Shown piece by piece: positions 1 through 64,000 of a stretch of 64,000 bases of DNA. The DNA comes from Microbacterium trichothecenolyticum. Lineage in GTDB: Bacteria; Actinomycetota; Actinomycetes; Actinomycetales; Microbacteriaceae. Position 1 is the first letter of the stretch, and each line of letters opens with the position of its first letter. The notes below the pieces were generated by a model. It saw only the letters and a program-made list of their open reading frames with translations, did not search any database and had not been told where the DNA came from. The translations under genes and the position numbers were made by a program. The stretch covers positions 3,286,001 through 3,350,000 of the forward strand of contig NZ_JAUTBF010000001.1 in assembly GCF_030818955.1 (NCBI RefSeq), written 5' to 3'.

Positions 1-809
1 ATCGCGTCGGCGGTGCCGTGGATCCACAGCACCGGGGGCTTGTCGGGCAGGTCGACGATGCCGGAGACGTCGAAGAACTTCGGCGACACCGTGTTCAGCA
101 CCCCCGTGCGGCCGGGCGCGTACCCCGGCCAAGTCGGGGTCGTGACCGTCTCGCCGGGGTAGTTGCCGCGCGCGGTCGAGGTCGACAGCATCGCCTCGAC
201 CCAGACGTCTTCGTGCTCGCTGGTGTACCCGGCGGCGACGTAGGCGGCACGGAACACCGAGCGGGGCGAGGTCGGAGCCTCGTCGCTCGCGTCGCGCTCG
301 GTGAGCCGCTGGACGAAGTCGGGATTGGCGGTTCCCGCACCGGTTCCCGCGGCCTCGTCGTCGAGCAGCGCGCCGTCACGACGTGTGCCGCCGAAGCCGA
401 AGGGCGAGACCGGCGCCTGCAGGGTGAGCGACAGCGCCGGGTGATCGAGGGCGTATTGCATCACGACCCCGCCACCGAGTGCCCAGCCGACGAGGTGGGC
501 GGTCGGGATGCCGAGAGCCTCGAGGGTGGCGTGCAGATCGTCGCTGAGATCGCGGACGCCGCGGGTGGCGTCGATGGGCATGTGCTCGGTGCGGCCGAAG
601 CCGCGGAGGTCGACGGCGAGCACGCGGAGTTCGCTCGGCAGATCCTGCATGATCTCTTGCCAGAACAGCGACGAGGCGACGTTGCCGTGCACGAAGACGA
701 CCGTGTGCTCGGGGGCCGTCGACGAGTCGTCGCCCGCTCGCTCGAGCACGTTGACGCCCAGCCGGTGGGTCTCGACAAGGCGCGCGGTGATGCCGTCGAA
801 GAGAGTCAT
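1..809 (-). CDS. alpha/beta hydrolase fold protein, partial (C-terminus beyond left edge)
   Basis: This is the N-terminal 269 residues of an alpha/beta hydrolase fold protein; the C-terminus lies beyond the window edge. The start ATG follows a GGAGG ribosome site. The oxyanion-hole motif HGN is at about residues 41-43, and the strand beta-5 elbow reads GWALGGG at about 108-114, where the family normally has G-x-S-x-G. The nucleophile serine is therefore alanine (codon GCA, about residue 110). A late HGTAD stretch near the edge would carry the acid residue. With alanine at the elbow, ordinary ester hydrolysis is unlikely, so the protein may be non-catalytic or use a different chemistry. It is divergent from proC. 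The substrate cannot be told from sequence. Confidence 0.85.
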   Translation of the reverse strand, partial: MTLFDGITARLVETHRLGVNVLERAGDDSSTAPEHTVVFVHGNVASSLFWQEIMQDLPSELRVLAVDLRGFGRTEHMPIDATRGVRDLSDDLHATLEALGIPTAHLVGWALGGGVVMQYALDHPALSLTLQAPVSPFGFGGTRRDGALLDDEAAGTGAGTANPDFVQRLTERDASDEAPTSPRSVFRAAYVAAGYTSEHEDVWVEAMLSTSTARGNYPGETVTTPTWPGYAPGRTGVLNTVSPKFFDVSGIVDLPDKPPVLWIHGTADA

Positions 810-953
810 GAGAGGTCCTCCGTGTCGCTCGCGGGTGCCCCGGTACACCGTCTTCCGACTCTAACGCGCGCCCCTGTCGACCGCACTCAGGGTTGCCCGC
901 CGACGCCGCCGGTGTCACGAGCGCCCGCGCCGGGCGATGTCTGAGGAGGTTCG

Positions 954-959
954 TAGACT
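954..959 (+). promoter_or_regulatory. -10 box (TAGACT) for leaderless proC
   Basis: TAGACT ends 7 nt before the proC ATG at 967. In actinobacteria this spacing places the transcription start at the A of the start codon. The same arrangement recurs at many genes in this window. Confidence 0.55.
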
Positions 960-966
960 GTCAGGC

Positions 967-1812
967 ATGACGGATGCCCTCACCTCGCTGCCCCCGATCG
1001 CCATCCTCGGAGCCGGATCCATGGGCGGGGCGATCCTGCACGGACTCCTCTCCGCGGGGCTGACAGGCGGCGGGGTCACCGCGACCAACCGCTCGCTCGC
1101 GAAGGCGGCGGAGCTCGCCGACCTCGAGGGGGTCACGAGCGTCGCGCTCGAGGCGAACCCGAATGGCAACGCCGACGCCGTGGCATCCGCCGACATCGTG
1201 TTGATCGGCGTCAAGCCGGCCATGGTCCCCGCTCTGCTCGACGAGATCGCCCCGCACCTGCGTCCGGGCGCGATCGTGGTCAGCCTGGCCGCGGGCGTCA
1301 CACTCGCGACTTTCGCCCGCCACCTCGGCGACGGCGTCGCGACGCTGCGCTCCATGCCCAACACGCCCTCTCTGGTAGGCGCGGGGGTCACCGGCCTCGC
1401 GGCGGGTCCGGCGGCGTCGGCCGACGACGTCTCGGTCGTTCGGACCCTGTTCGAGACCGTCGGCGCGGTCGTCGAAGTTCCCGAAGAGCAGATCGACGCC
1501 ATTTCGACGATCTCGGGTTCGGGTCCCGCTTACGTGTTCCTCTTCGTCGAGGAGTTCACGAAGGCTGCGGTACGCATGGGCTTCGACGATGATCAGGCGC
1601 GTCTTCTCGCCGAGCAGACGTTCATCGGCGCCGCGAAACTCATGGCCGCCTCCGACGTCGACCCCGCCGAGCTGCGACGCCGCGTCACGAGCCCCAAGGG
1701 CACCACCGAGCGGGCCATCGCCGTGCTGCAGGCCGCGCGCCTCGACGACACCTTCACCGTCGCTGCCGAAGCCGCCCTGGCCCGCGCGAAAGAGCTCGCA
1801 GCCGGTAACTGA
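967..1812 (+). CDS. proC: pyrroline-5-carboxylate reductase
   Basis: This enzyme catalyses the last step of proline synthesis, NAD(P)H-dependent reduction of pyrroline-5-carboxylate in the cytoplasm. It has 281 residues, the usual length. The Rossmann motif GAGSMG is at residues 15-20, and the C-terminal P5CR signature around TSPKGTTERAI lies in the dimerisation domain. ATG 967 is chosen because a TAGACT box sits 7 nt upstream; an in-frame ATG at 937 would add ten residues. In Mycobacterium tuberculosis proC also lies next to a small excisionase-like gene and the tiny ribosomal protein gene. Here those genes follow about 2.7 kb later, separated by the trk genes and an ArsR gene. Confidence 0.95.
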   Translation: MTDALTSLPPIAILGAGSMGGAILHGLLSAGLTGGGVTATNRSLAKAAELADLEGVTSVALEANPNGNADAVASADIVLIGVKPAMVPALLDEIAPHLRPGAIVVSLAAGVTLATFARHLGDGVATLRSMPNTPSLVGAGVTGLAAGPAASADDVSVVRTLFETVGAVVEVPEEQIDAISTISGSGPAYVFLFVEEFTKAAVRMGFDDDQARLLAEQTFIGAAKLMAASDVDPAELRRRVTSPKGTTERAIAVLQAARLDDTFTVAAEAALARAKELAAGN

Positions 1813-1841
1813 CGCGGGCTGTCGCCCGCGCAGACGCGGCG

Positions 1842-2513
1842 TCAGCGGTCCAAGGCTGCGAAGCGCTCGATATCGGAGTTCGTGCCCGAGACGATGATGA
1901 GGTCGTGGTTGGTCACCACGGTGTTCGCCTCCGCGTAGCGGAAGGGCCGACCCGGGCTCTTCACACCCACCACGGTGACGTTGTACTTCGTGCGGACGCC
2001 CGATTCGTTCAGACCGACGCCGCGCACCATCTTGGGCGGGTACATCTTCGCCAGCACGAAGTCGTCGTCGAAGCGGATGAAGTCGAGCATGCGACCGCTC
2101 ACGAGGTGCGCCACACGCTCACCGGCTTCGGCCTCAGGGTAGATGACATGGTTCGCGCCGACGCGGGCGAGGATCTTGCCGTGCGACTGCGACACCGCCT
2201 TCGCCCAGATCTGCGGAACCTTCAGGTCGACGAGGTTGGCGGTGATGAGCACCGAGGCCTCGATCAGCGAGCCGACGGCGACGACGGCGACCTGGAAATC
2301 CTGCGCACCGATCTGCCGCAGCGCATCGATGTTGCGGGCGTCGGCCTGCACGGCGTGCGTCACGCGTTCCGACCACTTCTGCACGAGCTCGAGGTTGCCG
2401 TCGACCGCGAGCACGTCGCGATCGAGTCGGTCGAGCTCACCGGCGCACGCGGCGCCGAAGCGCCCGAGGCCGATCACCAGAACGGGCGCGTCGCTGCGGA
2501 TGCGTTCAACCAA
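1842..2513 (-). CDS. trkA: TrkA/KtrA-type potassium uptake regulatory protein
   Basis: This is the cytoplasmic nucleotide-binding gating subunit of a Trk/Ktr potassium channel, 223 residues long with a single RCK_N-RCK_C unit. The dinucleotide-binding motif GLGRFG is at residues 15-20, followed by the acidic residue at the end of strand 2 (VDG), and the C-terminal RCK_C half begins around residue 140. Its start overlaps the end of the upstream trkH gene by 8 bp, so the two are transcribed and probably translated together. The single RCK unit matches KtrA or CglK-type subunits rather than the two-unit E. coli TrkA. Confidence 0.92.
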   Translation of the reverse strand: MVERIRSDAPVLVIGLGRFGAACAGELDRLDRDVLAVDGNLELVQKWSERVTHAVQADARNIDALRQIGAQDFQVAVVAVGSLIEASVLITANLVDLKVPQIWAKAVSQSHGKILARVGANHVIYPEAEAGERVAHLVSGRMLDFIRFDDDFVLAKMYPPKMVRGVGLNESGVRTKYNVTVVGVKSPGRPFRYAEANTVVTNHDLIIVSGTNSDIERFAALDR

Positions 2514-3948
2514 CGATGGGCCTTTCGACGGGCAGCGCGTAGAGCTGCGATCGAGACGAGGCCGCCACGGCCGCGGCGAGTGTCACTGTACCAATGCGCC
2601 CCATGAACATCGTGGCCGCCATGACGTAGACGGCGGGGTCGGGCAGCTCGGCGGTCAGGCCCGTCGATAGGCCCACCGTGGCGAACCCCGAGATGACGTC
2701 GAAGAGCACGTTCTCGATGGGCGCGTCGGTGATGCGGCTGATGGTCACGGTCGAGATCGCGACGATGGTGGCGCCCCACGCGACGACGGAGAGGGCAACC
2801 CGCTGCACGTCGCTCGGGATGCGTCGACCGAAGGCTTGCACCGAGGGGCGCCCCTTCGCCTCCGAGAACACGGCGAGGGCGAGCACGGCGAGGGTCGTGA
2901 CCTTGATGCCGCCGGCGGTGGATGCCGAGCCTCCGCCGACGAACATGAGCATCGAGCCGACCACCAGGGTCGCGCCGTTGAGGTCGCCGATATCGATGAC
3001 GCTGAACCCGCCCGATCGCGTCATCGCGGAGAGGAAGAAGGCCTGGAACGTGGTGTCCCACGCATCCATGCTGCCGAATGTGGCGGGGTTGTCGTATTCC
3101 AGCAGCAGAATGACGCCCGCCCCGACGAAGAACAGCACGACGGTGGTGATGATCGTGAGCTTGGCGTGCAGCGACCACAGGCGGAACCGCCAGTAGTGGC
3201 GCCACAGCGTGAAGATCACCGGGAACCCGATCGATCCCAGGAACACGCCCATCATGAGCACCGTGAGCAGGAAGTAGTCCTGCGCGAAGGGGGTGAGCCC
3301 GTCGGCGTTGGGAACGAAGCCGGTGTTGGTGAACGCCATCGCGGCGTAGTAGGGGGCCTCCCACAGCGCCACGAGCGGGTCGATGCCGCCGATGATGAGC
3401 GACGGGTAGATCAGTACCGTCAGTCCCGCCTCGATGACGAGCGTCGACAGCGCCACGGTGCGAAGCAGCTGTCCCACTTCGCCCAGGCGCACGGTCTGCC
3501 CCTCGTTCACGGGACCGCCGTGGGCGCGGAGGGGGTTGCTGTCGCCGGCGGCGATGAGCTTGGCGCGGAGCCCCAGCCGCTTGGAGATCACCAGGCCGAG
3601 GATCGAAGCGAGGGTCAGCACGCCCAACGCGCCGACGTTGACGCCGACATAGGTGATGACGTGGCCCAACGGCGACCAGTGCGTGTACATGTTCACCGTC
3701 GACAGCCCGGTGACACAGATGGTCGACACGGCCGTGAACAGTGCATCGGCCAGTGGCGTCGCGCGACCGTCTGCAGCGGCCGCCGGCAGCGAGAAGAGAG
3801 CGGTGAACACCAGGATGAGCGCGGCGAACACCAGAACCGCGAAGCGCGCCGGAGAAGCAGTCGTGAGATTGCGCAGACGATCCCATGCCGTGAACGCGAT
3901 GCGTCGCATGCGCACAGTCAGCCGCACCTCGTTCGGCGTCGCCGCCAT
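2506..3948 (-). CDS. trkH: TrkH/KtrB family potassium uptake membrane subunit
   Basis: This is the channel-forming subunit of a potassium uptake system in the cytoplasmic membrane, 480 residues long. All four pore-loop filter segments are visible: STICVTGLS, FTNTGF, MTRSGGFS and FATVGLSTG, each with the central glycine. The membrane segments between them follow the M1-P-M2 pattern repeated four times. It is followed with an 8 bp overlap by the RCK subunit gene, as expected for a KtrAB-like pair. The start ATG at 3948 has an AAGGGAG ribosome site upstream. Confidence 0.93.
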   Translation of the reverse strand: MAATPNEVRLTVRMRRIAFTAWDRLRNLTTASPARFAVLVFAALILVFTALFSLPAAAADGRATPLADALFTAVSTICVTGLSTVNMYTHWSPLGHVITYVGVNVGALGVLTLASILGLVISKRLGLRAKLIAAGDSNPLRAHGGPVNEGQTVRLGEVGQLLRTVALSTLVIEAGLTVLIYPSLIIGGIDPLVALWEAPYYAAMAFTNTGFVPNADGLTPFAQDYFLLTVLMMGVFLGSIGFPVIFTLWRHYWRFRLWSLHAKLTIITTVVLFFVGAGVILLLEYDNPATFGSMDAWDTTFQAFFLSAMTRSGGFSVIDIGDLNGATLVVGSMLMFVGGGSASTAGGIKVTTLAVLALAVFSEAKGRPSVQAFGRRIPSDVQRVALSVVAWGATIVAISTVTISRITDAPIENVLFDVISGFATVGLSTGLTAELPDPAVYVMAATMFMGRIGTVTLAAAVAASSRSQLYALPVERPIVG

Positions 3949-4016
3949 GCGCCGCTCCCTTCGGTGGCCGAACCCGAATCATGGTACTCGGGCCGGGGCG
4001 CCGCTAATCTGATGCC

Positions 4017-4412
4017 ATGGCGGACATCTTCGACGTGATCGCTGACGGAACGCGTCGCGACATCCTTCAGCTCCTTCTCGACCGCGCCACCGGCGGCGAA
4101 CGCGGCACGAGCGTGTCGCAGATCGTCGCGGCCCTCGGTGTGAGCCAGCCGACCGTCTCCAAGCACTTGAAGGTGCTGCGCGAGGCCGAGCTCGTGTCGG
4201 TGCGCGAGGAGGGCCAGCACCGCTACTACAGTCTCGCCGTCGCTCCGCTCGATGAGGTGGACGACTGGCTCGTGCCGTTCTTCTCGGTCGACGTCGAGAA
4301 CGAACCCGCTCTTCCGGAGTCGGCCGTGCACGCCGCCGAGGTGGTCGGTCGCGCTGCGGCATCGGTGAAGCACTCCTTCTCCACGGCGCTGCGCAAGCTG
4401 CCCGGGCGGTGA
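4017..4412 (+). CDS. ArsR/SmtB-family winged-helix transcriptional regulator
   Basis: This is a 131-residue DNA-binding protein. An ArsR-type winged helix occupies roughly residues 5-90, with recognition helix VSQPTVSKHLKVLREAELV and wing residues GQHRYYSL. No cysteine metal-site motif (ELCVCDL) is present, so it is probably not a classical metal sensor. The C-terminal 40 residues are an extra basic helix (about VKHSFSTALRKLPGR). TAATCT (4005-4010) ends 6 nt before the ATG, which suggests a leaderless transcript. It is divergent from trkH. The target genes are unknown. Confidence 0.88.
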   Translation: MADIFDVIADGTRRDILQLLLDRATGGERGTSVSQIVAALGVSQPTVSKHLKVLREAELVSVREEGQHRYYSLAVAPLDEVDDWLVPFFSVDVENEPALPESAVHAAEVVGRAAASVKHSFSTALRKLPGR

Positions 4413-4414
4413 CG

Positions 4415-4431
4415 CGGACGGATGCCGTCCG
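4415..4431 (+). terminator. hairpin after ArsR gene
   Basis: CGGACGG-ATG-CCGTCCG is a perfect 7 bp stem two bases after the ArsR stop codon. There is no T-tract, so its role as a terminator is only plausible. Confidence 0.4.
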
Positions 4432-4539
4432 TATCGGGACGTTATCCGCATCGGTCACAGCGGTTTACAGCCGTCACAGCCAGCCCCTAGAGTGTGCACA
4501 GCATTAGAGGGTGAGTTCACCCGGGACGAGGGGTGATCT

Positions 4540-4731
4540 ATGGCGGATCTGCCGGACGTGCGGTTCTTGACGGTCGCCGAGGTCGCCGAGCTCATGCGCG
4601 TCTCGAAGATGACGGTCTACCGCCTCGTGCACGCCGGAGAGCTGCCCGCGGTGCGCTTCGGTCGAAGCTATCGCGTGCCAGAATCGGCCGTCGCAGAGGT
4701 CGTGCAGCGGCCGGTGTCCGACGTCGGCTAG
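4540..4731 (+). CDS. BldC-like helix-turn-helix (excisionase-type) DNA-binding protein
   Basis: This 63-residue protein is almost entirely one MerR-like/HTH_17 winged helix: residues about 9-55 include the helix pair EVAELMRVSKMTVYRLVHAG and the wing RFGRSYRVPESAV. It matches the BldC family of small actinobacterial regulators that bind DNA as head-to-tail oligomers on direct repeats. The gene lies 81 bp upstream of the bS22 ribosomal protein gene, the same neighbourhood as in mycobacteria. A TAGAGT box lies about 50 bp upstream. The targets cannot be told from this window. Confidence 0.9.
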   Translation: MADLPDVRFLTVAEVAELMRVSKMTVYRLVHAGELPAVRFGRSYRVPESAVAEVVQRPVSDVG

Positions 4732-4812
4732 ACTGATCCGAGGCTTTTTCCAACGCCTGCTGTTCCCGGGGGCCGACATCGGCACCCAGACCCCGACTTA
4801 GTGAGGTTTTCC

Positions 4813-4911
4813 GTGGGTTCTGTCATCAAGAAGCGCCGTAAGCGCATGGCGAAGAAGAAGCACCGCAAGCTGCTTCGCAAGACTCGTCACCAGCGCCGCA
4901 ACAAGAAGTAA
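4813..4911 (+). CDS. small ribosomal subunit protein bS22 (AURKAIP1/COX24 domain)
   Basis: This is a very short, highly basic protein of 32 residues starting at GTG: it begins MGSVIKKRRKRMAKKKHRK and ends RRNKK. It matches the conserved actinobacterial protein with the AURKAIP1/COX24 domain, which was identified as bS22 in mycobacterial ribosome structures. More than half of its residues are lysine or arginine. It follows the bldC-like gene and is followed by a strong hairpin terminator. The gene is easily missed because of its length. Confidence 0.9.
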   Translation: MGSVIKKRRKRMAKKKHRKLLRKTRHQRRNKK

Positions 4912-4920
4912 GCGGCCACT

Positions 4921-4960
4921 ACACCGAGCGCCTGTCCTGATGTGACGGGCGCTTCGTGTA
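4921..4960 (+). terminator. hairpin terminator after bS22
   Basis: A long imperfect stem starts 9 bp after the bS22 stop: GAGCGCCTGTC pairs with GACGGGCGCTT and the pairing extends outwards through ACAC/GTGT, with a 7 nt loop. There is no long T-run, as is common in high-GC actinobacteria. Confidence 0.65.
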
Positions 4961-4993
4961 TCCGTCGCACCGACCGCCCTCTCGGAGGCACGC

Positions 4994-5287
4994 ATGCAGT
5001 CCATCTCCATCCACGATCTGCACGCCGGACGCCAGCGTCCGCTCATCGACGTGCGTGAGGAGCACGAGTTCGCCGCGGGCCACGTGCCGGGTGCCGTGAA
5101 TCTGCCCATGTCGACTCTCGGCGATCACCTCGACGAGCTTCCCGCCGAGCCCTTCGACGTGATCTGCCAGGCCGGCGGCCGTTCCGCGCGCGTGGTCGAG
5201 GCGCTGTCCGCGCGCGGGCACGACGCGACGAACGTCGAGGGCGGCACGGGTGACTGGATCGCCGCAGGCTACGACGTCATCACCTGA
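4994..5287 (+). CDS. single-domain rhodanese-like protein
   Basis: This 97-residue rhodanese domain would carry a persulfide on its active cysteine, C58, in the loop CQAGGRS. Other family marks are the DVRE motif at about 19-22 and the GHVPGAVNLP segment. It is followed by a glutaredoxin-like gene and a Dabb gene, so a small redox or sulfur-handling group is plausible. The substrate is unknown. Most single-domain rhodaneses of this size are cytoplasmic, and no signal peptide is present. Confidence 0.9.
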   Translation: MQSISIHDLHAGRQRPLIDVREEHEFAAGHVPGAVNLPMSTLGDHLDELPAEPFDVICQAGGRSARVVEALSARGHDATNVEGGTGDWIAAGYDVIT

Positions 5288-5354
5288 TCGGCGCTGCCTC
5301 CACGATCCGCGTGTGTACCGGACTCGGGTGGTCCGTGCCTCATAGGATGGATTC

Positions 5355-5633
5355 GTGACCACCCTCACATTGATCGGGAAACCCGGCTGTCATCTGTGCG
5401 ATGTGGCCGAGCAGATCGTCGAGAGCGTCGTCGCCGACCTTCCCCCCGCCGTCGCCGATCGCGTCGAGATCGAGCAGGCCTCGATCGCCGACGACGTCGC
5501 GTTGTACGAGAAGTGGTGGGAGAAGATCCCCGTCGTCCTCATCGACGGCGAGCTGCACGCGCACTGGCGCGTCTCGGCCGACCGTCTCCGCGCCGCGTTG
5601 CTGGCGTCCGAGTCCCAAGGAGCCTCCGCGTGA
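5355..5633 (+). CDS. glutaredoxin-like protein with CxxC
   Basis: This 92-residue thioredoxin-fold protein has the N-terminal redox motif C12-HL-C15, followed by a helix and the cis-proline segment EKIPVVLIDGE near residues 55-65. It belongs to the glutaredoxin-family proteins with a DUF836-like pattern rather than the classical CPYC group. GTG 5355 is used because TAGGAT (5343-5348) ends 6 nt upstream. The stop codon overlaps the start of the Dabb gene (GTGA), which indicates translational coupling. Confidence 0.88.
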   Translation: MTTLTLIGKPGCHLCDVAEQIVESVVADLPPAVADRVEIEQASIADDVALYEKWWEKIPVVLIDGELHAHWRVSADRLRAALLASESQGASA

Positions 5634-5932
5634 GCATCCGACACATCGTCCTCTGGAAACTCGCCGCGGACGATGCCGACACCCGTGCTCTGCATGCCGA
5701 GCAGATCTCCGAGCGACTGCAGGGTCTGGTGGGCGTCGTCACCGAGATCGAGCACCTCGAAGTGGGCCAGAACGTCGCCTTCCCACACAGCAACTGGGAT
5801 GTCGCCCTGGTGAGCGAGTTCGCCGATGTCGAGGCTCTGCAGCGTTACCAGGTGCACCCCGCTCACCAAGAGGTCGCGGCCTTCGTGCGCTCGGTCGTGG
5901 CCGAGCGTTCCTCGGTCGACTACCCGTTCTGA
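5630..5932 (+). CDS. Dabb (stress-responsive A/B barrel) domain protein
   Basis: This 100-residue protein begins MSIRHIVLWKL, the typical start of the dimeric alpha/beta barrel (Dabb) family, and contains the helix-strand pattern ending in the conserved HPAHQEVAAFVRSVV segment. The start GTG overlaps the glutaredoxin-like stop codon, and an AAGGAG ribosome site lies within the end of that gene. Members bind small hydrophobic or oxidised substrates, but no reaction can be assigned here. Confidence 0.88.
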   Translation: MSIRHIVLWKLAADDADTRALHAEQISERLQGLVGVVTEIEHLEVGQNVAFPHSNWDVALVSEFADVEALQRYQVHPAHQEVAAFVRSVVAERSSVDYPF

Positions 5933-6050
5933 GCCGGTAGCGCGCCACGGCGGCGCGTCGACCACGTCTTCCTGACGTCACCTGCGCGCCCCGTGCGGCG
6001 GATGCCGGTGTTGCCGGATGCGCCGATCTCGGGCTCGACGCGTCCGACCG

Positions 6051-7106
6051 TCAGCCGATGGGGCGCGTGCTCACCGGCACCGGCGCCAGGGCGATGCGCA
6101 CGCGCACGCGGTCGTCGAGCCGCTGTTCGGGGGTGTGCTCGACGACGACGCGACTCCCGTCGGATGTGCGGACCGTCGAGCGCCGGACGCCCCCGAGGAA
6201 GGTGCTGTCTTCCACCACGGCATCGATGCCCGGTGCGTCGTCGCCGACCAGCACGACGTGCTCGGGACGGACCACCACTTCGCAATGACCGTCGCTGACA
6301 GCCCGGGCGAGGGGCAGCTCCTGACCCCAGACTTCGACCACCGCTCCCTCGACGATGCCCGGCACCGCGCTGACCGGGCCGAGCACGTCGGCGACGGCGA
6401 CGTCTCCGACCCTCGCGAAGACCTCGTCGGGCGCGCCGTCCGCGACCACACTCCCGCGATCCATGACGACGAGGCGGTCCGCGACCGCGGCGGCCTCGGC
6501 GGTGTCGCGCGTGACCCACAGGGTGGTGACGCCAGCGCTGCGCAGCTCGCGGACGAGGTCGTCACGCGTCCGGGAGCGGGCCGCCGTCGGCAGCGCCGCG
6601 AGAGCGTCATCGAGAACGAGAGCTTTCGGCCCCGCGGCGAGGGCGCGGGCCAGAGCCCACCGCTGCCGGTCGCCGTGCGACAGGCGGTGGGCGAGTTCGT
6701 CGCCGATGGTCAGGCCGACCACCGCACTCAGCCGCTCCGCCGTCGCCGCCGCATCCGCCGTGCCCGCGCGCCGAGCGGCCGCGACGATCGCGGCATGCGC
6801 GCGTGCGAACCTCGCGACCGGCGTGTGATCGCGCACCTCGATCACTCTCGGGGCCGCCGCTCCTGATCGCCCATCGATCGTGACGACACCGGCGTCCGGA
6901 CGTTCGGTCCCCGCCACGATGCGCAGCAGCGTCGACGCGCCGCACCCCGACGGTCCGACGAAAGCCACGACAGCACCCGCGTCGATGTCGAGATCGATGC
7001 CGCGCAACACCGGCGAGCCGGCGCGATCACGGCGGATGCCGCGCAGCGCCATCGCCCAGCCCCGTGCATCACCGGGAGGCGGGTCGGCGAAACGGGAGGC
7101 TTTCAT
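6051..7106 (-). CDS. ABC-transporter-type ATP-binding protein with degenerate catalytic motifs
   Basis: This 351-residue protein has the layout of an importer ATPase: a nucleotide-binding domain (about 20-235) followed by a TOBE-like C-terminal region (about 240-351). Every catalytic motif is altered. The Walker A reads GPSGCGAST (51-59) with Ala57 instead of Lys. The signature reads LSHGD (142-146). Walker B ends in Asp-Asp (166-167) where Asp-Glu is expected. The D-loop reads ALAALP. The switch residue is Arg200 instead of His, and no Q-loop is recognisable. No permease or binding protein is adjacent. ATP hydrolysis is therefore doubtful, and a regulatory or structural role is possible. ATG 7106 is preferred; an in-frame start at 7181 would run through the repeat region. 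Confidence 0.82.
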   Translation of the reverse strand: MKASRFADPPPGDARGWAMALRGIRRDRAGSPVLRGIDLDIDAGAVVAFVGPSGCGASTLLRIVAGTERPDAGVVTIDGRSGAAAPRVIEVRDHTPVARFARAHAAIVAAARRAGTADAAATAERLSAVVGLTIGDELAHRLSHGDRQRWALARALAAGPKALVLDDALAALPTAARSRTRDDLVRELRSAGVTTLWVTRDTAEAAAVADRLVVMDRGSVVADGAPDEVFARVGDVAVADVLGPVSAVPGIVEGAVVEVWGQELPLARAVSDGHCEVVVRPEHVVLVGDDAPGIDAVVEDSTFLGGVRRSTVRTSDGSRVVVEHTPEQRLDDRVRVRIALAPVPVSTRPIG

Positions 7107-7138
7107 GGCCTCACGGTAGGGGGTGTCGATGACGCGAC

Positions 7139-7166
7139 GACGCCCGGGGAATGAACCCCGGGCGTC
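7139..7166 (-). terminator. hairpin terminator downstream of aspS
   Basis: A perfect 11 bp inverted repeat, GACGCCCGGGG / CCCCGGGCGTC, has a 6 nt loop and lies 67 bp after the aspS stop. There is no T-tract. Confidence 0.6.
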
Positions 7167-7232
7167 GGTCGCAGGAACCATTGCGTGGGGACGCCAGCGG
7201 GGCGTGAACCCCGGGCGTCGGTCGCAGGAACC
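7152..7232. repeat. 28 bp direct repeat pair overlapping the aspS terminator
   Basis: The same 28 bp sequence occurs at 7152-7179 and 7205-7232. It carries one arm of the terminator plus the flank GTCGCAGGAACC. The second copy can form a weaker, bulged version of the same hairpin, so the terminator looks partially duplicated. Confidence 0.8.
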
Positions 7233-8573
7233 TTACGGGGCCAGGCGGGTCGGGCCGCGGAAGAGGTAGGTGACCTCGCGGATCGACGACTCGCCCAGCA
7301 GCAGCATGAGCACGCGCGCCAGGCCCATGCCGAAGCCGCCGTGCGGCGGGGCGCCGAAGCGGAAGAAGTCGAGGTAGAAGTCGAGGTGCTCGGGGTCGAG
7401 GCCCTTCTCTTTCGCCTGCTCGACCAGAACGTCGACGCGGTGCTCGCGCTGCGCGCCCGTGGTGATCTCGACGCCGTTGAACAGCAGGTCGTACGACTTC
7501 GTCAGTCCGGTCTCCTCGTCGCGCATGTGGTAAAACGCGCGGATCTCGGGGTGGTAGTCGGTGATGAAGACGAACTGGTGACCGAACGTCTCGGCGACGT
7601 GCGCCGCGATCTGGCGCTCGCCCTCGGGGTCGAGGTCGCCGTCGGTACGGGGGATGTCATAGCCGCGGGCGGCGACGATCTCACGGGCCTCGGCCAGCGG
7701 GATACGCGGGAACGGCAGCGACGGAACCTGCACCTCGACGCCGAACAGCTCCTGGATCTCGGCGCCGTGCTTGTCGGCGACCGCCTGGAACGCCGTGTGC
7801 AGGAGCTCCTCCTGCATGTGCGCGACGTCCTCGTGGGAGTCGATCCAGCTGATCTCGGCGTCGATCGAGGTGAACTCGGTCGCGTGACGGCTCGTGAACG
7901 ACGGGTCGGCGCGGAACGCCGGCGCGATCTCGAAGATCTTGCCGAAGCCGGCGACCTGGGCCATCTGCTTGAAGAACTGCGGGCTCTGCGCGAGGTAGGC
8001 CGTCTTGTCCTCGAAGTACGGCACCTCGAACAGTTCCGCGTTGGACTCCGACGGGGATGCCATGAGCTTGGGGGAGTGCACCTCGATGTAGTCGCGCTCG
8101 ACCCAGTACGTGCGCATGGCGTGCTCGAGGGTCGTCTGCACGCGGAAGATGAGGTTGTTGCGGCGCTGACGCAGGTCGATGAAGCGCCAGTCCATGCGCT
8201 TGTCGGGGCTGCTGTCGGCCGCGATCGGCGTCTCGGGGTTGGCCGCGGCCGCGATCACGAGCTCGCCGACCCTGATCTCGACGCCGCCGAGCTTCACGCG
8301 CTCGTCGTGCTTGAGCTCGCCGCGCACGGTCAGGAACGTGCCGGTCGCGAGCGCGCCGATCGTCTCGGTCAGGGCGAGGGCAGCGGCATCCTGCTCGGAA
8401 CCGTCTTCGGTGGGGCGCGTCGCCGGGTTCACCAGCTGCACCGCGCCGGTCTCGTCGCGCAGCACGACGAACTGCACCTTCTTCTGATCGCGCACGGTTT
8501 CGACCCATCCCGACACCTCGACGGGGCCGGCGGGAAGGGATTTCAGCTGGTTGACCAGGACGCGTTCGCTCAC
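7233..8573 (-). CDS. aspS: aspartyl-tRNA synthetase, archaeal-type (short) AspRS
   Basis: This class IIb synthetase charges tRNA-Asp, and possibly tRNA-Asn if it is non-discriminating. It has 446 residues, well short of the roughly 590 of the common bacterial AspRS, and lacks the inserted GAD domain, so it is the archaeal/eukaryal-type enzyme. The OB-fold anticodon domain is at about 1-110. Motif 2 is seen around FRADPSFTSRHATEFTSID, and motif 3 as GFGMGLARVLMLLLG at the C-terminus. The GTG start has TAGACT on the minus strand (plus 8582-8587) 8 nt upstream, suggesting leaderless expression. Whether it discriminates tRNA-Asp from tRNA-Asn cannot be decided by eye. Confidence 0.93.
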   Translation of the reverse strand: MSERVLVNQLKSLPAGPVEVSGWVETVRDQKKVQFVVLRDETGAVQLVNPATRPTEDGSEQDAAALALTETIGALATGTFLTVRGELKHDERVKLGGVEIRVGELVIAAAANPETPIAADSSPDKRMDWRFIDLRQRRNNLIFRVQTTLEHAMRTYWVERDYIEVHSPKLMASPSESNAELFEVPYFEDKTAYLAQSPQFFKQMAQVAGFGKIFEIAPAFRADPSFTSRHATEFTSIDAEISWIDSHEDVAHMQEELLHTAFQAVADKHGAEIQELFGVEVQVPSLPFPRIPLAEAREIVAARGYDIPRTDGDLDPEGERQIAAHVAETFGHQFVFITDYHPEIRAFYHMRDEETGLTKSYDLLFNGVEITTGAQREHRVDVLVEQAKEKGLDPEHLDFYLDFFRFGAPPHGGFGMGLARVLMLLLGESSIREVTYLFRGPTRLAP

Positions 8574-8632
8574 GATCGTCCAGTCTACGTGCGCTGTCCG
8601 CGCGCGACCGGGCGCATCCCTACGATGGGGGC

Positions 8633-9022
8633 GTGACCTACTCGCTGCCGCCGGAGTCGTTCCGGACGCTGCGTCCGGAACCGGCCGCGCGCAAGACGCG
8701 GGGGTGGGACGTCGCGCTCACGATCGTCCTGCTCGTGCTGCTCCCGTTGGCCGCGCTCGGCGCCTCGTACGCGGGCGTGCTGCTGGCCTTCGCGGCCGAT
8801 GCGTGCGGATCCGTCGTCTGCGACGCCGGCTTGATGAACACCGGCTTCTGGCTCGCGGTCATCTCGCCCTGGGTGGTCTTCGTACTCGGTGTCGTCGTCG
8901 CGATCGTGCGGCTCGTCCGGCACCGCCTGGCTTTCTGGGTGCCGTTGGCGACCCTCGTGGGCATGGCGGCGGTGTGGTTCGTCGCCGCTGCCTTCGTCGG
9001 CGCCGGGGTCTCGGCATCCTGA
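8633..9022 (+). CDS. small integral membrane protein of unknown function
   Basis: This 129-residue protein has three predicted membrane helices at about 27-55, 71-92 and 101-124, after a short proline-rich cytoplasmic tail. Two cysteines (CGSVVC) lie in the loop between helices 1 and 2 and could form a disulfide outside the membrane. TACGAT (8621-8626) ends 6 nt before the GTG start. No family is recognised. It is divergent from aspS and separate from the following DedA gene. Confidence 0.75.
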   Translation: MTYSLPPESFRTLRPEPAARKTRGWDVALTIVLLVLLPLAALGASYAGVLLAFAADACGSVVCDAGLMNTGFWLAVISPWVVFVLGVVVAIVRLVRHRLAFWVPLATLVGMAAVWFVAAAFVGAGVSAS

Positions 9023-9120
9023 ACCGCTCCGGGGCAACCCCCAGGAACCCGGCCTGAGCGGGGCCTAGCCTGGAACGGGCGTCCGGACGGGCGGCCGATC
9101 ACCGAGCGCGAAGGCACCCG

Positions 9121-9813
9121 ATGACCGACACCACCCTCACCCTCCGCCCGCTGCGCGCGGGTGCCGCCTCCGATGAGGGCCAGTCGTGGCTCACGTCGCT
9201 GGCGGACTGGACCGTCTCGCTGATGGAGGTCATCGGCCCGGTGGGAGCCGGTGTCGCGATCGCCCTCGAGAACCTGTTCCCGCCGCTGCCGAGCGAGGTC
9301 GTGCTACCCATGGCGGGGCTCACCGCCAGCCGCGGCTCGTTCACGCTGTTCGAGGCCCTGCTCTGGACGACGCTCGGATCCATCGTCGGCGCGTTCATGC
9401 TCTACGGTCTCGGGCGCTGGCTCGGTGCCGCCCGGCTGCGCGCGTTCGCGGCCAAGATGCCGCTGCTGCACCCCGAGGACGTGGACCGCACGGTGGCGTG
9501 GTTCGAACGGCACGGCGGCAAGGCGGTGTTCTTCGGGCGCATGATCCCGATCTTCCGCAGTCTCATCTCCATTCCCGCGGGCGTCGCCAAGATGCCGCTG
9601 TGGCGCTTCGGTCTGCTGACCGGGGCGGGCAGCCTCATCTGGAACACGATCTTCGTGCTCGCCGGCTACCTGCTGGGCGAGAACTGGCACGTCATCGAGC
9701 AGTACGCCGACATCCTGCAGTATGTGGTGATCGCGGGCGTCGCGGTGGGTGTCGCGTGGTTCCTGTACGCGCGCGTCCGCTCGCTGCTGGCATCCCGCCG
9801 CTCCGAAGCCTGA
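9121..9813 (+). CDS. DedA family (SNARE-associated/VTT domain) membrane protein
   Basis: This 230-residue polytopic membrane protein has the DedA hallmarks: the re-entrant segment ENLFPPLPSEVVLPMAG at about 43-59 and the amphipathic motif FFGRMIPIFRSLISIPAG at about 138-155 with its conserved arginine and glycine. The family is implicated in flipping polyprenyl phosphate or phospholipids across the membrane. The C-terminal end is short and basic. The gene stands alone between an unknown membrane protein and the cytochrome c operon. Confidence 0.9.
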   Translation: MTDTTLTLRPLRAGAASDEGQSWLTSLADWTVSLMEVIGPVGAGVAIALENLFPPLPSEVVLPMAGLTASRGSFTLFEALLWTTLGSIVGAFMLYGLGRWLGAARLRAFAAKMPLLHPEDVDRTVAWFERHGGKAVFFGRMIPIFRSLISIPAGVAKMPLWRFGLLTGAGSLIWNTIFVLAGYLLGENWHVIEQYADILQYVVIAGVAVGVAWFLYARVRSLLASRRSEA

Positions 9814-9877
9814 GCCCGGTTATCTCCACGTCGAGGCAACCGGCATCCGGACTCAGTCAGACCACAGAACCCGCCCG

Positions 9878-9883
9878 TAGACT
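9878..9883 (+). promoter_or_regulatory. -10 box (TAGACT) for the cytochrome c biogenesis operon
   Basis: TAGACT is 6 nt before the GTG of the first gene of the operon, which implies a leaderless transcript covering at least the first four genes. Confidence 0.55.
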
Positions 9884-9889
9884 GGCGTC

Positions 9890-10534
9890 GTGCCTGCCGA
9901 TCGCCTTCATCTCGTGCGCCACGGAGAGGTCCACAACCCCCGTCGCGTGCTGTACGGTCGGCTCCCCGGGTTCGGTCTGAGCGTCGACGGGCGCCGGATG
10001 GCGCGGCAGGCCGCGGAGTACGTGCACGCACTCGAGCGGCCCGTGACGGCACTCGTCGTCTCGCCCCTGCAGCGCACCCGCGAGTCGGCCGAGCCGTTCG
10101 TGCGCCTCTTCGGCATCGAGCCCTACATCGACGACCGGGTGATCGAGCCGACCAACGTCTTCGAGGGTCGCCGCATGAAGCAGGCGCTCGCGAACCCGCT
10201 GAACTGGCGGCATCTCAGCCGACCCGAGATCCCCAGCTGGGGCGAGCCGTACGAGCGCATCGTCGCCCGGGTGACGGATGCCATGACCGACGCCTGGGAA
10301 CGCGTGCCCTCGGGCGATGTCGTCGTCGTCTCGCACCAGTTGCCGATCTGGGTGACCCACCTCGCCCTCTCCCACCAACCCACCCGCCACGACCCCCGCA
10401 AGCGCCGGTGCGCGCTGTCGAGCGTGACGAGCTTCGAACGGCGAGACGGCGCCGACGGCTCGACGCGCTTCGTCGAGGTGGCGTATGCCGAGCCGGCGAC
10501 GACAGCCGGAGCCGTCGACGTAGGAGCCGTGTGA
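9890..10534 (+). CDS. histidine phosphatase family protein (first gene of cytochrome c biogenesis operon)
   Basis: This 214-residue protein is a phosphoglycerate-mutase-like phosphatase. The catalytic RHG motif is at residues 10-12 with His11 as phospho-acceptor, and the second histidine lies in VVVVSHQLPIW. The substrate is unknown. Its stop overlaps the start of the ResA-like gene (GTGATG). The order phosphatase - thioredoxin - CcdA - ResB - CcsA-like is the same as in Mycobacterium (Rv0525-Rv0529), which ties it by context to cytochrome c maturation, though no direct role follows from the sequence. Confidence 0.9.
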   Translation: MPADRLHLVRHGEVHNPRRVLYGRLPGFGLSVDGRRMARQAAEYVHALERPVTALVVSPLQRTRESAEPFVRLFGIEPYIDDRVIEPTNVFEGRRMKQALANPLNWRHLSRPEIPSWGEPYERIVARVTDAMTDAWERVPSGDVVVVSHQLPIWVTHLALSHQPTRHDPRKRRCALSSVTSFERRDGADGSTRFVEVAYAEPATTAGAVDVGAV

Positions 10535-11139
10535 TGCGCCGAGTCCTCACCTCCGCCGGAGCCCTCGCCGCCGCGACGGTCCTCATCGCGGGTCTGTGCG
10601 CCTGTACGCCCGACCCCCTGGCCGAGCAGTATCGCGCGGGAGACAACAAGGGCTACATCGCTGCCAACGGTCTGCAGTGGCAGGAGATCCCCGAGGCCGA
10701 CCGCGGCGACCCGGTGTCGTTCTCGGGCACCCTCGACAACGGCTCGCCCGTGTCGAGCGCCGACTACGCCGGCAAGGTGCTGGTGGTGAACTTCTGGTAC
10801 GCCACGTGCGGCCCGTGCATCATCGAGGCGCCCCGACTCGAGCAGGCGTATCAGACGTTCCAGGGTCAGGACGTGGCCTTCCTCGGCATCAACACCTATG
10901 ACCAGCCGGCGACCGCGCTGTCGTTCGCCCGCGACCACGGGGTGTCGTACTCGAGCGCGATGGCCGTCGACGACGGCGAGCTCAAGCTCGCGTTCGCGGC
11001 CAAGACGACGATCAACGCCACCCCCACGACCCTCGTGCTCGACAAGCAGGGCCGCGTGGCAGCCCGGGTCATCGGTGAGCTGCCCGAAGCCTCGATCCTC
11101 GAGTCGATGGTGCGCACCCTGGTCGCGGAGCCCGCGTGA
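10534..11139 (+). CDS. resA: TlpA/ResA-like thiol-disulfide oxidoreductase, lipoprotein
   Basis: This extracytoplasmic thioredoxin-fold protein would keep apocytochrome c haem-binding cysteines reduced. It has 201 residues. An N-terminal signal ends in the lipobox LCAC with Cys24 as the lipid-modified residue. The redox motif C92-GP-C95 follows FWYAT, and the cis-proline is in NATPTTLVLD. Start and stop codons overlap both neighbours by 4 bp or less. Electrons would come from CcdA, encoded next. Confidence 0.92.
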   Translation: MRRVLTSAGALAAATVLIAGLCACTPDPLAEQYRAGDNKGYIAANGLQWQEIPEADRGDPVSFSGTLDNGSPVSSADYAGKVLVVNFWYATCGPCIIEAPRLEQAYQTFQGQDVAFLGINTYDQPATALSFARDHGVSYSSAMAVDDGELKLAFAAKTTINATPTTLVLDKQGRVAARVIGELPEASILESMVRTLVAEPA

Positions 11140-11885
11140 ACCCGGGCGCTCTCGTCTTCGACGGGGCGCTGTGGGTCGCCCTCCCCATCGCCCTGGCCGC
11201 CGGCCTCATCTCGTTCCTCTCGCCCTGCGTGCTGCCGCTGGTCCCCGGCTACCTCGGGTACATCGGCGGTGCCGTCGCGCCGCGCGGAGGCTCGGCATCC
11301 GGAGCCGGTCGCGGTCGCCTCCTCGGCGGCACGCTGCTCTTCATCGCCGGGTTCACCGTGGTGTTCATGGCCGTCAACGCCCTCGGCGGCACGGCGGGAG
11401 CGTTCTTCGTCCGGTACGGCGACGTGATCACGCGCGTGCTCGGCGTGGTCATCGTTCTCATGGGCCTGGTCTTCATCGGGCTGTTCGGTATCGCGCAACG
11501 TTCGGTACGGGTGCAGGCCAAGGGCAACCTCGGCCTGGTGGGCGCACCCCTGCTGGGGATCGCCCTCGGCATCGGCTGGACGCCCTGCATCGGCCCCACC
11601 CTCGCGGCGATCATCTCGGTGTCGTACAACCTCGGTGACCCCGGCCGGGCGGCGCTGCTCGGACTGGCGTACTCGCTGGGTCTCGGCATCCCGTTCCTGC
11701 TCCTTGCGCTCGGTTTCGGCTGGGCGACGCGCTCGGTCGCGTTCATCCGCCGCCACATCCGCGTCGTCAACGTCATCGGCGGTGTGCTTCTGGTGGTTCT
11801 GGGCCTGGCGATGGTCACGGGCGTCTGGGGCGCGTGGATGTCGTCGCTGCAGGGGGTGATCGGCGGTGTCGAACTCCCGCTCTGA
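11136..11885 (+). CDS. ccdA: cytochrome c biogenesis protein CcdA
   Basis: This 249-residue membrane protein moves reducing equivalents across the membrane to the ResA-like protein. It has six membrane helices and the two redox cysteines in conserved proline contexts: SPCVLPLVPGYLGYIGG near residue 30 and GWTPCIGPTLAA near 150. A glycine/serine-rich arginine loop follows helix 1. It starts with a GTGA overlap at the ResA-like stop. Confidence 0.94.
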   Translation: MNPGALVFDGALWVALPIALAAGLISFLSPCVLPLVPGYLGYIGGAVAPRGGSASGAGRGRLLGGTLLFIAGFTVVFMAVNALGGTAGAFFVRYGDVITRVLGVVIVLMGLVFIGLFGIAQRSVRVQAKGNLGLVGAPLLGIALGIGWTPCIGPTLAAIISVSYNLGDPGRAALLGLAYSLGLGIPFLLLALGFGWATRSVAFIRRHIRVVNVIGGVLLVVLGLAMVTGVWGAWMSSLQGVIGGVELPL

Positions 11886-11988
11886 CGATCGCGAGCCCGA
11901 CGGCATCGAGCGCAAGAGCGCCGAGACCGCGCGCTCGCAGCCCGATCCGTCCCGGCACGAGCACCCCCGGTCCGACCGAGGGAAGAAC

Positions 11989-13683
11989 GTGAACGATCCG
12001 CTGCGTCCGTCCGACCACGCCGATTCGGCGCCGAGCGACGCGGCGGCATCCGACGACGACATCACGCAGCCGCGCCTGGGCGTCGTCGGCTGGGCGCGCT
12101 GGGGCTGGCGCCAGTTGACCAGCATGCGCACGGCCCTCGTGCTGCTGCTGCTGCTGGCGATCGCCGCCGTGCCGGGCTCGCTGGTGCCCCAGCGCACGGC
12201 CGACCCCAACGGCGTCACGCAGTACTTCACCGACAACCCCGATCTCGCGCCGGTGCTCGACAAGCTGAGCCTGTTCGACGTGTACACCTCGCCGTGGTTC
12301 TCGGCGATCTACCTGCTGCTGTTCGTCTCGCTCATCGGCTGCGTGCTGCCGCGCACCAAGCACCACTGGAAGGCCCTGCGCTCGCAGCCGCCGCGCACCC
12401 CCGCGCGCCTGTCCCGCCTGGACGACCACCGCACCCGCGTGCTCGCCGTCGACGGTGATCCGGATGCCGTGGCCTCGGGCGCGATCGACGCTGCGGCCGC
12501 GCAGCTGCGCAAGAGCGGGTACCGCGTGGCCCGCTACGACGGGCGCGGGTCGTTCTCGGTCTCGGCCGAGCGCGGGTATCTGCGCGAGACGGGCAACCTC
12601 GTCTTCCACGCCGCCCTCGTGGGGGTGCTCATCGCGGTCGGCGTGGGCGGCGGATTCACCTACACGGGCCAGCGTGTCCTGGTGGAGGGTCAGGCATTCA
12701 CCAACAGCCTGCTCGACTACTCGTCGTTCAACCCGGGTCGCTTCGTCAGCGGCGACACCCTGACGCCCTACGCGATGACGCTCGACCGGTTCGACGTCAC
12801 CTACGTCCCCCCGGGGCAGCCCGGATCGGGCCAGGCGGGTGACTTCGTCGCGCACATGACCACCCAATCGCCGGGCGGTGAGCCGCAGGACGGCGAGGTG
12901 CGCGTCAATCACCCGCTCGACGTGCAGGGCGACCGTGTCTACCTGCTCGGCAACGGCTACGCCCCGACGGTGACCATCCGCGACGCGGACGGGCGGGAGG
13001 TGTTCCACGACTCCGTGGCCTTCCTGCCCCAGGATGCCAACATGACCTCGCTCGGCGTGATCAAGGTCGCCGACGGTCTGCCCCAGCAGCTCGGGTTGCT
13101 CGGCTTCTTCTACCCCACGATGGACGTGCTGTCCTCGGGCGCGCTCACCTCGACGTACGGTGCGCTCGAGTACCCCGTGCTGACGCTGCGCGTCTACGAA
13201 GGCGACCTGGGCATCGACGACGGCACGCCGCGCTCGGTCTACACGCTCGATCCGTCGGGCATGACGCAGATCGCGGGCGGCGACAGTGGCAACCCGGCGA
13301 TCCAGCTCATGCCCGGCGAGACCGAGGACCTTCCCAACGGCCTCGGCACCATCACGTTCGAGAACGAGGCGCCCGCGGGGGCTGTCGGCTACGACGGCTC
13401 GGTGAAGCGCTTCGCCTCGCTGTCGATCCACCGCGACCTCGCCGGACCGTGGGTGCTCTCGTTCGCTTTGCTGGCCCTGCTCGGTCTGTTGGCGGCGCTG
13501 TTCGTCCCGCGCCGACGCATGTGGGTCAAGGCGACGCCCGGGCCGGAGGGGGTGCGGATCGAGTACGCCGGCCTCGCCCGCGGGGAGGACCCCACCCTCG
13601 CCGCCGCCGTCGACCAGCTCGCTGAGAAGCACGGTGCCACCCTTCCCCGCCCGAGCCAGCCCGACACCGGAAAAGTAGACTGA
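11989..13683 (+). CDS. resB: cytochrome c biogenesis protein ResB (CcsB-type membrane subunit)
   Basis: ResB together with the CcsA-like protein forms the System II haem lyase at the outer face of the membrane. About 564 residues follow GTG 11989, which is preferred because AGGGAAG lies 5-6 nt upstream. An in-frame GTG at 11866 would add 41 mostly hydrophilic residues and overlap ccdA by 20 bp, and cannot be excluded. Membrane helices flank SMRTALVLLLLLAIAA, a second near IYLLLFVSLIGCVL, a third around 220, and the last at LSFALLALLGLLAALFVP, with a large external domain between helices 3 and 4. The next gene starts 4 bp after the stop. Confidence 0.92.
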   Translation: MNDPLRPSDHADSAPSDAAASDDDITQPRLGVVGWARWGWRQLTSMRTALVLLLLLAIAAVPGSLVPQRTADPNGVTQYFTDNPDLAPVLDKLSLFDVYTSPWFSAIYLLLFVSLIGCVLPRTKHHWKALRSQPPRTPARLSRLDDHRTRVLAVDGDPDAVASGAIDAAAAQLRKSGYRVARYDGRGSFSVSAERGYLRETGNLVFHAALVGVLIAVGVGGGFTYTGQRVLVEGQAFTNSLLDYSSFNPGRFVSGDTLTPYAMTLDRFDVTYVPPGQPGSGQAGDFVAHMTTQSPGGEPQDGEVRVNHPLDVQGDRVYLLGNGYAPTVTIRDADGREVFHDSVAFLPQDANMTSLGVIKVADGLPQQLGLLGFFYPTMDVLSSGALTSTYGALEYPVLTLRVYEGDLGIDDGTPRSVYTLDPSGMTQIAGGDSGNPAIQLMPGETEDLPNGLGTITFENEAPAGAVGYDGSVKRFASLSIHRDLAGPWVLSFALLALLGLLAALFVPRRRMWVKATPGPEGVRIEYAGLARGEDPTLAAAVDQLAEKHGATLPRPSQPDTGKVD

Positions 13684-13687
13684 CACC

Positions 13688-14695
13688 ATGCCCGGAACCG
13701 ATCCGCTTCTCCTCGATGAGATCTCGCTCCTCCTGGTGTGGACGGCGGTCGCCATCTACGTGTTGGCGTTCATCGCCTACGCCATCGACCTCGCGCGTCG
13801 GTCCGACCTCGCGCTGAAGGCGAAAGACGAGGTCGTCGCCCGCGAGCTCGTGACCGCGGGCGGCGGGGGAGTGATCTCGTCGGGCGCCGGGTCGTCGGCA
13901 TCCGGGACCACCGCCAAGCCCCGCTACCTGTGGGCCCGTCTCGGCGCCGTGCTCACGGCGCTCGGGTTCGTGTTCCACCTGGCCGCGACCGTCCTGCGCG
14001 GCGTGGCGGCCGAGCGCGTGCCGTGGTCGAACATGTACGAGTTCGCCATGACCGGGCTGCTGCTGATCGTCGCGGTGTACCTCGCGGTGCTCACCCGCTA
14101 CGACCTGCGCTTCCTCGGCTCGCTCATCACGGGCCTCGCGGTGCTGCTGCTCGGCGGGGCGACGCTGGCGTTCCACGTCGAGGTCGTGCCGCTGGCCGAC
14201 CCGCTGAAGTCGGTGTGGCTCGTCGTGCACGTGTTCGTCGCGAGCCTGGCGACGGCGCTGTTCGCCCTGGCGTTCGGCCTGTCGGTGGTGCAGCTGATCC
14301 AGACGCGACGCGAGCGCAAGCTCGCCGAGGCGCCCGCGGATGCCGAACCGAAGCGCAGCTTCCTGCGCACCGTGCCGAACGCCGACGCGCTGGAGTCGCT
14401 GGCGTACCGCTTCGCGATCGTCGGCTTCATCTTCTGGACCTTCACCCTCATCGCCGGCTCCATCTGGGCCAACGACGCGTGGGGCCGGTTCTGGGGCTTC
14501 GACACGAAGGAAGTGTGGACCTTCGTCATCTGGGTGCTCTACGCCGGATACATCCACGCCCGCGCCACCCGCGGCTGGCGCGGCACCCGTTCGGCGTGGC
14601 TGTCGATCATCGGCTTCGCCGCGGTGCTGTTCAACTTCACGATCGTCAACGTCTTCTTCAAGGGCCTGCACGCTTACAGCGGCCTGACGACGTAG
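13688..14695 (+). CDS. ccsB: c-type cytochrome biogenesis protein CcsB (CcsA/ResC family)
   Basis: This 335-residue membrane protein is the haem-handling partner of ResB. The tryptophan-rich haem-binding segment WGRFWGFDTKEVWTFVIW is near residues 265-282, a variant of the WWD signature, and conserved histidines lie in flanking loops. TAGACT (13676-13681), overlapping the ResB stop, ends 6 nt before the ATG, so the gene may also have its own leaderless promoter. It is the last gene of the operon. A palindromic repeat lies 27 bp after the stop. Confidence 0.93.
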   Translation: MPGTDPLLLDEISLLLVWTAVAIYVLAFIAYAIDLARRSDLALKAKDEVVARELVTAGGGGVISSGAGSSASGTTAKPRYLWARLGAVLTALGFVFHLAATVLRGVAAERVPWSNMYEFAMTGLLLIVAVYLAVLTRYDLRFLGSLITGLAVLLLGGATLAFHVEVVPLADPLKSVWLVVHVFVASLATALFALAFGLSVVQLIQTRRERKLAEAPADAEPKRSFLRTVPNADALESLAYRFAIVGFIFWTFTLIAGSIWANDAWGRFWGFDTKEVWTFVIWVLYAGYIHARATRGWRGTRSAWLSIIGFAAVLFNFTIVNVFFKGLHAYSGLTT

Positions 14696-14721
14696 GGCGC
14701 CCGTGCGCGCCTGCCCGGTTC

Positions 14722-14782
14722 GTTGAGTGTCTAAAACACGCAGCACCGGGCCTGGCCCCAACGGCGTGTCGTGGACACTCAC
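14722..14782. repeat. 61 bp palindromic repeat, family A copy 1
   Basis: Inverted arms GTTGAGTGTC...ACACGC and GCGTGTCGTGGACACTCAC surround a short GC-rich centre. It lies just after the ccsB stop. The same element occurs at 14845 and 15878; this copy has the most mismatches. Confidence 0.8.
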
Positions 14783-14844
14783 GTGTCGCTGCGGCGCGGG
14801 CCGGGGCGGGGCTTTCGCGACGCGCACTCCTGACGCGCACTCCT

Positions 14845-14906
14845 GTTGAGTGTCCAGGACACGCCGTGAAGCGTCGGGCCGCAACGGCGTGTCGTGGACA
14901 CTCAAC
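14845..14906. repeat. 62 bp palindromic repeat, family A copy 2, containing the DUF559 stop codon
   Basis: The 23 bp arms match at 22 positions: GTTGAGTGTCCA-GACACGCC on the left, and the reverse complement on the right. Read on the minus strand, the TTGA at its edge supplies the TGA stop of the DUF559 gene (CGT TGA). Confidence 0.88.
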
Positions 14907-15777
14907 GAGCGAGGGCTCGGCGCACCGGGCCGACGATGTCGTGCTGCGGTGCGGTGAGGTGGTGGGCGACGACGCGGATCAACGTCCACCCCTCCTCCGC
15001 GATCGCACGCCAGCGGTCGGCGTCACGTCGGAACTGCTCGGGATCCGCGTGCTGACGCCCGTCGTATTCCACGGCGACACGGTGCTGCGGATACGCCATG
15101 TCGAGTCGCGCGACGAACGTGCCGGTGTGCGTGCGGAGCGTCCAGTTGAGCTCGGGCTCGGGAAGGCCTGCTCGAACCAGGATGCTGCGGACAATGCTCT
15201 CGCGTGGTGACTCCGATCCGGGTCGCACGAGCGCCGCTGCCTCGCGGAGAGCGATCGCACCGCGACGGCGTGCGGTGAGGGCGACGGAGTCGAGCTCTGC
15301 GCGGGAACCTCCGTGCGAGAGGATCCAGTCGCCGGCCGCCACGAGATCCTCGACGCCGAGTGACTCGCCGAGCTGCGCCCAGGTTGCGACGCGCGACGCA
15401 ACGGGAAGGTCGCCCAGCAGGGTGATCTCGTCGCCGCAGAGGGCGAGTCGGTGACCGATGACATCGCGTGTGCGGGGCTCACGGGCGGGCGGTACCGCGC
15501 TGATGTGGAGCGCGGTGCCGGGCGTGGGGGGAATCGGCATCCCCCACAGTGCCGCCGAGGTGGCATGGCTGAAGAACTGACCGCCGTTCATCCTCGGGAG
15601 GTATGCACGGCATCGGTCGGCGACGGTCTCGAGCGGGTCGGCCCCGGTGTGGCGTACGCCGTGAAAGGGAGCGCGCACGTCTGTCGCCGAGAACCTTCGG
15701 CGGGGGATGCCGAAGCGGTCGGCGTCGCGGATATGGAACGGTCGATCGAACTCAGCGGGGAGCGGGCGGGGCTGCAT
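14902..15777 (-). CDS. DUF559 (Vsr-like/PD-(D/E)XK) nuclease-domain protein
   Basis: This 291-residue protein ends in a DUF559 domain related to very-short-patch repair endonucleases. The likely active-site set is D226 in RLDMAYP, E237 and D239 in VEYDGRQH, and H243, followed by the GWTLIRV segment (about 263-269). The N-terminal half (about 1-130) resembles the winged-helix and linker region found in actinobacterial DUF559/AbiEi-like proteins, but this is a weaker reading. The gene is bracketed by palindromic repeats at 14722, 14845 and 15878, and its stop codon lies inside one of them. No methylase or other restriction gene is adjacent. Function and target are unknown. Confidence 0.85.
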   Translation of the reverse strand: MQPRPLPAEFDRPFHIRDADRFGIPRRRFSATDVRAPFHGVRHTGADPLETVADRCRAYLPRMNGGQFFSHATSAALWGMPIPPTPGTALHISAVPPAREPRTRDVIGHRLALCGDEITLLGDLPVASRVATWAQLGESLGVEDLVAAGDWILSHGGSRAELDSVALTARRRGAIALREAAALVRPGSESPRESIVRSILVRAGLPEPELNWTLRTHTGTFVARLDMAYPQHRVAVEYDGRQHADPEQFRRDADRWRAIAEEGWTLIRVVAHHLTAPQHDIVGPVRRALAR

Positions 15778-15877
15778 GACGATATGAGACAGCCCGCCAC
15801 GACCCGGCCGTCGCAGACCCCTGCCCGCCCTGTGGAGCCACGCTCTGTGGAGGAGCGGTCCCCGTCCGCAGCCCCCC

Positions 15878-15939
15878 GTTGAGTGTCCACGACACGCCGC
15901 ACGATGCGGGGTGCCTACGGCGTGTCTTGGACAGTCAAC
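15878..15939. repeat. 62 bp palindromic repeat, family A copy 3
   Basis: It begins GTTGAGTGTCCACGACACGC and ends GTGTCTTGGACAGTCAAC. It lies 17 bp beyond the stop of the YhgE gene and about 100 bp upstream of the DUF559 start, so the DUF559 gene is bracketed by copies 2 and 3. Confidence 0.85.
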
Positions 15940-15955
15940 GGGGAGGGGGCGGCAA

Positions 15956-18385
15956 TCAGGCCACGGGGAGGCGGGCGGGGCGGGCCGACGTCGTGCGGCG
16001 GCGCACCACGATCAGCGTCGTGACCACGAGCGACAGCACGGCCCAGATCACGAATCCGGCGATGCCCGCGACCACGCCGCCCGATGACGACAGGGCGCCG
16101 AGCATCGCGGAATACACCGGCGCGGTCGGCAGCAGCGAGGCCGCCGCGGCCAGGGCGGGCGGTACCGTCGAGACGATCGTCGCCGCCAGGGCGAGGGCGC
16201 CGACGATCGCGGCGATCCATCGACCGGCGCCGCCGAACACGGCGACGAGCGCCTGGTGCACCGCCGCGAACGCGATGCCGGCCGCGACGCAGATGAGCGC
16301 GAACAGCGCCCAATCGCCCCAGTCGTACTTCGACGCGATCTGAACGACCCCGGCGACCAGCAGGCCCTGCACGGCGCCGACGGCGGCCGCCGGCAGGAAA
16401 CCGCGCAGCGCGACCAGCGCCGACGGACGACGGCTGGTCAAGGCCCGCGCCGAGACGGCCTGGAAGGCCACGAACGACGCGAGACCGCCGAACCACAGCA
16501 CGGCCATCGCCAGCAGAGGGACCGCGGCGAGACCGAACAGCGAGTTGCTCGCTCCGGTCGTCGACACCGGGTCGGCGACGACGGCGGCGAGGCTGGCAGC
16601 CTGGGCGTCGGTGTAGGTCGGCAGGGCCTTGACGGCGCTGTCGAGGCCGTCCGCGAGAGACGACGTGCCGGATGCCACCTGCCCGACGCCGTCGGCGAGC
16701 TGGCCGGCGCCGGTCTCGGCGTCGGAGGCCCCGGATGCCAGCTGCGACGCTCCTCCCGCAGCGGTCTGTGCTCCGGCGGCCAACTCCGACGCTCCGCCGG
16801 CAGCGGTCTGTGCTCCGGTCGCCAGCTGCGATGCTCCGCCGGCGGCGGTCTGTGCTCCGGTCGCCAGCTGCGCGGCGCCGTCGCGCGTCTGCGCGAGTCC
16901 GCCGGCCAGCTGCGATGCGCCGGAGCTCAGGGTGTCAGCACCCGTTCCCAGTTGCCGCGCCCCGTCTCCGATGCGGGTCGCGCCCGTGGCCAAGCCGTCG
17001 ACGCCTCCCGCGATGGTGTTCAGGCCGGATTCCGCATCGCGGGCGCCGCTCGCCAAGCCCGCGGCGCCGTCGGCCAGTTTCGCGTTGGCGTCTGCGATCG
17101 CACGCACACCGGCGGGCAGCTGCGCCGCCTGCCCTGCGACGCGCCCGATGTCAGCGACGGTCTGCTGCGCTGCCGGGAGCTCGGCGTTGGCGCGGTCGGA
17201 CGCTGCACGCAGCTGCGCGCACAGTTGCGGATTCGCGGTGGTGTCGCAGGAATCGGCGAGGCGTTGCAGGTCTGCCGCGGCCGTGCCGAGAGCGTCGCTG
17301 ACCCGTGGGGCGGCGGCGGCCACGTCGTTCGCCGTCTGCTCGAACCCCGGAGGGATGGCATCGGCGATCTGGCCGACCTGATCGGCGAGCTGGCGATTGC
17401 CCGAAGCGATGTCGTCGGCGCCGCTCGCGAGCGTGCCCACGCCGGCTGCGGCATCTCGGGTGCCCTTCGCGAGCTCGGTGGCGCCATCGGCGAGCTGCGT
17501 GGCGCCGTCGGCGATGCCGGCGGCCCCTCCCGAGAGTCGACCCACCCCGTCGGCGAGCTGGTCTGCGCCGGTGGCGAGTCGTCCCACGCCTCCCGAGAGC
17601 TGGTCCGCGCCCGTTGCGAGGCCACCCACGCCGCCGGCGAGCTGGTCTGCGCCGGTGGCGAGTTGCCCCACGCCTCCCGAGAGTTGGTCCGCACCCGTCG
17701 CGAGCTGTCCTACGCCGCTCGAGAGCGCACCCGCGCCGCTCGAGAGCTGGCCCAAACCGTCGCGCAGCCCGCTCGCTCCCGTCGCGGCCTGCCCCGCGCC
17801 GTCGGCGAGCTGGTGGGCGCCGCTCGCGGCGGTACCGAGCTGGTCGCTGAGCGAGGTGAAGCCCAGGAAGACGTTCTGCAGGTACTGCGATGACAGCTCG
17901 CTGCCGAACACGCTCGAGGCGGTGGATGCCAGTTGTGCGGTGATCGCGCCGTCGACGACGCGGGCGTCGGGGGCCGTCACGACGCCGATGGTCGCCTTCT
18001 CGGGCGTCTCGCCCGGGCGGGTCGACAGCGACGCGGTCGTGAAGTTCTCGGGGATCGTCACGACCGCGGTGTAGGTGCCGTCGGCGAGGCCCGCCGCGGC
18101 GTCTTCGTCGTTCGAGATGATCCAGTCGATGTTGCTCGGCTGGTCGTCGGCGCCCTTGACGAGACCGCCGGTGAGCTGGCGGCCGAGGGGGACGAGCTGA
18201 CCGTCGAGCTCGACGGCCTTGTCGTCGTTGACGATCGCGGCGGTGATGTTGTCGAGCCGCTCTGTCGGGTTGTACAGCGCCGCCACCAGGATGCCGCCGA
18301 TGACGGCGGGCAGCAGCAGCACGCCGAGCAGCGTCAGCCAGGTGATGGGACGGCGCGAGCGGGAGCGCTCGACGGGGAGAGTCAT
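15956..18385 (-). CDS. YhgE/Pip family membrane protein
   Basis: This membrane protein of about 809 residues has the YhgE/Pip layout: one N-terminal helix (LLGVLLLPAVIGGILVAALY), a large external region, and five or six C-terminal helices. The external part is filled with imperfect 14-residue repeats such as LATGADQLSGGVGQ and LATGAQTAAGGASQ, likely extended coiled-coil or helical stalk. Homologues act as phage receptors or form part of type VII or MMPL-linked export systems. The start ATG overlaps the stop of the upstream MMPL gene (ATGA), so the pair is co-translated. A longer reading from 18694 is an extension into the MMPL gene and is rejected. Confidence 0.88.
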   Translation of the reverse strand: MTLPVERSRSRRPITWLTLLGVLLLPAVIGGILVAALYNPTERLDNITAAIVNDDKAVELDGQLVPLGRQLTGGLVKGADDQPSNIDWIISNDEDAAAGLADGTYTAVVTIPENFTTASLSTRPGETPEKATIGVVTAPDARVVDGAITAQLASTASSVFGSELSSQYLQNVFLGFTSLSDQLGTAASGAHQLADGAGQAATGASGLRDGLGQLSSGAGALSSGVGQLATGADQLSGGVGQLATGADQLAGGVGGLATGADQLSGGVGRLATGADQLADGVGRLSGGAAGIADGATQLADGATELAKGTRDAAAGVGTLASGADDIASGNRQLADQVGQIADAIPPGFEQTANDVAAAAPRVSDALGTAAADLQRLADSCDTTANPQLCAQLRAASDRANAELPAAQQTVADIGRVAGQAAQLPAGVRAIADANAKLADGAAGLASGARDAESGLNTIAGGVDGLATGATRIGDGARQLGTGADTLSSGASQLAGGLAQTRDGAAQLATGAQTAAGGASQLATGAQTAAGGASELAAGAQTAAGGASQLASGASDAETGAGQLADGVGQVASGTSSLADGLDSAVKALPTYTDAQAASLAAVVADPVSTTGASNSLFGLAAVPLLAMAVLWFGGLASFVAFQAVSARALTSRRPSALVALRGFLPAAAVGAVQGLLVAGVVQIASKYDWGDWALFALICVAAGIAFAAVHQALVAVFGGAGRWIAAIVGALALAATIVSTVPPALAAAASLLPTAPVYSAMLGALSSSGGVVAGIAGFVIWAVLSLVVTTLIVVRRRTTSARPARLPVA
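16740..16880. repeat. 42 bp in-frame tandem repeats in the YhgE gene (block 1)
   Basis: About three near-identical 42 bp units encode the 14-residue pattern LATGAQTAAGGASQ. They are part of the coding sequence. Confidence 0.7.
17550..17760. repeat. 42 bp in-frame tandem repeats in the YhgE gene (block 2)
   Basis: About five units encode variants of LATGADQLSGGVGQ. Alternate units share up to about 40 bp, enough to allow recombination or slippage by whole repeats. Confidence 0.7.
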
Positions 18386-21291
18386 GCGAACACCTCGGAG
18401 AGATCGGCGAAGGTCTCGGGCTGGTCGGGTTCCGATGCGCGGTGGCGGCGCCGCGTCGGGAGGGAAAGGGATGTCACGTCGGGGCGATGGGCCTCGGCCA
18501 GCAGGGCGAGAGCACGGCGTTCGTCGCGGGCCGACACGATGAGCGTGAAGGGCGAGGCCGCATCGCCCGATCGCTCGCGCACGGCGTCGGCGGCGCGACG
18601 CAGCACGTGGGCGACCTCGTCGCGCGCATCGTCGTCGAGACGGTCCACATCGCACGCGACGACGATGCGCGATCCGCCCGCGACGGCTTCGCACACCGCG
18701 CGCGCGGCATCGTCGGGATCGTCGAGCAGGGCGACCCCGACACGGGAGCGCACCGCACCCGCCCGCTCGGGCACGAGCAGACCGTCGACGCGCAGGCGCC
18801 CGTCGATGCCGGCGAGGCGGCCCGACAGCGCCAGGAGCAGCGCGCGGGTGGCGCGGCTCTCGCCGGTGACGAGCAGGGTGCCGCCGTAGCCGAGGCGCAG
18901 CGAGACGTCGCGGAACACCGGCTCGTCGGCATCCGAGGATCCGACCGTGCGCAGGTCGTCGGCGGCGATCGCGATCGCGGGCTCGCTGGGCCAGTCGGCC
19001 AGGCGTACCTCCCGTTCGACGGCCTCACCCTCGACGTCGAGCTTGGGCAGCAGGCGGTCGAGCCAGCGTGGCATCCACCAGGCCTTGGCGCCCAGGAGGG
19101 CGAGGACCGCGGGAACGAGCGTCATGCGCACGAGGAACGCGTCGACGGCGACGCCGACGGCGAGGCCCAGCGCGATGGGCTTGAGGCTGGAGTCGCCCTC
19201 GGGGACGAAGGCCACGAACACCGCGAACATGATGACGGCGGCGGCGACGACGACGCGGGCCGAGCCCACGAATCCGCTGCGAACCGCGCCCAGCGCCACC
19301 TCGCGGGGCGTGCGGCCCTCGCGGTCGGCGTGCACGTAGTCCTCGCGCATGCGCGAGACGAGGAACACCTGATAGTCCATGGCGAGGCCGAACAGCACGC
19401 CCATCACGACGATCGGCATGAAGCTGATGATGGGGCCGACCTTGGCCACGTGCAGGGCGTCGGCGAACCAGCCCCACTCGAACACCGCGGCCACGACACC
19501 GAACGATGCGGCAACCGACAGCAGGTAGCCGCCGGCGGCGGTGAGCGGCACCCAGATCGAGCGGAACACGATCATCAGCAGCACCAGCGACAGACCCACG
19601 ACGAAGAGGCCGAAGGGAAGGAGCGCGGCGCCCAGCTGATCGGAGATGTCGATGGTGACGGCGGTGTAGCCGGTGACGAGCAGGCGCACGCCGAACTGCT
19701 CGAACAGGCGGTCCTCCTGCGCGCGGAGCTCGCGGACGAGGTCGGCCGTGCGCGGGTCGTCGGGCGCCGTCTCGGGAACGATCTGCACGATGCCCGTGTC
19801 GGCGGTCTCGTTCGGGGTCGCCAGCGCCACCTCGGCGACGCCGGGGATCTTCGCGATCTCGTCGCCGATGTCCGTCATGAGCGTGAGCGGGTCGTTCGAA
19901 GTGACGATCGTGCCGGTCATGATGAGCGGACCGTTGGCGCCCGGTCCGAAGTACTGGTCGGTGAGCTCGTACGCGGTCCGCGCCTCGTCGCCCTCGGGCA
20001 GCTGCCCCGCGTTGGGCAGGGTGAGGGCGAGCGACGCGGCGGGGATCGCCGTGACCCCGAGCAGGCCGATGACGGCGACGGTGGTGACCACCGGATGCCG
20101 CGTGACCAGGCCCACCCAGCGTCCGGCGGGTCCGTTGCGCTCGGTGCGGGCGGGGGCGGCCGAGGCCCTGCGCTCGCGCTCGGCGGCGGCGTCGGCGACC
20201 GCCGCCGCGTCTTCGGCGGCGGAGGTCCCGCGACGGCGGCGCGACGGCTTCTTCGTGCGCGTGAAGCCCCAGCCGACCACGCGGTCGCCCGCGAAGCCGA
20301 GGAACGCCGGGGTCAACGTCAGCCCCACGCACACCGCGATGGCCACGGCGACCGAGGCGGCGATGCCCATCGTGGTGAGAAACGGGATGCCGGCGAACCC
20401 CAGGCCGATGAGGGCGATGAGCACCGTGATGCCGGCGAAGACGACGGCCGAGCCCGCGGTGCCGACGGCGCGGGCCGTGGACTCCTCGGGGTCCATCCCC
20501 GCGCGGGTCTGATCCTGATGTCGTGACACGATGAAGAGCGCGTAGTCGATGCCGACCGCCAGGCCGAGCATCACCGCGAGCAGGGGAGTGGTCGATGACA
20601 CCGTGGCGAAGCCGGTGGCGATGAAGATGAGGCCGATCGAGAGAGCGACGCCGAGGATGGCTGTCGCCAGCGGCATCCCGGCCACCAGGAACGAACGGAA
20701 CGTCACCATCAGCACGAGGGCGGCGATGAGCACGCCGAGGGCCTCGGTGAGCGAGGCGCCGGGGATCTCGGTGGCGAACAGCTGACCGCCCAGCACCGCC
20801 TGCGAGCCGCTCGGCAGCGCCGCGCCCAGCGTGCTCGCGGCTTCGCGCAGGCCCTCTTCGGTGGCCGTCGGCACCTCGGTCGCTTCGCCCGAGAACTGGA
20901 TGCGGACGATGGCGGCGCGGTCGTCATCGGCGATGCCGCCCGCGATGCGGGTGTCGTAGGGGTCGGTGACGGCCGCGACGAAGTCGAGCTTCGAGATGTC
21001 GTCGGTCGCCGTCTCGACGGCGTCCTGATAGGCCTGATCGCGCACGCTCGCCCCGTCTGCGGCGACGACGATGATCTCGGCGCTGGCTCCGCTCACCTGC
21101 GGGAACGTGCGCTCGAGCATCTCGAGGCCGGCCTGCGACTCGGTCCCCGGGATCGTGAAGGTGTTGTCGGTGCCCTTGGCGAGCAGGGCGACGCCGCCGC
21201 CGGCCAGCACGAGGATGAGCAGCCAGGCGCTCAGGACGCGCCACGGGTGGCGGAACGACCAGCGCCCCAGGGTGTACAGGAATGTCGACAC
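18382..21291 (-). CDS. MMPL/RND-family transporter with C-terminal ABC-like pseudo-domain
   Basis: This 969-residue protein is an MMPL transporter: twelve membrane helices in two halves, with large external loops after helices 1 and 7. Motifs include GIDYALFIVSRHQ in the first half and GLAMDYQVFLVSRMREDY in the second, which carry the proton-relay aspartates. From about residue 760 to the end a soluble extension resembles an ABC ATPase core (VFRDVSLRLGYGGTLLVTGE, then a signature-like and a Walker-B-like hydrophobic run VACDVDRLDDDARDE). The P-loop reads GESRATRA and lacks the lysine, so it is probably not an active ATPase. The gene heads a two-gene operon with YhgE, divergent from tetR. The substrate is likely a lipid or drug, but unknown. 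Confidence 0.9.
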   Translation of the reverse strand: MSTFLYTLGRWSFRHPWRVLSAWLLILVLAGGGVALLAKGTDNTFTIPGTESQAGLEMLERTFPQVSGASAEIIVVAADGASVRDQAYQDAVETATDDISKLDFVAAVTDPYDTRIAGGIADDDRAAIVRIQFSGEATEVPTATEEGLREAASTLGAALPSGSQAVLGGQLFATEIPGASLTEALGVLIAALVLMVTFRSFLVAGMPLATAILGVALSIGLIFIATGFATVSSTTPLLAVMLGLAVGIDYALFIVSRHQDQTRAGMDPEESTARAVGTAGSAVVFAGITVLIALIGLGFAGIPFLTTMGIAASVAVAIAVCVGLTLTPAFLGFAGDRVVGWGFTRTKKPSRRRRGTSAAEDAAAVADAAAERERRASAAPARTERNGPAGRWVGLVTRHPVVTTVAVIGLLGVTAIPAASLALTLPNAGQLPEGDEARTAYELTDQYFGPGANGPLIMTGTIVTSNDPLTLMTDIGDEIAKIPGVAEVALATPNETADTGIVQIVPETAPDDPRTADLVRELRAQEDRLFEQFGVRLLVTGYTAVTIDISDQLGAALLPFGLFVVGLSLVLLMIVFRSIWVPLTAAGGYLLSVAASFGVVAAVFEWGWFADALHVAKVGPIISFMPIVVMGVLFGLAMDYQVFLVSRMREDYVHADREGRTPREVALGAVRSGFVGSARVVVAAAVIMFAVFVAFVPEGDSSLKPIALGLAVGVAVDAFLVRMTLVPAVLALLGAKAWWMPRWLDRLLPKLDVEGEAVEREVRLADWPSEPAIAIAADDLRTVGSSDADEPVFRDVSLRLGYGGTLLVTGESRATRALLLALSGRLAGIDGRLRVDGLLVPERAGAVRSRVGVALLDDPDDAARAVCEAVAGGSRIVVACDVDRLDDDARDEVAHVLRRAADAVRERSGDAASPFTLIVSARDERRALALLAEAHRPDVTSLSLPTRRRHRASEPDQPETFADLSEVFA

Positions 21292-21318
21292 GGCGGCTCC
21301 CCCGATCGGTGAACGAGT

Positions 21319-21353
21319 CGATACATCACCGTATCGGATACATCAATGTATCG
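21319..21353. promoter_or_regulatory. double TetR operator overlapping the MMPL promoter
   Basis: Two adjacent palindromes share the core ATAC: CGATAC-N6-GTATCG (21319-21336) and GATACAT-CA-ATGTATC (21337-21352). On the minus strand, TTGATG and TATCGA with 17 bp spacing (plus 21341-21346 and 21318-21323) give a promoter for the MMPL-YhgE operon running straight through both sites. TetR binding would block it. Confidence 0.75.
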
Positions 21354-21408
21354 TAGTCGTGAAGGGGGCGATTGAACCTGGATCTCCCCCGTGAACAGGA
21401 GGACGCGG

Positions 21409-22035
21409 ATGACCGACACCGCCCCCGCACCGTCGCGGCGGCGCGAGAACACGCGCACGCGATTGATGGACGCCGCAGCCGAGATGTTCGCGGAGGTCGG
21501 CATCGAAGCGGCGTCCGTCGAGGCCGTCTGCGAGCGCGCAGGTTTCACGCGCGGCGCCTTCTACTCCAACTTCGCCTCGAAGGAGGAGCTGTTCCTCGCG
21601 CTCTGCGCACGATCGGCCGAGACGACGATCGCGGCCGTGCGTGAGCGCGTGACCTCGATCGAGGACCGCGGTCTCGACGCCGCGAGCGACGTGATGCAGC
21701 TCGTGCAAGAAGTGCTCGAGGTCACCGGAGAGGACCGTCTCGACGTCCTGCTCGGCGCCGAGACGCGCCTGCAGGCGCTGCGCAACCCCGACTTCGCCGC
21801 GGCCTACCTCGCCCTCGGGCAGGGGCTCGGCCAGAGCGTCACGCACCTGGTCAGCGACATCGCCGCGGCCCGCGGCCTGACCCTGCGCATCCCCGCCGAG
21901 GCAGCGACCGACCTGCTGCTGTCGGTGTGGGGGTCGGCGTCGGAGACCGCGCTCATGACGCGTCTGGATCAGACCCGCGCGCGGAGGTACCTGGCCGAGC
22001 GGCTGTCGCAGGTCGTCGGGCTCATCCTCGAGTGA
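21409..22035 (+). CDS. TetR/AcrR-family transcriptional regulator
   Basis: This is a 208-residue repressor-type protein. The N-terminal helix-turn-helix spans about 12-58 with RLMDAAAEMFAEVGIEAASV and the recognition segment FTRGAFYSNFASKEELF. The C-terminal ligand-binding part is variable. ATG 21409 has AGGAGG 6 nt upstream (21397-21402). It is divergent from the MMPL-YhgE operon, with two palindromic operators between them, so it probably represses that operon and itself. The ligand is unknown. The 3' end overlaps the convergent menC gene by 14 bp. Confidence 0.92.
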   Translation: MTDTAPAPSRRRENTRTRLMDAAAEMFAEVGIEAASVEAVCERAGFTRGAFYSNFASKEELFLALCARSAETTIAAVRERVTSIEDRGLDAASDVMQLVQEVLEVTGEDRLDVLLGAETRLQALRNPDFAAAYLALGQGLGQSVTHLVSDIAAARGLTLRIPAEAATDLLLSVWGSASETALMTRLDQTRARRYLAERLSQVVGLILE

Positions 22036-23023
22036 GCTCGAGCAGCGTGTAGCACCGGCGCAGTCGCGCGAGCCACCAGTCGCGCCGCTCCGCGCTGGCC
22101 GCGACCCGGTCGAGATCGGTGCCGGTGGGACGGGGCCGTTCGAGGGGCAGAACGCCCCCGCGGGGGACGAGGGGGGATGCCACCACGTCGGCGGTGAAGA
22201 GAGCGGCGGTGGCCAGCCCGCAGTCGTGATCGAGCTTCGGCAGGGCGGCCGCGAGGGCCGCTCCCATCGCGAGTCCGATCGAGGTGTCCAGGGCGCTGGA
22301 GACGACGGCCGGCAGCCCCGCTTCCGCCACGATCCGGCGGGCGGCGTGCACACCCCCGAGCGGTGCGGCTTTGACCACGAGCAGGTCGGCGGCGCCCGCG
22401 CGGGCGACCCGCAGGGGGTCGGCGGCCTTGCGGACGCTCTCATCGGCGGCGACGGGAATGTCGAGATACGCGATGCGCTCACGTAGCTGCGCGAGTTCGT
22501 CGACCTCGGCGCACGGCTGTTCGACGTATTCGAGGTCGAACTCCGCCAGCGCGTGAATCGCCCGCTCGGCCTCGTCGACGTTCCATGCCCCGTTGGCGTC
22601 GACGCGCACCCGCCCCTCGGGCCCCATCTCCTCGCGCACGGCACGCACCCGCGCGACGTCGTCGGCGAGCACCTGCCCCGCCTCGGCGACCTTGACCTTG
22701 ACCGTTCGGCATCCGTCGTACCGCGCCAGGATCCGCCGCACCTCGGATGCCGCGACGGCGGGCATCGTGGCATTGACGGGGATCGCGTCGCGCACCGCCG
22801 CTGGTGCGTCGCGCCAGCCGAAGTCGAGGGCGCCCGCGAGCCAGACCGATGCCTCGGCGTCGGGGTACTCGACGAAGGGCGAGAACTCCGTCCACCCTCG
22901 CGGGCCCTCGAACACCACGGCCTCGCGCGTCTCGACGCCGCGAAAGCGCGTCGCCAGCGGCAGAGCGACGACCTGCGCCGTCGCGAGGACGTCGGCGAGC
23001 GGGGGGAGGGGCACGGTGCTCAT
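22022..23023 (-). CDS. menC: o-succinylbenzoate synthase
   Basis: This enolase-superfamily enzyme of menaquinone synthesis dehydrates SHCHC to o-succinylbenzoate. It has 333 residues. The catalytic pair is in the motif TVKVKV (Lys109 and Lys111). The metal ligands are in VRVDANGAW, YVEQP and AADES, and the second catalytic lysine is in LLVVKAAPLGG. It is the only men gene of the block transcribed on the minus strand apart from menF. It ends 14 bp inside tetR. Confidence 0.92.
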   Translation of the reverse strand: MSTVPLPPLADVLATAQVVALPLATRFRGVETREAVVFEGPRGWTEFSPFVEYPDAEASVWLAGALDFGWRDAPAAVRDAIPVNATMPAVAASEVRRILARYDGCRTVKVKVAEAGQVLADDVARVRAVREEMGPEGRVRVDANGAWNVDEAERAIHALAEFDLEYVEQPCAEVDELAQLRERIAYLDIPVAADESVRKAADPLRVARAGAADLLVVKAAPLGGVHAARRIVAEAGLPAVVSSALDTSIGLAMGAALAAALPKLDHDCGLATAALFTADVVASPLVPRGGVLPLERPRPTGTDLDRVAASAERRDWWLARLRRCYTLLELTRG

Positions 23024-23058
23024 CCCCCCATCCTGGCCTCGGTGTCGGCGGCCGGGAA

Positions 23059-23064
23059 TAGGCT
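23059..23064 (+). promoter_or_regulatory. -10 box (TAGGCT) for the LLM gene
   Basis: TAGGCT ends 6 nt before ATG 23071, a leaderless arrangement in the 47 bp gap between menC and this gene. Confidence 0.5.
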
Positions 23065-23070
23065 GACGGC

Positions 23071-23868
23071 ATGCTCTTCGACACCCCGGTGCGTCTCGGC
23101 GTCCAGATCCAGCCGCAGCACGTGCAGTACTCCGACATCCGCGACGCCGTCTTCCGCCTGGAAGAGATGGGCGTCGACATCCTCTTCAACTGGGACCACT
23201 TCTTCCCGCTCTACGGCGACCCCGACGGCGAGCACTTCGAGTCGTGGACCATGCTGTCGGCGTGGGCCGAACAGACCGAGCGCGTCGAGTTCGGTGCCCT
23301 GGTCAACTGCAACAGCTACCGGAACGCCGACCTGCAGGCCGACATGGCCCGCACGATCGACCACATCAGCAAGAAGGGCGGTGACACGGGTCGCTTCATC
23401 TTCGGAACGGGTTCGGGCTGGTTCCAGCGCGATTACGACGAGTACGGCTACGAGTTCGGCACCGCCGGCTCGCGTCTGAACGCCCTGGCCTCCGACCTCG
23501 ACCGCATCGTCGAGCGGTGGGGAAAGCTCAATCCCGCGCCCACCCGCAAGATCCCCGTGATGATCGGTGGCAAGGGCGAGCAGAAGACGTTGCGCATCGT
23601 CGCGCGTCACGCCGACGTCTGGCACAGCTTCGTCACGCCCGACGAACTGCCGCACAAGCTCGGCGTCATCGAGAAATGGGCCGAGACCGAAGGGCGCGAC
23701 CTGTCGGGCCTCGTCGTGTCGAACGAGCTGAAAGACCGGGACGAGTCCGATGCCGACGCGTTGTTCGCCGCGGGTACGCGCCTGTTCACTCTCGGCTTCT
23801 CGGGGCCCGACTGGGACTACTCGATCATCGAGCGGTGGCTGGCCTGGCGCGACGCCAAGAACGCCTGA
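23071..23868 (+). CDS. LLM class F420-dependent oxidoreductase
   Basis: This 265-residue protein is a luciferase-like TIM-barrel oxidoreductase. It begins with the F420-type segment VRLGVQIQPQHVQYSDI and has the barrel motif DHFFPLYGDPDGEHFE, the GTGSGWFQRDYDEYGYEFG phosphate-binding region and the IPVMIGGKGEQKTL strand. These features match the F420 subgroup rather than FMN luciferases. The substrate is unknown. It lies among menaquinone genes but has no known part in that pathway. Confidence 0.88.
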   Translation: MLFDTPVRLGVQIQPQHVQYSDIRDAVFRLEEMGVDILFNWDHFFPLYGDPDGEHFESWTMLSAWAEQTERVEFGALVNCNSYRNADLQADMARTIDHISKKGGDTGRFIFGTGSGWFQRDYDEYGYEFGTAGSRLNALASDLDRIVERWGKLNPAPTRKIPVMIGGKGEQKTLRIVARHADVWHSFVTPDELPHKLGVIEKWAETEGRDLSGLVVSNELKDRDESDADALFAAGTRLFTLGFSGPDWDYSIIERWLAWRDAKNA

Positions 23869-24003
23869 CACCGTACGCCGTGATGGCGCAGGACTCCTCA
23901 CGTCGTCCGCTCGCTCGAGGGCGGAGATGTACGGCATGAATTGCACCCACCGTACGCTGGAACGTGCGCACGTCGTATCCCCGATGTGCCCAGGGAGGTT
24001 CTC

Positions 24004-24906
24004 ATGACCGTCTCCGATCTGTTCGATCCCGCCGAGTGGACGCTCGCACCCGGGGCCGAGCGATACACCGACATCACCGCGCACGTCAGCCACGACGGCC
24101 GGATCGCGCGGATCGCCTTCGACCGTCCCGAGGTGCGCAACGCCTTCCGGCCGCACACCGTCGACGAGTTGTACGTCGCGCTCGACATCGCGCGTCAGGA
24201 TCACCGCATCGGCGTCGTGCTGCTCACCGGCAACGGTCCCAGCCCCAAGGACGGCGGGTGGGCGTTCTGCTCCGGCGGCGACCAGCGCATCCGCGGACGA
24301 GACGGGTACAAGTACTCGCACGAGGAGCACGTCGTGCACGATCCCGGCCGCGCCGGGCGCTTGCACATCCTCGAGGTGCAGCGGCTCATCCGCTTCATGC
24401 CGAAGGTCGTCATCGCCGTCGTGCCCGGTTGGGCTGCGGGCGGCGGGCACTCGTTGAACGTCGTCTGCGATCTCTCCATCGCCAGCGCCGAGCACGGGCG
24501 GTTCAAGCAGACCGATGCCGATGTCGGCTCGTTCGACGCCGGTTACGGCTCGGCGTACTTCGCGCGGCAGATCGGACAGAAGTTCGCCCGCGAGATCTTC
24601 TTCCTCGCCGAGGAGTACTCGGCTCAGCGCGCCTACGAGCTGGGGGCCGTGAACCGCGTCGTGGCGCACGCCGAGCTCGAGCGCGAGGCGATCGCGATGG
24701 CCCGTACGATCCTCGGCAAGTCGCCCACCGCGATCCGCATGCTGAAGTTCGCCTTCAACGCGGTCGACGACGGACTCGTCGGTCAGCAGGTGTTCGCGGG
24801 CGAGGCGACGCGCCTGGCGTACGGTACCGACGAGGCCGCCGAAGGACGCGACTCGTTCCTCGAGAAGCGCGACCCCGACTGGTCCGACGTGCCGTGGCAC
24901 TACTGA
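24004..24906 (+). CDS. menB: 1,4-dihydroxy-2-naphthoyl-CoA synthase
   Basis: This crotonase-superfamily enzyme closes the second ring of menaquinone from o-succinylbenzoyl-CoA. It has 300 residues from ATG 24004, which has AGGGAGG 7 nt upstream; a longer reading from 23941 runs through the promoter region. The motif CSGGDQRIRG is typical of MenB, and GWAAGGGHSLNVVCDLSIAS carries the oxyanion hole. The active aspartate lies in VGSFDAGYGSAYFAR, and the C-terminus ends in the conserved RDPDWSDVPWHY. It is followed 20 bp later by menE. Confidence 0.95.
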   Translation: MTVSDLFDPAEWTLAPGAERYTDITAHVSHDGRIARIAFDRPEVRNAFRPHTVDELYVALDIARQDHRIGVVLLTGNGPSPKDGGWAFCSGGDQRIRGRDGYKYSHEEHVVHDPGRAGRLHILEVQRLIRFMPKVVIAVVPGWAAGGGHSLNVVCDLSIASAEHGRFKQTDADVGSFDAGYGSAYFARQIGQKFAREIFFLAEEYSAQRAYELGAVNRVVAHAELEREAIAMARTILGKSPTAIRMLKFAFNAVDDGLVGQQVFAGEATRLAYGTDEAAEGRDSFLEKRDPDWSDVPWHY

Positions 24907-24925
24907 GTCGCCCCCGCAGGCGCTC

Positions 24926-26080
24926 GTGAAGCTCGAGGCTCCGGCATCCGCCGATCCGCGCGACGTGCTGCGGTCGCTGCGCGCCGGCGTGCTGGGAGCG
25001 GGACCGGCGGTGGCGTTGGGCGAAGCGTCGGGGCTGCCCGACGATGTGCCCGCGGGAACGGCCGTGGTCGTCACGACGTCGGGCTCGACCGGGGTGCCGA
25101 AGTCGGTCGCGATCAGTCGGAACGCCCTCATCAGCAGCGCGTACGCGACCGCCGCCCGTCTCGGCGAGGGGGCCTGGTTGCTCGCCCTGCCGCCGACATA
25201 CGTGGCCGGCGTGCAGGTGCTCGTGCGGGCCCTGCTGGCCGATCGCGAACCCGCGGTGGTGGCGGGGCCGTTCCGTGCCGAGCCGTTCGCCGCGGCCGCC
25301 CTGGGCATGGCATCGCACGAGAACGGCACGCGCGTGCCGACCTACACCTCGCTCGTGCCGGCGCAGCTGCAGCGGCTGTTGGATGCCGCCGACACCGACG
25401 CCACGGTCGCGCAGGCCCTGCGGTCGTTCGAGGCGATCCTCATCGGCGGCCAGGCGCTGGCCCCGGCGGTGCGCGAACGCGCAGAGGCCGTCGGCGCGCG
25501 GATCGTGCGCACCTACGGCTCCACCGAGACCAGCGGGGGCTGCGTGTACGACGGCGTTCCTCTCGACGGCGTGCGGGTCGCCGTCGTCGATGGCGAAGTG
25601 CGTCTGTCGGGTCCGGTGCTCGCCGACGGTTATCTCGGCGACCCCGCGCGCACGGCATCCGTCTTCCCCGCCGACGACGACGGCACGCGGTGGTATCGCA
25701 CCGGTGACGGGGGAGAGGTCGTCGCGGGGGTGCTGAGCGTGACCGGACGTCTCGACAACGTCATCGTCTCGGGCGGAGTGAACGTCTCGCTCGATCGGGT
25801 CGAGGCGGCGGTGCGCTCCGTCGCGGGCCTGGAGTCCGCGGTGGTCGTTCCCATCCCGGATGCCGTCTGGGGGCAGGGCTCCGCGGTGGTCGCGCCCGGT
25901 ATCGCCGTCGCCGACGAGCCCGGGGTGCTGGAGCGCGTGCGCGCGGCGGTGGGTGCGGCGGTCGGCGCGCCCGCACGCCCGGCGCGCGTCGTGGCCGTCG
26001 ACGAGGTTCCGCTGTTGTCGTCGGGCAAGCCCGATCGCGCGGCGCTGCGGGCCCTTCTCGCGGCGGACCCCCGCCTCTGA
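24926..26080 (+). CDS. menE: o-succinylbenzoate-CoA ligase (short form)
   Basis: This adenylate-forming enzyme activates o-succinylbenzoate with CoA. It has 384 residues, short for the superfamily but usual for actinobacterial MenE. The P-loop-like motif TTSGSTGVPKSV is at about 48-59. The A5 motif reads TYGSTETSGGCVYDG, the hinge DNVIVSGGVNVSLD precedes the C-terminal domain, and the catalytic lysine is in SSGKPDRAAL near the end. It starts at GTG 20 bp after menB, in an operon with it. Confidence 0.92.
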   Translation: MKLEAPASADPRDVLRSLRAGVLGAGPAVALGEASGLPDDVPAGTAVVVTTSGSTGVPKSVAISRNALISSAYATAARLGEGAWLLALPPTYVAGVQVLVRALLADREPAVVAGPFRAEPFAAAALGMASHENGTRVPTYTSLVPAQLQRLLDAADTDATVAQALRSFEAILIGGQALAPAVRERAEAVGARIVRTYGSTETSGGCVYDGVPLDGVRVAVVDGEVRLSGPVLADGYLGDPARTASVFPADDDGTRWYRTGDGGEVVAGVLSVTGRLDNVIVSGGVNVSLDRVEAAVRSVAGLESAVVVPIPDAVWGQGSAVVAPGIAVADEPGVLERVRAAVGAAVGAPARPARVVAVDEVPLLSSGKPDRAALRALLAADPRL

Positions 26081-26132
26081 CACCCTCCCCGCGGCGCGGG
26101 TGGCGTGGGCCGCGGGCTTAGGATGAGCCTCC

Positions 26133-27104
26133 GTGGCAGCACAGTCTCGTAAACGTTCGCACTCGGCCAAGAAACACCGTCCTCGGGGCAACCCGCAGAA
26201 GGCGAAGGGGGCAACGCGGCAGGCGGTCGCCCCGGCCACGGCGCGCGACTGGATCGCGGCGGCGCGCATCCGCACGCTGCCGCTGGCGATCACCCCGGTG
26301 CTCATCGGCACCGGCGCGGCCACCCTCGTCGACGACCGGCTCCATGGGGTGATCGCACTCGCGTGCCTCGCCGTCGCGTTCGCCCTGCAGATCGGGGTGA
26401 ACTACGCGAACGACTACAGCGACGGCGTCCGCGGCACCGACGACGTGCGCGTCGGGCCCGGCCGCCTCACGGGCGGGAAGAAGGCGAAGCCGCGCACGGT
26501 GCTCATCGTCGCGCTGGTGTTCTTCGCGCTCGCCGCGGTGATCGGACTCGGGCTGGTGATCCGTACGCAGCAGTGGTGGCTCATCGGCGTGGGCGCCCTC
26601 TGCATCATCGCCGCGTGGTTCTACACGGGCGGCAAGCGCCCCTACGGCTACAACGCGATGGGCGAGCTGTTCGTCTTCGTCTTCTTCGGCCTCGTCGCCA
26701 CTCTCGGCACCACGTGGGTGCAGGTGCAGTCGCTGCCCCAGGAGGCGTGGTTCGGCGCGGTCGCTGCGGGACTGCTCGCGTGCGCCGTGCTGCTGGCCAA
26801 CAACCTGCGCGACATCGATCAGGACCGCCGGGCCGGCAAGCGCACCCTGTCGGTGCTGATCGGTCGGCGCGCCACGCAGGTGCTGTTCACGCTCTTCGTG
26901 CTCGTGCCGTTCGCGATCGCCGTCTTCCTCGCGCTCGTCTACCCGGTGGCGTGGCTCACGCTCATCGCGTTGCTGGGCGGGCTGTCGGCCATCCTCATCG
27001 TGTGGACGTACCGCACCCCGCGCGAGCTCATCACGGCGCTGCAGGTCACGAGCTTCACCTCGGTCGCCTACGGGGCCCTGTTGTTCTGGGCGTTCGCGGC
27101 CTGA
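26133..27104 (+). CDS. menA: 1,4-dihydroxy-2-naphthoate polyprenyltransferase
   Basis: This membrane enzyme attaches the polyprenyl tail to DHNA. It has 323 residues with a basic cytoplasmic N-terminal tail, then eight to nine membrane helices. The prenyl-diphosphate/magnesium site is NYANDYSDGVRGTDD (about 90-104), and a second aspartate set is NNLRDIDQDRRAGKRTL. TAGGAT (26119-26124) ends 8 nt before the GTG start. It follows menE by 52 bp. Confidence 0.93.
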   Translation: MAAQSRKRSHSAKKHRPRGNPQKAKGATRQAVAPATARDWIAAARIRTLPLAITPVLIGTGAATLVDDRLHGVIALACLAVAFALQIGVNYANDYSDGVRGTDDVRVGPGRLTGGKKAKPRTVLIVALVFFALAAVIGLGLVIRTQQWWLIGVGALCIIAAWFYTGGKRPYGYNAMGELFVFVFFGLVATLGTTWVQVQSLPQEAWFGAVAAGLLACAVLLANNLRDIDQDRRAGKRTLSVLIGRRATQVLFTLFVLVPFAIAVFLALVYPVAWLTLIALLGGLSAILIVWTYRTPRELITALQVTSFTSVAYGALLFWAFAA

Positions 27105-27163
27105 CGGGCGCGGGCGTCCGCGGCGTGGCAGACAGCGGGCGCCGGCGTCTGAGCCGACCGGGC

Positions 27164-27481
27164 TCAGCGCGCGTCGGCGCCGGGCGTCTCGTCGCGGCGG
27201 GTCGCGTCGACGACCGCGTCTTCGGCGTCGGCGTCGGTCTCGGCACCGCTGCGACGACCGGTGGCGGTGCGCTCCGCGCGGCGTGCGGCGAGCCCGCCGG
27301 TGACGTCGTCGAGCGGGCGTCGCAGGAACAGCAGCGACAGGCTCAAGCCGATCAGCGCCGCGAAGATGGCCGCGAGCCACGGCACCTCCTGGAACACCGG
27401 GAAGAACAACAGCACGGCCAGCGGCACGAGGAATGCGAGCAGTCGCAGCACGGTGTAAACGAGGGCCGAGCGAGCACGCAT
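27164..27481 (-). CDS. DUF4229-type small membrane protein
   Basis: This 105-residue protein has two membrane helices (about 8-28 and 32-50), followed by a charged, acidic-and-arginine tail. It matches the actinobacterial DUF4229 family found beside menaquinone genes. The ATG at 27481 is chosen because TAGAAT (minus strand, plus 27489-27494) ends 7 nt before it; an ATG 9 nt upstream overlaps that box. It is divergent from the next gene, with both promoters packed in 75 bp. Confidence 0.8.
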   Translation of the reverse strand: MRARSALVYTVLRLLAFLVPLAVLLFFPVFQEVPWLAAIFAALIGLSLSLLFLRRPLDDVTGGLAARRAERTATGRRSGAETDADAEDAVVDATRRDETPGADAR

Positions 27482-27488
27482 GCTTCCC

Positions 27489-27550
27489 ATTCTACGGCGG
27501 CTCCCGAAAGCGCCGGCGCCCGGCCTCCGTCCAGCCGGCGCACGTAGAAT
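27489..27550. promoter_or_regulatory. divergent leaderless promoters (two TAGAAT boxes)
   Basis: TAGAAT on the minus strand (27489-27494) serves the DUF4229 gene with a 7 nt gap. TAGAAT on the plus strand (27545-27550) serves the PLD-N gene with a 6 nt gap. The boxes share the same sequence and are 50 bp apart. Confidence 0.55.
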
Positions 27551-27556
27551 CGGGTC

Positions 27557-27970
27557 ATGGCACGGCTGCTTCTCATCCTGGCGCTCGTGGCGACCGTCTT
27601 CTGGGTCTACACGATCGTGGACTGCGCCGTGCAGCCGTCGTCGCGACACCGCGGCGTCAGCAAGGGTGCGTGGATGGCCATCGTGATCCTGCTGCCCGTG
27701 CTGGGCGGCATCCTGTGGTTCGTCATCGGGCGTGGGCGTGCCGGTCAGCCCGTCCTGCGGCGCGCGCCCGACGACGATCCCGAGTTCCTCGGCCGTATGT
27801 CGGTGAGTGCTCGCGCGGATCAGGACGAGCGGATCCGCCGCCTCGAGGAAGAACTCGCGCAACTCGATTCCGAGGCCGACGATCCGACCCCGCCGAAGCC
27901 CTCCACCGGGCCCGACGACACCCCGGGCACGGGCGACGACGACCCGCGCGGCCGCGGCGTCGTCGGCTGA
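27557..27970 (+). CDS. phospholipase D/nuclease N-terminal-type (PLDc_N) membrane protein
   Basis: This 137-residue protein has two membrane helices (about 3-22 and 38-58) separated by a short basic loop, with WxxYTIVDC and a second-helix pattern GGILWFVIGRGR as in the PLDc_N domain. A short coiled stretch (RIRRLEEELAQLDSE) and a disordered acidic, proline-rich tail follow. No nuclease domain is attached. Its stop is 3 bp before menD, so the two are probably co-transcribed. Confidence 0.82.
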   Translation: MARLLLILALVATVFWVYTIVDCAVQPSSRHRGVSKGAWMAIVILLPVLGGILWFVIGRGRAGQPVLRRAPDDDPEFLGRMSVSARADQDERIRRLEEELAQLDSEADDPTPPKPSTGPDDTPGTGDDDPRGRGVVG

Positions 27971-27973
27971 GCC

Positions 27974-29776
27974 GTGATCCCGGTGACCGGCCGTTGCGCC
28001 GCGCCCTCGACCGATGCCGCCGCGGCCCTGATGGCGGGTTTCGTCGCGCGCGGAGTGCGACACGTGGTCGTCAGTCCCGGCTCGCGCTCCCAGGCGCTCG
28101 CCCTCGTCGCCGCCGAACTCGAGGCCGCAGGACTCATCCGCCTGCACGTGCGCATCGACGAGCGTGTCGCGGGGTTCACCGCCCTGGGCATCGGGCGCGA
28201 GAGCGGGATGCCGGCCCTCGTCGTCTGCACCTCGGGTACCGCTGTCGCGAACCTGCTGCCCGCCACGCTCGAAGCGCATCACGCGGGGGTTCCGCTCGTG
28301 CTGTTGACCGCGGATCGCCCGCCCGAGCTGCGCGGCGTCGGGGCGAATCAGACCACCCGTCAGCCGGGGCTGTTCCGCTCCGCCGTGCGGTTCGAAGCCG
28401 ACCTCACGGTCCCCGACCAGACCGACGACGACGGCTCCGCCCAGCAGACCGCGGTCGCCGACGCGCTCGCCGCCTCGGCCCTGGCCGCCGCACGGGGCGA
28501 GGGTGCGCGCGCCGCCGGTCCGGTCCATCTCAACGTGCCGCTGCGCGAGCCCCTCGCCGGGGCCGTGCCCACCTGGCTCACCGAGCGGGCGGCATCCGCG
28601 CCTGCCTCCGCCGCCGACCGGGCCGAGGTCGCCCGTGCCGATGACGCCGAGGCAGCCTCGGGAGCCCTCTACCAGGGCGGCGGCGGTATCGGTGAGTCCG
28701 ACCTCCCGCCCGAGCTCGAGGGCGTGCACGTCGTCGAGCCGGGCCCGGCGACCATCGTCGTCGCGGGCGCGGATGCCGGACCCGCGGCCGAGCAGTTCGC
28801 ACACGAGGGCGGGTTCCCGCTCGTGGCCGAGATCGTCAGCGGTGCCCGTTTCGGGCGTCAGATCGTGCACGGCTACCGCCCTCTTCTGGACGACCCCGAG
28901 CTGGGGGGCCGCGTCGAGCGCGTCGTCGTGTTCGGCCGACCGACGCTCAGTCGCGAGGTCACCCGCCTGCTGTCGCGCGACGACGTCGAGGTGGTCGCCG
29001 TGCGTGGGCCGGGCGAGCCCGTCAACCTCAACGGCGCCGCCGTCGCCGTCGACTCGGTACGCGTCGGTCCCGGTCCGACCGATCGCGTCTGGCTGGGGGA
29101 GTGGATGCGCGCTTCGCGCGCCGCGGCCGTCGACCTTTCTCCGCCCGCGCCGGATGCCGACGGCTTGGCGTCGGCCGTTCCCCACGAGCGCCTGGGCGCG
29201 ATCAACGCCGAGGTCCAGGTGATACGCGCCCCGCTCGACCGCGCCGCGCTCGCCGATGCCCTCTGGCGCGCGACCTGGCCGCACGACCGGCTGATGTTCG
29301 GCTCCTCGCGCCTGGTGCGCGTGGCCGACGAGGTGTTGGGTGGCAAGAAGGTCGCGGTGCACTCCAACCGCGGGCTCGCCGGCATCGACGGCACGATCGC
29401 CACGGCGACCGGCGTCGCCCTCGCCAGCCAAGACGACGAGCGTCCGGGCGTGACCCGCGTGCTGCTGGGCGACCTCGCGTTCCTGCATGACATCGGCGCG
29501 CTGCTGCTCTCCCCGGGGGAGAGCGAACCGCGCATGCAGGTGATCGTGGGCAACGACGGCGGGGGGACCATCTTCGACGGCCTCGAGGTGGCCGCCGTGG
29601 CCGGGGCCGATGCGATGTCGCGCGTGCAGTACACCCCGCACACGGCGCGCCTCGAGCAGCTCGCCCTCGCCTTCGGCTGGGAGTACCACCGCTGCACGAC
29701 GCGCGTCGCCCTCGACCAGGTGCTGACCGCCCCCACCGGCGGCCGTCACCTCATCGAGGTGCCGCTGCCGCGGTGA
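27974..29776 (+). CDS. menD: SEPHCHC synthase (MenD)
   Basis: This thiamine-diphosphate enzyme condenses isochorismate with 2-oxoglutarate, the first committed step of menaquinone synthesis. It has 600 residues. The conserved glutamate that activates ThDP is in HVRIDERVAGFTALG near residue 57. The first domain continues with SGTAVANLLPA and LTADRPPELRGVGANQTTRQ. The ThDP/Mg motif in the third domain is around GDLAFLHDIGALLL with NDGGGTIFDGLE. The GTG start follows the PLDc_N gene directly. Confidence 0.93.
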   Translation: MIPVTGRCAAPSTDAAAALMAGFVARGVRHVVVSPGSRSQALALVAAELEAAGLIRLHVRIDERVAGFTALGIGRESGMPALVVCTSGTAVANLLPATLEAHHAGVPLVLLTADRPPELRGVGANQTTRQPGLFRSAVRFEADLTVPDQTDDDGSAQQTAVADALAASALAAARGEGARAAGPVHLNVPLREPLAGAVPTWLTERAASAPASAADRAEVARADDAEAASGALYQGGGGIGESDLPPELEGVHVVEPGPATIVVAGADAGPAAEQFAHEGGFPLVAEIVSGARFGRQIVHGYRPLLDDPELGGRVERVVVFGRPTLSREVTRLLSRDDVEVVAVRGPGEPVNLNGAAVAVDSVRVGPGPTDRVWLGEWMRASRAAAVDLSPPAPDADGLASAVPHERLGAINAEVQVIRAPLDRAALADALWRATWPHDRLMFGSSRLVRVADEVLGGKKVAVHSNRGLAGIDGTIATATGVALASQDDERPGVTRVLLGDLAFLHDIGALLLSPGESEPRMQVIVGNDGGGTIFDGLEVAAVAGADAMSRVQYTPHTARLEQLALAFGWEYHRCTTRVALDQVLTAPTGGRHLIEVPLPR

Positions 29777-29831
29777 GCCCCGTCGCGTCAAGCACTGGCG
29801 GGCCGGGCCAACGCCGCGACACCATGGGCGC

Positions 29832-30689
29832 ATGAGCACGAACAGCAGATGGTCGACGCCCGCCGCCGAGGCGCTGCGCGTCGAACCGGGGTTCTCCCTC
29901 GTCGACATCGACACGCGATCCACCCCCGGATACGACGGCGACAAGACCACCGGCACGGCCGACCTGGAAGCCGGGCGCGCACCCCTCGAAGGCCTGCAGG
30001 AGCGCCTCTTCGCGCAGAGCGTCGCGGGCACCGCGACCGGCTCGGTGCTGCTCGTGCTGCAGGCGATGGACACCGCCGGCAAGGGAGGCATCGTGCGGCA
30101 CGTGGTCGGCTCGGTCGACCCGCAGGGCGTCGAGCTGGCGTCGTTCAAGAAGCCCACGGCCGAGGAACTCGAGCACGACTTCCTCTGGCGCATCGAGAAG
30201 CGTCTCCCCGATGCCGGACGGCTCGGCGTCTTCGACCGTTCGCATTACGAGGACGTGCTGATCGGACGCGTGCGCGAGCTTGCTCCGGCCGAGGAGATCG
30301 AGCGGCGCTACGGGGCGATCGTGAACTTCGAGGCGGAGGCCGCGGATCTCGGCATCCGGGTGGTCAAGGTCATGCTGCACATCTCGAAGGACGAGCAGCG
30401 CGAACGCCTGGCCGAGCGACTCGAGCGGCCCGACAAGCACTGGAAGTACAACCCCTCCGACGTCGACGAGCGGGCGCTGTGGGACGAGTACATGCGGGCC
30501 TACCAGGTGGCTATCGACCGTACGTCGACACCCGTGGCTCCGTGGCACGTCATCCCCGCGGACCGCAAGTGGTACGCGCGCCTGGCCGTTCAGCAGCTGC
30601 TGGTCGACGCCCTCGAAGACATCGACCCGCACTGGCCCGCGGCCGACTACGACGTCGAGGTCGAGAAGGCGCGGCTCGCGAGCTCGTGA
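29832..30689 (+). CDS. ppk2: polyphosphate kinase 2 family protein
   Basis: This 285-residue PPK2-family phosphotransferase uses polyphosphate to phosphorylate nucleotides. The Walker-A-like motif MDTAGKGG is near 79-86, the Walker-B-like aspartate is in FDRSHYEDVLIGRV (about 137-150), and the lid segment is KPTAEELEHDFLWRIEKRLP. The single-domain length fits class I or III enzymes; the exact nucleotide substrate cannot be told. The gene is convergent with menF, 4 bp apart. Confidence 0.92.
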   Translation: MSTNSRWSTPAAEALRVEPGFSLVDIDTRSTPGYDGDKTTGTADLEAGRAPLEGLQERLFAQSVAGTATGSVLLVLQAMDTAGKGGIVRHVVGSVDPQGVELASFKKPTAEELEHDFLWRIEKRLPDAGRLGVFDRSHYEDVLIGRVRELAPAEEIERRYGAIVNFEAEAADLGIRVVKVMLHISKDEQRERLAERLERPDKHWKYNPSDVDERALWDEYMRAYQVAIDRTSTPVAPWHVIPADRKWYARLAVQQLLVDALEDIDPHWPAADYDVEVEKARLASS

Positions 30690-30693
30690 GCGA

Positions 30694-31971
30694 TCAGGCG
30701 AGCGCTTCGACGATCGGGCGGAACTTCACCCGTGTCTCGAGCAGCTCCGACTCCGGGACGCTGTCGGCGACGATTCCCGCTCCGGCGTAGGCGGTGATGG
30801 GAGCCGTCGGCGACGACGGGGCCGCGCGGCCGATCTGCGCGCAGCGCAGTGCGATGGCCCACTCGCCGTCGCCCGAAGCGTCCGTCCAGCCCACGGCTCC
30901 GGCGTAGCGACCCCGGTCGAACGGCTCGAGGCGGCGGATGACGTCCATCGCGGCGGCCGTGGGCGTTCCGGCGACGGCGGCGGTGGGATGCAGCACCGAC
31001 AGCAGGTCGAGCGACGACGCGTTCTCGCTCAGCACGCCCTCGACGTCGGTGGCGAGGTGCCAGACGTTCGGCAGCTTCAGCGTGAACGGCTGATCGGCCG
31101 CGGCGAGCGACGAGGTGTGCGGTTCGAGCGCCGTCAGTACGCTACGCACCGCGAAGCGATGCTCCTCCTGGTCTTTCGTGCTGCGCGTGAGGGCGACCGC
31201 GGCAGCCACGTCACTGTCGGCGTCGCCGCCGCGCGCGGTCGTGCCGGCCAGCACGCGCGCGGTCACGGTCCGCTTCGACACGGTCACGAGGGTCTCGGGG
31301 CTCGCGCCGATGAGGCCGTCGACGGCGAAGACCCAGCAGTCGGGGTAGCCCTCGAGCAGCGATCGCACCAGGCGCCGTAGGTCGGAGCCGGCCGGAACGG
31401 TGCCGACGATGTCGCGGGCGAGCACGACCTTGCCGACCTCGCGGGCGCCGATGGCTTCGACGGCCTGGCGGACGGCATCCTGATAGCCCTCGGCGCTCTG
31501 CCGACCGGGGCCGAGCGTGGCCGACCAGTGCGGGCCGAACGGGGAGCGCGGGGGAAGCTCGGGCTCGTGCTCGTCGGGGGTGTCGTCGAAGGCGAGCCGG
31601 GTCACCCACGCGCGGCCGCTGTGGCGTCCGACGATCATGCCGGGTACGCGCAGCACGTTGTCTCGTTCGGACTGCGGGTCGAACACGAACGACCCGAAAG
31701 CGACCAGGCCCGTCCCCGGCAACTGCACCGGGTCGTCGATCTCGGCGGCGGCCGCGATCGCGCGCCAGCGCTCGGCGATCGAGGCGTCGCCGGGCTGTGC
31801 GCCCACGTAACGCAGCGTCAGCAGGTCGCCGAAGGCCGCGAGCGACTCGCCTCGCCGACACCAGAAGAGCGGGTCGTACGGCGTGGTGTAGGCCAGGACA
31901 TCGTCCATGGGAGGGAGTTCCCGTGTGACCACGCGCAGGCGCGGCACGGCGTCATCCGCGGGTTCGAGCAC
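30694..31971 (-). CDS. menF: isochorismate synthase
   Basis: This chorismate-binding enzyme converts chorismate to isochorismate for menaquinone. It has about 425 residues from GTG 31971, chosen because TACGCT on the minus strand (plus 31979-31984) ends 7 nt upstream; an in-frame ATG at 31995 would place the box inside the gene. Conserved segments include REVGKVVLARDIVG with the general-base lysine, the GASPETLVTV strand, and the Mg site around KDQEEHRFAV and HPTAAVAGTP. No siderophore genes are nearby, so a menaquinone role is preferred over EntC. Confidence 0.9.
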   Translation of the reverse strand: MLEPADDAVPRLRVVTRELPPMDDVLAYTTPYDPLFWCRRGESLAAFGDLLTLRYVGAQPGDASIAERWRAIAAAAEIDDPVQLPGTGLVAFGSFVFDPQSERDNVLRVPGMIVGRHSGRAWVTRLAFDDTPDEHEPELPPRSPFGPHWSATLGPGRQSAEGYQDAVRQAVEAIGAREVGKVVLARDIVGTVPAGSDLRRLVRSLLEGYPDCWVFAVDGLIGASPETLVTVSKRTVTARVLAGTTARGGDADSDVAAAVALTRSTKDQEEHRFAVRSVLTALEPHTSSLAAADQPFTLKLPNVWHLATDVEGVLSENASSLDLLSVLHPTAAVAGTPTAAAMDVIRRLEPFDRGRYAGAVGWTDASGDGEWAIALRCAQIGRAAPSSPTAPITAYAGAGIVADSVPESELLETRVKFRPIVEALA

Positions 31972-32042
31972 GTCTTTCAGCGTAGACCCGCCCACCGCGC
32001 GGGGCGGCGACGGCCACCGGATGGCGACCTAGAATCCGAATC

Positions 32043-32618
32043 ATGAGCAACCGTCCCGCCCCCGGCACCCGCCTGCTGTTCGAGTGGCGCAAATGGGACG
32101 GCTCGCCGCACTGGGTGCAAGACAGCGTGTATCTCGGATCCGACGAGTGGGGGGAGTGGTTCGGCCAGCAGGTGGGGTGGCGCAGCGAGCGCCCGGGCGC
32201 CTCGTTCGTGTGCCGCCAGCCGAACGTCACGCTCGTGCCGGCCAGCGGAGACTGGGCCTTCACGCACAATGCCGATCCGCACCCCGTCGCGGTGTACATC
32301 GATCTGGCGTGGGACATCCGGTGGCACACCGACGGCGTGCCGCGTGGAATCGACATGGATCTCGACGTCGTGCGTCGCACCGACGACCGCGGCATCTGGA
32401 TCGACGATCGCGACGAGTGGGACGAGCACCGCGTGCGGTACGGCTATCCGTCGGAGGTCGTGGCGCATCTGGAGGCGACCGCGCTCGACCTCGAGCGGCG
32501 GGTACGAGCGGGCGAGGCGCCCTTCTCGGATGCCGTGACCGGCCCGTGGCTCGCACGCCTCGCGGCGCTGGCAACCCCCGACGAACAGTCGGGCGTGCGG
32601 CCTAGACTCGACGGGTGA
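32043..32618 (+). CDS. DUF402 domain protein (FomD-like fold)
   Basis: This 191-residue protein has the DUF402 pattern: [10 protein letters not shown] near the N-terminus, [16 protein letters not shown], and the metal-binding-type acidic segment [26 protein letters not shown] at about 101-126 (shown in full only by position). Family members such as FomD bind divalent metals and hydrolyse nucleotide-linked phosphonates or diphosphates. TAGAAT (32030-32035) ends 7 nt before the ATG. The stop overlaps the menG start (GTGA). Confidence 0.82.
32603..32608 (+). promoter_or_regulatory. -10 box (TAGACT) for leaderless menG inside the DUF402 gene
   Basis: TAGACT ends 6 nt before GTG 32615 and lies within the last codons of the upstream gene, so menG can be expressed separately. 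Confidence 0.5.
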
Positions 32619-33334
32619 GCAGCGACCCCAACCGCGCCGATCTCGGTAAAGACCCGCAGCGCGTCAGCGGCATGTTCGACCAGGTCGCCGCGGCCTACGA
32701 CCGCACGAACACCGTGTTGAGCCTCGGCAACGACCGTCTTTGGCGCGCCGCCACGCTGCGGGCCGTCGCCCCCAAGCGCGGGGAGCGGATCCTCGACCTG
32801 GCCGCCGGCACCGGCACCTCGTCGATGGCGTTCGTCCCCAGCGGCGCGCACGTGGTCGCCGCCGATTTCTCGCGGGGAATGATCGCCGAGGGACGCCGCC
32901 GCCATGCCGACGTGCCGAATCTCGAGTTCGTGCAGGCGGATGCCACCGACCTCCCCTTCGCCGACGGCGAGTTCGACGCGGTGACGATGTCGTTCGGCCT
33001 GCGCAACGTCAACGACCCGCGTCGCGCGCTGCGCGAACTGCGCCGGGTCACCCGCCCCGGGGGGCGCATCGTGGTGTGCGAGTTCTCGCACCCGCAGTCC
33101 CGGGCCTTCAACAGCCTCTACCGCTTCTACAACGGCCGCGTCCTCCCCCTCGTGGCGAAGGCCGTCAGCTCCAACGCCGAGGCCTACGACTACCTCAACG
33201 AGTCGATCCGCGACTGGCCCGACCAAGCGACGCTCGCGCGCTGGATGCGCGACTCGGGGTGGGACGACGTCGCCTATCGCAACCTCACGTCCGGCATCGT
33301 GGCTCTGCACCGCGGCATCCGTCCGGCTTCGTAG
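32615..33334 (+). CDS. menG: demethylmenaquinone methyltransferase
   Basis: This SAM-dependent class I methyltransferase catalyses the last step of menaquinone synthesis. It has 239 residues. It shows the UbiE/MenG pattern: [20 protein letters not shown] at the start (about 8-28), the SAM motif [15 protein letters not shown], and [19 protein letters not shown] followed by FSHPQS. It starts 4 bp inside the DUF402 gene and is followed by the polyprenyl synthase gene, so tail synthesis and final methylation are encoded together. Confidence 0.93.
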
Positions 33335-33396
33335 AGCCCTGTCAACCGTCGAGATACCCGCGGTAGCCGCGGGCCGCGCCAGGATAGGCTGAAATG

Positions 33397-34458
33397 GTGA
33401 CCCCGAGACCGCCCGCGGCCGGCACCCGCCTGTCGGGCAAGCTGGGCCTGAGTGACCGCATCTTCGCAGGCCTCCGTTCGCGCACCCTGCTCTCCACCGT
33501 CGAGGCGGGACTCTCTCGCGTCGAGAGCGAGCTCGAGGTCGAGGTGCGCAGCGCCGACCGGCTCGCCGACGTGGCCGCGCGCTACCTCTACGAGGCCGGC
33601 GGCAAGCGCGTGCGCCCGATGCTGGCGATCCTCACCGCGCAGCTGGGACAGGGCACGACGAAAGAGGTCGTCGAGGTCGCCACGGCCCTCGAACTGACTC
33701 ACCTCGGCTCGCTGTACCACGACGACGTCATGGACGGCGCCGACAAGCGCCGCGGCGTCCCCAGCGCGCAGACGGTGTGGGGCAACAACATCGCCATCCT
33801 CACCGGTGATCTGCTCTTCTCGCGCGCGAGCCAACTGATGGCTCGTCGGGGAGAGCGCGCCATCCAGCTGCAGGCCGACACGTTCGAGCGGCTCGTGCTG
33901 GGCCAGATGCACGAGACGGTCGGCCCCCAGGAGGGCGACGAGCCCGTCGAGTTCTACCTGCGTGTGCTCGCCGACAAAACCGGTTCGCTCATCGCCGCTG
34001 CGGCTCAGTGCGGCGTCATCTACTCGGGCGCGCCCGAGGAGTTCGAGCAGCCCATGGTCGTGTTCGGTGAGAAGGCCGGCGTCGCCTTCCAGCTGCTCGA
34101 CGACGTCATCGACCTGTCGCCCGATCCGTCCGAGACCGGCAAGGTGCCCGGCACCGACCTGCGCGCGGGCGTGCCCACCATGCCCTATCTGCTGCTGGGG
34201 CACCGCTCCGACGCGGCCTCGGCCGACCTCCGCGCGCGCATCGACGAGGGGCAGGAGCGCATCGCCGCCGGCGCCGACCCCTCGATCCTCGACGCCGCGC
34301 TCGCGGAGCTCCGCGACCACGACACCACGCACGAGACGCTGCGCCTCGCGCACCGGTGGTCGCAAGAGGCGATCGACGCCCTCGCGCCGCTGCCGGACGG
34401 CGCCGTGCGCGAGGCGCTGACGCGCTTCGCCCGCGCGGTCGCCGACCGCTCGGCCTGA
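33397..34458 (+). CDS. polyprenyl (probably hepta- to nonaprenyl) diphosphate synthase
   Basis: This trans-prenyltransferase makes the menaquinone side chain. It has 353 residues from GTG 33397. That start is preferred because TAGGCT (33385-33390) ends 6 nt before it; an ATG directly before it (33394) would leave only 3 nt. The first aspartate-rich motif is YHDDVMDGAD (D109-D113), the second FQLLDDVIDL, with GGKRVRPML near 69-77. Small or large residues before the first motif set chain length, but the product length cannot be read safely. It follows menG by 62 bp. Confidence 0.9.
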   Translation: MTPRPPAAGTRLSGKLGLSDRIFAGLRSRTLLSTVEAGLSRVESELEVEVRSADRLADVAARYLYEAGGKRVRPMLAILTAQLGQGTTKEVVEVATALELTHLGSLYHDDVMDGADKRRGVPSAQTVWGNNIAILTGDLLFSRASQLMARRGERAIQLQADTFERLVLGQMHETVGPQEGDEPVEFYLRVLADKTGSLIAAAAQCGVIYSGAPEEFEQPMVVFGEKAGVAFQLLDDVIDLSPDPSETGKVPGTDLRAGVPTMPYLLLGHRSDAASADLRARIDEGQERIAAGADPSILDAALAELRDHDTTHETLRLAHRWSQEAIDALAPLPDGAVREALTRFARAVADRSA

Positions 34459-34497
34459 CCTTTTCCACCCCCCCCGATCACGATCGAGAGGACCCCC

Positions 34498-35871
34498 ATG
34501 ACGAAGCTGCGCCTCGCCATCGTCGGAGCCGGCCCCGCCGGCATCTACGCCGCCGACATCCTGCTGAAAGCCGAGCGTCAGTTCGACGTGTCGATCGACC
34601 TGTTCGAGCAGCTCCCGGCGCCCTACGGCCTGGTCCGTTACGGTGTCGCCCCCGACCACCCGCGCATCAAGGGCGTCGTCACGGCGCTGCGCGAGGTGCT
34701 CGACCGCGGCGACATCCGCCTCTTCGGCAACGTCCGCTTCGGCGAGGACATCACCCTCGACGACCTCAAGCAGCACTACAACGCCGTGATCTTCTCGACC
34801 GGCGCGATCCGCGACGCCGACCTCGACATCCCGGGTATCGACGCGGAGGGTTCGTACGGCGCCGCCGACTTCGTGAGCTGGTTCGACGGTCACCCCGACG
34901 TGCCGCGCGAGTGGCCGCTCGAGGCCGAGTCGGTCGCGGTCATCGGCAACGGCAACGTCGCCCTCGACATCACGCGCATGCTCGCCAAGCACGCCGACGA
35001 CCTGCTGCCCACCGAGGTGCCCGACAACGTCTACCAGGGGCTCAAGGCCTCACCGGTCACCGACGTGCACGTGTTCGGCCGCCGCGGCCCCGCCCAGGTG
35101 AAGTTCACCCCCCTCGAGCTGCGCGAACTCGGCGAGCTGCGCGACGTCGACATGGTCGTGTACGACGAGGACTTCGACTACGACGAGGCCTCGAAGGCCG
35201 CCATCGAGACGAACAAGCAGGTCAAGGTCATCGACCGCGTGCTGCAGCAGTGGCGCACCCGGCCGGGCGCGAACAATGCCGGCGGAGAGGCATCGCGCCG
35301 TCTGCACCTGCACTTCTGGGCGAAGCCCCTCGAAGTGGTGAAGGATGCCGAGGGCCGGGTCGCCGCGCTGAAGTACGAGCGCACGGAGCCCGACGCCGAG
35401 GGCGGTGTCATCGGTACCGGCGAGATCCGCGAGGTGCCGATCCAGGCCATCTACCGCGCCGTCGGATACTTCGGCTCGCCCCTGAAGGACGTGCCCTTCG
35501 ACGAGCGCCACGGCGTCATCCCCAACCACGAGGGCCAGGTGCTCTCGGCCGACTCGAACGAGCGCATCCCCGGCGTCTACGCGACCGGATGGATCAAGCG
35601 CGGCCCCGTCGGCCTCATCGGACACACCAAGTCGGATGCCATGGAGACCGTCCGCCACGTCATCAACGACCAGGGCGAGTGGTGGCGCCCCGCCCACCCC
35701 GACGAGGAAGCGATCCCGGCCCTGCTCGCGGAGCGCGGCGTGCGCTGGACCGACCTCGACGGCTGGCACCGCCTCGACGAGCACGAGATCGCTCTCGGCG
35801 CCCCGCACGAGCGCGCGCGCATCAAGGTCGTTCCGCGCGAGGAGATGATCCGGGTCTCGCGCGGCGAGTAA
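34498..35871 (+). CDS. fprA: ferredoxin-NADP+ reductase, adrenodoxin-reductase type (FprA-like)
   Basis: This 457-residue FAD enzyme transfers electrons between NADPH and ferredoxins. The FAD motif GAGPAGIYAA is at residues 10-19, followed by LPAPYGLVRYGVAPDHPRIK, the adrenodoxin-reductase-family signature. The NADP motif is VIGNGNVALDITRML near 158-172, and the C-terminal GWIKRGPVGLIGHTK holds the flavin. A strong terminator follows. The gene is 39 bp after the polyprenyl synthase. Confidence 0.93.
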   Translation: MTKLRLAIVGAGPAGIYAADILLKAERQFDVSIDLFEQLPAPYGLVRYGVAPDHPRIKGVVTALREVLDRGDIRLFGNVRFGEDITLDDLKQHYNAVIFSTGAIRDADLDIPGIDAEGSYGAADFVSWFDGHPDVPREWPLEAESVAVIGNGNVALDITRMLAKHADDLLPTEVPDNVYQGLKASPVTDVHVFGRRGPAQVKFTPLELRELGELRDVDMVVYDEDFDYDEASKAAIETNKQVKVIDRVLQQWRTRPGANNAGGEASRRLHLHFWAKPLEVVKDAEGRVAALKYERTEPDAEGGVIGTGEIREVPIQAIYRAVGYFGSPLKDVPFDERHGVIPNHEGQVLSADSNERIPGVYATGWIKRGPVGLIGHTKSDAMETVRHVINDQGEWWRPAHPDEEAIPALLAERGVRWTDLDGWHRLDEHEIALGAPHERARIKVVPREEMIRVSRGE

Positions 35872-35884
35872 CCCCCGCCGACAG

Positions 35885-35924
35885 AAGGCCGCCCCGTCGC
35901 GAAGACGTGGGCGGCCTTTTCTTT
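35885..35924 (+). terminator. rho-independent terminator after fprA
   Basis: A perfect 10 bp stem, AAGGCCGCCC / GGGCGGCCTT, is followed by TTTTCTTTC. It is the clearest intrinsic terminator in the window. Confidence 0.9.
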
Positions 35925-36098
35925 CGTGGCCCCGACGATGGTCCGGCGTCCCGCGCGAGTATCACCACCGCGGGTCGGGGCGCGCGAGAGGCATGTACGA
36001 CCAGCCGGTCGCCCTCGGCCCGATGCGGCGCTCCGGCTCCGGGCGAGCGGCACACGCACACGTCAGCGGGCGCGGACGCCCCGGCTGCGGCGCGCCAT

Positions 36099-36184
36099 GT
36101 GCCGGGCTCCGGAACACGTGAGCGCGCTGCTCGTCGGCGGCGTGAGGGGCGGCCGTTCGTCCAGACTCTTCCGGAGTGCGGCAC
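36099..36184. repeat. 86 bp imperfect palindromic element
   Basis: Arms GTGCCGGGCTCCGGAA (36099-36114) and TTCCGGAGTGCGGCAC (36169-36184) match at 14 of 16 positions around a 54 bp centre. The GGAGTGCGGC core is shared with the palindromes at 59.6-59.8 kb. Confidence 0.6.
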
Positions 36185-36243
36185 GCGAGTCAGCCGGCCA
36201 GCTCGGCAGGGAGCGGCGCGTCGCCGCGGGCCCATCGTCGCCG

Positions 36244-36249
36244 TAGGCT
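36244..36249 (+). promoter_or_regulatory. -10 box (TAGGCT) for the hydrolase gene
   Basis: TAGGCT ends 6 nt before ATG 36256, a leaderless arrangement. Confidence 0.5.
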
Positions 36250-36255
36250 GTGGCG

Positions 36256-37218
36256 ATGGGGGAGTGGCATCCGGACATCCTCGGCGCGGGCTTCGAGCAG
36301 CTGACCCTGCCGCTGGGTGAGGATGCCGAGGGCGAGGTCGTGGCGACCCTCGTGCGCTCACGCCCCCACCCCGGCCCGCGCCTGTTCGGCGAGTTGCGCG
36401 ACACCGACGTGCTGTACGTGCACGGCTGGTCGGACTACTTCTTCCAGACCGACCTCGCCCGCTTCTTCACCGACCGCGGAGCCCGGTTCTTCGCGCTGGA
36501 TCTGCGCAAGTACGGTCGGAGCTTGCGTCCCGGTCAGTCTCCCGGGTACGTCGCCGCGCTCGACGTGTACGACACCGACATTGCCGCGGCTCTGGATGCC
36601 ATGGGCACCGCCCGCGAGAAGCGTCGGCTGTTGCTGTTCGGGCACAGCACCGGCGGGTTGACGCTCACGCTCTGGGCGGCGCGGCACCCCGGTGTCGCCG
36701 ACGCTCTCGTGCTGAACAGCCCCTGGCTCGAACTGCAGCTGGGGCCGTTCGGTCGCCAGGCGCTCGCGCCCCTCGTGAACGCCCGTGCCCGCTTCGATCC
36801 TCTCGGCACCCACCCGGTCGTCGACCTCGGCTTCTATACGCGTGCGCAGCGTGACGCGGGTACCCTGCCCGACAGCCCCGACGGATGGCGCCCCGCCCAG
36901 GGGTTTCCGACACACCCCGGCTGGCTCGCCGCCGTCATCGCGGGGCATGCGCGGGTGGCATCCGGGCTCGATGCGGGGTGCCCGGCACTGGTGCTGCTCG
37001 CGGCCCGGTCGACGGTCGCGTTGACGTGGAACGACGCCATGCGGGCGAGCGACTCGGTGCTCGTCGTCGACGACATCGCGCGTGCCGCCACCCGTATCGC
37101 GCCAACCGTGACGATCACGCGCATCGACGGCGCGCTGCACGACGTCTTCTTGTCGGCGTCCGCGGCGCGGGACGCGGCCTACGCGGCCCTCGGTCGCGGC
37201 GTCGCGGCGCTGCGATGA
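36256..37218 (+). CDS. alpha/beta hydrolase (serine hydrolase)
   Basis: This is a 320-residue cytoplasmic alpha/beta hydrolase with an intact nucleophile elbow GHSTGG (Ser131), an oxyanion region YVHGWSDYF (about 54-62) and the catalytic histidine probably in GALHDVFLS near the C-terminus. The segment FALDLRKYGRSLRPGQ resembles monoacylglycerol-lipase-like proteins. The ATG at 36256 is chosen from the -10 box spacing. It converges on selO with a single base between the stop codons. The substrate is unknown. Confidence 0.87.
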   Translation: MGEWHPDILGAGFEQLTLPLGEDAEGEVVATLVRSRPHPGPRLFGELRDTDVLYVHGWSDYFFQTDLARFFTDRGARFFALDLRKYGRSLRPGQSPGYVAALDVYDTDIAAALDAMGTAREKRRLLLFGHSTGGLTLTLWAARHPGVADALVLNSPWLELQLGPFGRQALAPLVNARARFDPLGTHPVVDLGFYTRAQRDAGTLPDSPDGWRPAQGFPTHPGWLAAVIAGHARVASGLDAGCPALVLLAARSTVALTWNDAMRASDSVLVVDDIARAATRIAPTVTITRIDGALHDVFLSASAARDAAYAALGRGVAALR

Positions 37219-37219
37219 C

Positions 37220-38683
37220 TCACGTGCCGCAGAACGTCACGAACGGGACTTCGGTAGTCGGTGGGGCAGCGAGGCGGCGGGCGAGCGACGTATGCCGCTC
37301 GGTGTACGGGTTTCGGAGCAGCTCGACGAGCTCGTGGACCGGGTCGAGGTCTCCCGCGACGGCGGCCTTCAGCGCGTCGTCCACGATGTGGTTGCGCGGG
37401 ATGTAGACGGCATTGGTGGTCGCGAGGCGGTCGGCATCCGGCTGGAGAGCCGACCAGCCCTCGAGCCAGGCGTCGACGGCGGATGCCGCGGCAGGAGGGA
37501 AGGCTCCGCGTACCGCCGTCGAGTCACCTCGCGCGGCGGTCGCGAGATCGCGCCAGAAGCCGGTGAAGTCGACGCGGTACGCGGCGAGCAGCGACAGGGC
37601 CTCCGCGGCGAACCGGTCTACGGTCGAGGAGTCGATCGATGCGTCGAGGCCCAATTTGGTTCGGAAGACCCCGGTCCACGCGGCGATGTAGCGCTCGTCG
37701 AAGGTCGAGACGACCTCGTCGCCGATCGCGCGCCCGTCGTCGATGTCGTCGGCGAGGACTCCGGCAAGCGCGTGGGCGAGGCGACCGAGGTTCCAGCGCA
37801 TGATCTCGGGCTGCCGGCGGAAGGCGTATCGACCGTGGAGGTCGATCGAGCTGAACACCGCGTCCGGGTCGTACGCGTCGAGGAACGCGCACGGGCCGTA
37901 GTCGATGGTCTCGCCGCTGACGAGCACGTTGTCGGTGCTGAGGACGCCGTGCACGAATCCGACGCCCATCCATCCCGCCGTCTGCAGGGCCGCAGCTCCC
38001 ACGACACTGTCGAGGAACGCGCGTGCGGGATACCGACCGGCAGCGACTCCCGGGTAGTGGCGCTCGAGGGCGTGGGCGACCAGGCGTCTCAGCAGTTGGG
38101 GGTCGCCGAGGGATGCCGCGTACTCGATGGAGCCGTATCGGATGTGGCTCGCGGCGACCCGGGTCAGGATCGCGCCGGGCAACATCTCACCGTTGAAGCG
38201 GCGGGGAGCGCCCGTCGCGACGACCGCGAGGGCGCGGGTGGTCGGCAGGCCGAGGGCGTGCATCGCCTCGCCGAGGAGGTACTCGCGCAGCATCGGCCCG
38301 ACCGTGGCGAACCCGTCGACGCGCGACATCGACGTGGGACCGATGCCCTTGGTGTGCACGTCGGCGAAGCCTCCGGAGTGGCGGGGGCGTTCACCGAGGA
38401 GAGCCGCGCGTCCGTCGCCGAGCAGGGGTTTGTAGACGCCCCACTGGTGCCCGGCGTAGACCTGCGCGACGGGCGTCGCCCCCGGGGCGGGCCGCTCGCC
38501 GGTGAGGAAGCGGACGCCCTCATCGGTTCGCAGGACGTCGGGGTCGAGGGAGACATCGTGCGCAACGTCGTCGTTGAGCGCCAGGAGGCGGGGCGCGGGC
38601 GTCCGGCGAGGTGAGACGGGCCGGGAGAGGTCGGGGAACGTCTCGGCCCAGACGTTCGTGAGCTCGGGAAGTGCTGAGCGCAT
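37220..38683 (-). CDS. selO: SelO-family protein AMP-transferase (YdiU)
   Basis: This pseudokinase-fold enzyme adds AMP to protein hydroxyl groups and is linked to redox stress. It has 487 residues, the usual length. Conserved segments are QVYAGHQWGVYKPLLGDGRA, DVHTKGIGPTSMSR, FVHGVLSTDNVLVSGETIDYGP with the Mg-binding Asp/Asn and Asp, and FLDAYDPDAVFSSID. The family MNTDN reads LSTDN here, a mild change. The C-terminus is FVTFCGT, so the late cysteine of the bacterial form is kept. The reading above 38683 is an extension and is not used. Confidence 0.92.
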   Translation of the reverse strand: MRSALPELTNVWAETFPDLSRPVSPRRTPAPRLLALNDDVAHDVSLDPDVLRTDEGVRFLTGERPAPGATPVAQVYAGHQWGVYKPLLGDGRAALLGERPRHSGGFADVHTKGIGPTSMSRVDGFATVGPMLREYLLGEAMHALGLPTTRALAVVATGAPRRFNGEMLPGAILTRVAASHIRYGSIEYAASLGDPQLLRRLVAHALERHYPGVAAGRYPARAFLDSVVGAAALQTAGWMGVGFVHGVLSTDNVLVSGETIDYGPCAFLDAYDPDAVFSSIDLHGRYAFRRQPEIMRWNLGRLAHALAGVLADDIDDGRAIGDEVVSTFDERYIAAWTGVFRTKLGLDASIDSSTVDRFAAEALSLLAAYRVDFTGFWRDLATAARGDSTAVRGAFPPAAASAVDAWLEGWSALQPDADRLATTNAVYIPRNHIVDDALKAAVAGDLDPVHELVELLRNPYTERHTSLARRLAAPPTTEVPFVTFCGT

Positions 38684-38761
38684 GGGGGAAGTATGACCGG
38701 ATGCCGATCGTCGGGGCTCCGTGTGACGCTCTGCGGCGCCCGCTGACGTTTCATGACGAGC

Positions 38762-38821
38762 GACGTGTCGAGGTGACGCACAGCCCACGATCGCGGAGTG
38801 TCCGTCACCTCGACCGGTGTC
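38762..38821. repeat. 60 bp palindromic element overlapping the symporter stop codon
   Basis: The stem is TGTCGAGGTGACG against CGTCACCTCGAC with an extended outer match, enclosing CACAGCC...GGAGTGTCC. It lies at the 3' end of the symporter gene (stop 38820-38822) and upstream of selO, so it may end transcription before selO. Its GAGTGTCC core resembles the family A palindromes. Confidence 0.65.
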
Positions 38822-40163
38822 AGTCGGCGCGATCGGCTGCGGCGAACTTCTCGGAGAGCTCGTCCTCATCGGCTGCCTCGGCGGTGACGCTCTTGCGCCC
38901 GGCGTAGACGTCGCGGTCGATCTCGTCGGTGGCGTTCGCGACGAGCAGGGCGACCATCGTGTCGCCGTTGACGTTGAGGAACGTGCGGAAGATGCCCGTG
39001 AACCAGTCGACAGCGATCAGCAGGCCGACCGCCTCGAGCGGAAGGCCGAGGGAGGTCGCCAGGAAGGTGGCGGCGACGGCGAAGCCGCCGGGGACCGTGA
39101 TCGTGCCCATGTTGAGCATGATCGCCAGCGCCATGCCGAGGATGATCTGGCCGGGGGTGAGCTCGACGCGGGCGGCCTGAGCGAGGAACAGGATGGCGAT
39201 GGTGTAGTTCAGCACCGCGCCGTACGAGCCCATCGTGAGCCCGACCGACAGTGTGAAGTTCGCGATCCGCTGGCTGATGCCGACTTTCTCGACCGCGTTC
39301 TTCAGCACCGTGGGGAACGTCACCGCCGAGCTCGTCGTGGTGATGGCGATCACCGTCTGCTCGGCGAGCTTGCCGGGGAGCGCGGCGGGGTTCAGGCGCG
39401 TGCGCACCGTGACGACGATCACGAAGAGCGCCGTGACGACGAGCACGCCGATGAGCGTCGAGCCCAGGTACGACAGCGCGGTCGTGACGACGGCGAAGCC
39501 GACGTCGCCGGCGAGAGCTGCGAGCAGGCAGAAGACGCCGATGGGCGCGATGCGCATGACGAGGCGGATCATTCCGAGGACGATCTGCTGGAGCTGATCG
39601 AGCAGGGTGACGACGAGGGTGTTGGCGGTGGCGCGCACGTAGCCGTTGAGGGCCAGGCCGAACAGGAGCGAGAAGACGATGATCGGGAGCATCGTGGCGG
39701 TCGACATCGCGTTGAAGATGTTCGTCGACACGAAGCCGAGGATGGTCTCCTGCCAGCCGGTGGGCTTCGCCGACTCCTGCAGTGCGGGGTCGACCGAGCC
39801 GGAGTAGTCGATGCCCGCGCCCGGCTGTATCAGCACCGCGAGGCCCCAGCCCACGGCGGCGGCCACGATCGAGAAACCGATCATCCACGCGAACGTGCGT
39901 CCGGCCAGCCGCCCCATGCCCGAGCCGGTCATCGAGCCGGTGGCGACGATCACCGACGCCATCACGAGTGGCACGATCGCCATCTGGATGAGACGGATGA
40001 ACAGGTCGCCGATGAATTTCAGGTTCGCGGCCCACTCCCCGGTGAGGATGCCGAAGAGCACCCCGAGCACGGCCGCGAGGGCGATGAGGGTCGCCGGATG
40101 CCGTAGCACCCGCCAGGTCGTCGCCGCGGTGCCGCGGGAGCTCGTCGTCTGTGCGTCGCTCAT
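38820..40163 (-). CDS. dicarboxylate/amino acid:cation symporter (DAACS family)
   Basis: This 447-residue membrane protein has the glutamate-transporter fold. The HP1 motif reads TTTSSAVTFPTVL, HP2 is around NMGTITVPGGFAVAATFLA, and the last helix reads DWFTGIFRTFLNVNGDT. The helix 7 NMDGT sodium/substrate motif is replaced by a shorter GSYGAVLNYT, and the aspartate that binds the substrate amino group in GltPh is glycine, so a substrate without an amino group (such as a dicarboxylate) is plausible. ATG 40163 has GAGG upstream. A GntR gene is divergent 154 bp away, with an operator between. Confidence 0.88.
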   Translation of the reverse strand: MSDAQTTSSRGTAATTWRVLRHPATLIALAAVLGVLFGILTGEWAANLKFIGDLFIRLIQMAIVPLVMASVIVATGSMTGSGMGRLAGRTFAWMIGFSIVAAAVGWGLAVLIQPGAGIDYSGSVDPALQESAKPTGWQETILGFVSTNIFNAMSTATMLPIIVFSLLFGLALNGYVRATANTLVVTLLDQLQQIVLGMIRLVMRIAPIGVFCLLAALAGDVGFAVVTTALSYLGSTLIGVLVVTALFVIVVTVRTRLNPAALPGKLAEQTVIAITTTSSAVTFPTVLKNAVEKVGISQRIANFTLSVGLTMGSYGAVLNYTIAILFLAQAARVELTPGQIILGMALAIMLNMGTITVPGGFAVAATFLATSLGLPLEAVGLLIAVDWFTGIFRTFLNVNGDTMVALLVANATDEIDRDVYAGRKSVTAEAADEDELSEKFAAADRAD

Positions 40164-40253
40164 GGAGGATCCTCGTCTCGGTTGGGGGTATCCGGTCCGT
40201 CCAATTGTGAACAAGGCCCGTTACGAGGGCCTCCTTGGCGTGTTTCTCCGGCG

Positions 40254-40269
40254 TTAAGGTCTGACCAAT
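40254..40269. promoter_or_regulatory. FadR/GntR-type operator
   Basis: TTAAGGTCTGACCAAT contains the perfect palindrome GGTC-T-GACC (40258-40266), which matches the general FadR-subfamily core GGTNNGACC. It lies between the symporter and the GntR gene and could control both. Confidence 0.7.
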
Positions 40270-40317
40270 CGGATGCCGACGACACCGGGGAGTGGAAGGA
40301 TGTGAGGGGGAGAACCG

Positions 40318-41022
40318 ATGACCGACCAGCAGACGCTTGTGCCGCTCGAGCGACGCGGCGGATCGTTGCGCGACGAGATCGTCGGGCGCTTGCGTGCGCT
40401 CATCGTCGCGGGCGTGCTGAAACCCGGCGAGCGCTTGGCGACCGAACGCGAGCTCGCAGCGCAACTGTCGGTGTCGCGCTCGGCGGTGCGCGAGGCGCTG
40501 CTGCGCCTGGAGTCGGCGGGGTTGATCGAAAGGCGTCAGGGAAGTGGCACCCGCGTCAGCGCGCGTATCCCCATCGAGGCGGTTCTGGCCTCGCTGGAGA
40601 GCGAGCACAAGGACGCCGTTGCGGAGTCCGCGGAGTTCCGCACGGTCGTCGAACCGCAGATCGCGCGGCTGGCGGCGGCGCGGATCGACGGAACCGAGAT
40701 CGAGGCGCTCGCCGCGCTGCTCGAGGAATCCGACCACGTGACAGACGTGGAACAGTCCGTGCGGCTCGATATCGCCTTTCACGTCGCGATCGCGTCGGCG
40801 ACGCACAACGCCCTGCTGACCTCTCTCAGCGAGCTCACCGTGTCGTGGACCGTCGAAGCCCGTGTCTCGTCGCATCTCGACGAGGAAGGACGCCGTCTGT
40901 CGCACGACGGCCACACGCGGCTCCTGCGCGCGCTGCGCAGGGGGGATCCCGACGCGGCCGAGGCCGCGATGCGCGTGCACCTCGACGAGATCGCCGACCT
41001 GATCGCCCGCGCTCGCTCCTGA
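40318..41022 (+). CDS. GntR-family regulator, FadR subfamily (FCD domain)
   Basis: This 234-residue regulator has an N-terminal winged helix (about 12-75: LRDEIVGRLRALIVAGVLKPGERLATERELAAQL, with SRSAVREALLRLESAGL) and a C-terminal FCD ligand domain (about 85-230). Candidate metal-binding residues include HVAIASATHN and DGHTRLLRALRRGD. A GGTCTGACC operator sits 50 bp upstream. It is divergent from the symporter and convergent with the Nramp-like gene; the symporter is the most likely target. The ligand is probably an organic acid. Confidence 0.9.
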   Translation: MTDQQTLVPLERRGGSLRDEIVGRLRALIVAGVLKPGERLATERELAAQLSVSRSAVREALLRLESAGLIERRQGSGTRVSARIPIEAVLASLESEHKDAVAESAEFRTVVEPQIARLAAARIDGTEIEALAALLEESDHVTDVEQSVRLDIAFHVAIASATHNALLTSLSELTVSWTVEARVSSHLDEEGRRLSHDGHTRLLRALRRGDPDAAEAAMRVHLDEIADLIARARS

Positions 41023-41033
41023 TTCGCGTGCGG

Positions 41034-42350
41034 CTATCCGCCGATGAGGCTGATCATCAGCCGGATCGACAGGGCCACCACCGCGATCAGGCCGATGCCA
41101 CCGGCGAGGTTCTGCCACCAGCGGTTTCGGAGCGGCCCCATGAGCTTCCGATCGTTCGCCATCACGATGATCAGCGCCGCCAGGATGGGGGCGAACAGCA
41201 CCGTCAGCGCCTGCGCCATGACGATGAGCTGTACCGGCGAAGCTCCGGCGAAGGCGATGGTCACACCGAGACCGAACGCCAGGATCAAGGCACTGCCGAG
41301 TCGCGCGGCCAGGGTCTCGGCGGAGGCGCCGCGTCCGATGGCATCCGAGAGCATGGTGCCTCCCGCGATGCAGTTCGGGATCATCGACGAGAACGCCGCC
41401 CCGAAGAAGCCCAGGGCGAAGATCCAGGCGCCCACCGGCCCCGCGACCGGCTCGAAGATGCGGGCGAGTCCCGTGAACGCACCGGGGGTGTCTGCGCCGG
41501 TCTGCCCGAGGACGGATGCGGCGACCACGATCACCAGTGCCGTCATGATGCCCGGGGCGACGATGCCGGGGATCGTGTCGACGATCGTGATGTCGCGGTA
41601 CTCGCTCTCGGTCCGCTCCCGCGCCTTCGTGCCGTACGAGGCGAAGAACGCGGCGTTGATCGAGAAGTTGGTGCCGACGAGGCCGATGATGAGCAGCCAG
41701 GCCCCGCCGGGGATGACCGGGATGAGTCCCGCGCCCGCCGCCGCCCAGTCGGGGTTCGACGCGAACGCCGAGGCGATGAAGCAGAACGCCATGAGCGCGA
41801 CGATGACGATGAGGATCTTCTCGACCACGCCGTAGATCTTCTTCAGCAGCAGGATCGTGCCGACCAGCACGGTGCAGATGACCGTCCACATCACGGGCGA
41901 GGTGCCGGGGATGAGCATCGACAGACCCACGCCGGAGCCGACGGCGTTGCCGACGGAGAAGCACAGGGTGATGAGGAAGACGCCGATGCCGGCGACGACG
42001 CCGGCCCACGTGCCGAGGGAATCCTTGATCGAGGAGATCAGCGAGACGGGTGTGCGGATGCCCAGGCGCACGCTCATGTCGGTGAGGAAGATCATGAGAA
42101 TCGTCGACACGATGATCACCCAGATGAGGGTGTACCCGTAGAGGGCCCCGGCGTTCATCGCGGTGGTCAGGTTGCCCGGCCCGAACTGCCAGGCGCCCGC
42201 GACGAAGGCGGGACCGATCAGGGCGAGGCGGCGCCAGAACGTGCGCCGCGTGCGGTGGGAATCGACGATGCTGCGCACCGTCTCGGTCGAGATGCGCCCG
42301 TGGCCGGTGCCGGGGGTCGCGGGCGGTCGTGCGGTGGTGCGGTCGCTCAT
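41034..42350 (-). CDS. Nramp-family transporter lacking the canonical metal-site residues
   Basis: This 438-residue membrane protein has eleven helices and the LeuT-like Nramp layout. Helix 1 reads GPGN (57-60) where divalent-metal transporters have DPGN. Helix 6 reads GTNFSINAAFFASY where the family has a GAMxMPHN-like motif, so the metal-binding aspartate, methionine and histidine are absent. It is unlikely to carry Mn2+ or Fe2+ in the standard way. It follows a DapA-like gene by 73 bp in an operon divergent from a LacI gene, so an organic substrate handled by that enzyme is plausible. ATG 42350 is chosen at MSDRTTARPP. Confidence 0.85.
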   Translation of the reverse strand: MSDRTTARPPATPGTGHGRISTETVRSIVDSHRTRRTFWRRLALIGPAFVAGAWQFGPGNLTTAMNAGALYGYTLIWVIIVSTILMIFLTDMSVRLGIRTPVSLISSIKDSLGTWAGVVAGIGVFLITLCFSVGNAVGSGVGLSMLIPGTSPVMWTVICTVLVGTILLLKKIYGVVEKILIVIVALMAFCFIASAFASNPDWAAAGAGLIPVIPGGAWLLIIGLVGTNFSINAAFFASYGTKARERTESEYRDITIVDTIPGIVAPGIMTALVIVVAASVLGQTGADTPGAFTGLARIFEPVAGPVGAWIFALGFFGAAFSSMIPNCIAGGTMLSDAIGRGASAETLAARLGSALILAFGLGVTIAFAGASPVQLIVMAQALTVLFAPILAALIIVMANDRKLMGPLRNRWWQNLAGGIGLIAVVALSIRLMISLIGG

Positions 42351-42423
42351 GGTCGTTCCTTCCGTCGTCGTTGACGTTGCGGGGTTCATGAGGGGCGGCC
42401 GTGGTGACGGCCGCCCCGCGGGG

Positions 42424-43360
42424 TCAGGCCGGGACGACCACGCTGTCGAGGTCGGCCGAGGCGAAGGCCGCGGCGATCTCGGCGTCGGCTCCGGCCGGAA
42501 GGGGCAGCAGGGGCTCGCGCACGGTGGCGTGGTCCAGGATGCCACGGTTCACCAGGCCCCACTTCAGGGCGACCGTGCCCTCCATGTGCGACCCGCGGTG
42601 GTACACCGCCTTGGTGACCGGCAGCAGGCGCTCGTGGATGGCGTGCGCGGCGGCGTAGTCGCGGGCCTTACCGGCTTCGATGAGGTCGACCAGGAGCTCG
42701 GGGGCGATGTTGCCGTAGCCGACGAGCAGGCCGTCGACGTCGAACATCGTCGGGAGCAGGTACTCGTCGTGGCACGACAGCACCTGCAGCTCGGGGTAGG
42801 CGGAGCGCAGCGCCGGGATCTCGGTGTACCAGCGGCGCATGTTGCGTACGCCGTTCTTGGTGTGGTTGACACCCTCTTGCCCGGCGATCTCGAGCTGGGT
42901 GTCGAGGTCGTACGAGGCCTTGGTGTTGTCGGGGTACTGGAAAGAGGATCTCCTCGAGGCCCGACTCCTCCCAGATGGCGCGGTAGCGGGTCTGCGGAGC
43001 GCCGGGCTGGAAGCCGAATCGCAGCCACCCGTGCGAGGGGTAGACCAGGGCGCCCTTCGCGCCGGCCGCTGCGGCATCCTTCGCTTCGAGGGCGGCGGTG
43101 AGGTTCCCCTCCTTCGTGATGCCCGCGATGATGGGCAGCCGGTCGTCGACCGAGTCGCGGAAGGCCCGGATGACATCGAGCTGCTCCTTCTCGGTGAGGA
43201 ACGTGCCCTCGCCGGCGTGGCCGAGCACGACGAGGCTCTTGACGCCGTCGATCGAGCCGAGCCACGAGCCCAGGCGCTGAATGGCGTCGTAGTCGACGTC
43301 GCCATCGGGGGTGAACGGGGTAACGGGGGCGGGGTTCAGGCCGCGGAGGTCGAGGACCAT
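42424..43360 (-). pseudogene. dihydrodipicolinate synthase (DapA/NAL) family gene with a +1 frameshift
   Basis: Read in two frames this encodes a 311-residue TIM-barrel aldolase/dehydratase of the DHDPS family. It keeps the Schiff-base lysine (about K168, in GVNHTKNG), the tyrosine (about Y142, in FQYPDN) and GxxGEG (HAGEGTF, about 48-54, in place of GTTGE). An extra base in the run GGAAAGAGG (42943-42945) breaks the frame at about residue 140: upstream reads ...EEILF, downstream YPDNTKASYD. The start ATG 43360 has AAGGAG 7-8 nt upstream. It may be a real mutation or a sequencing error; both halves are otherwise intact. It lies upstream of the Nramp-like gene and is divergent from lacI. Confidence 0.85.
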
Positions 43361-43402
43361 CGTCGTCTCCTTCATCGTCTCTTCGTCGAGCGCTCCTGAA
43401 TG

Positions 43403-43426
43403 GGAACGTTTGCAGGAACGATTGCA
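43403..43426. promoter_or_regulatory. tandem 12 bp LacI-type operator half-sites
   Basis: GGAACGTTTGCA and GGAACGATTGCA lie head to tail (43403-43414 and 43415-43426), each with the CG-TTGCA core of LacI-family sites. They lie about 40 bp upstream of the DapA-like gene, where a repressor would cover its promoter. Confidence 0.65.
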
Positions 43427-43525
43427 AGTGTGCGCGGTGGAGTCGCCGTGTGTCAAGGGCGAAGGCGAGATCGTTCCCGGGAAGGATTTCCTCCGCGTGG
43501 GTAGGGTGGGTCTCGAGGAGGAGTC

Positions 43526-44545
43526 ATGGTCGACATCGCGTCGGACGAACGTCGCGTCGTCACGCTGAAAGACGTGGCCTCGGCATCCGGGGTCAGCATC
43601 TCCACCGTCAGCCGTGTGCTCGACGACCGAACGCCGCGTTCGCGCTCGGCGACGGCGCAGCGGGTCCGGGCCATCGCCGACGAGCTCGGCTACCGCCGCA
43701 ACGTCTCCGCTTCGAGCTTGCGCCGCGGGGCCACCGCCACGATCGGCGTGCTCGTGCCGCGCCTCACCGACGCCGTCATGGCGCTGATGTTCGAGGCGGT
43801 CGAACGCGCCGCGCATCGACAGGGATACTTCGCCGTCGTCGCCACCTGCGGCGACGACGCCGACGACGAGACGCGGGCGACCGAGACGCTCCTCGACCGG
43901 CGCGTCGACGGGCTCGTGCTCGCCACCGCCCGCCTCGACGACGCCCTGCCCGCGTCGCTGCGCGACCGCGGCATCCCGCACGTGCTCGCCCTGCGTACCG
44001 ACGGAGTCAGCCCCTCGTCGCTCGGCGACGACGAAACCGGTGGCTACCTCGCCGTCCGGCACCTGCTCGACCTGGGGCACACCGACATCGGCATCGTGAC
44101 CGGCCCGCGGTTCACCTCGAGCGGGCGAGACCGTCGCGCGGGCGCGGAGCGCGCGCTGCGCGAGGCGGGGATCGCCCTGCCCGATGGACGTGTGCTCGCC
44201 GCCGGGTACGGGATCGATCACGGCATCGAGGCCGCCGGGCGACTTCTCGACGGCGACGGGGGACCCACGGCGGTCTTCGCGGCGAACGACAACCTCGCGA
44301 TGGGCGTGGCGAGCGTCGCGCATGCCCGGGGCCGGCAGATCGGTCGCGATCTGTCGATCGTGGGTTACAACGACATCCCCCTGGTCTCGCGGCTGCCCGT
44401 GCCGTTCACCTCGGTCCGCACGCACTTCGACCGCATCGCCGAAGTCGCTCTCGACCTGCTGCTCGACACCGGCACCGCCGCGCGCATCGAGCGCACGATG
44501 CCGACGCTGATCCCGCGCTCCTCCACCGCCCCGCTCGGTCGGTGA
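43526..44545 (+). CDS. LacI-family transcriptional regulator
   Basis: This 339-residue protein is a LacI/GalR repressor: HTH VTLKDVASASGVSISTVSRVLDD at about 12-34, hinge region to about 60, and a periplasmic-binding-protein-like domain with VFAANDNLAMGVASVAHARG and YNDIPLVSRLPVPFTSVR. A GAGGAGG ribosome site precedes ATG 43526. It is divergent from the DapA-like/Nramp-like operon, which it probably represses via the tandem sites at 43403-43426. The inducer is unknown. Confidence 0.92.
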   Translation: MVDIASDERRVVTLKDVASASGVSISTVSRVLDDRTPRSRSATAQRVRAIADELGYRRNVSASSLRRGATATIGVLVPRLTDAVMALMFEAVERAAHRQGYFAVVATCGDDADDETRATETLLDRRVDGLVLATARLDDALPASLRDRGIPHVLALRTDGVSPSSLGDDETGGYLAVRHLLDLGHTDIGIVTGPRFTSSGRDRRAGAERALREAGIALPDGRVLAAGYGIDHGIEAAGRLLDGDGGPTAVFAANDNLAMGVASVAHARGRQIGRDLSIVGYNDIPLVSRLPVPFTSVRTHFDRIAEVALDLLLDTGTAARIERTMPTLIPRSSTAPLGR

Positions 44546-44598
44546 GGAATCCTGCGTCGTGAGGCGCGGCTAGCGTAGTGAGCGTCCGAAGGAGCCCC

Positions 44599-46302
44599 AT
44601 GACCCCCATCACCGCGTCGGCGACCGAGCACTACCGCGCAGCCCGAGACGAACTCCTGGCCGCGCGCACCGACCCCGCCCGCGCCGAGGGCTTCGCGTGG
44701 CCGCGCTTCGAGGGGCCGTTCAACTGGGCGATCGACTGGTTCGATCCGATGGCGCGCGGCAACGACGCTCCCGCGCTGATCGTCGTGGACGACGACGGCA
44801 CCCACCACGAGCGCACCTTCGACGAACTCGCACGCCGCTCCGACCAGGTCGCCGCGTGGTTGGCATCCCGAGGCGTCCGGCGCGGCGAGACGGTGCTGCT
44901 CATGCTCGACAACCGGGTGGAGCTGTGGGAAGCGATGCTCGGCATCATGAAGCTGGGCGGCGTCATCGCGCCGACCACCACCGCCCTCGGTCGCACCGAT
45001 CTCGGTGACCGCATCGAGCGCGCCGAGATCCGCCACGTCATCGTCGGAGCCGCCGACGCCGACAAGTTCGCCGATCTGCCCGCGCACCTCGGTCGCATCG
45101 TCGTGGGCGGCACACACGAGGGCTGGGCGGCGTACGACGACGCGTACGAGACGGATGCCGAGCCGGCCCGGCATCCGCACACCACCGCCGACGATCGCCT
45201 GCTGCTGTACTTCACCTCGGGCACCACGTCGAAGCCGAAGCTCGTCGAGCACACGCACGCGTCGTACCCGGTCGGGCATCTCACCACCATGTACTGGCTC
45301 GGGCTGCAGCCCGGCGACGTTCACCTCGCGATCAGCTCGCCGGGATGGGCCAAGCACGCGTGGAGCCTGTTCTTCGCCCCGTGGATCGCCGGGGCGACGG
45401 TGCTCGCGCTGAACTACACCCGTTTTTCGGCGGAGCGGCTGCTGAACGAGCTCGAGAACGACCGTGTGACGACCTTCTGCGCGCCGCCGACGGTGTGGCG
45501 CATGCTCATCCAGGCCGACCTGACCGGCCGGCGCGGGGCGCTTCGCGAGGTCGTGTCAGCGGGCGAACCGCTCAACCCCGAGGTGATCGCCGCCGTGCAG
45601 CGGGCGTGGGGCCTCGACATCCGCGACGGGTACGGGCAGACCGAGATGACGGCGGTCGTCGCCAACACCCCGGGGTCCCCGCTCGTGCCCGGCTCGATGG
45701 GACGCCCTCTGCCGGGATGCCCCGTCGTGCTGGTCGACCCCGTCACGGGGCAGCGCGCCGACGAGGGCGAGATCTGCCTCGACCTCACCGAGCGTCCGCT
45801 CAATCTCATGACCGGCTACGTCGGCGACCCCGAACGCAATGCCGAGGCGTTCGCCGACGGACTGTTCCACACCGGCGACGTCGCCCGCCGCGACGAGACC
45901 GGGAGCATCACCTACATCGGGCGCACCGACGACGTGTTCAAGGCGTCGGACTACAAGATCAGCCCGTTCGAGCTCGAGAGCGTGCTCATCGAGCACCCGG
46001 CGGTCGTCGAGGCCGCGATCGTTCCCGCGCCCGACGAGCTGCGACTCGCCGTGCCCAAGGCCTACGTCGTGCTCGCGGCCGGGCATGAGCCCGACGAACG
46101 GGTCGCCCTCGACATTCTGCGCTACGCCCGCGAGAAGCTGGCGCCCTTCCAGCGCGTGCGCCGCATCGAGTTCCGTGAACTGCCCAAGACGATCTCCGGA
46201 AAGATCCGCCGCGTCGAACTGCGCCAGCGCGAGGAAGCCGTCGCACGGGGTGAGGTGGACTGCGTCGAGTGGAGCGATGACGCCCTCCGCGGGCGATACT
46301 GA
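44599..46302 (+). CDS. AMP-forming acyl-CoA synthetase (acetyl-CoA-synthetase-like)
   Basis: This 567-residue adenylate-forming ligase activates a short or medium carboxylic acid with CoA. Motifs in order: YFTSGTTSKPKLVEH (A3 P-loop, about 211-225), GYGQTEMTAVVAN (A5), TGDVARRDETGSITYIGRTDDVFKASDYKISPFE (A7/A8; given by position about 431-464), and the catalytic lysine in PKTISGKIRR near the C-terminus. The start ATG has GAAGGAG upstream, and a longer reading from GTG 44578 is not used. The chain-length preference cannot be read. The GDSL gene starts 4 bp later. Confidence 0.9.
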   Translation: MTPITASATEHYRAARDELLAARTDPARAEGFAWPRFEGPFNWAIDWFDPMARGNDAPALIVVDDDGTHHERTFDELARRSDQVAAWLASRGVRRGETVLLMLDNRVELWEAMLGIMKLGGVIAPTTTALGRTDLGDRIERAEIRHVIVGAADADKFADLPAHLGRIVVGGTHEGWAAYDDAYETDAEPARHPHTTADDRLLLYFTSGTTSKPKLVEHTHASYPVGHLTTMYWLGLQPGDVHLAISSPGWAKHAWSLFFAPWIAGATVLALNYTRFSAERLLNELENDRVTTFCAPPTVWRMLIQADLTGRRGALREVVSAGEPLNPEVIAAVQRAWGLDIRDGYGQTEMTAVVANTPGSPLVPGSMGRPLPGCPVVLVDPVTGQRADEGEICLDLTERPLNLMTGYVGDPERNAEAFADGLFHTGDVARRDETGSITYIGRTDDVFKASDYKISPFELESVLIEHPAVVEAAIVPAPDELRLAVPKAYVVLAAGHEPDERVALDILRYAREKLAPFQRVRRIEFRELPKTISGKIRRVELRQREEAVARGEVDCVEWSDDALRGRY

Positions 46303-46306
46303 GCCC

Positions 46307-47065
46307 ATGCGACGAGGGGTGGCGTGGGGCATCGCCGGGGGCATCGTGCTCGTCGCGCTCGCCGTGGGCGTTCTGGTCGCGATGACCGCGGGGGTGGAGC
46401 GGGCTCCGAGCTCGCCGGCCACGGCGCCGATCTCCGCCTCCCCGTCGCCGACCCCGTCGCCGACGCCGACCGCCACACCCACGCCGACGGCGCGTCCGGG
46501 AACGGCTCTCGTGCAACGCGACGGTGCGGGGGTCGTCCGCATGCTCGTGGCCGGCGACTCCCTCGCGGCGGGATTCTTCGCATCCGAGAAGGCACTCGGT
46601 TTCACGACCCTCGTGGCGGATGCCGTGGGCCCGGTCGAGATGACCACGGCGGCGTACGCCCACCAGACGCTCACCACCGTCGCGGCGATCACGGATGTTC
46701 CCGATGATCTCGGCCTCGCGGTGATCGAGCTCGGAACGAACGACGTCGGCCTCCCGACGCCCCTCGTCGATTTCGAACAGAACTATGCGGGGTTGCTGGA
46801 TCGTGTTCGCGTGTCGTCGCCGACCGCGGCGCTGGTGTGCGTGGGAACGTGGACGAGCGATGGCGGCGCCTACGACGAGGTGATCGCGCGCGCCTGCGGG
46901 GAACGCGGCGGCATCTATGTGGGACTGGCCGATGCCTTCGCCGACCCGGCGAACCATGGACCGGCTGGGCGCGAGACCTTCGCGGGTGAGGGCGACGACT
47001 TCCACCCGAACGACGCGGGTCATCGGGCGATCGCCGAGCGGATCCTCCTCGCGCTCTCATACTGA
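46307..47065 (+). CDS. SGNH/GDSL hydrolase, membrane-anchored
   Basis: This 252-residue protein has an N-terminal membrane anchor or signal (about 6-28), a proline/threonine/serine linker, then an SGNH hydrolase domain. Block I is LVAGDSLAAGFF (nucleophile serine near 85), block III GTNDVGL, and block V DDFHPNDAGH with the catalytic Asp and His. It probably acts outside the membrane as an esterase or lipase. It starts 4 bp after the acyl-CoA synthetase stop, so a released acid could feed that enzyme (inference). Confidence 0.88.
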   Translation: MRRGVAWGIAGGIVLVALAVGVLVAMTAGVERAPSSPATAPISASPSPTPSPTPTATPTPTARPGTALVQRDGAGVVRMLVAGDSLAAGFFASEKALGFTTLVADAVGPVEMTTAAYAHQTLTTVAAITDVPDDLGLAVIELGTNDVGLPTPLVDFEQNYAGLLDRVRVSSPTAALVCVGTWTSDGGAYDEVIARACGERGGIYVGLADAFADPANHGPAGRETFAGEGDDFHPNDAGHRAIAERILLALSY

Positions 47066-47196
47066 AATCCACGCTGTTTGTCGAGGGGTGACAGCGCGTC
47101 TCGCCTCGAGCCGCCGGGCGAGTACCGTCGAGCCGCCGGGCCCCGCGCCGCGGAGGATGCTTCCCGAATCCCGCGCCCGCGACGATCGGAGCCGGT

Positions 47197-47481
47197 GTGG
47201 GCCGTTTGATCTACCGCCCCGACCAGACGTTCGACATCGACGACACCCTGCTCGTCGCGCTGCGCGTGGTGCTCATGAACAAGCTGCGCCGTCGCGAGGG
47301 CTTCATGCTGCATCTGCCCTCGCCACAGGGCGGACGGGCCTCGCTGTGGGTCTCACCCCACGTGCCCATCGTCCTGCAGTTCTATGGGCGATTCCCGCCC
47401 CGGGTCGACCGCGCCCTCGTCGCGGAGATGATGCAGGAAGCGAGCGAGCCCGACGGGCTCACCTTGTTCTACGAGAGCTGA
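47197..47481 (+). CDS. DUF7882-type small protein
   Basis: This 94-residue protein starts at GTG and reads MGRLIYRPDQTFDIDDTLL, then the basic block RVVLMNKLRRREGFMLHL and a C-terminal segment LWVSPHVPIVLQFYGRFPPRVDRALV. It shares this layout with the protein at 54040-54399, which has KVIASTKLRRGESFTLTW. Both match the small Microbacteriaceae family DUF7882. The function is unknown. Confidence 0.8.
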   Translation: MGRLIYRPDQTFDIDDTLLVALRVVLMNKLRRREGFMLHLPSPQGGRASLWVSPHVPIVLQFYGRFPPRVDRALVAEMMQEASEPDGLTLFYES

Positions 47482-47489
47482 GCCCCGTG

Positions 47490-47624
47490 TCACAGCGGCT
47501 CGGTCGTGCGGATCAGCCCGCACGTCACGCACGACCATGCCACGAGGAATCGTTCGTCATCGAGGATCTCGAACGACAGCGGGTCACCGCAGGTAGGGCA
47601 CGGCAGGGGGCTGCGGCTGCTCAT
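47490..47624 (-). CDS. 44-residue zinc-ribbon protein
   Basis: This small protein has two CxxC knuckles, CPTC at about 9-12 and CVTC at about 32-35, typical of a zinc ribbon. Its start ATG overlaps the stop of the upstream RibD-like gene by 4 bp (ATGA), which supports it as a real, co-translated gene despite its size. The function is unknown. Confidence 0.75.
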   Translation of the reverse strand: MSSRSPLPCPTCGDPLSFEILDDERFLVAWSCVTCGLIRTTEPL

Positions 47625-48262
47625 CGCGTGAAGGTCACGTGAACGACTCCGCTCTCCGCGACCTCCGACGTGACGCTGTAGCGGCGATCGAGATCGCGCA
47701 GGTCGTCCCACAGGCGCGTCCCACGCCCCAGGACGATCGGACGCACGGCGACGTGGAGACGGTCGACGAGATCGGCCTCGAGGGCCGCGCGCACCACGCC
47801 CACCCCGCCCCCGATGCGCACGTCGGCGCCGCCCGCGACGGCCGCCGCCCGATGCACGGTATCCGTGACGGTCGCGGACACGAACTCGAACCGGGTTCCG
47901 TTGTCGAAGGCGATGGGCGCGCGACGACGATGCGTGAGCACGAACACCGGGACACGGAACGGCGGCGCATCGCCCCACCATCCGCGCCATTCGGGATCGT
48001 CGGCGAAGGCGTGCAGACCGAACATCCCGGCCCCCATCACCTCGGCGCCCACGCCCTCGAAGTACGCGGCCCCGTATCGGTCGTCGACCCCGGTCGTGCC
48101 GGCGCCGGAGGTGTCGCCGAAGATGCGCTCGCGGAACGTCCTCGTGGCCGTGTAGTCCTCGACCAGACGCCCCCAATCGGCTCCCATCGGATTCTCGGGC
48201 GACGGGTCGGCGGGCATGGCCACGCCGTCGAGCGAGATGTTCAGATCGACGCGGACGGCCAT
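47621..48262 (-). CDS. dihydrofolate reductase-like (RibD C-terminal domain) protein
   Basis: This 213-residue protein has the RibD_C/DHFR-like fold: NISLDGVAMPADPSPENPMG near the N-terminus, VMGAGMFGLHAF, PVFVLTHRRRAPIAF, VRIGGGVGVVRAALEADLVDRLHVAVRPIVLGRG. It lacks the deaminase half of RibD, so it belongs to the stand-alone reductases of unknown substrate. It is followed by the 44-residue zinc-ribbon gene with a 4 bp overlap. Confidence 0.87.
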   Translation of the reverse strand: MAVRVDLNISLDGVAMPADPSPENPMGADWGRLVEDYTATRTFRERIFGDTSGAGTTGVDDRYGAAYFEGVGAEVMGAGMFGLHAFADDPEWRGWWGDAPPFRVPVFVLTHRRRAPIAFDNGTRFEFVSATVTDTVHRAAAVAGGADVRIGGGVGVVRAALEADLVDRLHVAVRPIVLGRGTRLWDDLRDLDRRYSVTSEVAESGVVHVTFTR

Positions 48263-48281
48263 GGCGTGCTCCCCGGAGGGG

Positions 48282-48770
48282 TCAGCGGTAGTTGGTGAAC
48301 TGCAGATCCACGTCGAGGTCGGCAGCCTTGAGCAGGCGCTGCACTTCCTGAAGATCGTCGCGCGACTTCGACTGCACCCGCAGCTCGTCGCCCTGGATCT
48401 GCGACTTGACGCCCTTGGGGCCTTCGTCGCGGATGATCTTGCCGATCTTCTTCGCGTTCTCTTGCGAGATCCCCTCTTTCAGCGTGGAGGTGATGCGGTA
48501 CTCCTTGCCGCTGGCGACGGGCTCGCCGCTCTCGAGGCTCTTCAGCGAGATGCCGCGCTTGATGAGCTTGGTCTGGAACACGTCGAGAACCGCGTTGGCG
48601 CGCTCCTCGGAGTTCGCCTTGATCACGATCGACTCGCCGCTCCACGCGATGGAGGCGTCGGTGCCTTTGAAGTCGTAGCGCTGCTCGACCTCTTTGTGAG
48701 CCTGATTGAGCGCGTTGTCGGCTTCCTGTCGGTCGATCTTGGAAACGATGTCGAAGGAAGAATCAGCCAT
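48282..48770 (-). CDS. YajQ-family nucleotide/c-di-GMP-binding protein
   Basis: This 162-residue protein is a standard-length YajQ: it begins [20 protein letters not shown], has [24 protein letters not shown] and the second ferredoxin-like half [33 protein letters not shown] (by position about 98-130). Homologues bind cyclic di-GMP or ATP/GTP. It is divergent from the FBP gene. Confidence 0.93.
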
Positions 48771-48857
48771 ACTCCGATTCTATTCGCGGCCACCGCGCCG
48801 ACACCCCTTCGGCGCCGACCGCCCCGTGAGCGTATGGCGCTCGTAGACTCGGATGCC

Positions 48858-49358
48858 ATGCGAGCACTCACCGAGAACGACGTGCGCGACGCGTTCGTCA
48901 ATGCCGCCCCGGACGAGGTGCGCGTCCTCTCTCTTCCCCACGACTTCGTGCTGACCGACTGGGATCACCTCGACTTCCTCGCGTGGCGGGATCCGGGCGT
49001 GCGCGGCCGCGGCTACATCGTCACCGAGCGCGACGGCGAGCCGACGGGCGTGGTGCTGCGCGCCGCCGACGGGCAGTCCCGTGCGCGATCGTCGATGTGC
49101 AATCTGTGCCACACGATGCAGCCCGGCGACCAGGTGACCCTGTTCACCGCGCGCAAGGCGGGGGCAGCGGGCGAGCACGGCGACACCGTGGGCACCTACA
49201 TGTGCGCCGACCTCTCGTGCCACGAGACGGTGCGCCTGGCGGCGCCCCTCGCACCGAGCGAGATCCGCGCCAGCGTCGACCGCAAGATCGACGGCACAAA
49301 GCGCCGCACCGAAGAGTTCGTCGAGCGCGTGCTCGAGACCGCCGAGGTGTCGCGGTGA
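48858..49358 (+). CDS. FBP (fibronectin-binding/EF-G-like) zinc-finger domain protein
   Basis: This 166-residue protein carries a C-terminal treble-clef zinc finger of the FBP type, with CNLC at about 79-82 and CADLSC about 35 residues later, followed by a basic helical tail (RASVDRKIDGTKRRTEEFVERVL). Members bind the ribosome or EF-G in other actinobacteria. TAGACT (48844-48849) ends 8 nt before the ATG. Its stop overlaps the PfkB gene by 4 bp. Confidence 0.85.
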   Translation: MRALTENDVRDAFVNAAPDEVRVLSLPHDFVLTDWDHLDFLAWRDPGVRGRGYIVTERDGEPTGVVLRAADGQSRARSSMCNLCHTMQPGDQVTLFTARKAGAAGEHGDTVGTYMCADLSCHETVRLAAPLAPSEIRASVDRKIDGTKRRTEEFVERVLETAEVSR

Positions 49359-50242
49359 CCGCCCGGGTGGTCGTGATCGGCGACGCCCTCATCGACGAGA
49401 TCCGCGACGAGGCGGGAACCCGCGAGTTCGTCGGCGGCGCCGGGCTCAACGTGGCCGTGGGGCTGTCGCGCCTGGGCGTGCCGGCATCCCTCATCGCGAT
49501 GGTCGGCGACGACGAAGCGGGGGAACAGATCCGTGCGTTCCTGACCGAGCACGGCGTCGAGCTGCTCGCGAGCCCGGCGGAGCACGGCTCGTCGCGCGCG
49601 GTGAGCACGCGTTCGCCGGGCGGGGAGCCCGAGTACGTCTTCAACGATGCGGCGCAGAACCGGCGCGTGCGGTACGGCGAGGCCGAGCGCGCGGCGATCG
49701 CGGCGGCTCCGATGGTCGTGGTCAGCTGCTTCCCCTTCGACGATGCCGAGCAGACGCGCCTCCTCGTGGATGCCACGGCCTCGCCGTCGACGCCCCTCGC
49801 CATCGACCCGAACCCCCGCAGCGGCATGCTGCACGACCGCGCCGCCTTCGTCCGGGGCTTCGAGCGAGCGGCATCCGGGGCCCTGCTGGTGAAGGTCGGC
49901 GAAGACGACGCGCAGCTGCTCTACGGCGGCCCCCTCGAGGATCTGCGGGCGAAGCTCACAGGACTCGGTGTCGGCGCGGTGCTGGCGACCTACGGTGCCG
50001 GCGGCGCCGCCATCGACGCGGCCGGCACGTCTGTCTCGCGCGGGATCTCCGACCTGCCCGGCCGCATCGTCGACACCATGGGCGGCGGCGACGCCGTGCT
50101 GGCGACGACCGTCGCTCTCGTGCGGGATCGCCTTCCCGTCGACGCAGGGGAATGGGATGCCGTGCTCGCGCGCGCGATGGACGTCGCCGCCGCGACGTGC
50201 AGGCACGAGGGCGCCCTGCTGCGGACCCCCGAGGTGGTTTGA
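49355..50242 (+). CDS. PfkB-family carbohydrate kinase
   Basis: This 295-residue kinase has the ribokinase signatures: FVGGAGLNVAVGLSRLG (about 23-39) and DTMGGGDAVLATTVAL (about 237-252), where the base aspartate is kept but the usual DTxGAGD alanine is glycine. The substrate could be a sugar or nucleoside; residues do not settle it. It overlaps the FBP gene by GTGA. Confidence 0.9.
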   Translation: MTARVVVIGDALIDEIRDEAGTREFVGGAGLNVAVGLSRLGVPASLIAMVGDDEAGEQIRAFLTEHGVELLASPAEHGSSRAVSTRSPGGEPEYVFNDAAQNRRVRYGEAERAAIAAAPMVVVSCFPFDDAEQTRLLVDATASPSTPLAIDPNPRSGMLHDRAAFVRGFERAASGALLVKVGEDDAQLLYGGPLEDLRAKLTGLGVGAVLATYGAGGAAIDAAGTSVSRGISDLPGRIVDTMGGGDAVLATTVALVRDRLPVDAGEWDAVLARAMDVAAATCRHEGALLRTPEVV

Positions 50243-50316
50243 GGCACCCCTCCGGGGATAGTAGAGTGGTCTATCGCGCCTCCGGTCGACTGCGAAAGCC
50301 GGGCGGGTGCGCATCT

Positions 50317-50398
50317 GGCGAGTTACCCAAGCGGCCAAAGGGATCTGACTGTAAATCAGACTGCATTGCATTCGGGGGTTCGAATCCCTCACTCGCCA
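50317..50398 (+). tRNA. tRNA-Tyr (GTA)
   Basis: The 82 nt gene folds as a class II tRNA: acceptor stem GGCGAGT/ACTCGCC with discriminator A, anticodon stem CTGACT-GTA-AATCAG giving anticodon GTA, a long variable arm, and TTCGAATC in the T-loop. The CCA is only partly encoded (A then CC). No integrase or repeated attachment site is seen beside it. Confidence 0.95.
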
Positions 50399-50404
50399 CC
50401 CTGA

Positions 50405-50432
50405 GAACGGCCGCCGAATCCGGCGGCCGTTC
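50405..50432 (+). terminator. hairpin terminator after tRNA-Tyr
   Basis: A perfect 12 bp stem, GAACGGCCGCCG / CGGCGGCCGTTC, has a 4 nt loop and starts 7 bp after the tRNA. A T-tract is weak. Confidence 0.8.
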
Positions 50433-50642
50433 TGCGTCTCGCGGCACAGCCGCCCCGGCGCCGCGCTCTGTCTCGGTGGGGGAACAGCATCGACCGCTCA
50501 CGCCGGCACGCGCGCCTTTCCGCTCACGGCGGAGCACGAAGCTCGGTTGCGCGAGCTCTTCACCGCGTTCGCGGTCGACGGGCGCCGTCGCTCGCACCGC
50601 TGACCGAACGACAGCGGGGAGGGTGCCCGATGCTCTGTCGTT
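50433..50642. other. 210 bp region without a supported gene
   Basis: One frame ends in a plausible protein tail (AEHEARLRELFTAFAVDG, then RRRSHR and a stop at 50601) but has no start codon or recognisable body, so it may be a gene remnant. Otherwise nothing is seen. Confidence 0.5.
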
Positions 50643-51780
50643 TCACGCCCGAGCGGCCGGGGAGTCCTGGCGCATGCACCCGTCGGCATCCCACAGGCAC
50701 ACATCCGCCGCGTACCCCGCTCGCACCAGGCCGAGCCGGTCCTCCAGGCCCAGTGCCCGCGCGGGAGTGAGTGTCAGCGCCTCGACGGCCACGGGAAGAG
50801 GGATGCCGAGAGCGCGCGCGTTCGCGAGAGCGACGTCCTGTGTGAGCGTGGAGCCCGCGAGCGTCTCCGACCCCTCGACGAGGGCCCGACCGCCCTCGAC
50901 GTGCACCGCCAATCCGCCGAGCCGGTAGAACCCGTCGTCGGCTCCGGCGGCAGCCATGGCATCCGTGATCAGCGCGACGCGGCCGGGAGCGAGCGTGAAC
51001 AGGGCCGCGGCGAGACGCGGGTCGACGTGCAAGCCGTCGAGAATGAGTTCGAGCACCACGTTTTCTGCGTCGATGGCGGCGAGCACCGGGCCGGGGGCGC
51101 GGTGGTGCAGCCCCGGCATGGCGTTGAAGGCGTGGGTGAGCAGAGTCGCCCCCCGCGGCGAAGGCGGCGGCCGCGTGCTCGTACGACGCGTCGGTGTGAC
51201 CGACCGCCACGGTCACCCCGGCCGAGCGGAAGGTCTCGATCGCGCGAAGGGCACCGGGGCGCTGCGGGTCGAGCGTGACCTGGCGCAGCGTGCCGTCGGC
51301 GGCCGCGAGCAGGCGGTCGACGACGTCGGGCGTCGGGTCGATGAGATGGCGCGGGTCGTGTGCGCCGCACCGGTCGACGGCGAGGAACGGCCCCTCGAGG
51401 TGACTGCCGAGTACTCGGCGGTCGGTCCGGGTGAGCGCGGCGATGGCGGTGAGTTGCTTTTCGAGCACGTCGACGGGGGCGGCGACGAGACTCGCGACGC
51501 CGTGAGTCGTGCCGTGCGCCGCGTGCAGGTCGGCGGCCGCGCGGATGCCGTCTATGCCGTCTTCGTGGCGGTGCCCGCCGCCGCCGTGCCGGTGCAGGTC
51601 GATGAAGCCGGGGGTCAGCGTGGCGCCCTGACCGTCGATGCGCTCTGCCTCGACGGCGGGCGCAGCCCCGGTCCCCGCCTCGGAGATGCGCTCGCCATCG
51701 ACGAGCACCCAGGCATCGGGCCGCTCACCCTCGGCGTCTACCGCCGTGACCGAATGGAACAGCCGGCGCCGCCCGGTCAT
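50643..51780 (-). pseudogene. nagA: N-acetylglucosamine-6-phosphate deacetylase with a +1 frameshift
   Basis: Read in two frames this encodes a NagA of about 378 residues. The metal-binding segment is FIDLHRHGGGGHRHEDG, then GSHLEGPFL with the metal glutamate, GHTDASY, and after the break LLTHAFNAMPG and ITDAMAAAG with the catalytic aspartate. The break is an extra C (plus strand) in a run of six at 51149-51154, near residue 210. The start at 51780 overlaps the nagB stop (ATGA). It may be a real phase-type mutation or an assembly error. It would convert GlcNAc-6-P to GlcN-6-P. Confidence 0.9.
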
Positions 51781-52310
51781 CGCTGCCATTCCGGCCGGTT
51801 CTCGAAGACGAAGTCGTAGTAGTCGCGCAGCGTGAGGCGAGCGGCGGCGGCCTCGTCGACCACGACCGTCGCGTCGGGGTGCATCTGCAGGATGCTGCCC
51901 GGGCACATGCTCGACAGGGGTCCTTCGACCGCCGCGGCCACGGCATCCGCCTTGCCCTCGCCGAAGGCGACGAGCAGCACGGAACGGGCGTCCATGATCG
52001 TGCCGAGCCCCTGGGTGACGCAGTGCAGCGGCACGTCGTCGAGGCTCGGGAAGAACCGGGCGTTGTCGCGGCGGGTCTCGGGGGTGAGCGTCTTGATCCG
52101 GGTGCGCGAGGCGAACGACGACGTCGGTTCGTTGAAGCCGATGTGACCGGTCGAGCCGATGCCGAGGATCTGCAGGTCGACGCCGCCCGCGTCGACGATC
52201 GCCCGCTCGTAGGCGGCGGCTGCGCCCTCGATGTCGTCGGCCATCCCGTCGGGCACGTGCACGCGGGCCGGGTCGAGGCCCAGGCGCGCGGTGACCTCGC
52301 GGTCGATCAC
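51777..52310 (-). pseudogene. nagB: 5'-truncated glucosamine-6-phosphate deaminase
   Basis: The preserved part (about 177 codons from GTG 52310) matches NagB from VIDREVTARLGLDPARVHVPDG through GSTGHIGFNEPTSSFASRTR, HCVTQGLGTIMDA and the C-terminus. The first about 85-90 residues are missing, including the phosphate-binding loop and the DEYxG catalytic aspartate. Immediately upstream is the end of the ROK gene, which is intact. A deletion appears to have removed the nagB start, or the assembly has lost a few hundred bases. The remaining product should be inactive. Confidence 0.85.
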
Positions 52311-52327
52311 GGCGTTCTCCGTTCGGG

Positions 52328-53545
52328 TCAGGATGCGACCGTGGCCGCCCGGGCGGACCGTCGGACGGCCAGCTCGTCGATGCGTGCGGGGGCGAGCGAC
52401 TCTTCCAGCGCGAGCTTCACGGCGCCCCGCAGGCCCGCCGTCGCGGGGTCGTTCGCCGCGCTGATGTCGAGGTCGTGCGCCGCGATCGGCAGGCAGCGGG
52501 CGAACACCTCGGCGCGGATGGCGGCGACGAGGGGAGCGCAGGCCGACATCGTGCCGCCGAGCACGACGCGTTGCGGGTTGAGCAGGTTGACGACGGATGC
52601 CAGGACGGTGCCGATCCGCGCGCCCGCCTCGCGCAGGGTCGCGATCACGACCGGGTCGGCGGTGCGTCCGAGGCGGACGACGTCGGTGGTGGTCTCGACG
52701 TCGTAGCCCGCCGCGGTCAGTGTGGCGGCGATCGCATCGCCGCTGGCGACGGATTCGAGGCAGTCGTCGAGTCCGCAGATGCACGAGATCGTGGCGTGGC
52801 CGCCGACCGAGGTGTGGCTGATCTCGCCGGCGGCGCCATTGAAGCCGCGCTGCAGGCGCCCCTCGGCGACGATCCCGCTGCCGATGCGAGTGCCGAGGAC
52901 GACGGCGAGCAGGTGATCGCCGGCCGTGGGAGTCGCCTCGGCGAGGGCGACGAGGTTGGCGTCGTTCTCGACGAGGACGGGGGCGTCGGTGTAGTCGGCG
53001 AACAGGGCCGGCAGGCTGACGTTCTGCCACGAGGGCATGAAGGCCGGGGAGACGATCCGGCCGCTGCGGTACTCGATGGGCGCGGGGAGGCTGATCGCGA
53101 TGCCGCGTAGAGCCGGCATCTCGACGCCCGCGACGGCGGATGCCTCGGTGATCCGCTCCCACGTGAGCGCGACGACGGCGCCGGGCTCGTGGTCATCGGC
53201 CGGCGGGTGCGCGGTCTCGACGACGATCGCCCCGTCGAGATCGGCGAGAGCGACCTTGAGGTGCTGCGCGCCGACGTCTACGGCTGCCACCCATCCGGCA
53301 TCCCGGGCCACGCGCAGGCGCTTCGCCCGACGTCCGCCCCGTGACTCCTGCTCGCCCTCCTCGGTGACGAGGCCGAGGCGCTGCAGCGTGTCGACGCGGA
53401 TGCCGACCGTCGACGGCGAGAGCCCGGTGAGGCGGGCGAGGGCGGAGCGTGAGGTGGCGCGGTCCGACCGGATGAGCCGGAAGATGTCGCCCACCGAGCC
53501 GGGGGCGTACTCCGCGTCACGAAGAGCGGCAGCGTGGGGCGACAT
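52328..53545 (-). CDS. ROK-family transcriptional regulator (NagC/XylR type)
   Basis: This 405-residue protein has an N-terminal winged helix (about 20-75: SRSALARLTGLSPSTVGIRVDTLQRLGLV), then a ROK sugar-kinase-like domain. The DxGxT phosphate segment reads VDVGAQHLKVALADLDG. The zinc motif is GHATISCICGLDDCLE (about 238-253; family consensus CxCGxxGC, the glycine being Asp here). It lies directly upstream of the nag genes and probably controls them. The nagB start region that should follow is lost. Confidence 0.9.
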   Translation of the reverse strand: MSPHAAALRDAEYAPGSVGDIFRLIRSDRATSRSALARLTGLSPSTVGIRVDTLQRLGLVTEEGEQESRGGRRAKRLRVARDAGWVAAVDVGAQHLKVALADLDGAIVVETAHPPADDHEPGAVVALTWERITEASAVAGVEMPALRGIAISLPAPIEYRSGRIVSPAFMPSWQNVSLPALFADYTDAPVLVENDANLVALAEATPTAGDHLLAVVLGTRIGSGIVAEGRLQRGFNGAAGEISHTSVGGHATISCICGLDDCLESVASGDAIAATLTAAGYDVETTTDVVRLGRTADPVVIATLREAGARIGTVLASVVNLLNPQRVVLGGTMSACAPLVAAIRAEVFARCLPIAAHDLDISAANDPATAGLRGAVKLALEESLAPARIDELAVRRSARAATVAS

Positions 53546-53615
53546 GCGCCCACTCTACGGAACTAGGTTGCGAAATCGAACAAAGTCGACCAAAGATCGA
53601 ACTATTCGTTTCGTG

Positions 53616-53963
53616 TCAGCGGGCTGCCAACAGTTCTTTGGACTTCACCTCGAGGAACGCCACGAGGGCGCCGAGGACGTTGACTTCGTTGCCGAGGTTC
53701 ACCAGTGCCACCGCGCTGAGTTCGATGGTGGCGTCACGGGCCTCCATCGTCGCCTTCCACGCGCCGTCGCCGCCGGTGATCGGCTGGAGGTAGGTGACGG
53801 TCTTCGCTTCGCTCAGGTCGACGACGATGAGGCCCGCGTCCGGATCGTTGTCGTCCTCTTGGTCGAGCAGACGGATGTCGCTTCCCGTCAGGTAGCCGAG
53901 GCTGCGGAACTCGGTGAGCCACTCGTCGAGCATGCCCTTGTTCAAGAGGTGACGTACCGGCAT
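53616..53963 (-). CDS. 115-residue protein of unknown function
   Basis: This acidic protein begins MPVRHLLNKGMLDEWLTEFRS and has no membrane segment or cysteine motif. It ends EVKSKELLAAR with repeated short hydrophobic stretches (IVVDLSEAKTVTYLQPI, IELSAVALVNLG). It does not match a family I recognise. The neighbour is a DUF7882-type gene transcribed in the same direction 76 bp upstream, so the two may be one unit. Confidence 0.65.
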   Translation of the reverse strand: MPVRHLLNKGMLDEWLTEFRSLGYLTGSDIRLLDQEDDNDPDAGLIVVDLSEAKTVTYLQPITGGDGAWKATMEARDATIELSAVALVNLGNEVNVLGALVAFLEVKSKELLAAR

Positions 53964-54039
53964 CTCGGTCCCCGATTCATTCGCGTGAATGTGAAGCGGA
54001 AACCATTATGGCCGACGCCCGGGGGAGCGAGGGTCGACG

Positions 54040-54399
54040 TCAAGCGGCTCGCACGGGTCGTCCGGCGGGGCGACCGGCATTCCGGGCCGCCTGCTCGGCG
54101 GCTTCCCATTCGCCGGCGTCGATGACGAGACCCGAGGCCGCGTTGGACTGGTCGGCGAGCGCGCGCAGATACTCGCCGACGAGCTGTTCGGGCTCGGGCG
54201 ACTCGAACACGAAGCGCAGAGGGATGGCGGGCTGCAGCCAGATCGTGGAGCGGCCCCCCTCGTCTTCCGTGCCCGTCCATGTGAGGGTGAACGATTCGCC
54301 GCGACGCAGCTTCGTCGACGCGATGACTTTGATGTAGCCCATCAGGCGGTCGTGCAGGCAGATGGGGGAAGTGTCGGATCCGTAGTACAGGGTGGCCAT
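54040..54399 (-). CDS. DUF7882-type small protein (paralogue of 47197 gene)
   Basis: This 119-residue protein begins MATLYYGSDTSPICLHDRL and has the family block VIASTKLRRGESFTLTW, followed by a variable C-terminal half with an AAEQAARNAGRPAGRPVRAA tail. It shares layout with the protein at 47197-47481. A palindrome at 54435-54454 lies in its promoter region. Confidence 0.78.
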   Translation of the reverse strand: MATLYYGSDTSPICLHDRLMGYIKVIASTKLRRGESFTLTWTGTEDEGGRSTIWLQPAIPLRFVFESPEPEQLVGEYLRALADQSNAASGLVIDAGEWEAAEQAARNAGRPAGRPVRAA

Positions 54400-54434
54400 T
54401 GCGATCTCCTCGCGTCGGGGTCGGCGGGGCTGAT

Positions 54435-54454
54435 AACTAAGGTATCACGTAGTT
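54435..54454. promoter_or_regulatory. palindromic operator candidate (AACTA-N10-TAGTT)
   Basis: AACTAAGGTATCACGTAGTT lies in an unusually AT-rich 140 bp gap between the DUF7882-type gene and the divergent marR gene. Its symmetry and position fit a MarR-type site. Confidence 0.5.
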
Positions 54455-54541
54455 CGCAAAATTAATTAACATCGCAAGTTATTCGTCGACTTCACTAGAG
54501 TGAAGGGGTGATCGGCCGGATCGCGCGGAGGAGGTGCGACG

Positions 54542-54970
54542 ATGACGAACCCCTCCGTTCTGACCGCTGCTCTCGACGAGTACGTCGGGGTGCGCGATGC
54601 GGCCATCGCGAAGGCGCGGGCCGATCTGGCCGTCAGCGAGCTCGAGGCGAGGGCGCTACGGTGCATCGCCGATGAGCCCGGCATTCGTCCCTCCGTGCTC
54701 CGCACGCGTCTCGGGGTGACCGCAGCGGGCGTGACGACGATGGTCGACCGCCTCATCGTGCGCGGTCTCGTCCGTCGCGAGCTCGATGCCGAGGATCGCC
54801 GCGTGAATCACATCCACCTCGAAGTCGACCTGGATCGTGAGCCGTGGGTGGCTCTGGGGCGCTTCTCCACCGAGGTCGACGCCGCGGTGCACGCCGAGCC
54901 CCGCGAGAGCATCGAGGCGGCCACGGAGCTGCTGCGGCGTCTCACCGAGCGCGTGCGCGCCCTCACCTGA
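54542..54970 (+). CDS. MarR-family transcriptional regulator
   Basis: This 142-residue protein is a MarR winged helix: ADLAVSELEARALRCIADEPGIRPSVLRTRLGVTAAGVTTMVDRLIVRGLVRRELDAEDRR spans the helix-turn-helix and wing (by position about 22-85), with dimerisation helices at both ends. A GAGGAGG ribosome site lies 7-9 nt upstream of the ATG. The palindrome at 54435 lies in the shared promoter region with the DUF7882-type gene. The ligand is unknown. Confidence 0.9.
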   Translation: MTNPSVLTAALDEYVGVRDAAIAKARADLAVSELEARALRCIADEPGIRPSVLRTRLGVTAAGVTTMVDRLIVRGLVRRELDAEDRRVNHIHLEVDLDREPWVALGRFSTEVDAAVHAEPRESIEAATELLRRLTERVRALT

Positions 54971-55015
54971 GGCGCGCCCTCCGGGTGGGTGGTGGTTCGC
55001 CGGCGAGCCGCCGCT

Positions 55016-55903
55016 CTAGCCGTCGCCGCGGTCGTACGCCACCTGTAGCGCAGCCCGCACCGCGCGCACACCCGGCCGGTCGGCGGTGCCTCGACGTACG
55101 GCCGTGAAGACTTCGCGACGCGGCTCGCCCGGCAGATCGACCAATTGGACCGGCGGGCGGTCGCCGGCGAAGACCAGATCGGGGATCAGGCTCACGGCGT
55201 GACCGGATGCCACGAGACGCACGTGCGCGGTCAGGTCGGCCATCTCGAACCGCACGTCGGGCTCGAACCCGGCGGCGCGGCACTGCTGCGTCGCCCACTG
55301 TCGTGCGGCCGTTCCCACGGGTTCCATCACCCACGCGCGCTCACGCAGATCGCCGAGATTCGCGGCAGGGTCGTCTCGCGCCACCGCGAGCCGGATCGCG
55401 TCGCGCCCCAGCAGGCTCCGCTCGATCCCGTCGAGGTGCTCGCGGGTGTGGCCGGGATACTGCTCGGCGACGGCGAGATCGAAGCCGCGCGCCGCGACCT
55501 CGAACAGGCCCTCCTCGGGGGCGAGTTCGGCGACCTCCACCCGCAGCTGCGGCTCGCTCTCGGCCAGGGCGTCCAGGGCGCGGGGGAGGAGACCGTGCGC
55601 GGCGGACTGCATGACCGCCACACGCACCGGTGCGAGCGAGGGGCGCAGGCGCTCCAACTCGGCCCGCGCGGCCTCGTCGGCGGCGAGCATGCGGCCCGCG
55701 TGGGCGGCGAGGGCGGCACCCTGCGCGGTGAGGCGCAGCCGGCGGCCATCGGGCTCGAGCAGCGGCACACCGGCTTCGCGTTCGAGCAGCGAGAGCTGCT
55801 GCGAGATCGTCGAGGGGCTGTACGACAGGGCCTCTGCGACGGCGGCCAGGGTTCCGCGCAGAGAGAGCTCGTGGAGCAGGCGCAGGCGGCGCAGATCGAA
55901 CAT
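55016..55903 (-). CDS. LysR-family transcriptional regulator
   Basis: This 295-residue protein has an N-terminal LysR helix-turn-helix (LRLLHELSLRGTLAAVAEALSYSPSTISQQLSLLE by position about 6-40) and two effector-binding halves. ATG 55903 is used; an upstream in-frame ATG at 55939 is less likely. It is divergent from putA, 101 bp apart, so it probably controls proline catabolism, though it lacks the features of a dedicated proline regulator. Confidence 0.88.
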   Translation of the reverse strand: MFDLRRLRLLHELSLRGTLAAVAEALSYSPSTISQQLSLLEREAGVPLLEPDGRRLRLTAQGAALAAHAGRMLAADEAARAELERLRPSLAPVRVAVMQSAAHGLLPRALDALAESEPQLRVEVAELAPEEGLFEVAARGFDLAVAEQYPGHTREHLDGIERSLLGRDAIRLAVARDDPAANLGDLRERAWVMEPVGTAARQWATQQCRAAGFEPDVRFEMADLTAHVRLVASGHAVSLIPDLVFAGDRPPVQLVDLPGEPRREVFTAVRRGTADRPGVRAVRAALQVAYDRGDG

Positions 55904-56004
55904 GGCATCCCTTCGTCTACATCGAACATAATCCGTCACTAATCATCGCTTTTCTCGACGGTATCCGGGCTCCATGCTGATCACATCCGACGAAGAGGAT
56001 CATC

Positions 56005-59000
56005 ATGTCGCTCACCGATGCACCCCGCACCACGTCCGGCACCACCCCCGCCCCGCTCGCCACCGACGACGCGCTCGTCTCGCCGCACGACCTCGCCGAC
56101 GAGGCGATCGCCCTCGTGCAGCGGTGGCTCGTCGAGAGCCGCGACGAGCCGGTCGACGCCGCCGCTCAGCGCCTCGCCGGTGTGCTGCGCGACCCGCACG
56201 GGCTCGACTTCACCGTCGGCTTCGTCGACGGGGTCGTGCGTCCCGAAGACCTCCGCGTGGCTGCGCGCAACCTCGCCGCGCTCACCCCGCTCATCCCGGG
56301 GTTCCTTCCCCTGCACCTCAAGGCGGCGATTCGCCTGGGCGCTTTCGCCGCGCCGATCCTCCCGCAGGTCGTCGTCCCCGCCGCGCGCACGGCTCTTCGC
56401 TCCATGGTGCGTCATCTCATCGTCGACGCCACCGACCGCAAGCTCGGCGGCGCCATCGCCTCGATCCGCGGCCGGGGCGACGGCATCCGTCTCAACGTGA
56501 ACCTGCTCGGCGAGGCGATCCTCGGCAAGAAGGAGGCCGCGCGCCGGCTCGAGGGGACGCGCAAGCTCCTCGCCCGCGACGACGTCGACTACGTCTCGAT
56601 CAAGGTCTCATCGACCGTCGCGCCGCACACGCCGTGGGCGTTCGACGCCGCCGTCGCCGACGCGGTCTCGGCCCTGCGGCCGCTGTACCGCGTCGCGAAG
56701 GAGACCGGCACCTTTCTCAACCTCGACATGGAGGAGTTCAAAGACCTCGACCTCACCCTCGCGGTGTTCGAGACGCTGCTGGGCGAGCCCGAGTTCCACG
56801 ATGTCGCGGCCGGCATCGTGCTGCAGGCCTACCTGCCCGACGCCCTCGCCGCGATGATCCGCCTGCAGGAGTGGACGGCCGCGCGGGTGGCATCCGGGGG
56901 CGCGCCCATCAAGGTGCGGGTCGTGAAGGGCGCGAACCTGCCGATGGAGCGCGTGGATGCCGATGTGCACGACTGGCCGCTCGCCACCTGGCCGTCGAAG
57001 CAGGCGACGGATGCCTCTTATAAGGCGGTGCTCGATTACGCCCTGCGCCCCGAGCACACCGCGAACGTGCGGATCGGCGTCGCCGGCCACAACCTCTTCG
57101 ACATCGCCCTCGCGTGGCTGCTCGCCGAGCGCCGCGGGGTGACGGCGGCGGGTCCGGCGGGCCGACCGGGCATCGAGGTCGAGATGCTGCTGGGCATGGC
57201 GACGGCGCAGCAGACCGTCGTCCGCCGCACCGTCGGCTCGATCCTGCTCTACACCCCCGTCGTGCACCCGCAGGAGTTCGACGTCGCGATCGCCTATCTC
57301 ATCCGCCGTCTCGAAGAGGGCGCGTCGAGTGAGAACTTCATGTCGGCGGTGTTCGACCTCGACACCCACGAGGCGTTGTTCGCCCGCGAGCGCGACCGCT
57401 TCCTGGCATCCCTCGCCGACATGCCCGAGGGAGTGCCCCCGTCGAACCGCGTGCAGGACCGCACGGCGCCTGCCGCCCCCGCACCCACGCGCGGCTTCCG
57501 CAACACCCCCGACTCCGATCCCGCGATCGAGGCGAACCGCGGCTGGGCCGCGGGAATCGTCGCGCGCATGCCGGGCTCCGACCTGGGACGTGCGACCATC
57601 GCCGCGCACACCGTGACCGACGAAGCCGCTCTGAATGAGCTGATCCAGGATGCCGCGGACGCCGCCGCCGGGTGGCGCGCGCTCGGGGCCGCGGGCCGCG
57701 CGGAGATCCTGCACCGCGCCGGCGATGTGCTCGAAGCGCGCCGCGCCGACCTGCTCGAGGTCATGGGCGCGGAGTGCGGCAAGGTCATCGAGCAGAGCGA
57801 CCCCGAGGTGTCGGAGGCCATCGACTTCGCCCACTACTACGCGGAGCAGGCGCGCACGCTCGAGACCGTCGACGGCGCGACGTTCACCCCGGTCGGTGTC
57901 ACGGTCGTCACGCCGCCGTGGAACTTCCCGGTCGCGATCCCGGCCGGCTCGACCCTCGCGGCGCTCGCCGCCGGGTCCGCCGTGGTCATCAAGCCCGCGG
58001 GGCTCGCCGAGCGGTGCGGCGCCGTCATGGTCGAGGCGCTCTGGGAGGCAGGGGTGCCCCGCGAGGTGCTGAAGCTCGTGCAGGTGTCCGAGAACGACCT
58101 CGGCCGGCAGTTGCTGACGCACCCCGCCGTCGAGCGGGTCGTGCTCACCGGCGCGTACGAGACGGCCGAGCTGTTCCGCTCGTTCCGCCCCGACCTGCCG
58201 TTGCTCGCCGAGACCAGCGGCAAGAACGCCGTGATCGTCACCCCCAGTGCCGACCTCGACCTCGCCGCGAAAGATGTCGCGATGTCGGCCTTCGGGCATG
58301 CCGGACAGAAGTGCTCCGCGGCATCCCTCGTCGTGCTCGTCGGCTCCGTCGCCCGTTCGCGCCGGTTCCGCGACCAGCTCGTCGACGCCGTCACCTCGCT
58401 GGAGGTCGGGATGCCATGGGACGAGGCCTCGCGGGTCGGTCCGCTCATCGAGCCCGCGCAGGGCAAGCTGCTTGCGGCGCTGACGACGCTGGAGCCCGGA
58501 CAGCGCTGGGTGGTCGAGCCGAAGAAGCTGGACGACGAGGGGATGCTGTGGCGTCCCGGCATCCGCGAGGGCGTGCAGCCCGGCAGCGCCTTCCACCGCA
58601 CCGAGTACTTCGGTCCCGTCCTCGGCATCATGACGGCCGAGACGCTCGACGACGCGATCGAGATCGTCAACGCCATCGAGTACGGCCTCACCTCGGGTCT
58701 GCACGCGCTCGACACGTCGGAGATCGACACGTGGCTCGCGCGCATCGCGGCCGGCAACGTCTACGTCAACCGCGGCACCACCGGAGCGATCGTGCAGCGC
58801 CAGCCCTTCGGCGGGTGGAAGAAGTCGGCCGTCGGCGCCGGCACCAAGGCGGGCGGTCCGCACTACCTCTTCGGCTTCGGGTCGTGGACGGATGCGTCGT
58901 CGTCCGCGCCGCGCTCGGCAGACGCCCTCGCCGCGCCGGCCCTCGCGGCGGTTCCGTCGCGGGACCGCGAGTGGTTGGCATCCGCTCTCGCGAGCGACTT

Positions 59001-59505
59001 CGCGGCGTGGACCTCGGAGTTCTCGCTGGCCCGCGATGTGACCGGCTTGGAGTCGGAGCAGAACGTGTTGCGCTACAACACCGTCCCGGTGACCGTGCGG
59101 CGAGAGGAGGCATCGGAGGCGGCGCTCGTTCGCGTCGTCGTCGCCGGCGTGCGGGTCGGTGCACCCGTGACGGTGAGTACCGCCGCCGCCCTGTCGCCCG
59201 CGGTGCGCGCGTGGCTCGAAGGGGTCGGCGTCGCGGCGCGCGTCGAGGACGCCGTCGAGTGGGGCCACCGCGCAGCGCGCCTGGCTCGCACGGGCGGACG
59301 AGTGCGTCTGCTCGGCGGATCCGTCGCGGCGGTGGCCGAGGTGACGGGCGGGTCGCCGTCTGTCGCGATCTACGCCGGTGACGTCACGCGCAGCGGCGCT
59401 GTCGAGCTGCTGCCGTTCCTGCGCGAGCAGGCCGTGTCGATCACGGCGCACCGATTCGGCACGCCGCGTCGCTACGCGGTGCCGCCGCTGGTCACCGTCC
59501 GCTGA
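56005..59505 (+). CDS. putA: bifunctional proline dehydrogenase / L-glutamate gamma-semialdehyde dehydrogenase
   Basis: This 1166-residue enzyme oxidises proline to glutamate in two steps. The proline dehydrogenase barrel spans about 60-470, with AIRLGAFAAP, NLDMEEFKDL and the flavin segment YLIRRLEEGASSENF. The aldehyde dehydrogenase domain spans about 510-980: PPWNFPVAIPAGSTL, the glutamate in LAETSGKNAVIV, and catalytic Cys770 in GHAGQKCSAAS. A C-terminal domain follows to the end. There is no N-terminal DNA-binding domain, so it is not self-regulating. A divergent LysR gene is the likely regulator, and a terminator and palindromic repeats follow. Confidence 0.95.
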   Translation: MSLTDAPRTTSGTTPAPLATDDALVSPHDLADEAIALVQRWLVESRDEPVDAAAQRLAGVLRDPHGLDFTVGFVDGVVRPEDLRVAARNLAALTPLIPGFLPLHLKAAIRLGAFAAPILPQVVVPAARTALRSMVRHLIVDATDRKLGGAIASIRGRGDGIRLNVNLLGEAILGKKEAARRLEGTRKLLARDDVDYVSIKVSSTVAPHTPWAFDAAVADAVSALRPLYRVAKETGTFLNLDMEEFKDLDLTLAVFETLLGEPEFHDVAAGIVLQAYLPDALAAMIRLQEWTAARVASGGAPIKVRVVKGANLPMERVDADVHDWPLATWPSKQATDASYKAVLDYALRPEHTANVRIGVAGHNLFDIALAWLLAERRGVTAAGPAGRPGIEVEMLLGMATAQQTVVRRTVGSILLYTPVVHPQEFDVAIAYLIRRLEEGASSENFMSAVFDLDTHEALFARERDRFLASLADMPEGVPPSNRVQDRTAPAAPAPTRGFRNTPDSDPAIEANRGWAAGIVARMPGSDLGRATIAAHTVTDEAALNELIQDAADAAAGWRALGAAGRAEILHRAGDVLEARRADLLEVMGAECGKVIEQSDPEVSEAIDFAHYYAEQARTLETVDGATFTPVGVTVVTPPWNFPVAIPAGSTLAALAAGSAVVIKPAGLAERCGAVMVEALWEAGVPREVLKLVQVSENDLGRQLLTHPAVERVVLTGAYETAELFRSFRPDLPLLAETSGKNAVIVTPSADLDLAAKDVAMSAFGHAGQKCSAASLVVLVGSVARSRRFRDQLVDAVTSLEVGMPWDEASRVGPLIEPAQGKLLAALTTLEPGQRWVVEPKKLDDEGMLWRPGIREGVQPGSAFHRTEYFGPVLGIMTAETLDDAIEIVNAIEYGLTSGLHALDTSEIDTWLARIAAGNVYVNRGTTGAIVQRQPFGGWKKSAVGAGTKAGGPHYLFGFGSWTDASSSAPRSADALAAPALAAVPSRDREWLASALASDFAAWTSEFSLARDVTGLESEQNVLRYNTVPVTVRREEASEAALVRVVVAGVRVGAPVTVSTAAALSPAVRAWLEGVGVAARVEDAVEWGHRAARLARTGGRVRLLGGSVAAVAEVTGGSPSVAIYAGDVTRSGAVELLPFLREQAVSITAHRFGTPRRYAVPPLVTVR

Positions 59506-59514
59506 GCCTGCGAG

Positions 59515-59546
59515 AGGGCGGGGCCGCCTCGCGGTGGCTCCGCCCT
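59515..59546 (+). terminator. hairpin terminator after putA
   Basis: AGGGCGGGGCC / GGCTCCGCCCT pairs with one mismatch and a 10 nt loop, starting 9 bp after the putA stop. Confidence 0.7.
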
Positions 59547-59558
59547 TCGTCGATTCCG

Positions 59559-59638
59559 CCGTCCTGCGGAGTGGGCGGCGAACACGCCGGTGGCGGAGCC
59601 TGTCAGACGGTGTGTCGGGCGTCGACTCCGCAGGACGG
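59559..59638. repeat. 80 bp palindromic repeat, family B copy 1
   Basis: A perfect 14 bp inverted repeat, CCGTCCTGCGGAGT / ACTCCGCAGGACGG, encloses GGCGGCGAACACGCC and GGTGTGTCGGGCGTC. Confidence 0.8.
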
Positions 59639-59697
59639 TCGTCGGGCCGGGCGTCACCGTGGTCCCGTGGCGTCGGGCCGTCGGGCCGGGCCCCGTG

Positions 59698-59777
59698 CCG
59701 TTCTGCGGAGTGCGGCGCCGACACGCCGTCGGGGGTGTGTCGGCGGCGGTGTGTCGGGCCGCAACTCCGCACGACGG
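59698..59777. repeat. 80 bp palindromic repeat, family B copy 2
   Basis: Arms CCGTTCTGCGGAGT / ACTCCGCACGACGG match at 12 of 14 positions. The inner part again has ACACGCC and GGTGTGTCGGGC. It is the same length as copy 1 and lies 59 bp after it, between two convergent genes. Confidence 0.78.
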
Positions 59778-59795
59778 TCGCCCCGGAGGCGCCGA

Positions 59796-60470
59796 TCAGG
59801 CCGCGCTCGTTGCCGTCACCCGCTCTGCCGTCCGCCGGACCGAGTCGGGCACCGGCGTCCCCGCCGCCGTTTGCGGTGAGGTCACCGGTTCGCCGACGCT
59901 CACGCGCAGGGGGAGTGTGCCGGCCCAGACCGAGCGATCCTCACCGTCGCCGTCTTCCTCGACGAGCGAGCCGGCGTTGTCTTTCACGCTGGCCTCGGCG
60001 AGGGGGATGCGCAGCACCAGGGTCGCCGCGAGCTCACGCGCGAGCATGGGGCGCACCTCGAGGCTTCGACCGGGCATCAGGTGCTCCGACAGCGTGAGCA
60101 GGGCCGCCTCTTTCTCCTCGGGAGGAACGACGGATGCCGTGCCGTGCACCACCGCGCAGCGGTACCGCATCGAGCTGTCGAAGAGCGAACGCGCGTACGC
60201 GAGCCCCAGCAGATGCGTCACCGTGAGGCACACCGGTGCTCCCCCGGCGATCCGGCGGAAGAAGTCGCTGCCCGTGGATCCGTGCACGAGCACGTCGTCG
60301 CCGTCGCGGCCGATGCCGACGGGCAAGGCCACCGGGCGGCCGTCGCGGACGATCGCCAGGGTCGCGGCCAGGGCGCCGTCGACAATGTCGTACAGGGCCG
60401 CGCGATCAGTGACCTGGTACTGCGCGAGGCGGCGGACGCGGGTGAGAGGGCTGAGAGGAAGGTCGGTCAT
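59796..60470 (-). CDS. pyridoxamine 5'-phosphate oxidase-family (FMN-binding split barrel) protein
   Basis: This 224-residue protein has a split-barrel fold: LAQYQVTDRAALYDIVDGALAATLAIVRDGRPVALPVGIGRDGDDVLVHGSTGSD (by position about 16-70) followed by VCLTVTHLLGLAYARSLFDSSMRYRCAVVHG. It lacks the full PNPOx signature, so the substrate is unknown. It is divergent from a MocR gene with matching operator repeats, which suggests a link to vitamin B6. Confidence 0.85.
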   Translation of the reverse strand: MTDLPLSPLTRVRRLAQYQVTDRAALYDIVDGALAATLAIVRDGRPVALPVGIGRDGDDVLVHGSTGSDFFRRIAGGAPVCLTVTHLLGLAYARSLFDSSMRYRCAVVHGTASVVPPEEKEAALLTLSEHLMPGRSLEVRPMLARELAATLVLRIPLAEASVKDNAGSLVEEDGDGEDRSVWAGTLPLRVSVGEPVTSPQTAAGTPVPDSVRRTAERVTATSAA

Positions 60471-60491
60471 GATCTGATCTCACCGCCCCAG

Positions 60492-60536
60492 CTGGTCCAC
60501 GAGGTAGTCCACTTCAGTCATATCGTCATGGACCAG
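60492..60536. promoter_or_regulatory. MocR/PdxR-type operator region
   Basis: On the minus strand GTGGACTA and GTGGACCA form direct repeats (within 60492-60512), and CTGGTCCA/TGGACCAG at 60492-60499 and 60529-60536 form an inverted pair. This mix is typical of MocR sites between a regulator and its divergent target. Confidence 0.6.
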
Positions 60537-61994
60537 TGGGAGAATGCGAGGGTGATCTCTCTCGGCATCCTGGATCGCTCCTCCCCGGTACCCCTGCACG
60601 AGCAACTCGCGCACGGCCTGCGCGCGGCCGTGCTCTCCGGGCGCGTCGCCGCGGGCGAGGCGGTGCCGTCGACGCGTGCGCTCGCCGCCGACGTGGGGGT
60701 CGCGCGGGGGACCGTCGTGGCGGCGTACGAGATCCTCGCGGGTGAGGGGTACCTGCTCACCCGCCCCGGCGGAACGACGGTCGTCGCCGACGTCGTTCCC
60801 CGAGCGGCGACGCGGCCGGCCGAGGCTCCCGCTGCCGCAGCCCCGCGTCCGGCGACGCTCGATCTGCGCCCCGGGCGCCCCGGAACGACGGGCCTCGCCG
60901 ATGCCGCATGGCGCTCCGCGTGGAGACGCGCGAGCGCGATCGACCCGGATGACGACGTCGACGAGGCCTCGGGATCGCGAGCGCTGCGGGCCGAGATCGC
61001 GCGGCATCTCGGGCGCACGCGCGGGCTCGACGTGTCGCCCGGCGACGTCATCGTGACCGCCGGAACGAGCGACGCGCTGCTGCTCTCCCTGCTCGCTCTG
61101 CCGGACGGTGGCGACCGGCGTCGTCTGCGCGTGGGCGTCGAGGACCCGGGATACCCGCGCGTGCGCATGATCCTGCGGCGTCTCGGTATCGACGCCGTAC
61201 CGGTGCCCGTGCGTCTCGGGGCGGGGCTCGACCTCGACGCGCTCGAGAGTCGCAGCGGGCTCGCGGCCATCGTCGTGACCCCGAACCATCACTATCCGCT
61301 CGGGAGCAGATTGGATGCCGAGGACCGCGCCCGTCTGCTCGCCTGGGCCGCGCGCGAGAACGTCGTCGTCATCGAAGACGACTACGACAGCGAGTTTCCG
61401 CACGGACGTGCCCCGCTGCCGCCACTTCACCTGCTCGATCCCGCGCGGGTGGTGCTGGTCGGGAGCTTGTCGAAGGTGCTCACCCCCGCGCTGCGGTGCG
61501 GCTGGACCGTGGCGACCGGCGTGGTCGGCGAGCGCCTTCGCGCCGCGCGCGACGATCTCGATCTGCCGGTCTCGCTCGTGCAGCAACAGGCGCTCGCGCG
61601 GTATCTCGCCGACGGAGCCCTCGCCCGGCACACCGCCCGCCGTCGACGCGAATATCGGCATCGGCGTCGCCTGCTTCTCGAGGCCTTCGGGGCCGTTCCC
61701 GGCGTCGAGCTGGCCGCCACCGACGGCGGGTTGCACGCCGTCGCGCTGTTGCCCGGGCGTGAAGCCGACAGCGAGCGTGCCGTCGTGGACGCGCTGGCGA
61801 CGCGAGGCATCACGGTCGCGGCGCTGTCGGAGTACGCCGTCGGCGGGGAGGAACCGTCACCGGGCGGCGCTCGCGCGGAGATTGTGCCGGCCGGCATCGT
61901 CTTCGGCTACGCCCACCCCTCGACGGTGCAGCTCTGGGATGCCGTGGGCGAACTCATCGCGGTACTGGCCGCGCATGCGCGCCCGGGCGCGTAG
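60528..61994 (+). CDS. MocR-family regulator (GntR HTH plus aminotransferase domain)
   Basis: This 488-residue protein has a GntR helix-turn-helix (about 15-80: SPVPLHEQLAHGLRAAVLSGRVAAGEAVPSTRALA by position) followed by a PLP-dependent aminotransferase-fold domain with the Schiff-base lysine in LVGSLSKVLTPALRCGW. Such proteins sense PLP or amino acids. ATG 60528 is used; an in-frame GTG at 60552 has a GAGAAT box 6 nt upstream and is a possible alternative. It is divergent from a PNPOx-like gene and probably controls it. Confidence 0.9.
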   Translation: MDQWENARVISLGILDRSSPVPLHEQLAHGLRAAVLSGRVAAGEAVPSTRALAADVGVARGTVVAAYEILAGEGYLLTRPGGTTVVADVVPRAATRPAEAPAAAAPRPATLDLRPGRPGTTGLADAAWRSAWRRASAIDPDDDVDEASGSRALRAEIARHLGRTRGLDVSPGDVIVTAGTSDALLLSLLALPDGGDRRRLRVGVEDPGYPRVRMILRRLGIDAVPVPVRLGAGLDLDALESRSGLAAIVVTPNHHYPLGSRLDAEDRARLLAWAARENVVVIEDDYDSEFPHGRAPLPPLHLLDPARVVLVGSLSKVLTPALRCGWTVATGVVGERLRAARDDLDLPVSLVQQQALARYLADGALARHTARRRREYRHRRRLLLEAFGAVPGVELAATDGGLHAVALLPGREADSERAVVDALATRGITVAALSEYAVGGEEPSPGGARAEIVPAGIVFGYAHPSTVQLWDAVGELIAVLAAHARPGA

Positions 61995-62016
61995 GGCTCT
62001 CATCGCGACGCCCGGC

Positions 62017-63601
62017 TCACCCCGCCAGGATCTCGAGCGCCGCCATCGCCGCGTTCTGCCCGCCGATGCCGCTGACGGCGCCTCCGCGTTGCGCGCTCGA
62101 TCCGCACAGCAGCACGCGCGGGTGCACCGTCGCGACGCCCCACCGCTCGGCCGCGCTCGTCGCCGGAGTCGACAGCCACGGCCACGACAGCCCGCCGTGG
62201 AAGATGTCGCCGCCGACCATGTTCAACGACTCCTCGAGATCGAGCGTGCTCCGTGCCTCGATGCAGAGGCGTCCATCTGGTGCTCGATAGATACAGTCGC
62301 GCAGCGGCTCGGCCAGTACGGCGTCGAGCGACTGCTGCGCCGCCGCGAGGAGCCGGGCGCCGGCGGCGACCGGATCGGTGTCCGCGATGAGTCGGTGCGG
62401 CACCTGCAGGCCGAACATCGTCAGCGTCTGCGCGCCGCTGGCCTGCAGCTCGGCGCCCAGGATCGAGGGGTCGCTGAGGGAGTGGCAGTAGATCTCGACG
62501 GGAAGTGGCGCGGGGATGAGACCTCCCGATGCGGCGACGTACGCGGCATCCAGTTGGGTCAAGGTCTCGTTGACGTGGAAGGTGCCCGAGAACGCGGCCT
62601 CGGGTGAGACGGAGCTGTCGCGCAGTCGGGGCAGTCGTGACAGCAGCATGTTGACCTTGATCTGTGCGCCCTCGGGTTCGTCGGCCCCCGTCGTCGTTGC
62701 GCCGCCGGCGGCGAGCAGTCCGTCGAGGACACGGCGTCCGACCCCGCTCAACACGAGGGTGCCGTGGAACACCTCGGAACGGTCGGTCATCGTATGCACC
62801 TCGCCGGCGGGCGAGACCGAGATCACGTCGACACCGGTGACGATCTCGGCTCCGGCGGCGCGCGCCGCCCGCTCGAGCTCGGCGGTGACGGCGCCCATCC
62901 CGCCGACCGGGACATCCCAGTGCCCCGTCTCGTTGCCGATCACGTGGTACAGGAAGCAGCGGTTCTGCGCGAGAGAGGGGTCGTCCGACCATGAGAACGT
63001 GCCGATGAGCCCGTCCGTCAGGGCGATCCCGCGGGCGAGGTCGCTGTCGAGCGAGGCGCGCAGCAGGTCGCCGAGCGGGCGCTCGGTCACAGCGGTCCAC
63101 AGGGCGTCGTCGCCCACGCGCTCGCGTACCTCGTCGGCCGTGGGCAGGGGCTCTGTCATCGTGGGGAAGACGGCGCGCCCCAGCGGTGATAGGCGCGCAT
63201 CGAGGGCGGCGAAGCGCTCCGCCTCGCCCGTGTCACCCAGGGTTCGTGCGAACGACGCGGCCGTCGCCACGGCATCGCCGGTGTCGATGAGCAGACCACG
63301 GGTGGGGTCGCTCGGGTCGGGGGTGTACGAGGAGTAGCGGCGGCGCCGCAGCGCGATGCGCAGGCCGAGGTCATCGATGATCTTCTGCGGCAGCAGGCTC
63401 ACCAGGTACGAGTACCGCGACAGGCGGGCATCGACCCCCCGCCCACGGACGTTCCGACACGGCGGCGCCGCCCACGGCATCCGCTCTCTCGATCACCACC
63501 ACCCGGCGCCCGGCGCGGGCGAGGTAGGCCGCGGCGACGAGGGCGTTGTGCCCGCCTCCCACGATGACGACGTCGTACCGGCGAGTATCCGAAGCGGTCA
63601 T
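62017..63601 (-). pseudogene. PYROXD2/phytoene-desaturase-like FAD oxidoreductase with a +1 frameshift
   Basis: Read in two frames this encodes a 528-residue FAD-dependent protein. The FAD motif [21 protein letters not shown] is near residues 11-30, then [13 protein letters not shown] before the break and [24 protein letters not shown] after it. The break is an extra C in a run of six at 63435-63440, at about residue 55. The C-terminal GGDIFHGGLSW and GSSAQRGGAVSGIGGQNAAMAALEIL segments are intact. The family includes PYROXD2-like proteins of unknown substrate. It is divergent from the inositol monophosphatase gene. Confidence 0.87.
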
Positions 63602-63661
63602 AGGTCCACGCTAACGACGGCGGGGGCTCGGCGAGAGGGGTGGCGCAGTAGCGTGGATGCC

Positions 63662-64000
63662 ATGACTCTCCCCGCGGAACTGCTCGACATCGCCACGCGC
63701 ATCGCCCGGGAGGCGGGTGAGCTCGCGCATCGTCGCCGCACCGAGGGCGTGACGGTGGCCGCGACGAAGTCGGCGGCTGCGGACATCGTCACCGCCGCCG
63801 ATCGCGAAGTGGAGGCGTTCATCCGCGCCGAACTCGCGCGCGAACGGCCCGACGACGGCTTCTTCGGCGAGGAATCGGGCGCCGAAGAGGGCACGAGCGG
63901 CATCACCTGGGTCGTCGACCCGATCGACGGCACCGTCAACTACGCCTATGGCATCCCCGCGTGGGCGGTGAGCATCGCCGCCGTCGAAGGCAGTGCCGAC
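63662..64000 (+). CDS. inositol monophosphatase family protein, partial (right edge)
   Basis: This is the N-terminal 113 residues of an inositol-monophosphatase-like phosphatase; the rest is beyond the window. The metal motif VVDPIDGTVNYAYGIP (about 85-100) and the GEESG segment are visible. TAGCGT (63649-63654) ends 7 nt before the ATG. Members act on inositol phosphates, histidinol phosphate or sugar phosphates, and this one cannot be narrowed. Confidence 0.9.
   Translation, partial: MTLPAELLDIATRIAREAGELAHRRRTEGVTVAATKSAAADIVTAADREVEAFIRAELARERPDDGFFGEESGAEEGTSGITWVVDPIDGTVNYAYGIPAWAVSIAAVEGSAD

What the first reader, a model, noticed from the sequence alone, without database searches (positions are those of the whole stretch)
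14722..15939. DUF559 nuclease-like gene bracketed by three copies of a 61-62 bp palindrome, one supplying its stop codon
Seen: near-perfect palindromes with arms GTTGAGTGTCCAnGACACGCCGT at 14722, 14845 and 15878. Copies 2 and 3 bracket the DUF559 gene, and its TGA lies inside copy 2 (CGT TGA, minus strand). Known: DUF559 is a Vsr-like endonuclease-fold domain; REP-type palindromes in other bacteria can be tied to a dedicated enzyme. Inference: the gene and the palindromes may be one unit, with the protein acting on or moved with the hairpin DNA. The alternative is that the palindromes are only gene-end terminators.
Basis: partly seen in the sequence, partly recalled or inferred. Interest (0 to 1): 0.72.

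Follow-up and report, generated by a model that had tools for sequence, protein, structure and literature searches.

The report
Nuclease gene with its own palindromes
In Microbacterium and many related bacteria, genes for a predicted DNA-cutting protein of unknown role are often bracketed by a matching palindrome, and in the cases followed that palindrome is also scattered across the genome, which suggests an unrecognised partnership between a nuclease and repeated DNA.

Summary
The window gene (14902-15777, minus) encodes an AbiEi-like DNA-binding region fused to a Vsr-like nuclease. Its palindrome, two 23-bp inverted arms 15-16 bp apart, has 42 copies in this genome, mostly at gene 3' ends. 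Within this genome the link looks weak: only three copies lie at a DUF559 gene. But other DUF559 paralogues have palindromes of their own. In an unbiased test, homologous hairpins lie on both sides of 31 of 47 DUF559 loci in the genus (control genes 0 of 172) and 24 of 40 loci from other genera of the order (controls 0 of 91). Palindrome type follows the protein tree. Of 149 genomes, 15 of 17 with the cognate gene carry at least 4 palindromes, against 2 of 132 without. The 23-bp inverted pair resembles published AbiEi operators. Best reading: a REPIN/RAYT-like partnership with an unrelated enzyme that binds both arms and maintains or spreads the palindromes. Binding, cutting and spreading are inferred. 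The gene keeps fixed loci, so 'moved with the hairpin' is not supported. No report of this link appeared in the literature listings searched.

The parts
14722..14783 (.). palindrome copy 1 (degenerate; arms 16/23 complementary), 26 bp after the ccsB stop
14845..14906 (.). palindrome copy 2 (arms 22/23); supplies the TGA of the DUF559 gene
14902..15777 (-). DUF559-type gene, 291 aa: AbiEi-like residues about 2-185, Vsr-like nuclease residues about 188-291
15878..15939 (.). palindrome copy 3 (arms 20/23), upstream of the DUF559 start and 16 bp past the stop of the neighbouring ABC2-type gene
13688..14695 (+). flanking gene, cytochrome c assembly protein (ccsB-like); used as synteny anchor
15956..18385 (-). 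flanking gene, ABC2-type membrane protein; used as synteny anchor

Best explanation
The gene and the palindromes are one two-part system. A resident gene, kept at a fixed locus, encodes an AbiEi-like DNA-binding region fused to a Vsr-like PD-(D/E)XK nuclease. Its cognate sites are palindromes of about 55-62 bp made of two inverted arms (23 bp in the window's family) around a short loop. Protein molecules bind the two arms as double-stranded DNA, as AbiEi binds its 23-bp inverted-repeat pair. The nuclease then nicks or cuts at or near the bound element, and repair or copying maintains, homogenises and occasionally spreads copies to new gene ends. SHOWN: bracketing, matched subtypes, correlation of copy number with the cognate gene, folds, conserved nuclease residues, and presence/absence of copies at orthologous sites. 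INFERRED: binding, cutting, and that cutting drives spread or upkeep. Where the gene is absent the palindromes are few. The outcome resembles REPIN/RAYT with an unrelated enzyme.
Against: No binding, cutting or movement was observed. Insertion junctions or target duplications could not be read. Loops are unrelated between copies in this genome except tandem ones, so no recent copying event is visible. G072 (10) and G083 (6) keep palindromes without the cognate gene; G049 and G198 have the gene but 0 matches to the exact pattern, their bracketing palindromes being a GAGAGTCC variant. Gene-bearing G006 and G071 lack a family-1 palindrome at site 3205042, and G151 lacks it at two other sites, while gene-less G083 has one at 3201012. 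16 of 47 genus loci and 16 of 40 order loci show no matched bracket; one clade of six shows none. A slight excess of arm pairing (641 v 627 expected, P 0.006; position 16 P 0.07) means a hairpin role is not excluded. Genomes are related, so counts are not independent; the 50 genus loci reduce to about 8 syntenic groups. One raw match elsewhere (L231) is generic terminators by eye. The AbiEi match is loose (5.7 A over 173 residues).
Confidence: 0.7

Rival explanations
1. Operator/regulon: the AbiEi-like region is a repressor, the 5' copy is its operator, and dispersed copies are further binding sites that regulate or block transcription. The nuclease domain plays no part in their spread.
For: AbiEi and Rv2827c bind 23-bp inverted-repeat pairs in their own promoters (PMC7319586). 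The 5' copy lies in the likely promoter region, median 133.5 bp upstream. Arms look like duplex-DNA sites.
Against: Dispersed copies avoid divergent promoter gaps (3 of 41 intergenic elements v 33% of bases in element-free gaps of the sampled loci) and prefer convergent gene ends (15 of 41 v 14%). A 3' copy just past the stop is a regular feature too. Nuclease residues are invariant. Neither immediate neighbour of the window gene is a DUF1814 toxin.
Confidence: 0.17
2. Gene-end terminators only: the hairpins end transcription and have nothing to do with the nuclease gene.
For: 38 of 41 intergenic elements lie next to at least one gene 3' end. Long GC-rich hairpins. At the ccsB end, a GGGCCCGTCCGGC-type terminator seen by eye in L088, L089, L092 and L094 is missing here.
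Against: 0 of 172 and 0 of 91 control genes have matched hairpins on both sides. 0 of 42 elements have five or more T in the 12 nt after, or five or more A in the 12 nt before. Arm sequence is conserved rather than pairing compensated. Families follow the protein tree.
Confidence: 0.04
3. Mobile cassette: gene plus flanking palindromes move together like a small composite transposon or homing element.
For: Bracketing on both sides; a Vsr-like homing-endonuclease fold; loci with and without the unit at the ccsB site.
Against: Within each clade the unit stays at the same syntenic locus, so absence at the ccsB site looks like loss; by eye G062 keeps palindromes and a deletion scar. The other DUF559 genes of this genome do not share the window palindrome: nearest copy 5.4 kb away, the next about 16 kb.
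Confidence: 0.06
4. Defence or self-marking: the nuclease attacks foreign DNA and chromosomal palindromes act as decoys, immunity sites or loading sites.
For: AbiEi and Vsr folds both occur in conflict systems (recalled). A weak AbiEi match in PADLOC for one relative, L141, E 1.1e-4.
Against: No defence partner among the two immediate neighbours. A scan of viral contigs listed 30 stretches with one palindrome each, which I estimate, without a control, to be chance level.
Confidence: 0.03

Closest known systems
REP/REPIN elements with RAYT (TnpA-REP) transposases
   Same: Dozens of extragenic palindromic repeats per genome, organised as inverted doublets with a spacer; a dedicated nuclease gene next to its own repeat type; enzyme and repeat co-vary (abstracts of PMC3116915 and PMC8266576).
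   Different: RAYTs are HuH enzymes that process single-stranded REP (abstract of PMC8266576). Here the enzyme has AbiEi and Vsr-like folds, no Y1_Tnp is found in the genome, no GTAG borders the element, and the arms behave like duplex binding sites.
AbiEi antitoxins and their operators (S. agalactiae AbiEi, M. tuberculosis Rv2827c)
   Same: N-terminal region has the AbiEi fold; the site is a pair of 23-bp inverted repeats (PMC7319586, section 14).
   Different: Fused to a nuclease, no DUF1814 toxin immediately beside the window gene, sites on both sides of the gene and dispersed at gene ends; arms 15-16 bp apart rather than 3 or 13.
Vsr and Vsr-like homing endonucleases (I-Bth0305I)
   Same: Fold of the C-terminal domain, with invariant acidic residues and a histidine.
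   Different: Free-standing chromosomal gene at a fixed locus, not in an intron or intein; carries an AbiEi-like DNA-binding region.

Membership tests
REP/REPIN with RAYT | RAYT, a Y1 HuH transposase (PF01797), in the genome | tested here: not met
   0 matches at E<=0.01 in the own genome; the same search rings in 6 of 14 control genomes
REP/REPIN with RAYT | GTAG-type tag next to the palindrome | tested here: not met
   0 of 42 elements have GTAG before or CTAC after the end; 3 of 42 contain one of them somewhere inside
REP/REPIN with RAYT | many extragenic palindromes as inverted doublets | tested here: met
   42 doublets, 41 intergenic by my gene calls, centre spacing 39 bp (36) or 38 bp (6); 84 of 87 arms with up to 4 mismatches are in doublets
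REP/REPIN with RAYT | dedicated enzyme gene bordered by its own repeat | tested here: met
   31 of 47 and 24 of 40 loci v 0 of 172 and 0 of 91 controls; the enzyme is not a RAYT
REP/REPIN with RAYT | enzyme cleaves the repeat | not testable with these tools
   needs biochemistry
AbiE type IV toxin-antitoxin (AbiEi) | AbiEi fold in the N-terminal region | tested here: met
AbiE type IV toxin-antitoxin (AbiEi) | adjacent DUF1814 AbiEii toxin gene | tested here: not met
   the two immediate neighbours of the window gene are a cytochrome c assembly protein and an ABC2-type protein
AbiE type IV toxin-antitoxin (AbiEi) | 23-bp inverted-repeat operator upstream | tested here: inconclusive
   a 23-bp inverted pair lies 100 bp upstream of the ATG; binding not tested
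Vsr-like endonuclease | Vsr fold with conserved nuclease residues | tested here: met
Homing endonuclease | gene inside an intron or intein, splitting its own target | tested here: not met
   free-standing gene between two other genes, with whole palindromes on both sides
MITE of an insertion sequence | target-site duplication and a shared internal sequence | tested here: inconclusive
   loops share no sequence except between tandem copies; insertion junctions not resolvable

The most novel reading that the evidence does not exclude
AbiEi-Vsr (DUF559) proteins are a second, HuH-independent class of palindrome-propagating enzyme in bacteria. Each protein clade creates, homogenises and sustains its own family of palindromes (23+16+23 in the window's case) at gene ends, and many of the unexplained intergenic palindromes of actinomycete genomes are sites of such proteins.
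Probability: 0.45. Interest if true: 0.88.

Novelty: new variant of a known kind. Interest (0 to 1): 0.77.

Why it matters
It gives a concrete, testable role to a common, uncharacterised actinomycete gene family (homologues in 191 of 248 genomes of the order sampled, E<=1e-15) and a likely partner for many intergenic palindromes. It also offers many natural protein/site pairs for learning a DNA-recognition code.

Tried and rejected
Clustering of the window palindrome beside all DUF559 genes of this genome: not seen. Three of 42 elements are at this gene; for the other eight DUF559-type genes the nearest listed arm is 5.4 kb away (641765 to the gene at 636145), the next nearest about 16 kb. RAYT as mobiliser: none. 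Rfam: no family; three matches up to E 1 in 5 loci, all far below gathering scores. A role in phages: the viral-contig scan listed 30 stretches with one match each, which I take as chance without a control. Composite transposon: no locus change seen within clades. Compensatory pairing of arms: positions 3, 7 and 14 independent, 16 and 23 with weak trends, small overall excess. A first hairpin finder lost some hairpins through a scoring fault and mis-set gene bounds at contig ends; replaced. Labelling families by short words left 15 of 50 rows 'none', some of which do have hairpins. PMC3710099 (two passages) only gives the origin of the MTES_1575 name. PMC3733652 (word search within it): no mention of Microbacterium or Actinobacteria. 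A GIY-YIG gene amid another palindrome family in G071 failed the bracket test as set up.

Full report
Observation. The three palindromes and the gene are as described, except that copy 1 is degenerate (16 of 23 arm pairs). Each element is 62 bp: two inverted 23-bp arms around 16 nt. The gene's TGA lies in copy 2. The genome is one 3.74-Mb contig; 72 of the 80 best named hits to the protein alignment are titled Microbacterium, several M. testaceum.

Genome-wide picture. The arm with up to 3 mismatches occurs 81 times (reversed control 0) in the own genome. Pairing arms gives 42 elements at 31 places, centre spacing 39 bp (36) or 38 bp (6). Loops share nothing except between tandem copies. By my simple gene calls, 41 of 42 are intergenic, 38 of those 41 have a gene 3' end on at least one side, 15 lie between convergent genes and 3 between divergent genes; element-free gaps of the sampled loci give 14% and 33% of bases. 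In 6 of 42 the palindrome supplies a stop codon. No element is followed by a T-run (0 of 42). No Y1 transposase was found.

Is the link to DUF559 real? The genome has 9 DUF559-type genes by two searches; the window palindrome lies only at this one. By eye, two of the others (L076, L077), and probably a third (L074), have hairpins of a different shared family on both sides. One of these families, CACGCATAAACGCG, has 85 half-sites genome-wide (reversed control 0), including both flanks of the paralogue at 3413961-3414731. At the ccsB locus in 30 genomes (the own included), 12 loci have the DUF559 gene: 10 show palindromes on both sides, and for the other two (L090, L095), which end just past the gene, the wider loci L120 and L119 show both sides. 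Of the 18 loci without the gene in view, 17 show none by the window-consensus scan; two of these (L096, L097) are cut short, and L097's genome, G026, has the gene on another contig. A looser pattern finds one family-1 palindrome at that site in G192 (L110), and other families are visible elsewhere. The exception is G062 (L094), with palindromes and, by eye, a deletion scar.

Unbiased test. I took the 30 best-placed loci of a genus-wide protein search plus 20 of the weaker hits (50 loci), looked for hairpins in 450-bp flanks and asked whether a left and a right hairpin are homologous. Of 47 loci with both flanks, 31 pass (the window's own among them); of 172 control genes from 400 kb of the own genome, none. 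Without asking for hairpins, a flank-to-flank match of score 16 or more is found at 32 of 47 loci and at 4 of 172 controls. A named set of 80 loci, partly the same species, gives 46 of 76, at least one of which (L231) is generic terminators by eye. In an order-wide sample of 49 loci, 4 of 9 in the genus, 5 of 7 in other genera of the family and 19 of 33 in other families pass; 0 of 91 control genes from 20 genomes pass, 19 of these genomes being among those tested. Anatomy is regular: the 3' copy starts a median 13.5 bp from the stop, the 5' copy ends a median 133.5 bp upstream (n=32); outer length median 58 bp. The 50 genus loci fall into about 8 syntenic groups, 7 of which contain bracketed members (my count).

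Co-variation. On the protein tree the palindrome label needs 11 changes against 27.8 in shuffles. Within the window's clade, subtypes also match: ACACCCGGA for L123/L124, ACACGCGGA for L125/L126, GAGAGTCC for L128/L129, GCCGAGTGTCC for L130/L131. All 13 palindromes listed for G047 (of 23 counted; two are the bracketing copies themselves) carry GCGG, where 41 of 42 elements here have GCCG. Exact family-1 palindromes (at least 4) occur in 15 of 17 genomes with a clade-1 gene (best hit E 1e-71 or better, plus G052's partial one) and 2 of 132 without. Among the closest relatives (ccsB at least 94%), six with the gene have 24-72 and five without have 0-10 (G015 is only 86% complete, and G072's ccsB contig ends early). 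A second family, GTCCCACTT, occurs in 32 of 149 genomes, reversed control 0; its copy number was not tested against its gene.

Orthologous sites. At 3205042 in 11 genomes, G000 included, four (G000, G023, G151, G019) have a family-1 palindrome, G023 with its own subtype; G057 and G072 have 25 and 29 bp and no palindrome; G015, G062, G071, G083 and G006 have other sequence, although G071 and G006 carry the gene. At 3196314, G057 has only the left arm and a similar loop, and G151 and G083 have none. At 3201012, G151 and G083 have palindromes with other loops and G057 none. At 3195192, G057 and G151 have none. Copies are thus gained and lost while flanking sequence stays about 81-90% identical.

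Interpretation. I conclude that many such proteins have a cognate palindrome and, with less certainty, that the protein sustains it. How is inferred: binding by the AbiEi-like region, then nicking or cutting. REPIN/RAYT is the nearest analogue in outcome (abstracts of PMC3116915 and PMC8266576 read), but the enzyme class, the lack of a GTAG tag and the probable duplex recognition differ. It is therefore not a member of that family.

Literature. Listings were seen for: DUF559 with palindrom (2 papers, unrelated), DUF559 (14), MTES_1575 (4), AbiEi with palindrom (39, 10 listed), AbiEi with inverted repeats (7), Microbacterium with palindromic repeat (4), REPIN with RAYT (18, 10 listed), REP with Actinobacteria and endonuclease (5), GIY-YIG with palindromic repeats and REP (31, 10 listed). 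None listed reports this link. The library lacks most subscription papers.

Noticed in passing
L288 (G071 C3), reverse strand 5134-5481: A GIY-YIG-like ORF lies among palindromes of another family (GGTCCCTTCGACAAGCTCAGGGACC), at the gene end where this genome has a window-type palindrome; possibly another nuclease/palindrome pair. The name is from my reading of the motif, not from a family search.
   Followed up: partly
window 14696-14721 v L088, L089, L092, L094: Four relatives have a GGGCCCGTCCGGC..GCCGGGCGGGCC terminator after ccsB that is missing here, where palindrome copy 1 stands instead.
   Followed up: no
own genome C1:335561-3559694: Window-type palindromes are unevenly spread: one of 31 places lies between 1.11 and 2.33 Mb.
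   Followed up: no
L109, L111, L112, L113 (after ccsB): More palindrome families with no assigned partner stand at the same intergenic place in other Microbacterium genomes (for example GACCCGTCAGAAAACGCGGC in L112).
   Followed up: no
L098 (G052 C65): The clade-1 DUF559 gene appears truncated (match to residues 135-289 only) while palindromes remain on both sides.
   Followed up: no
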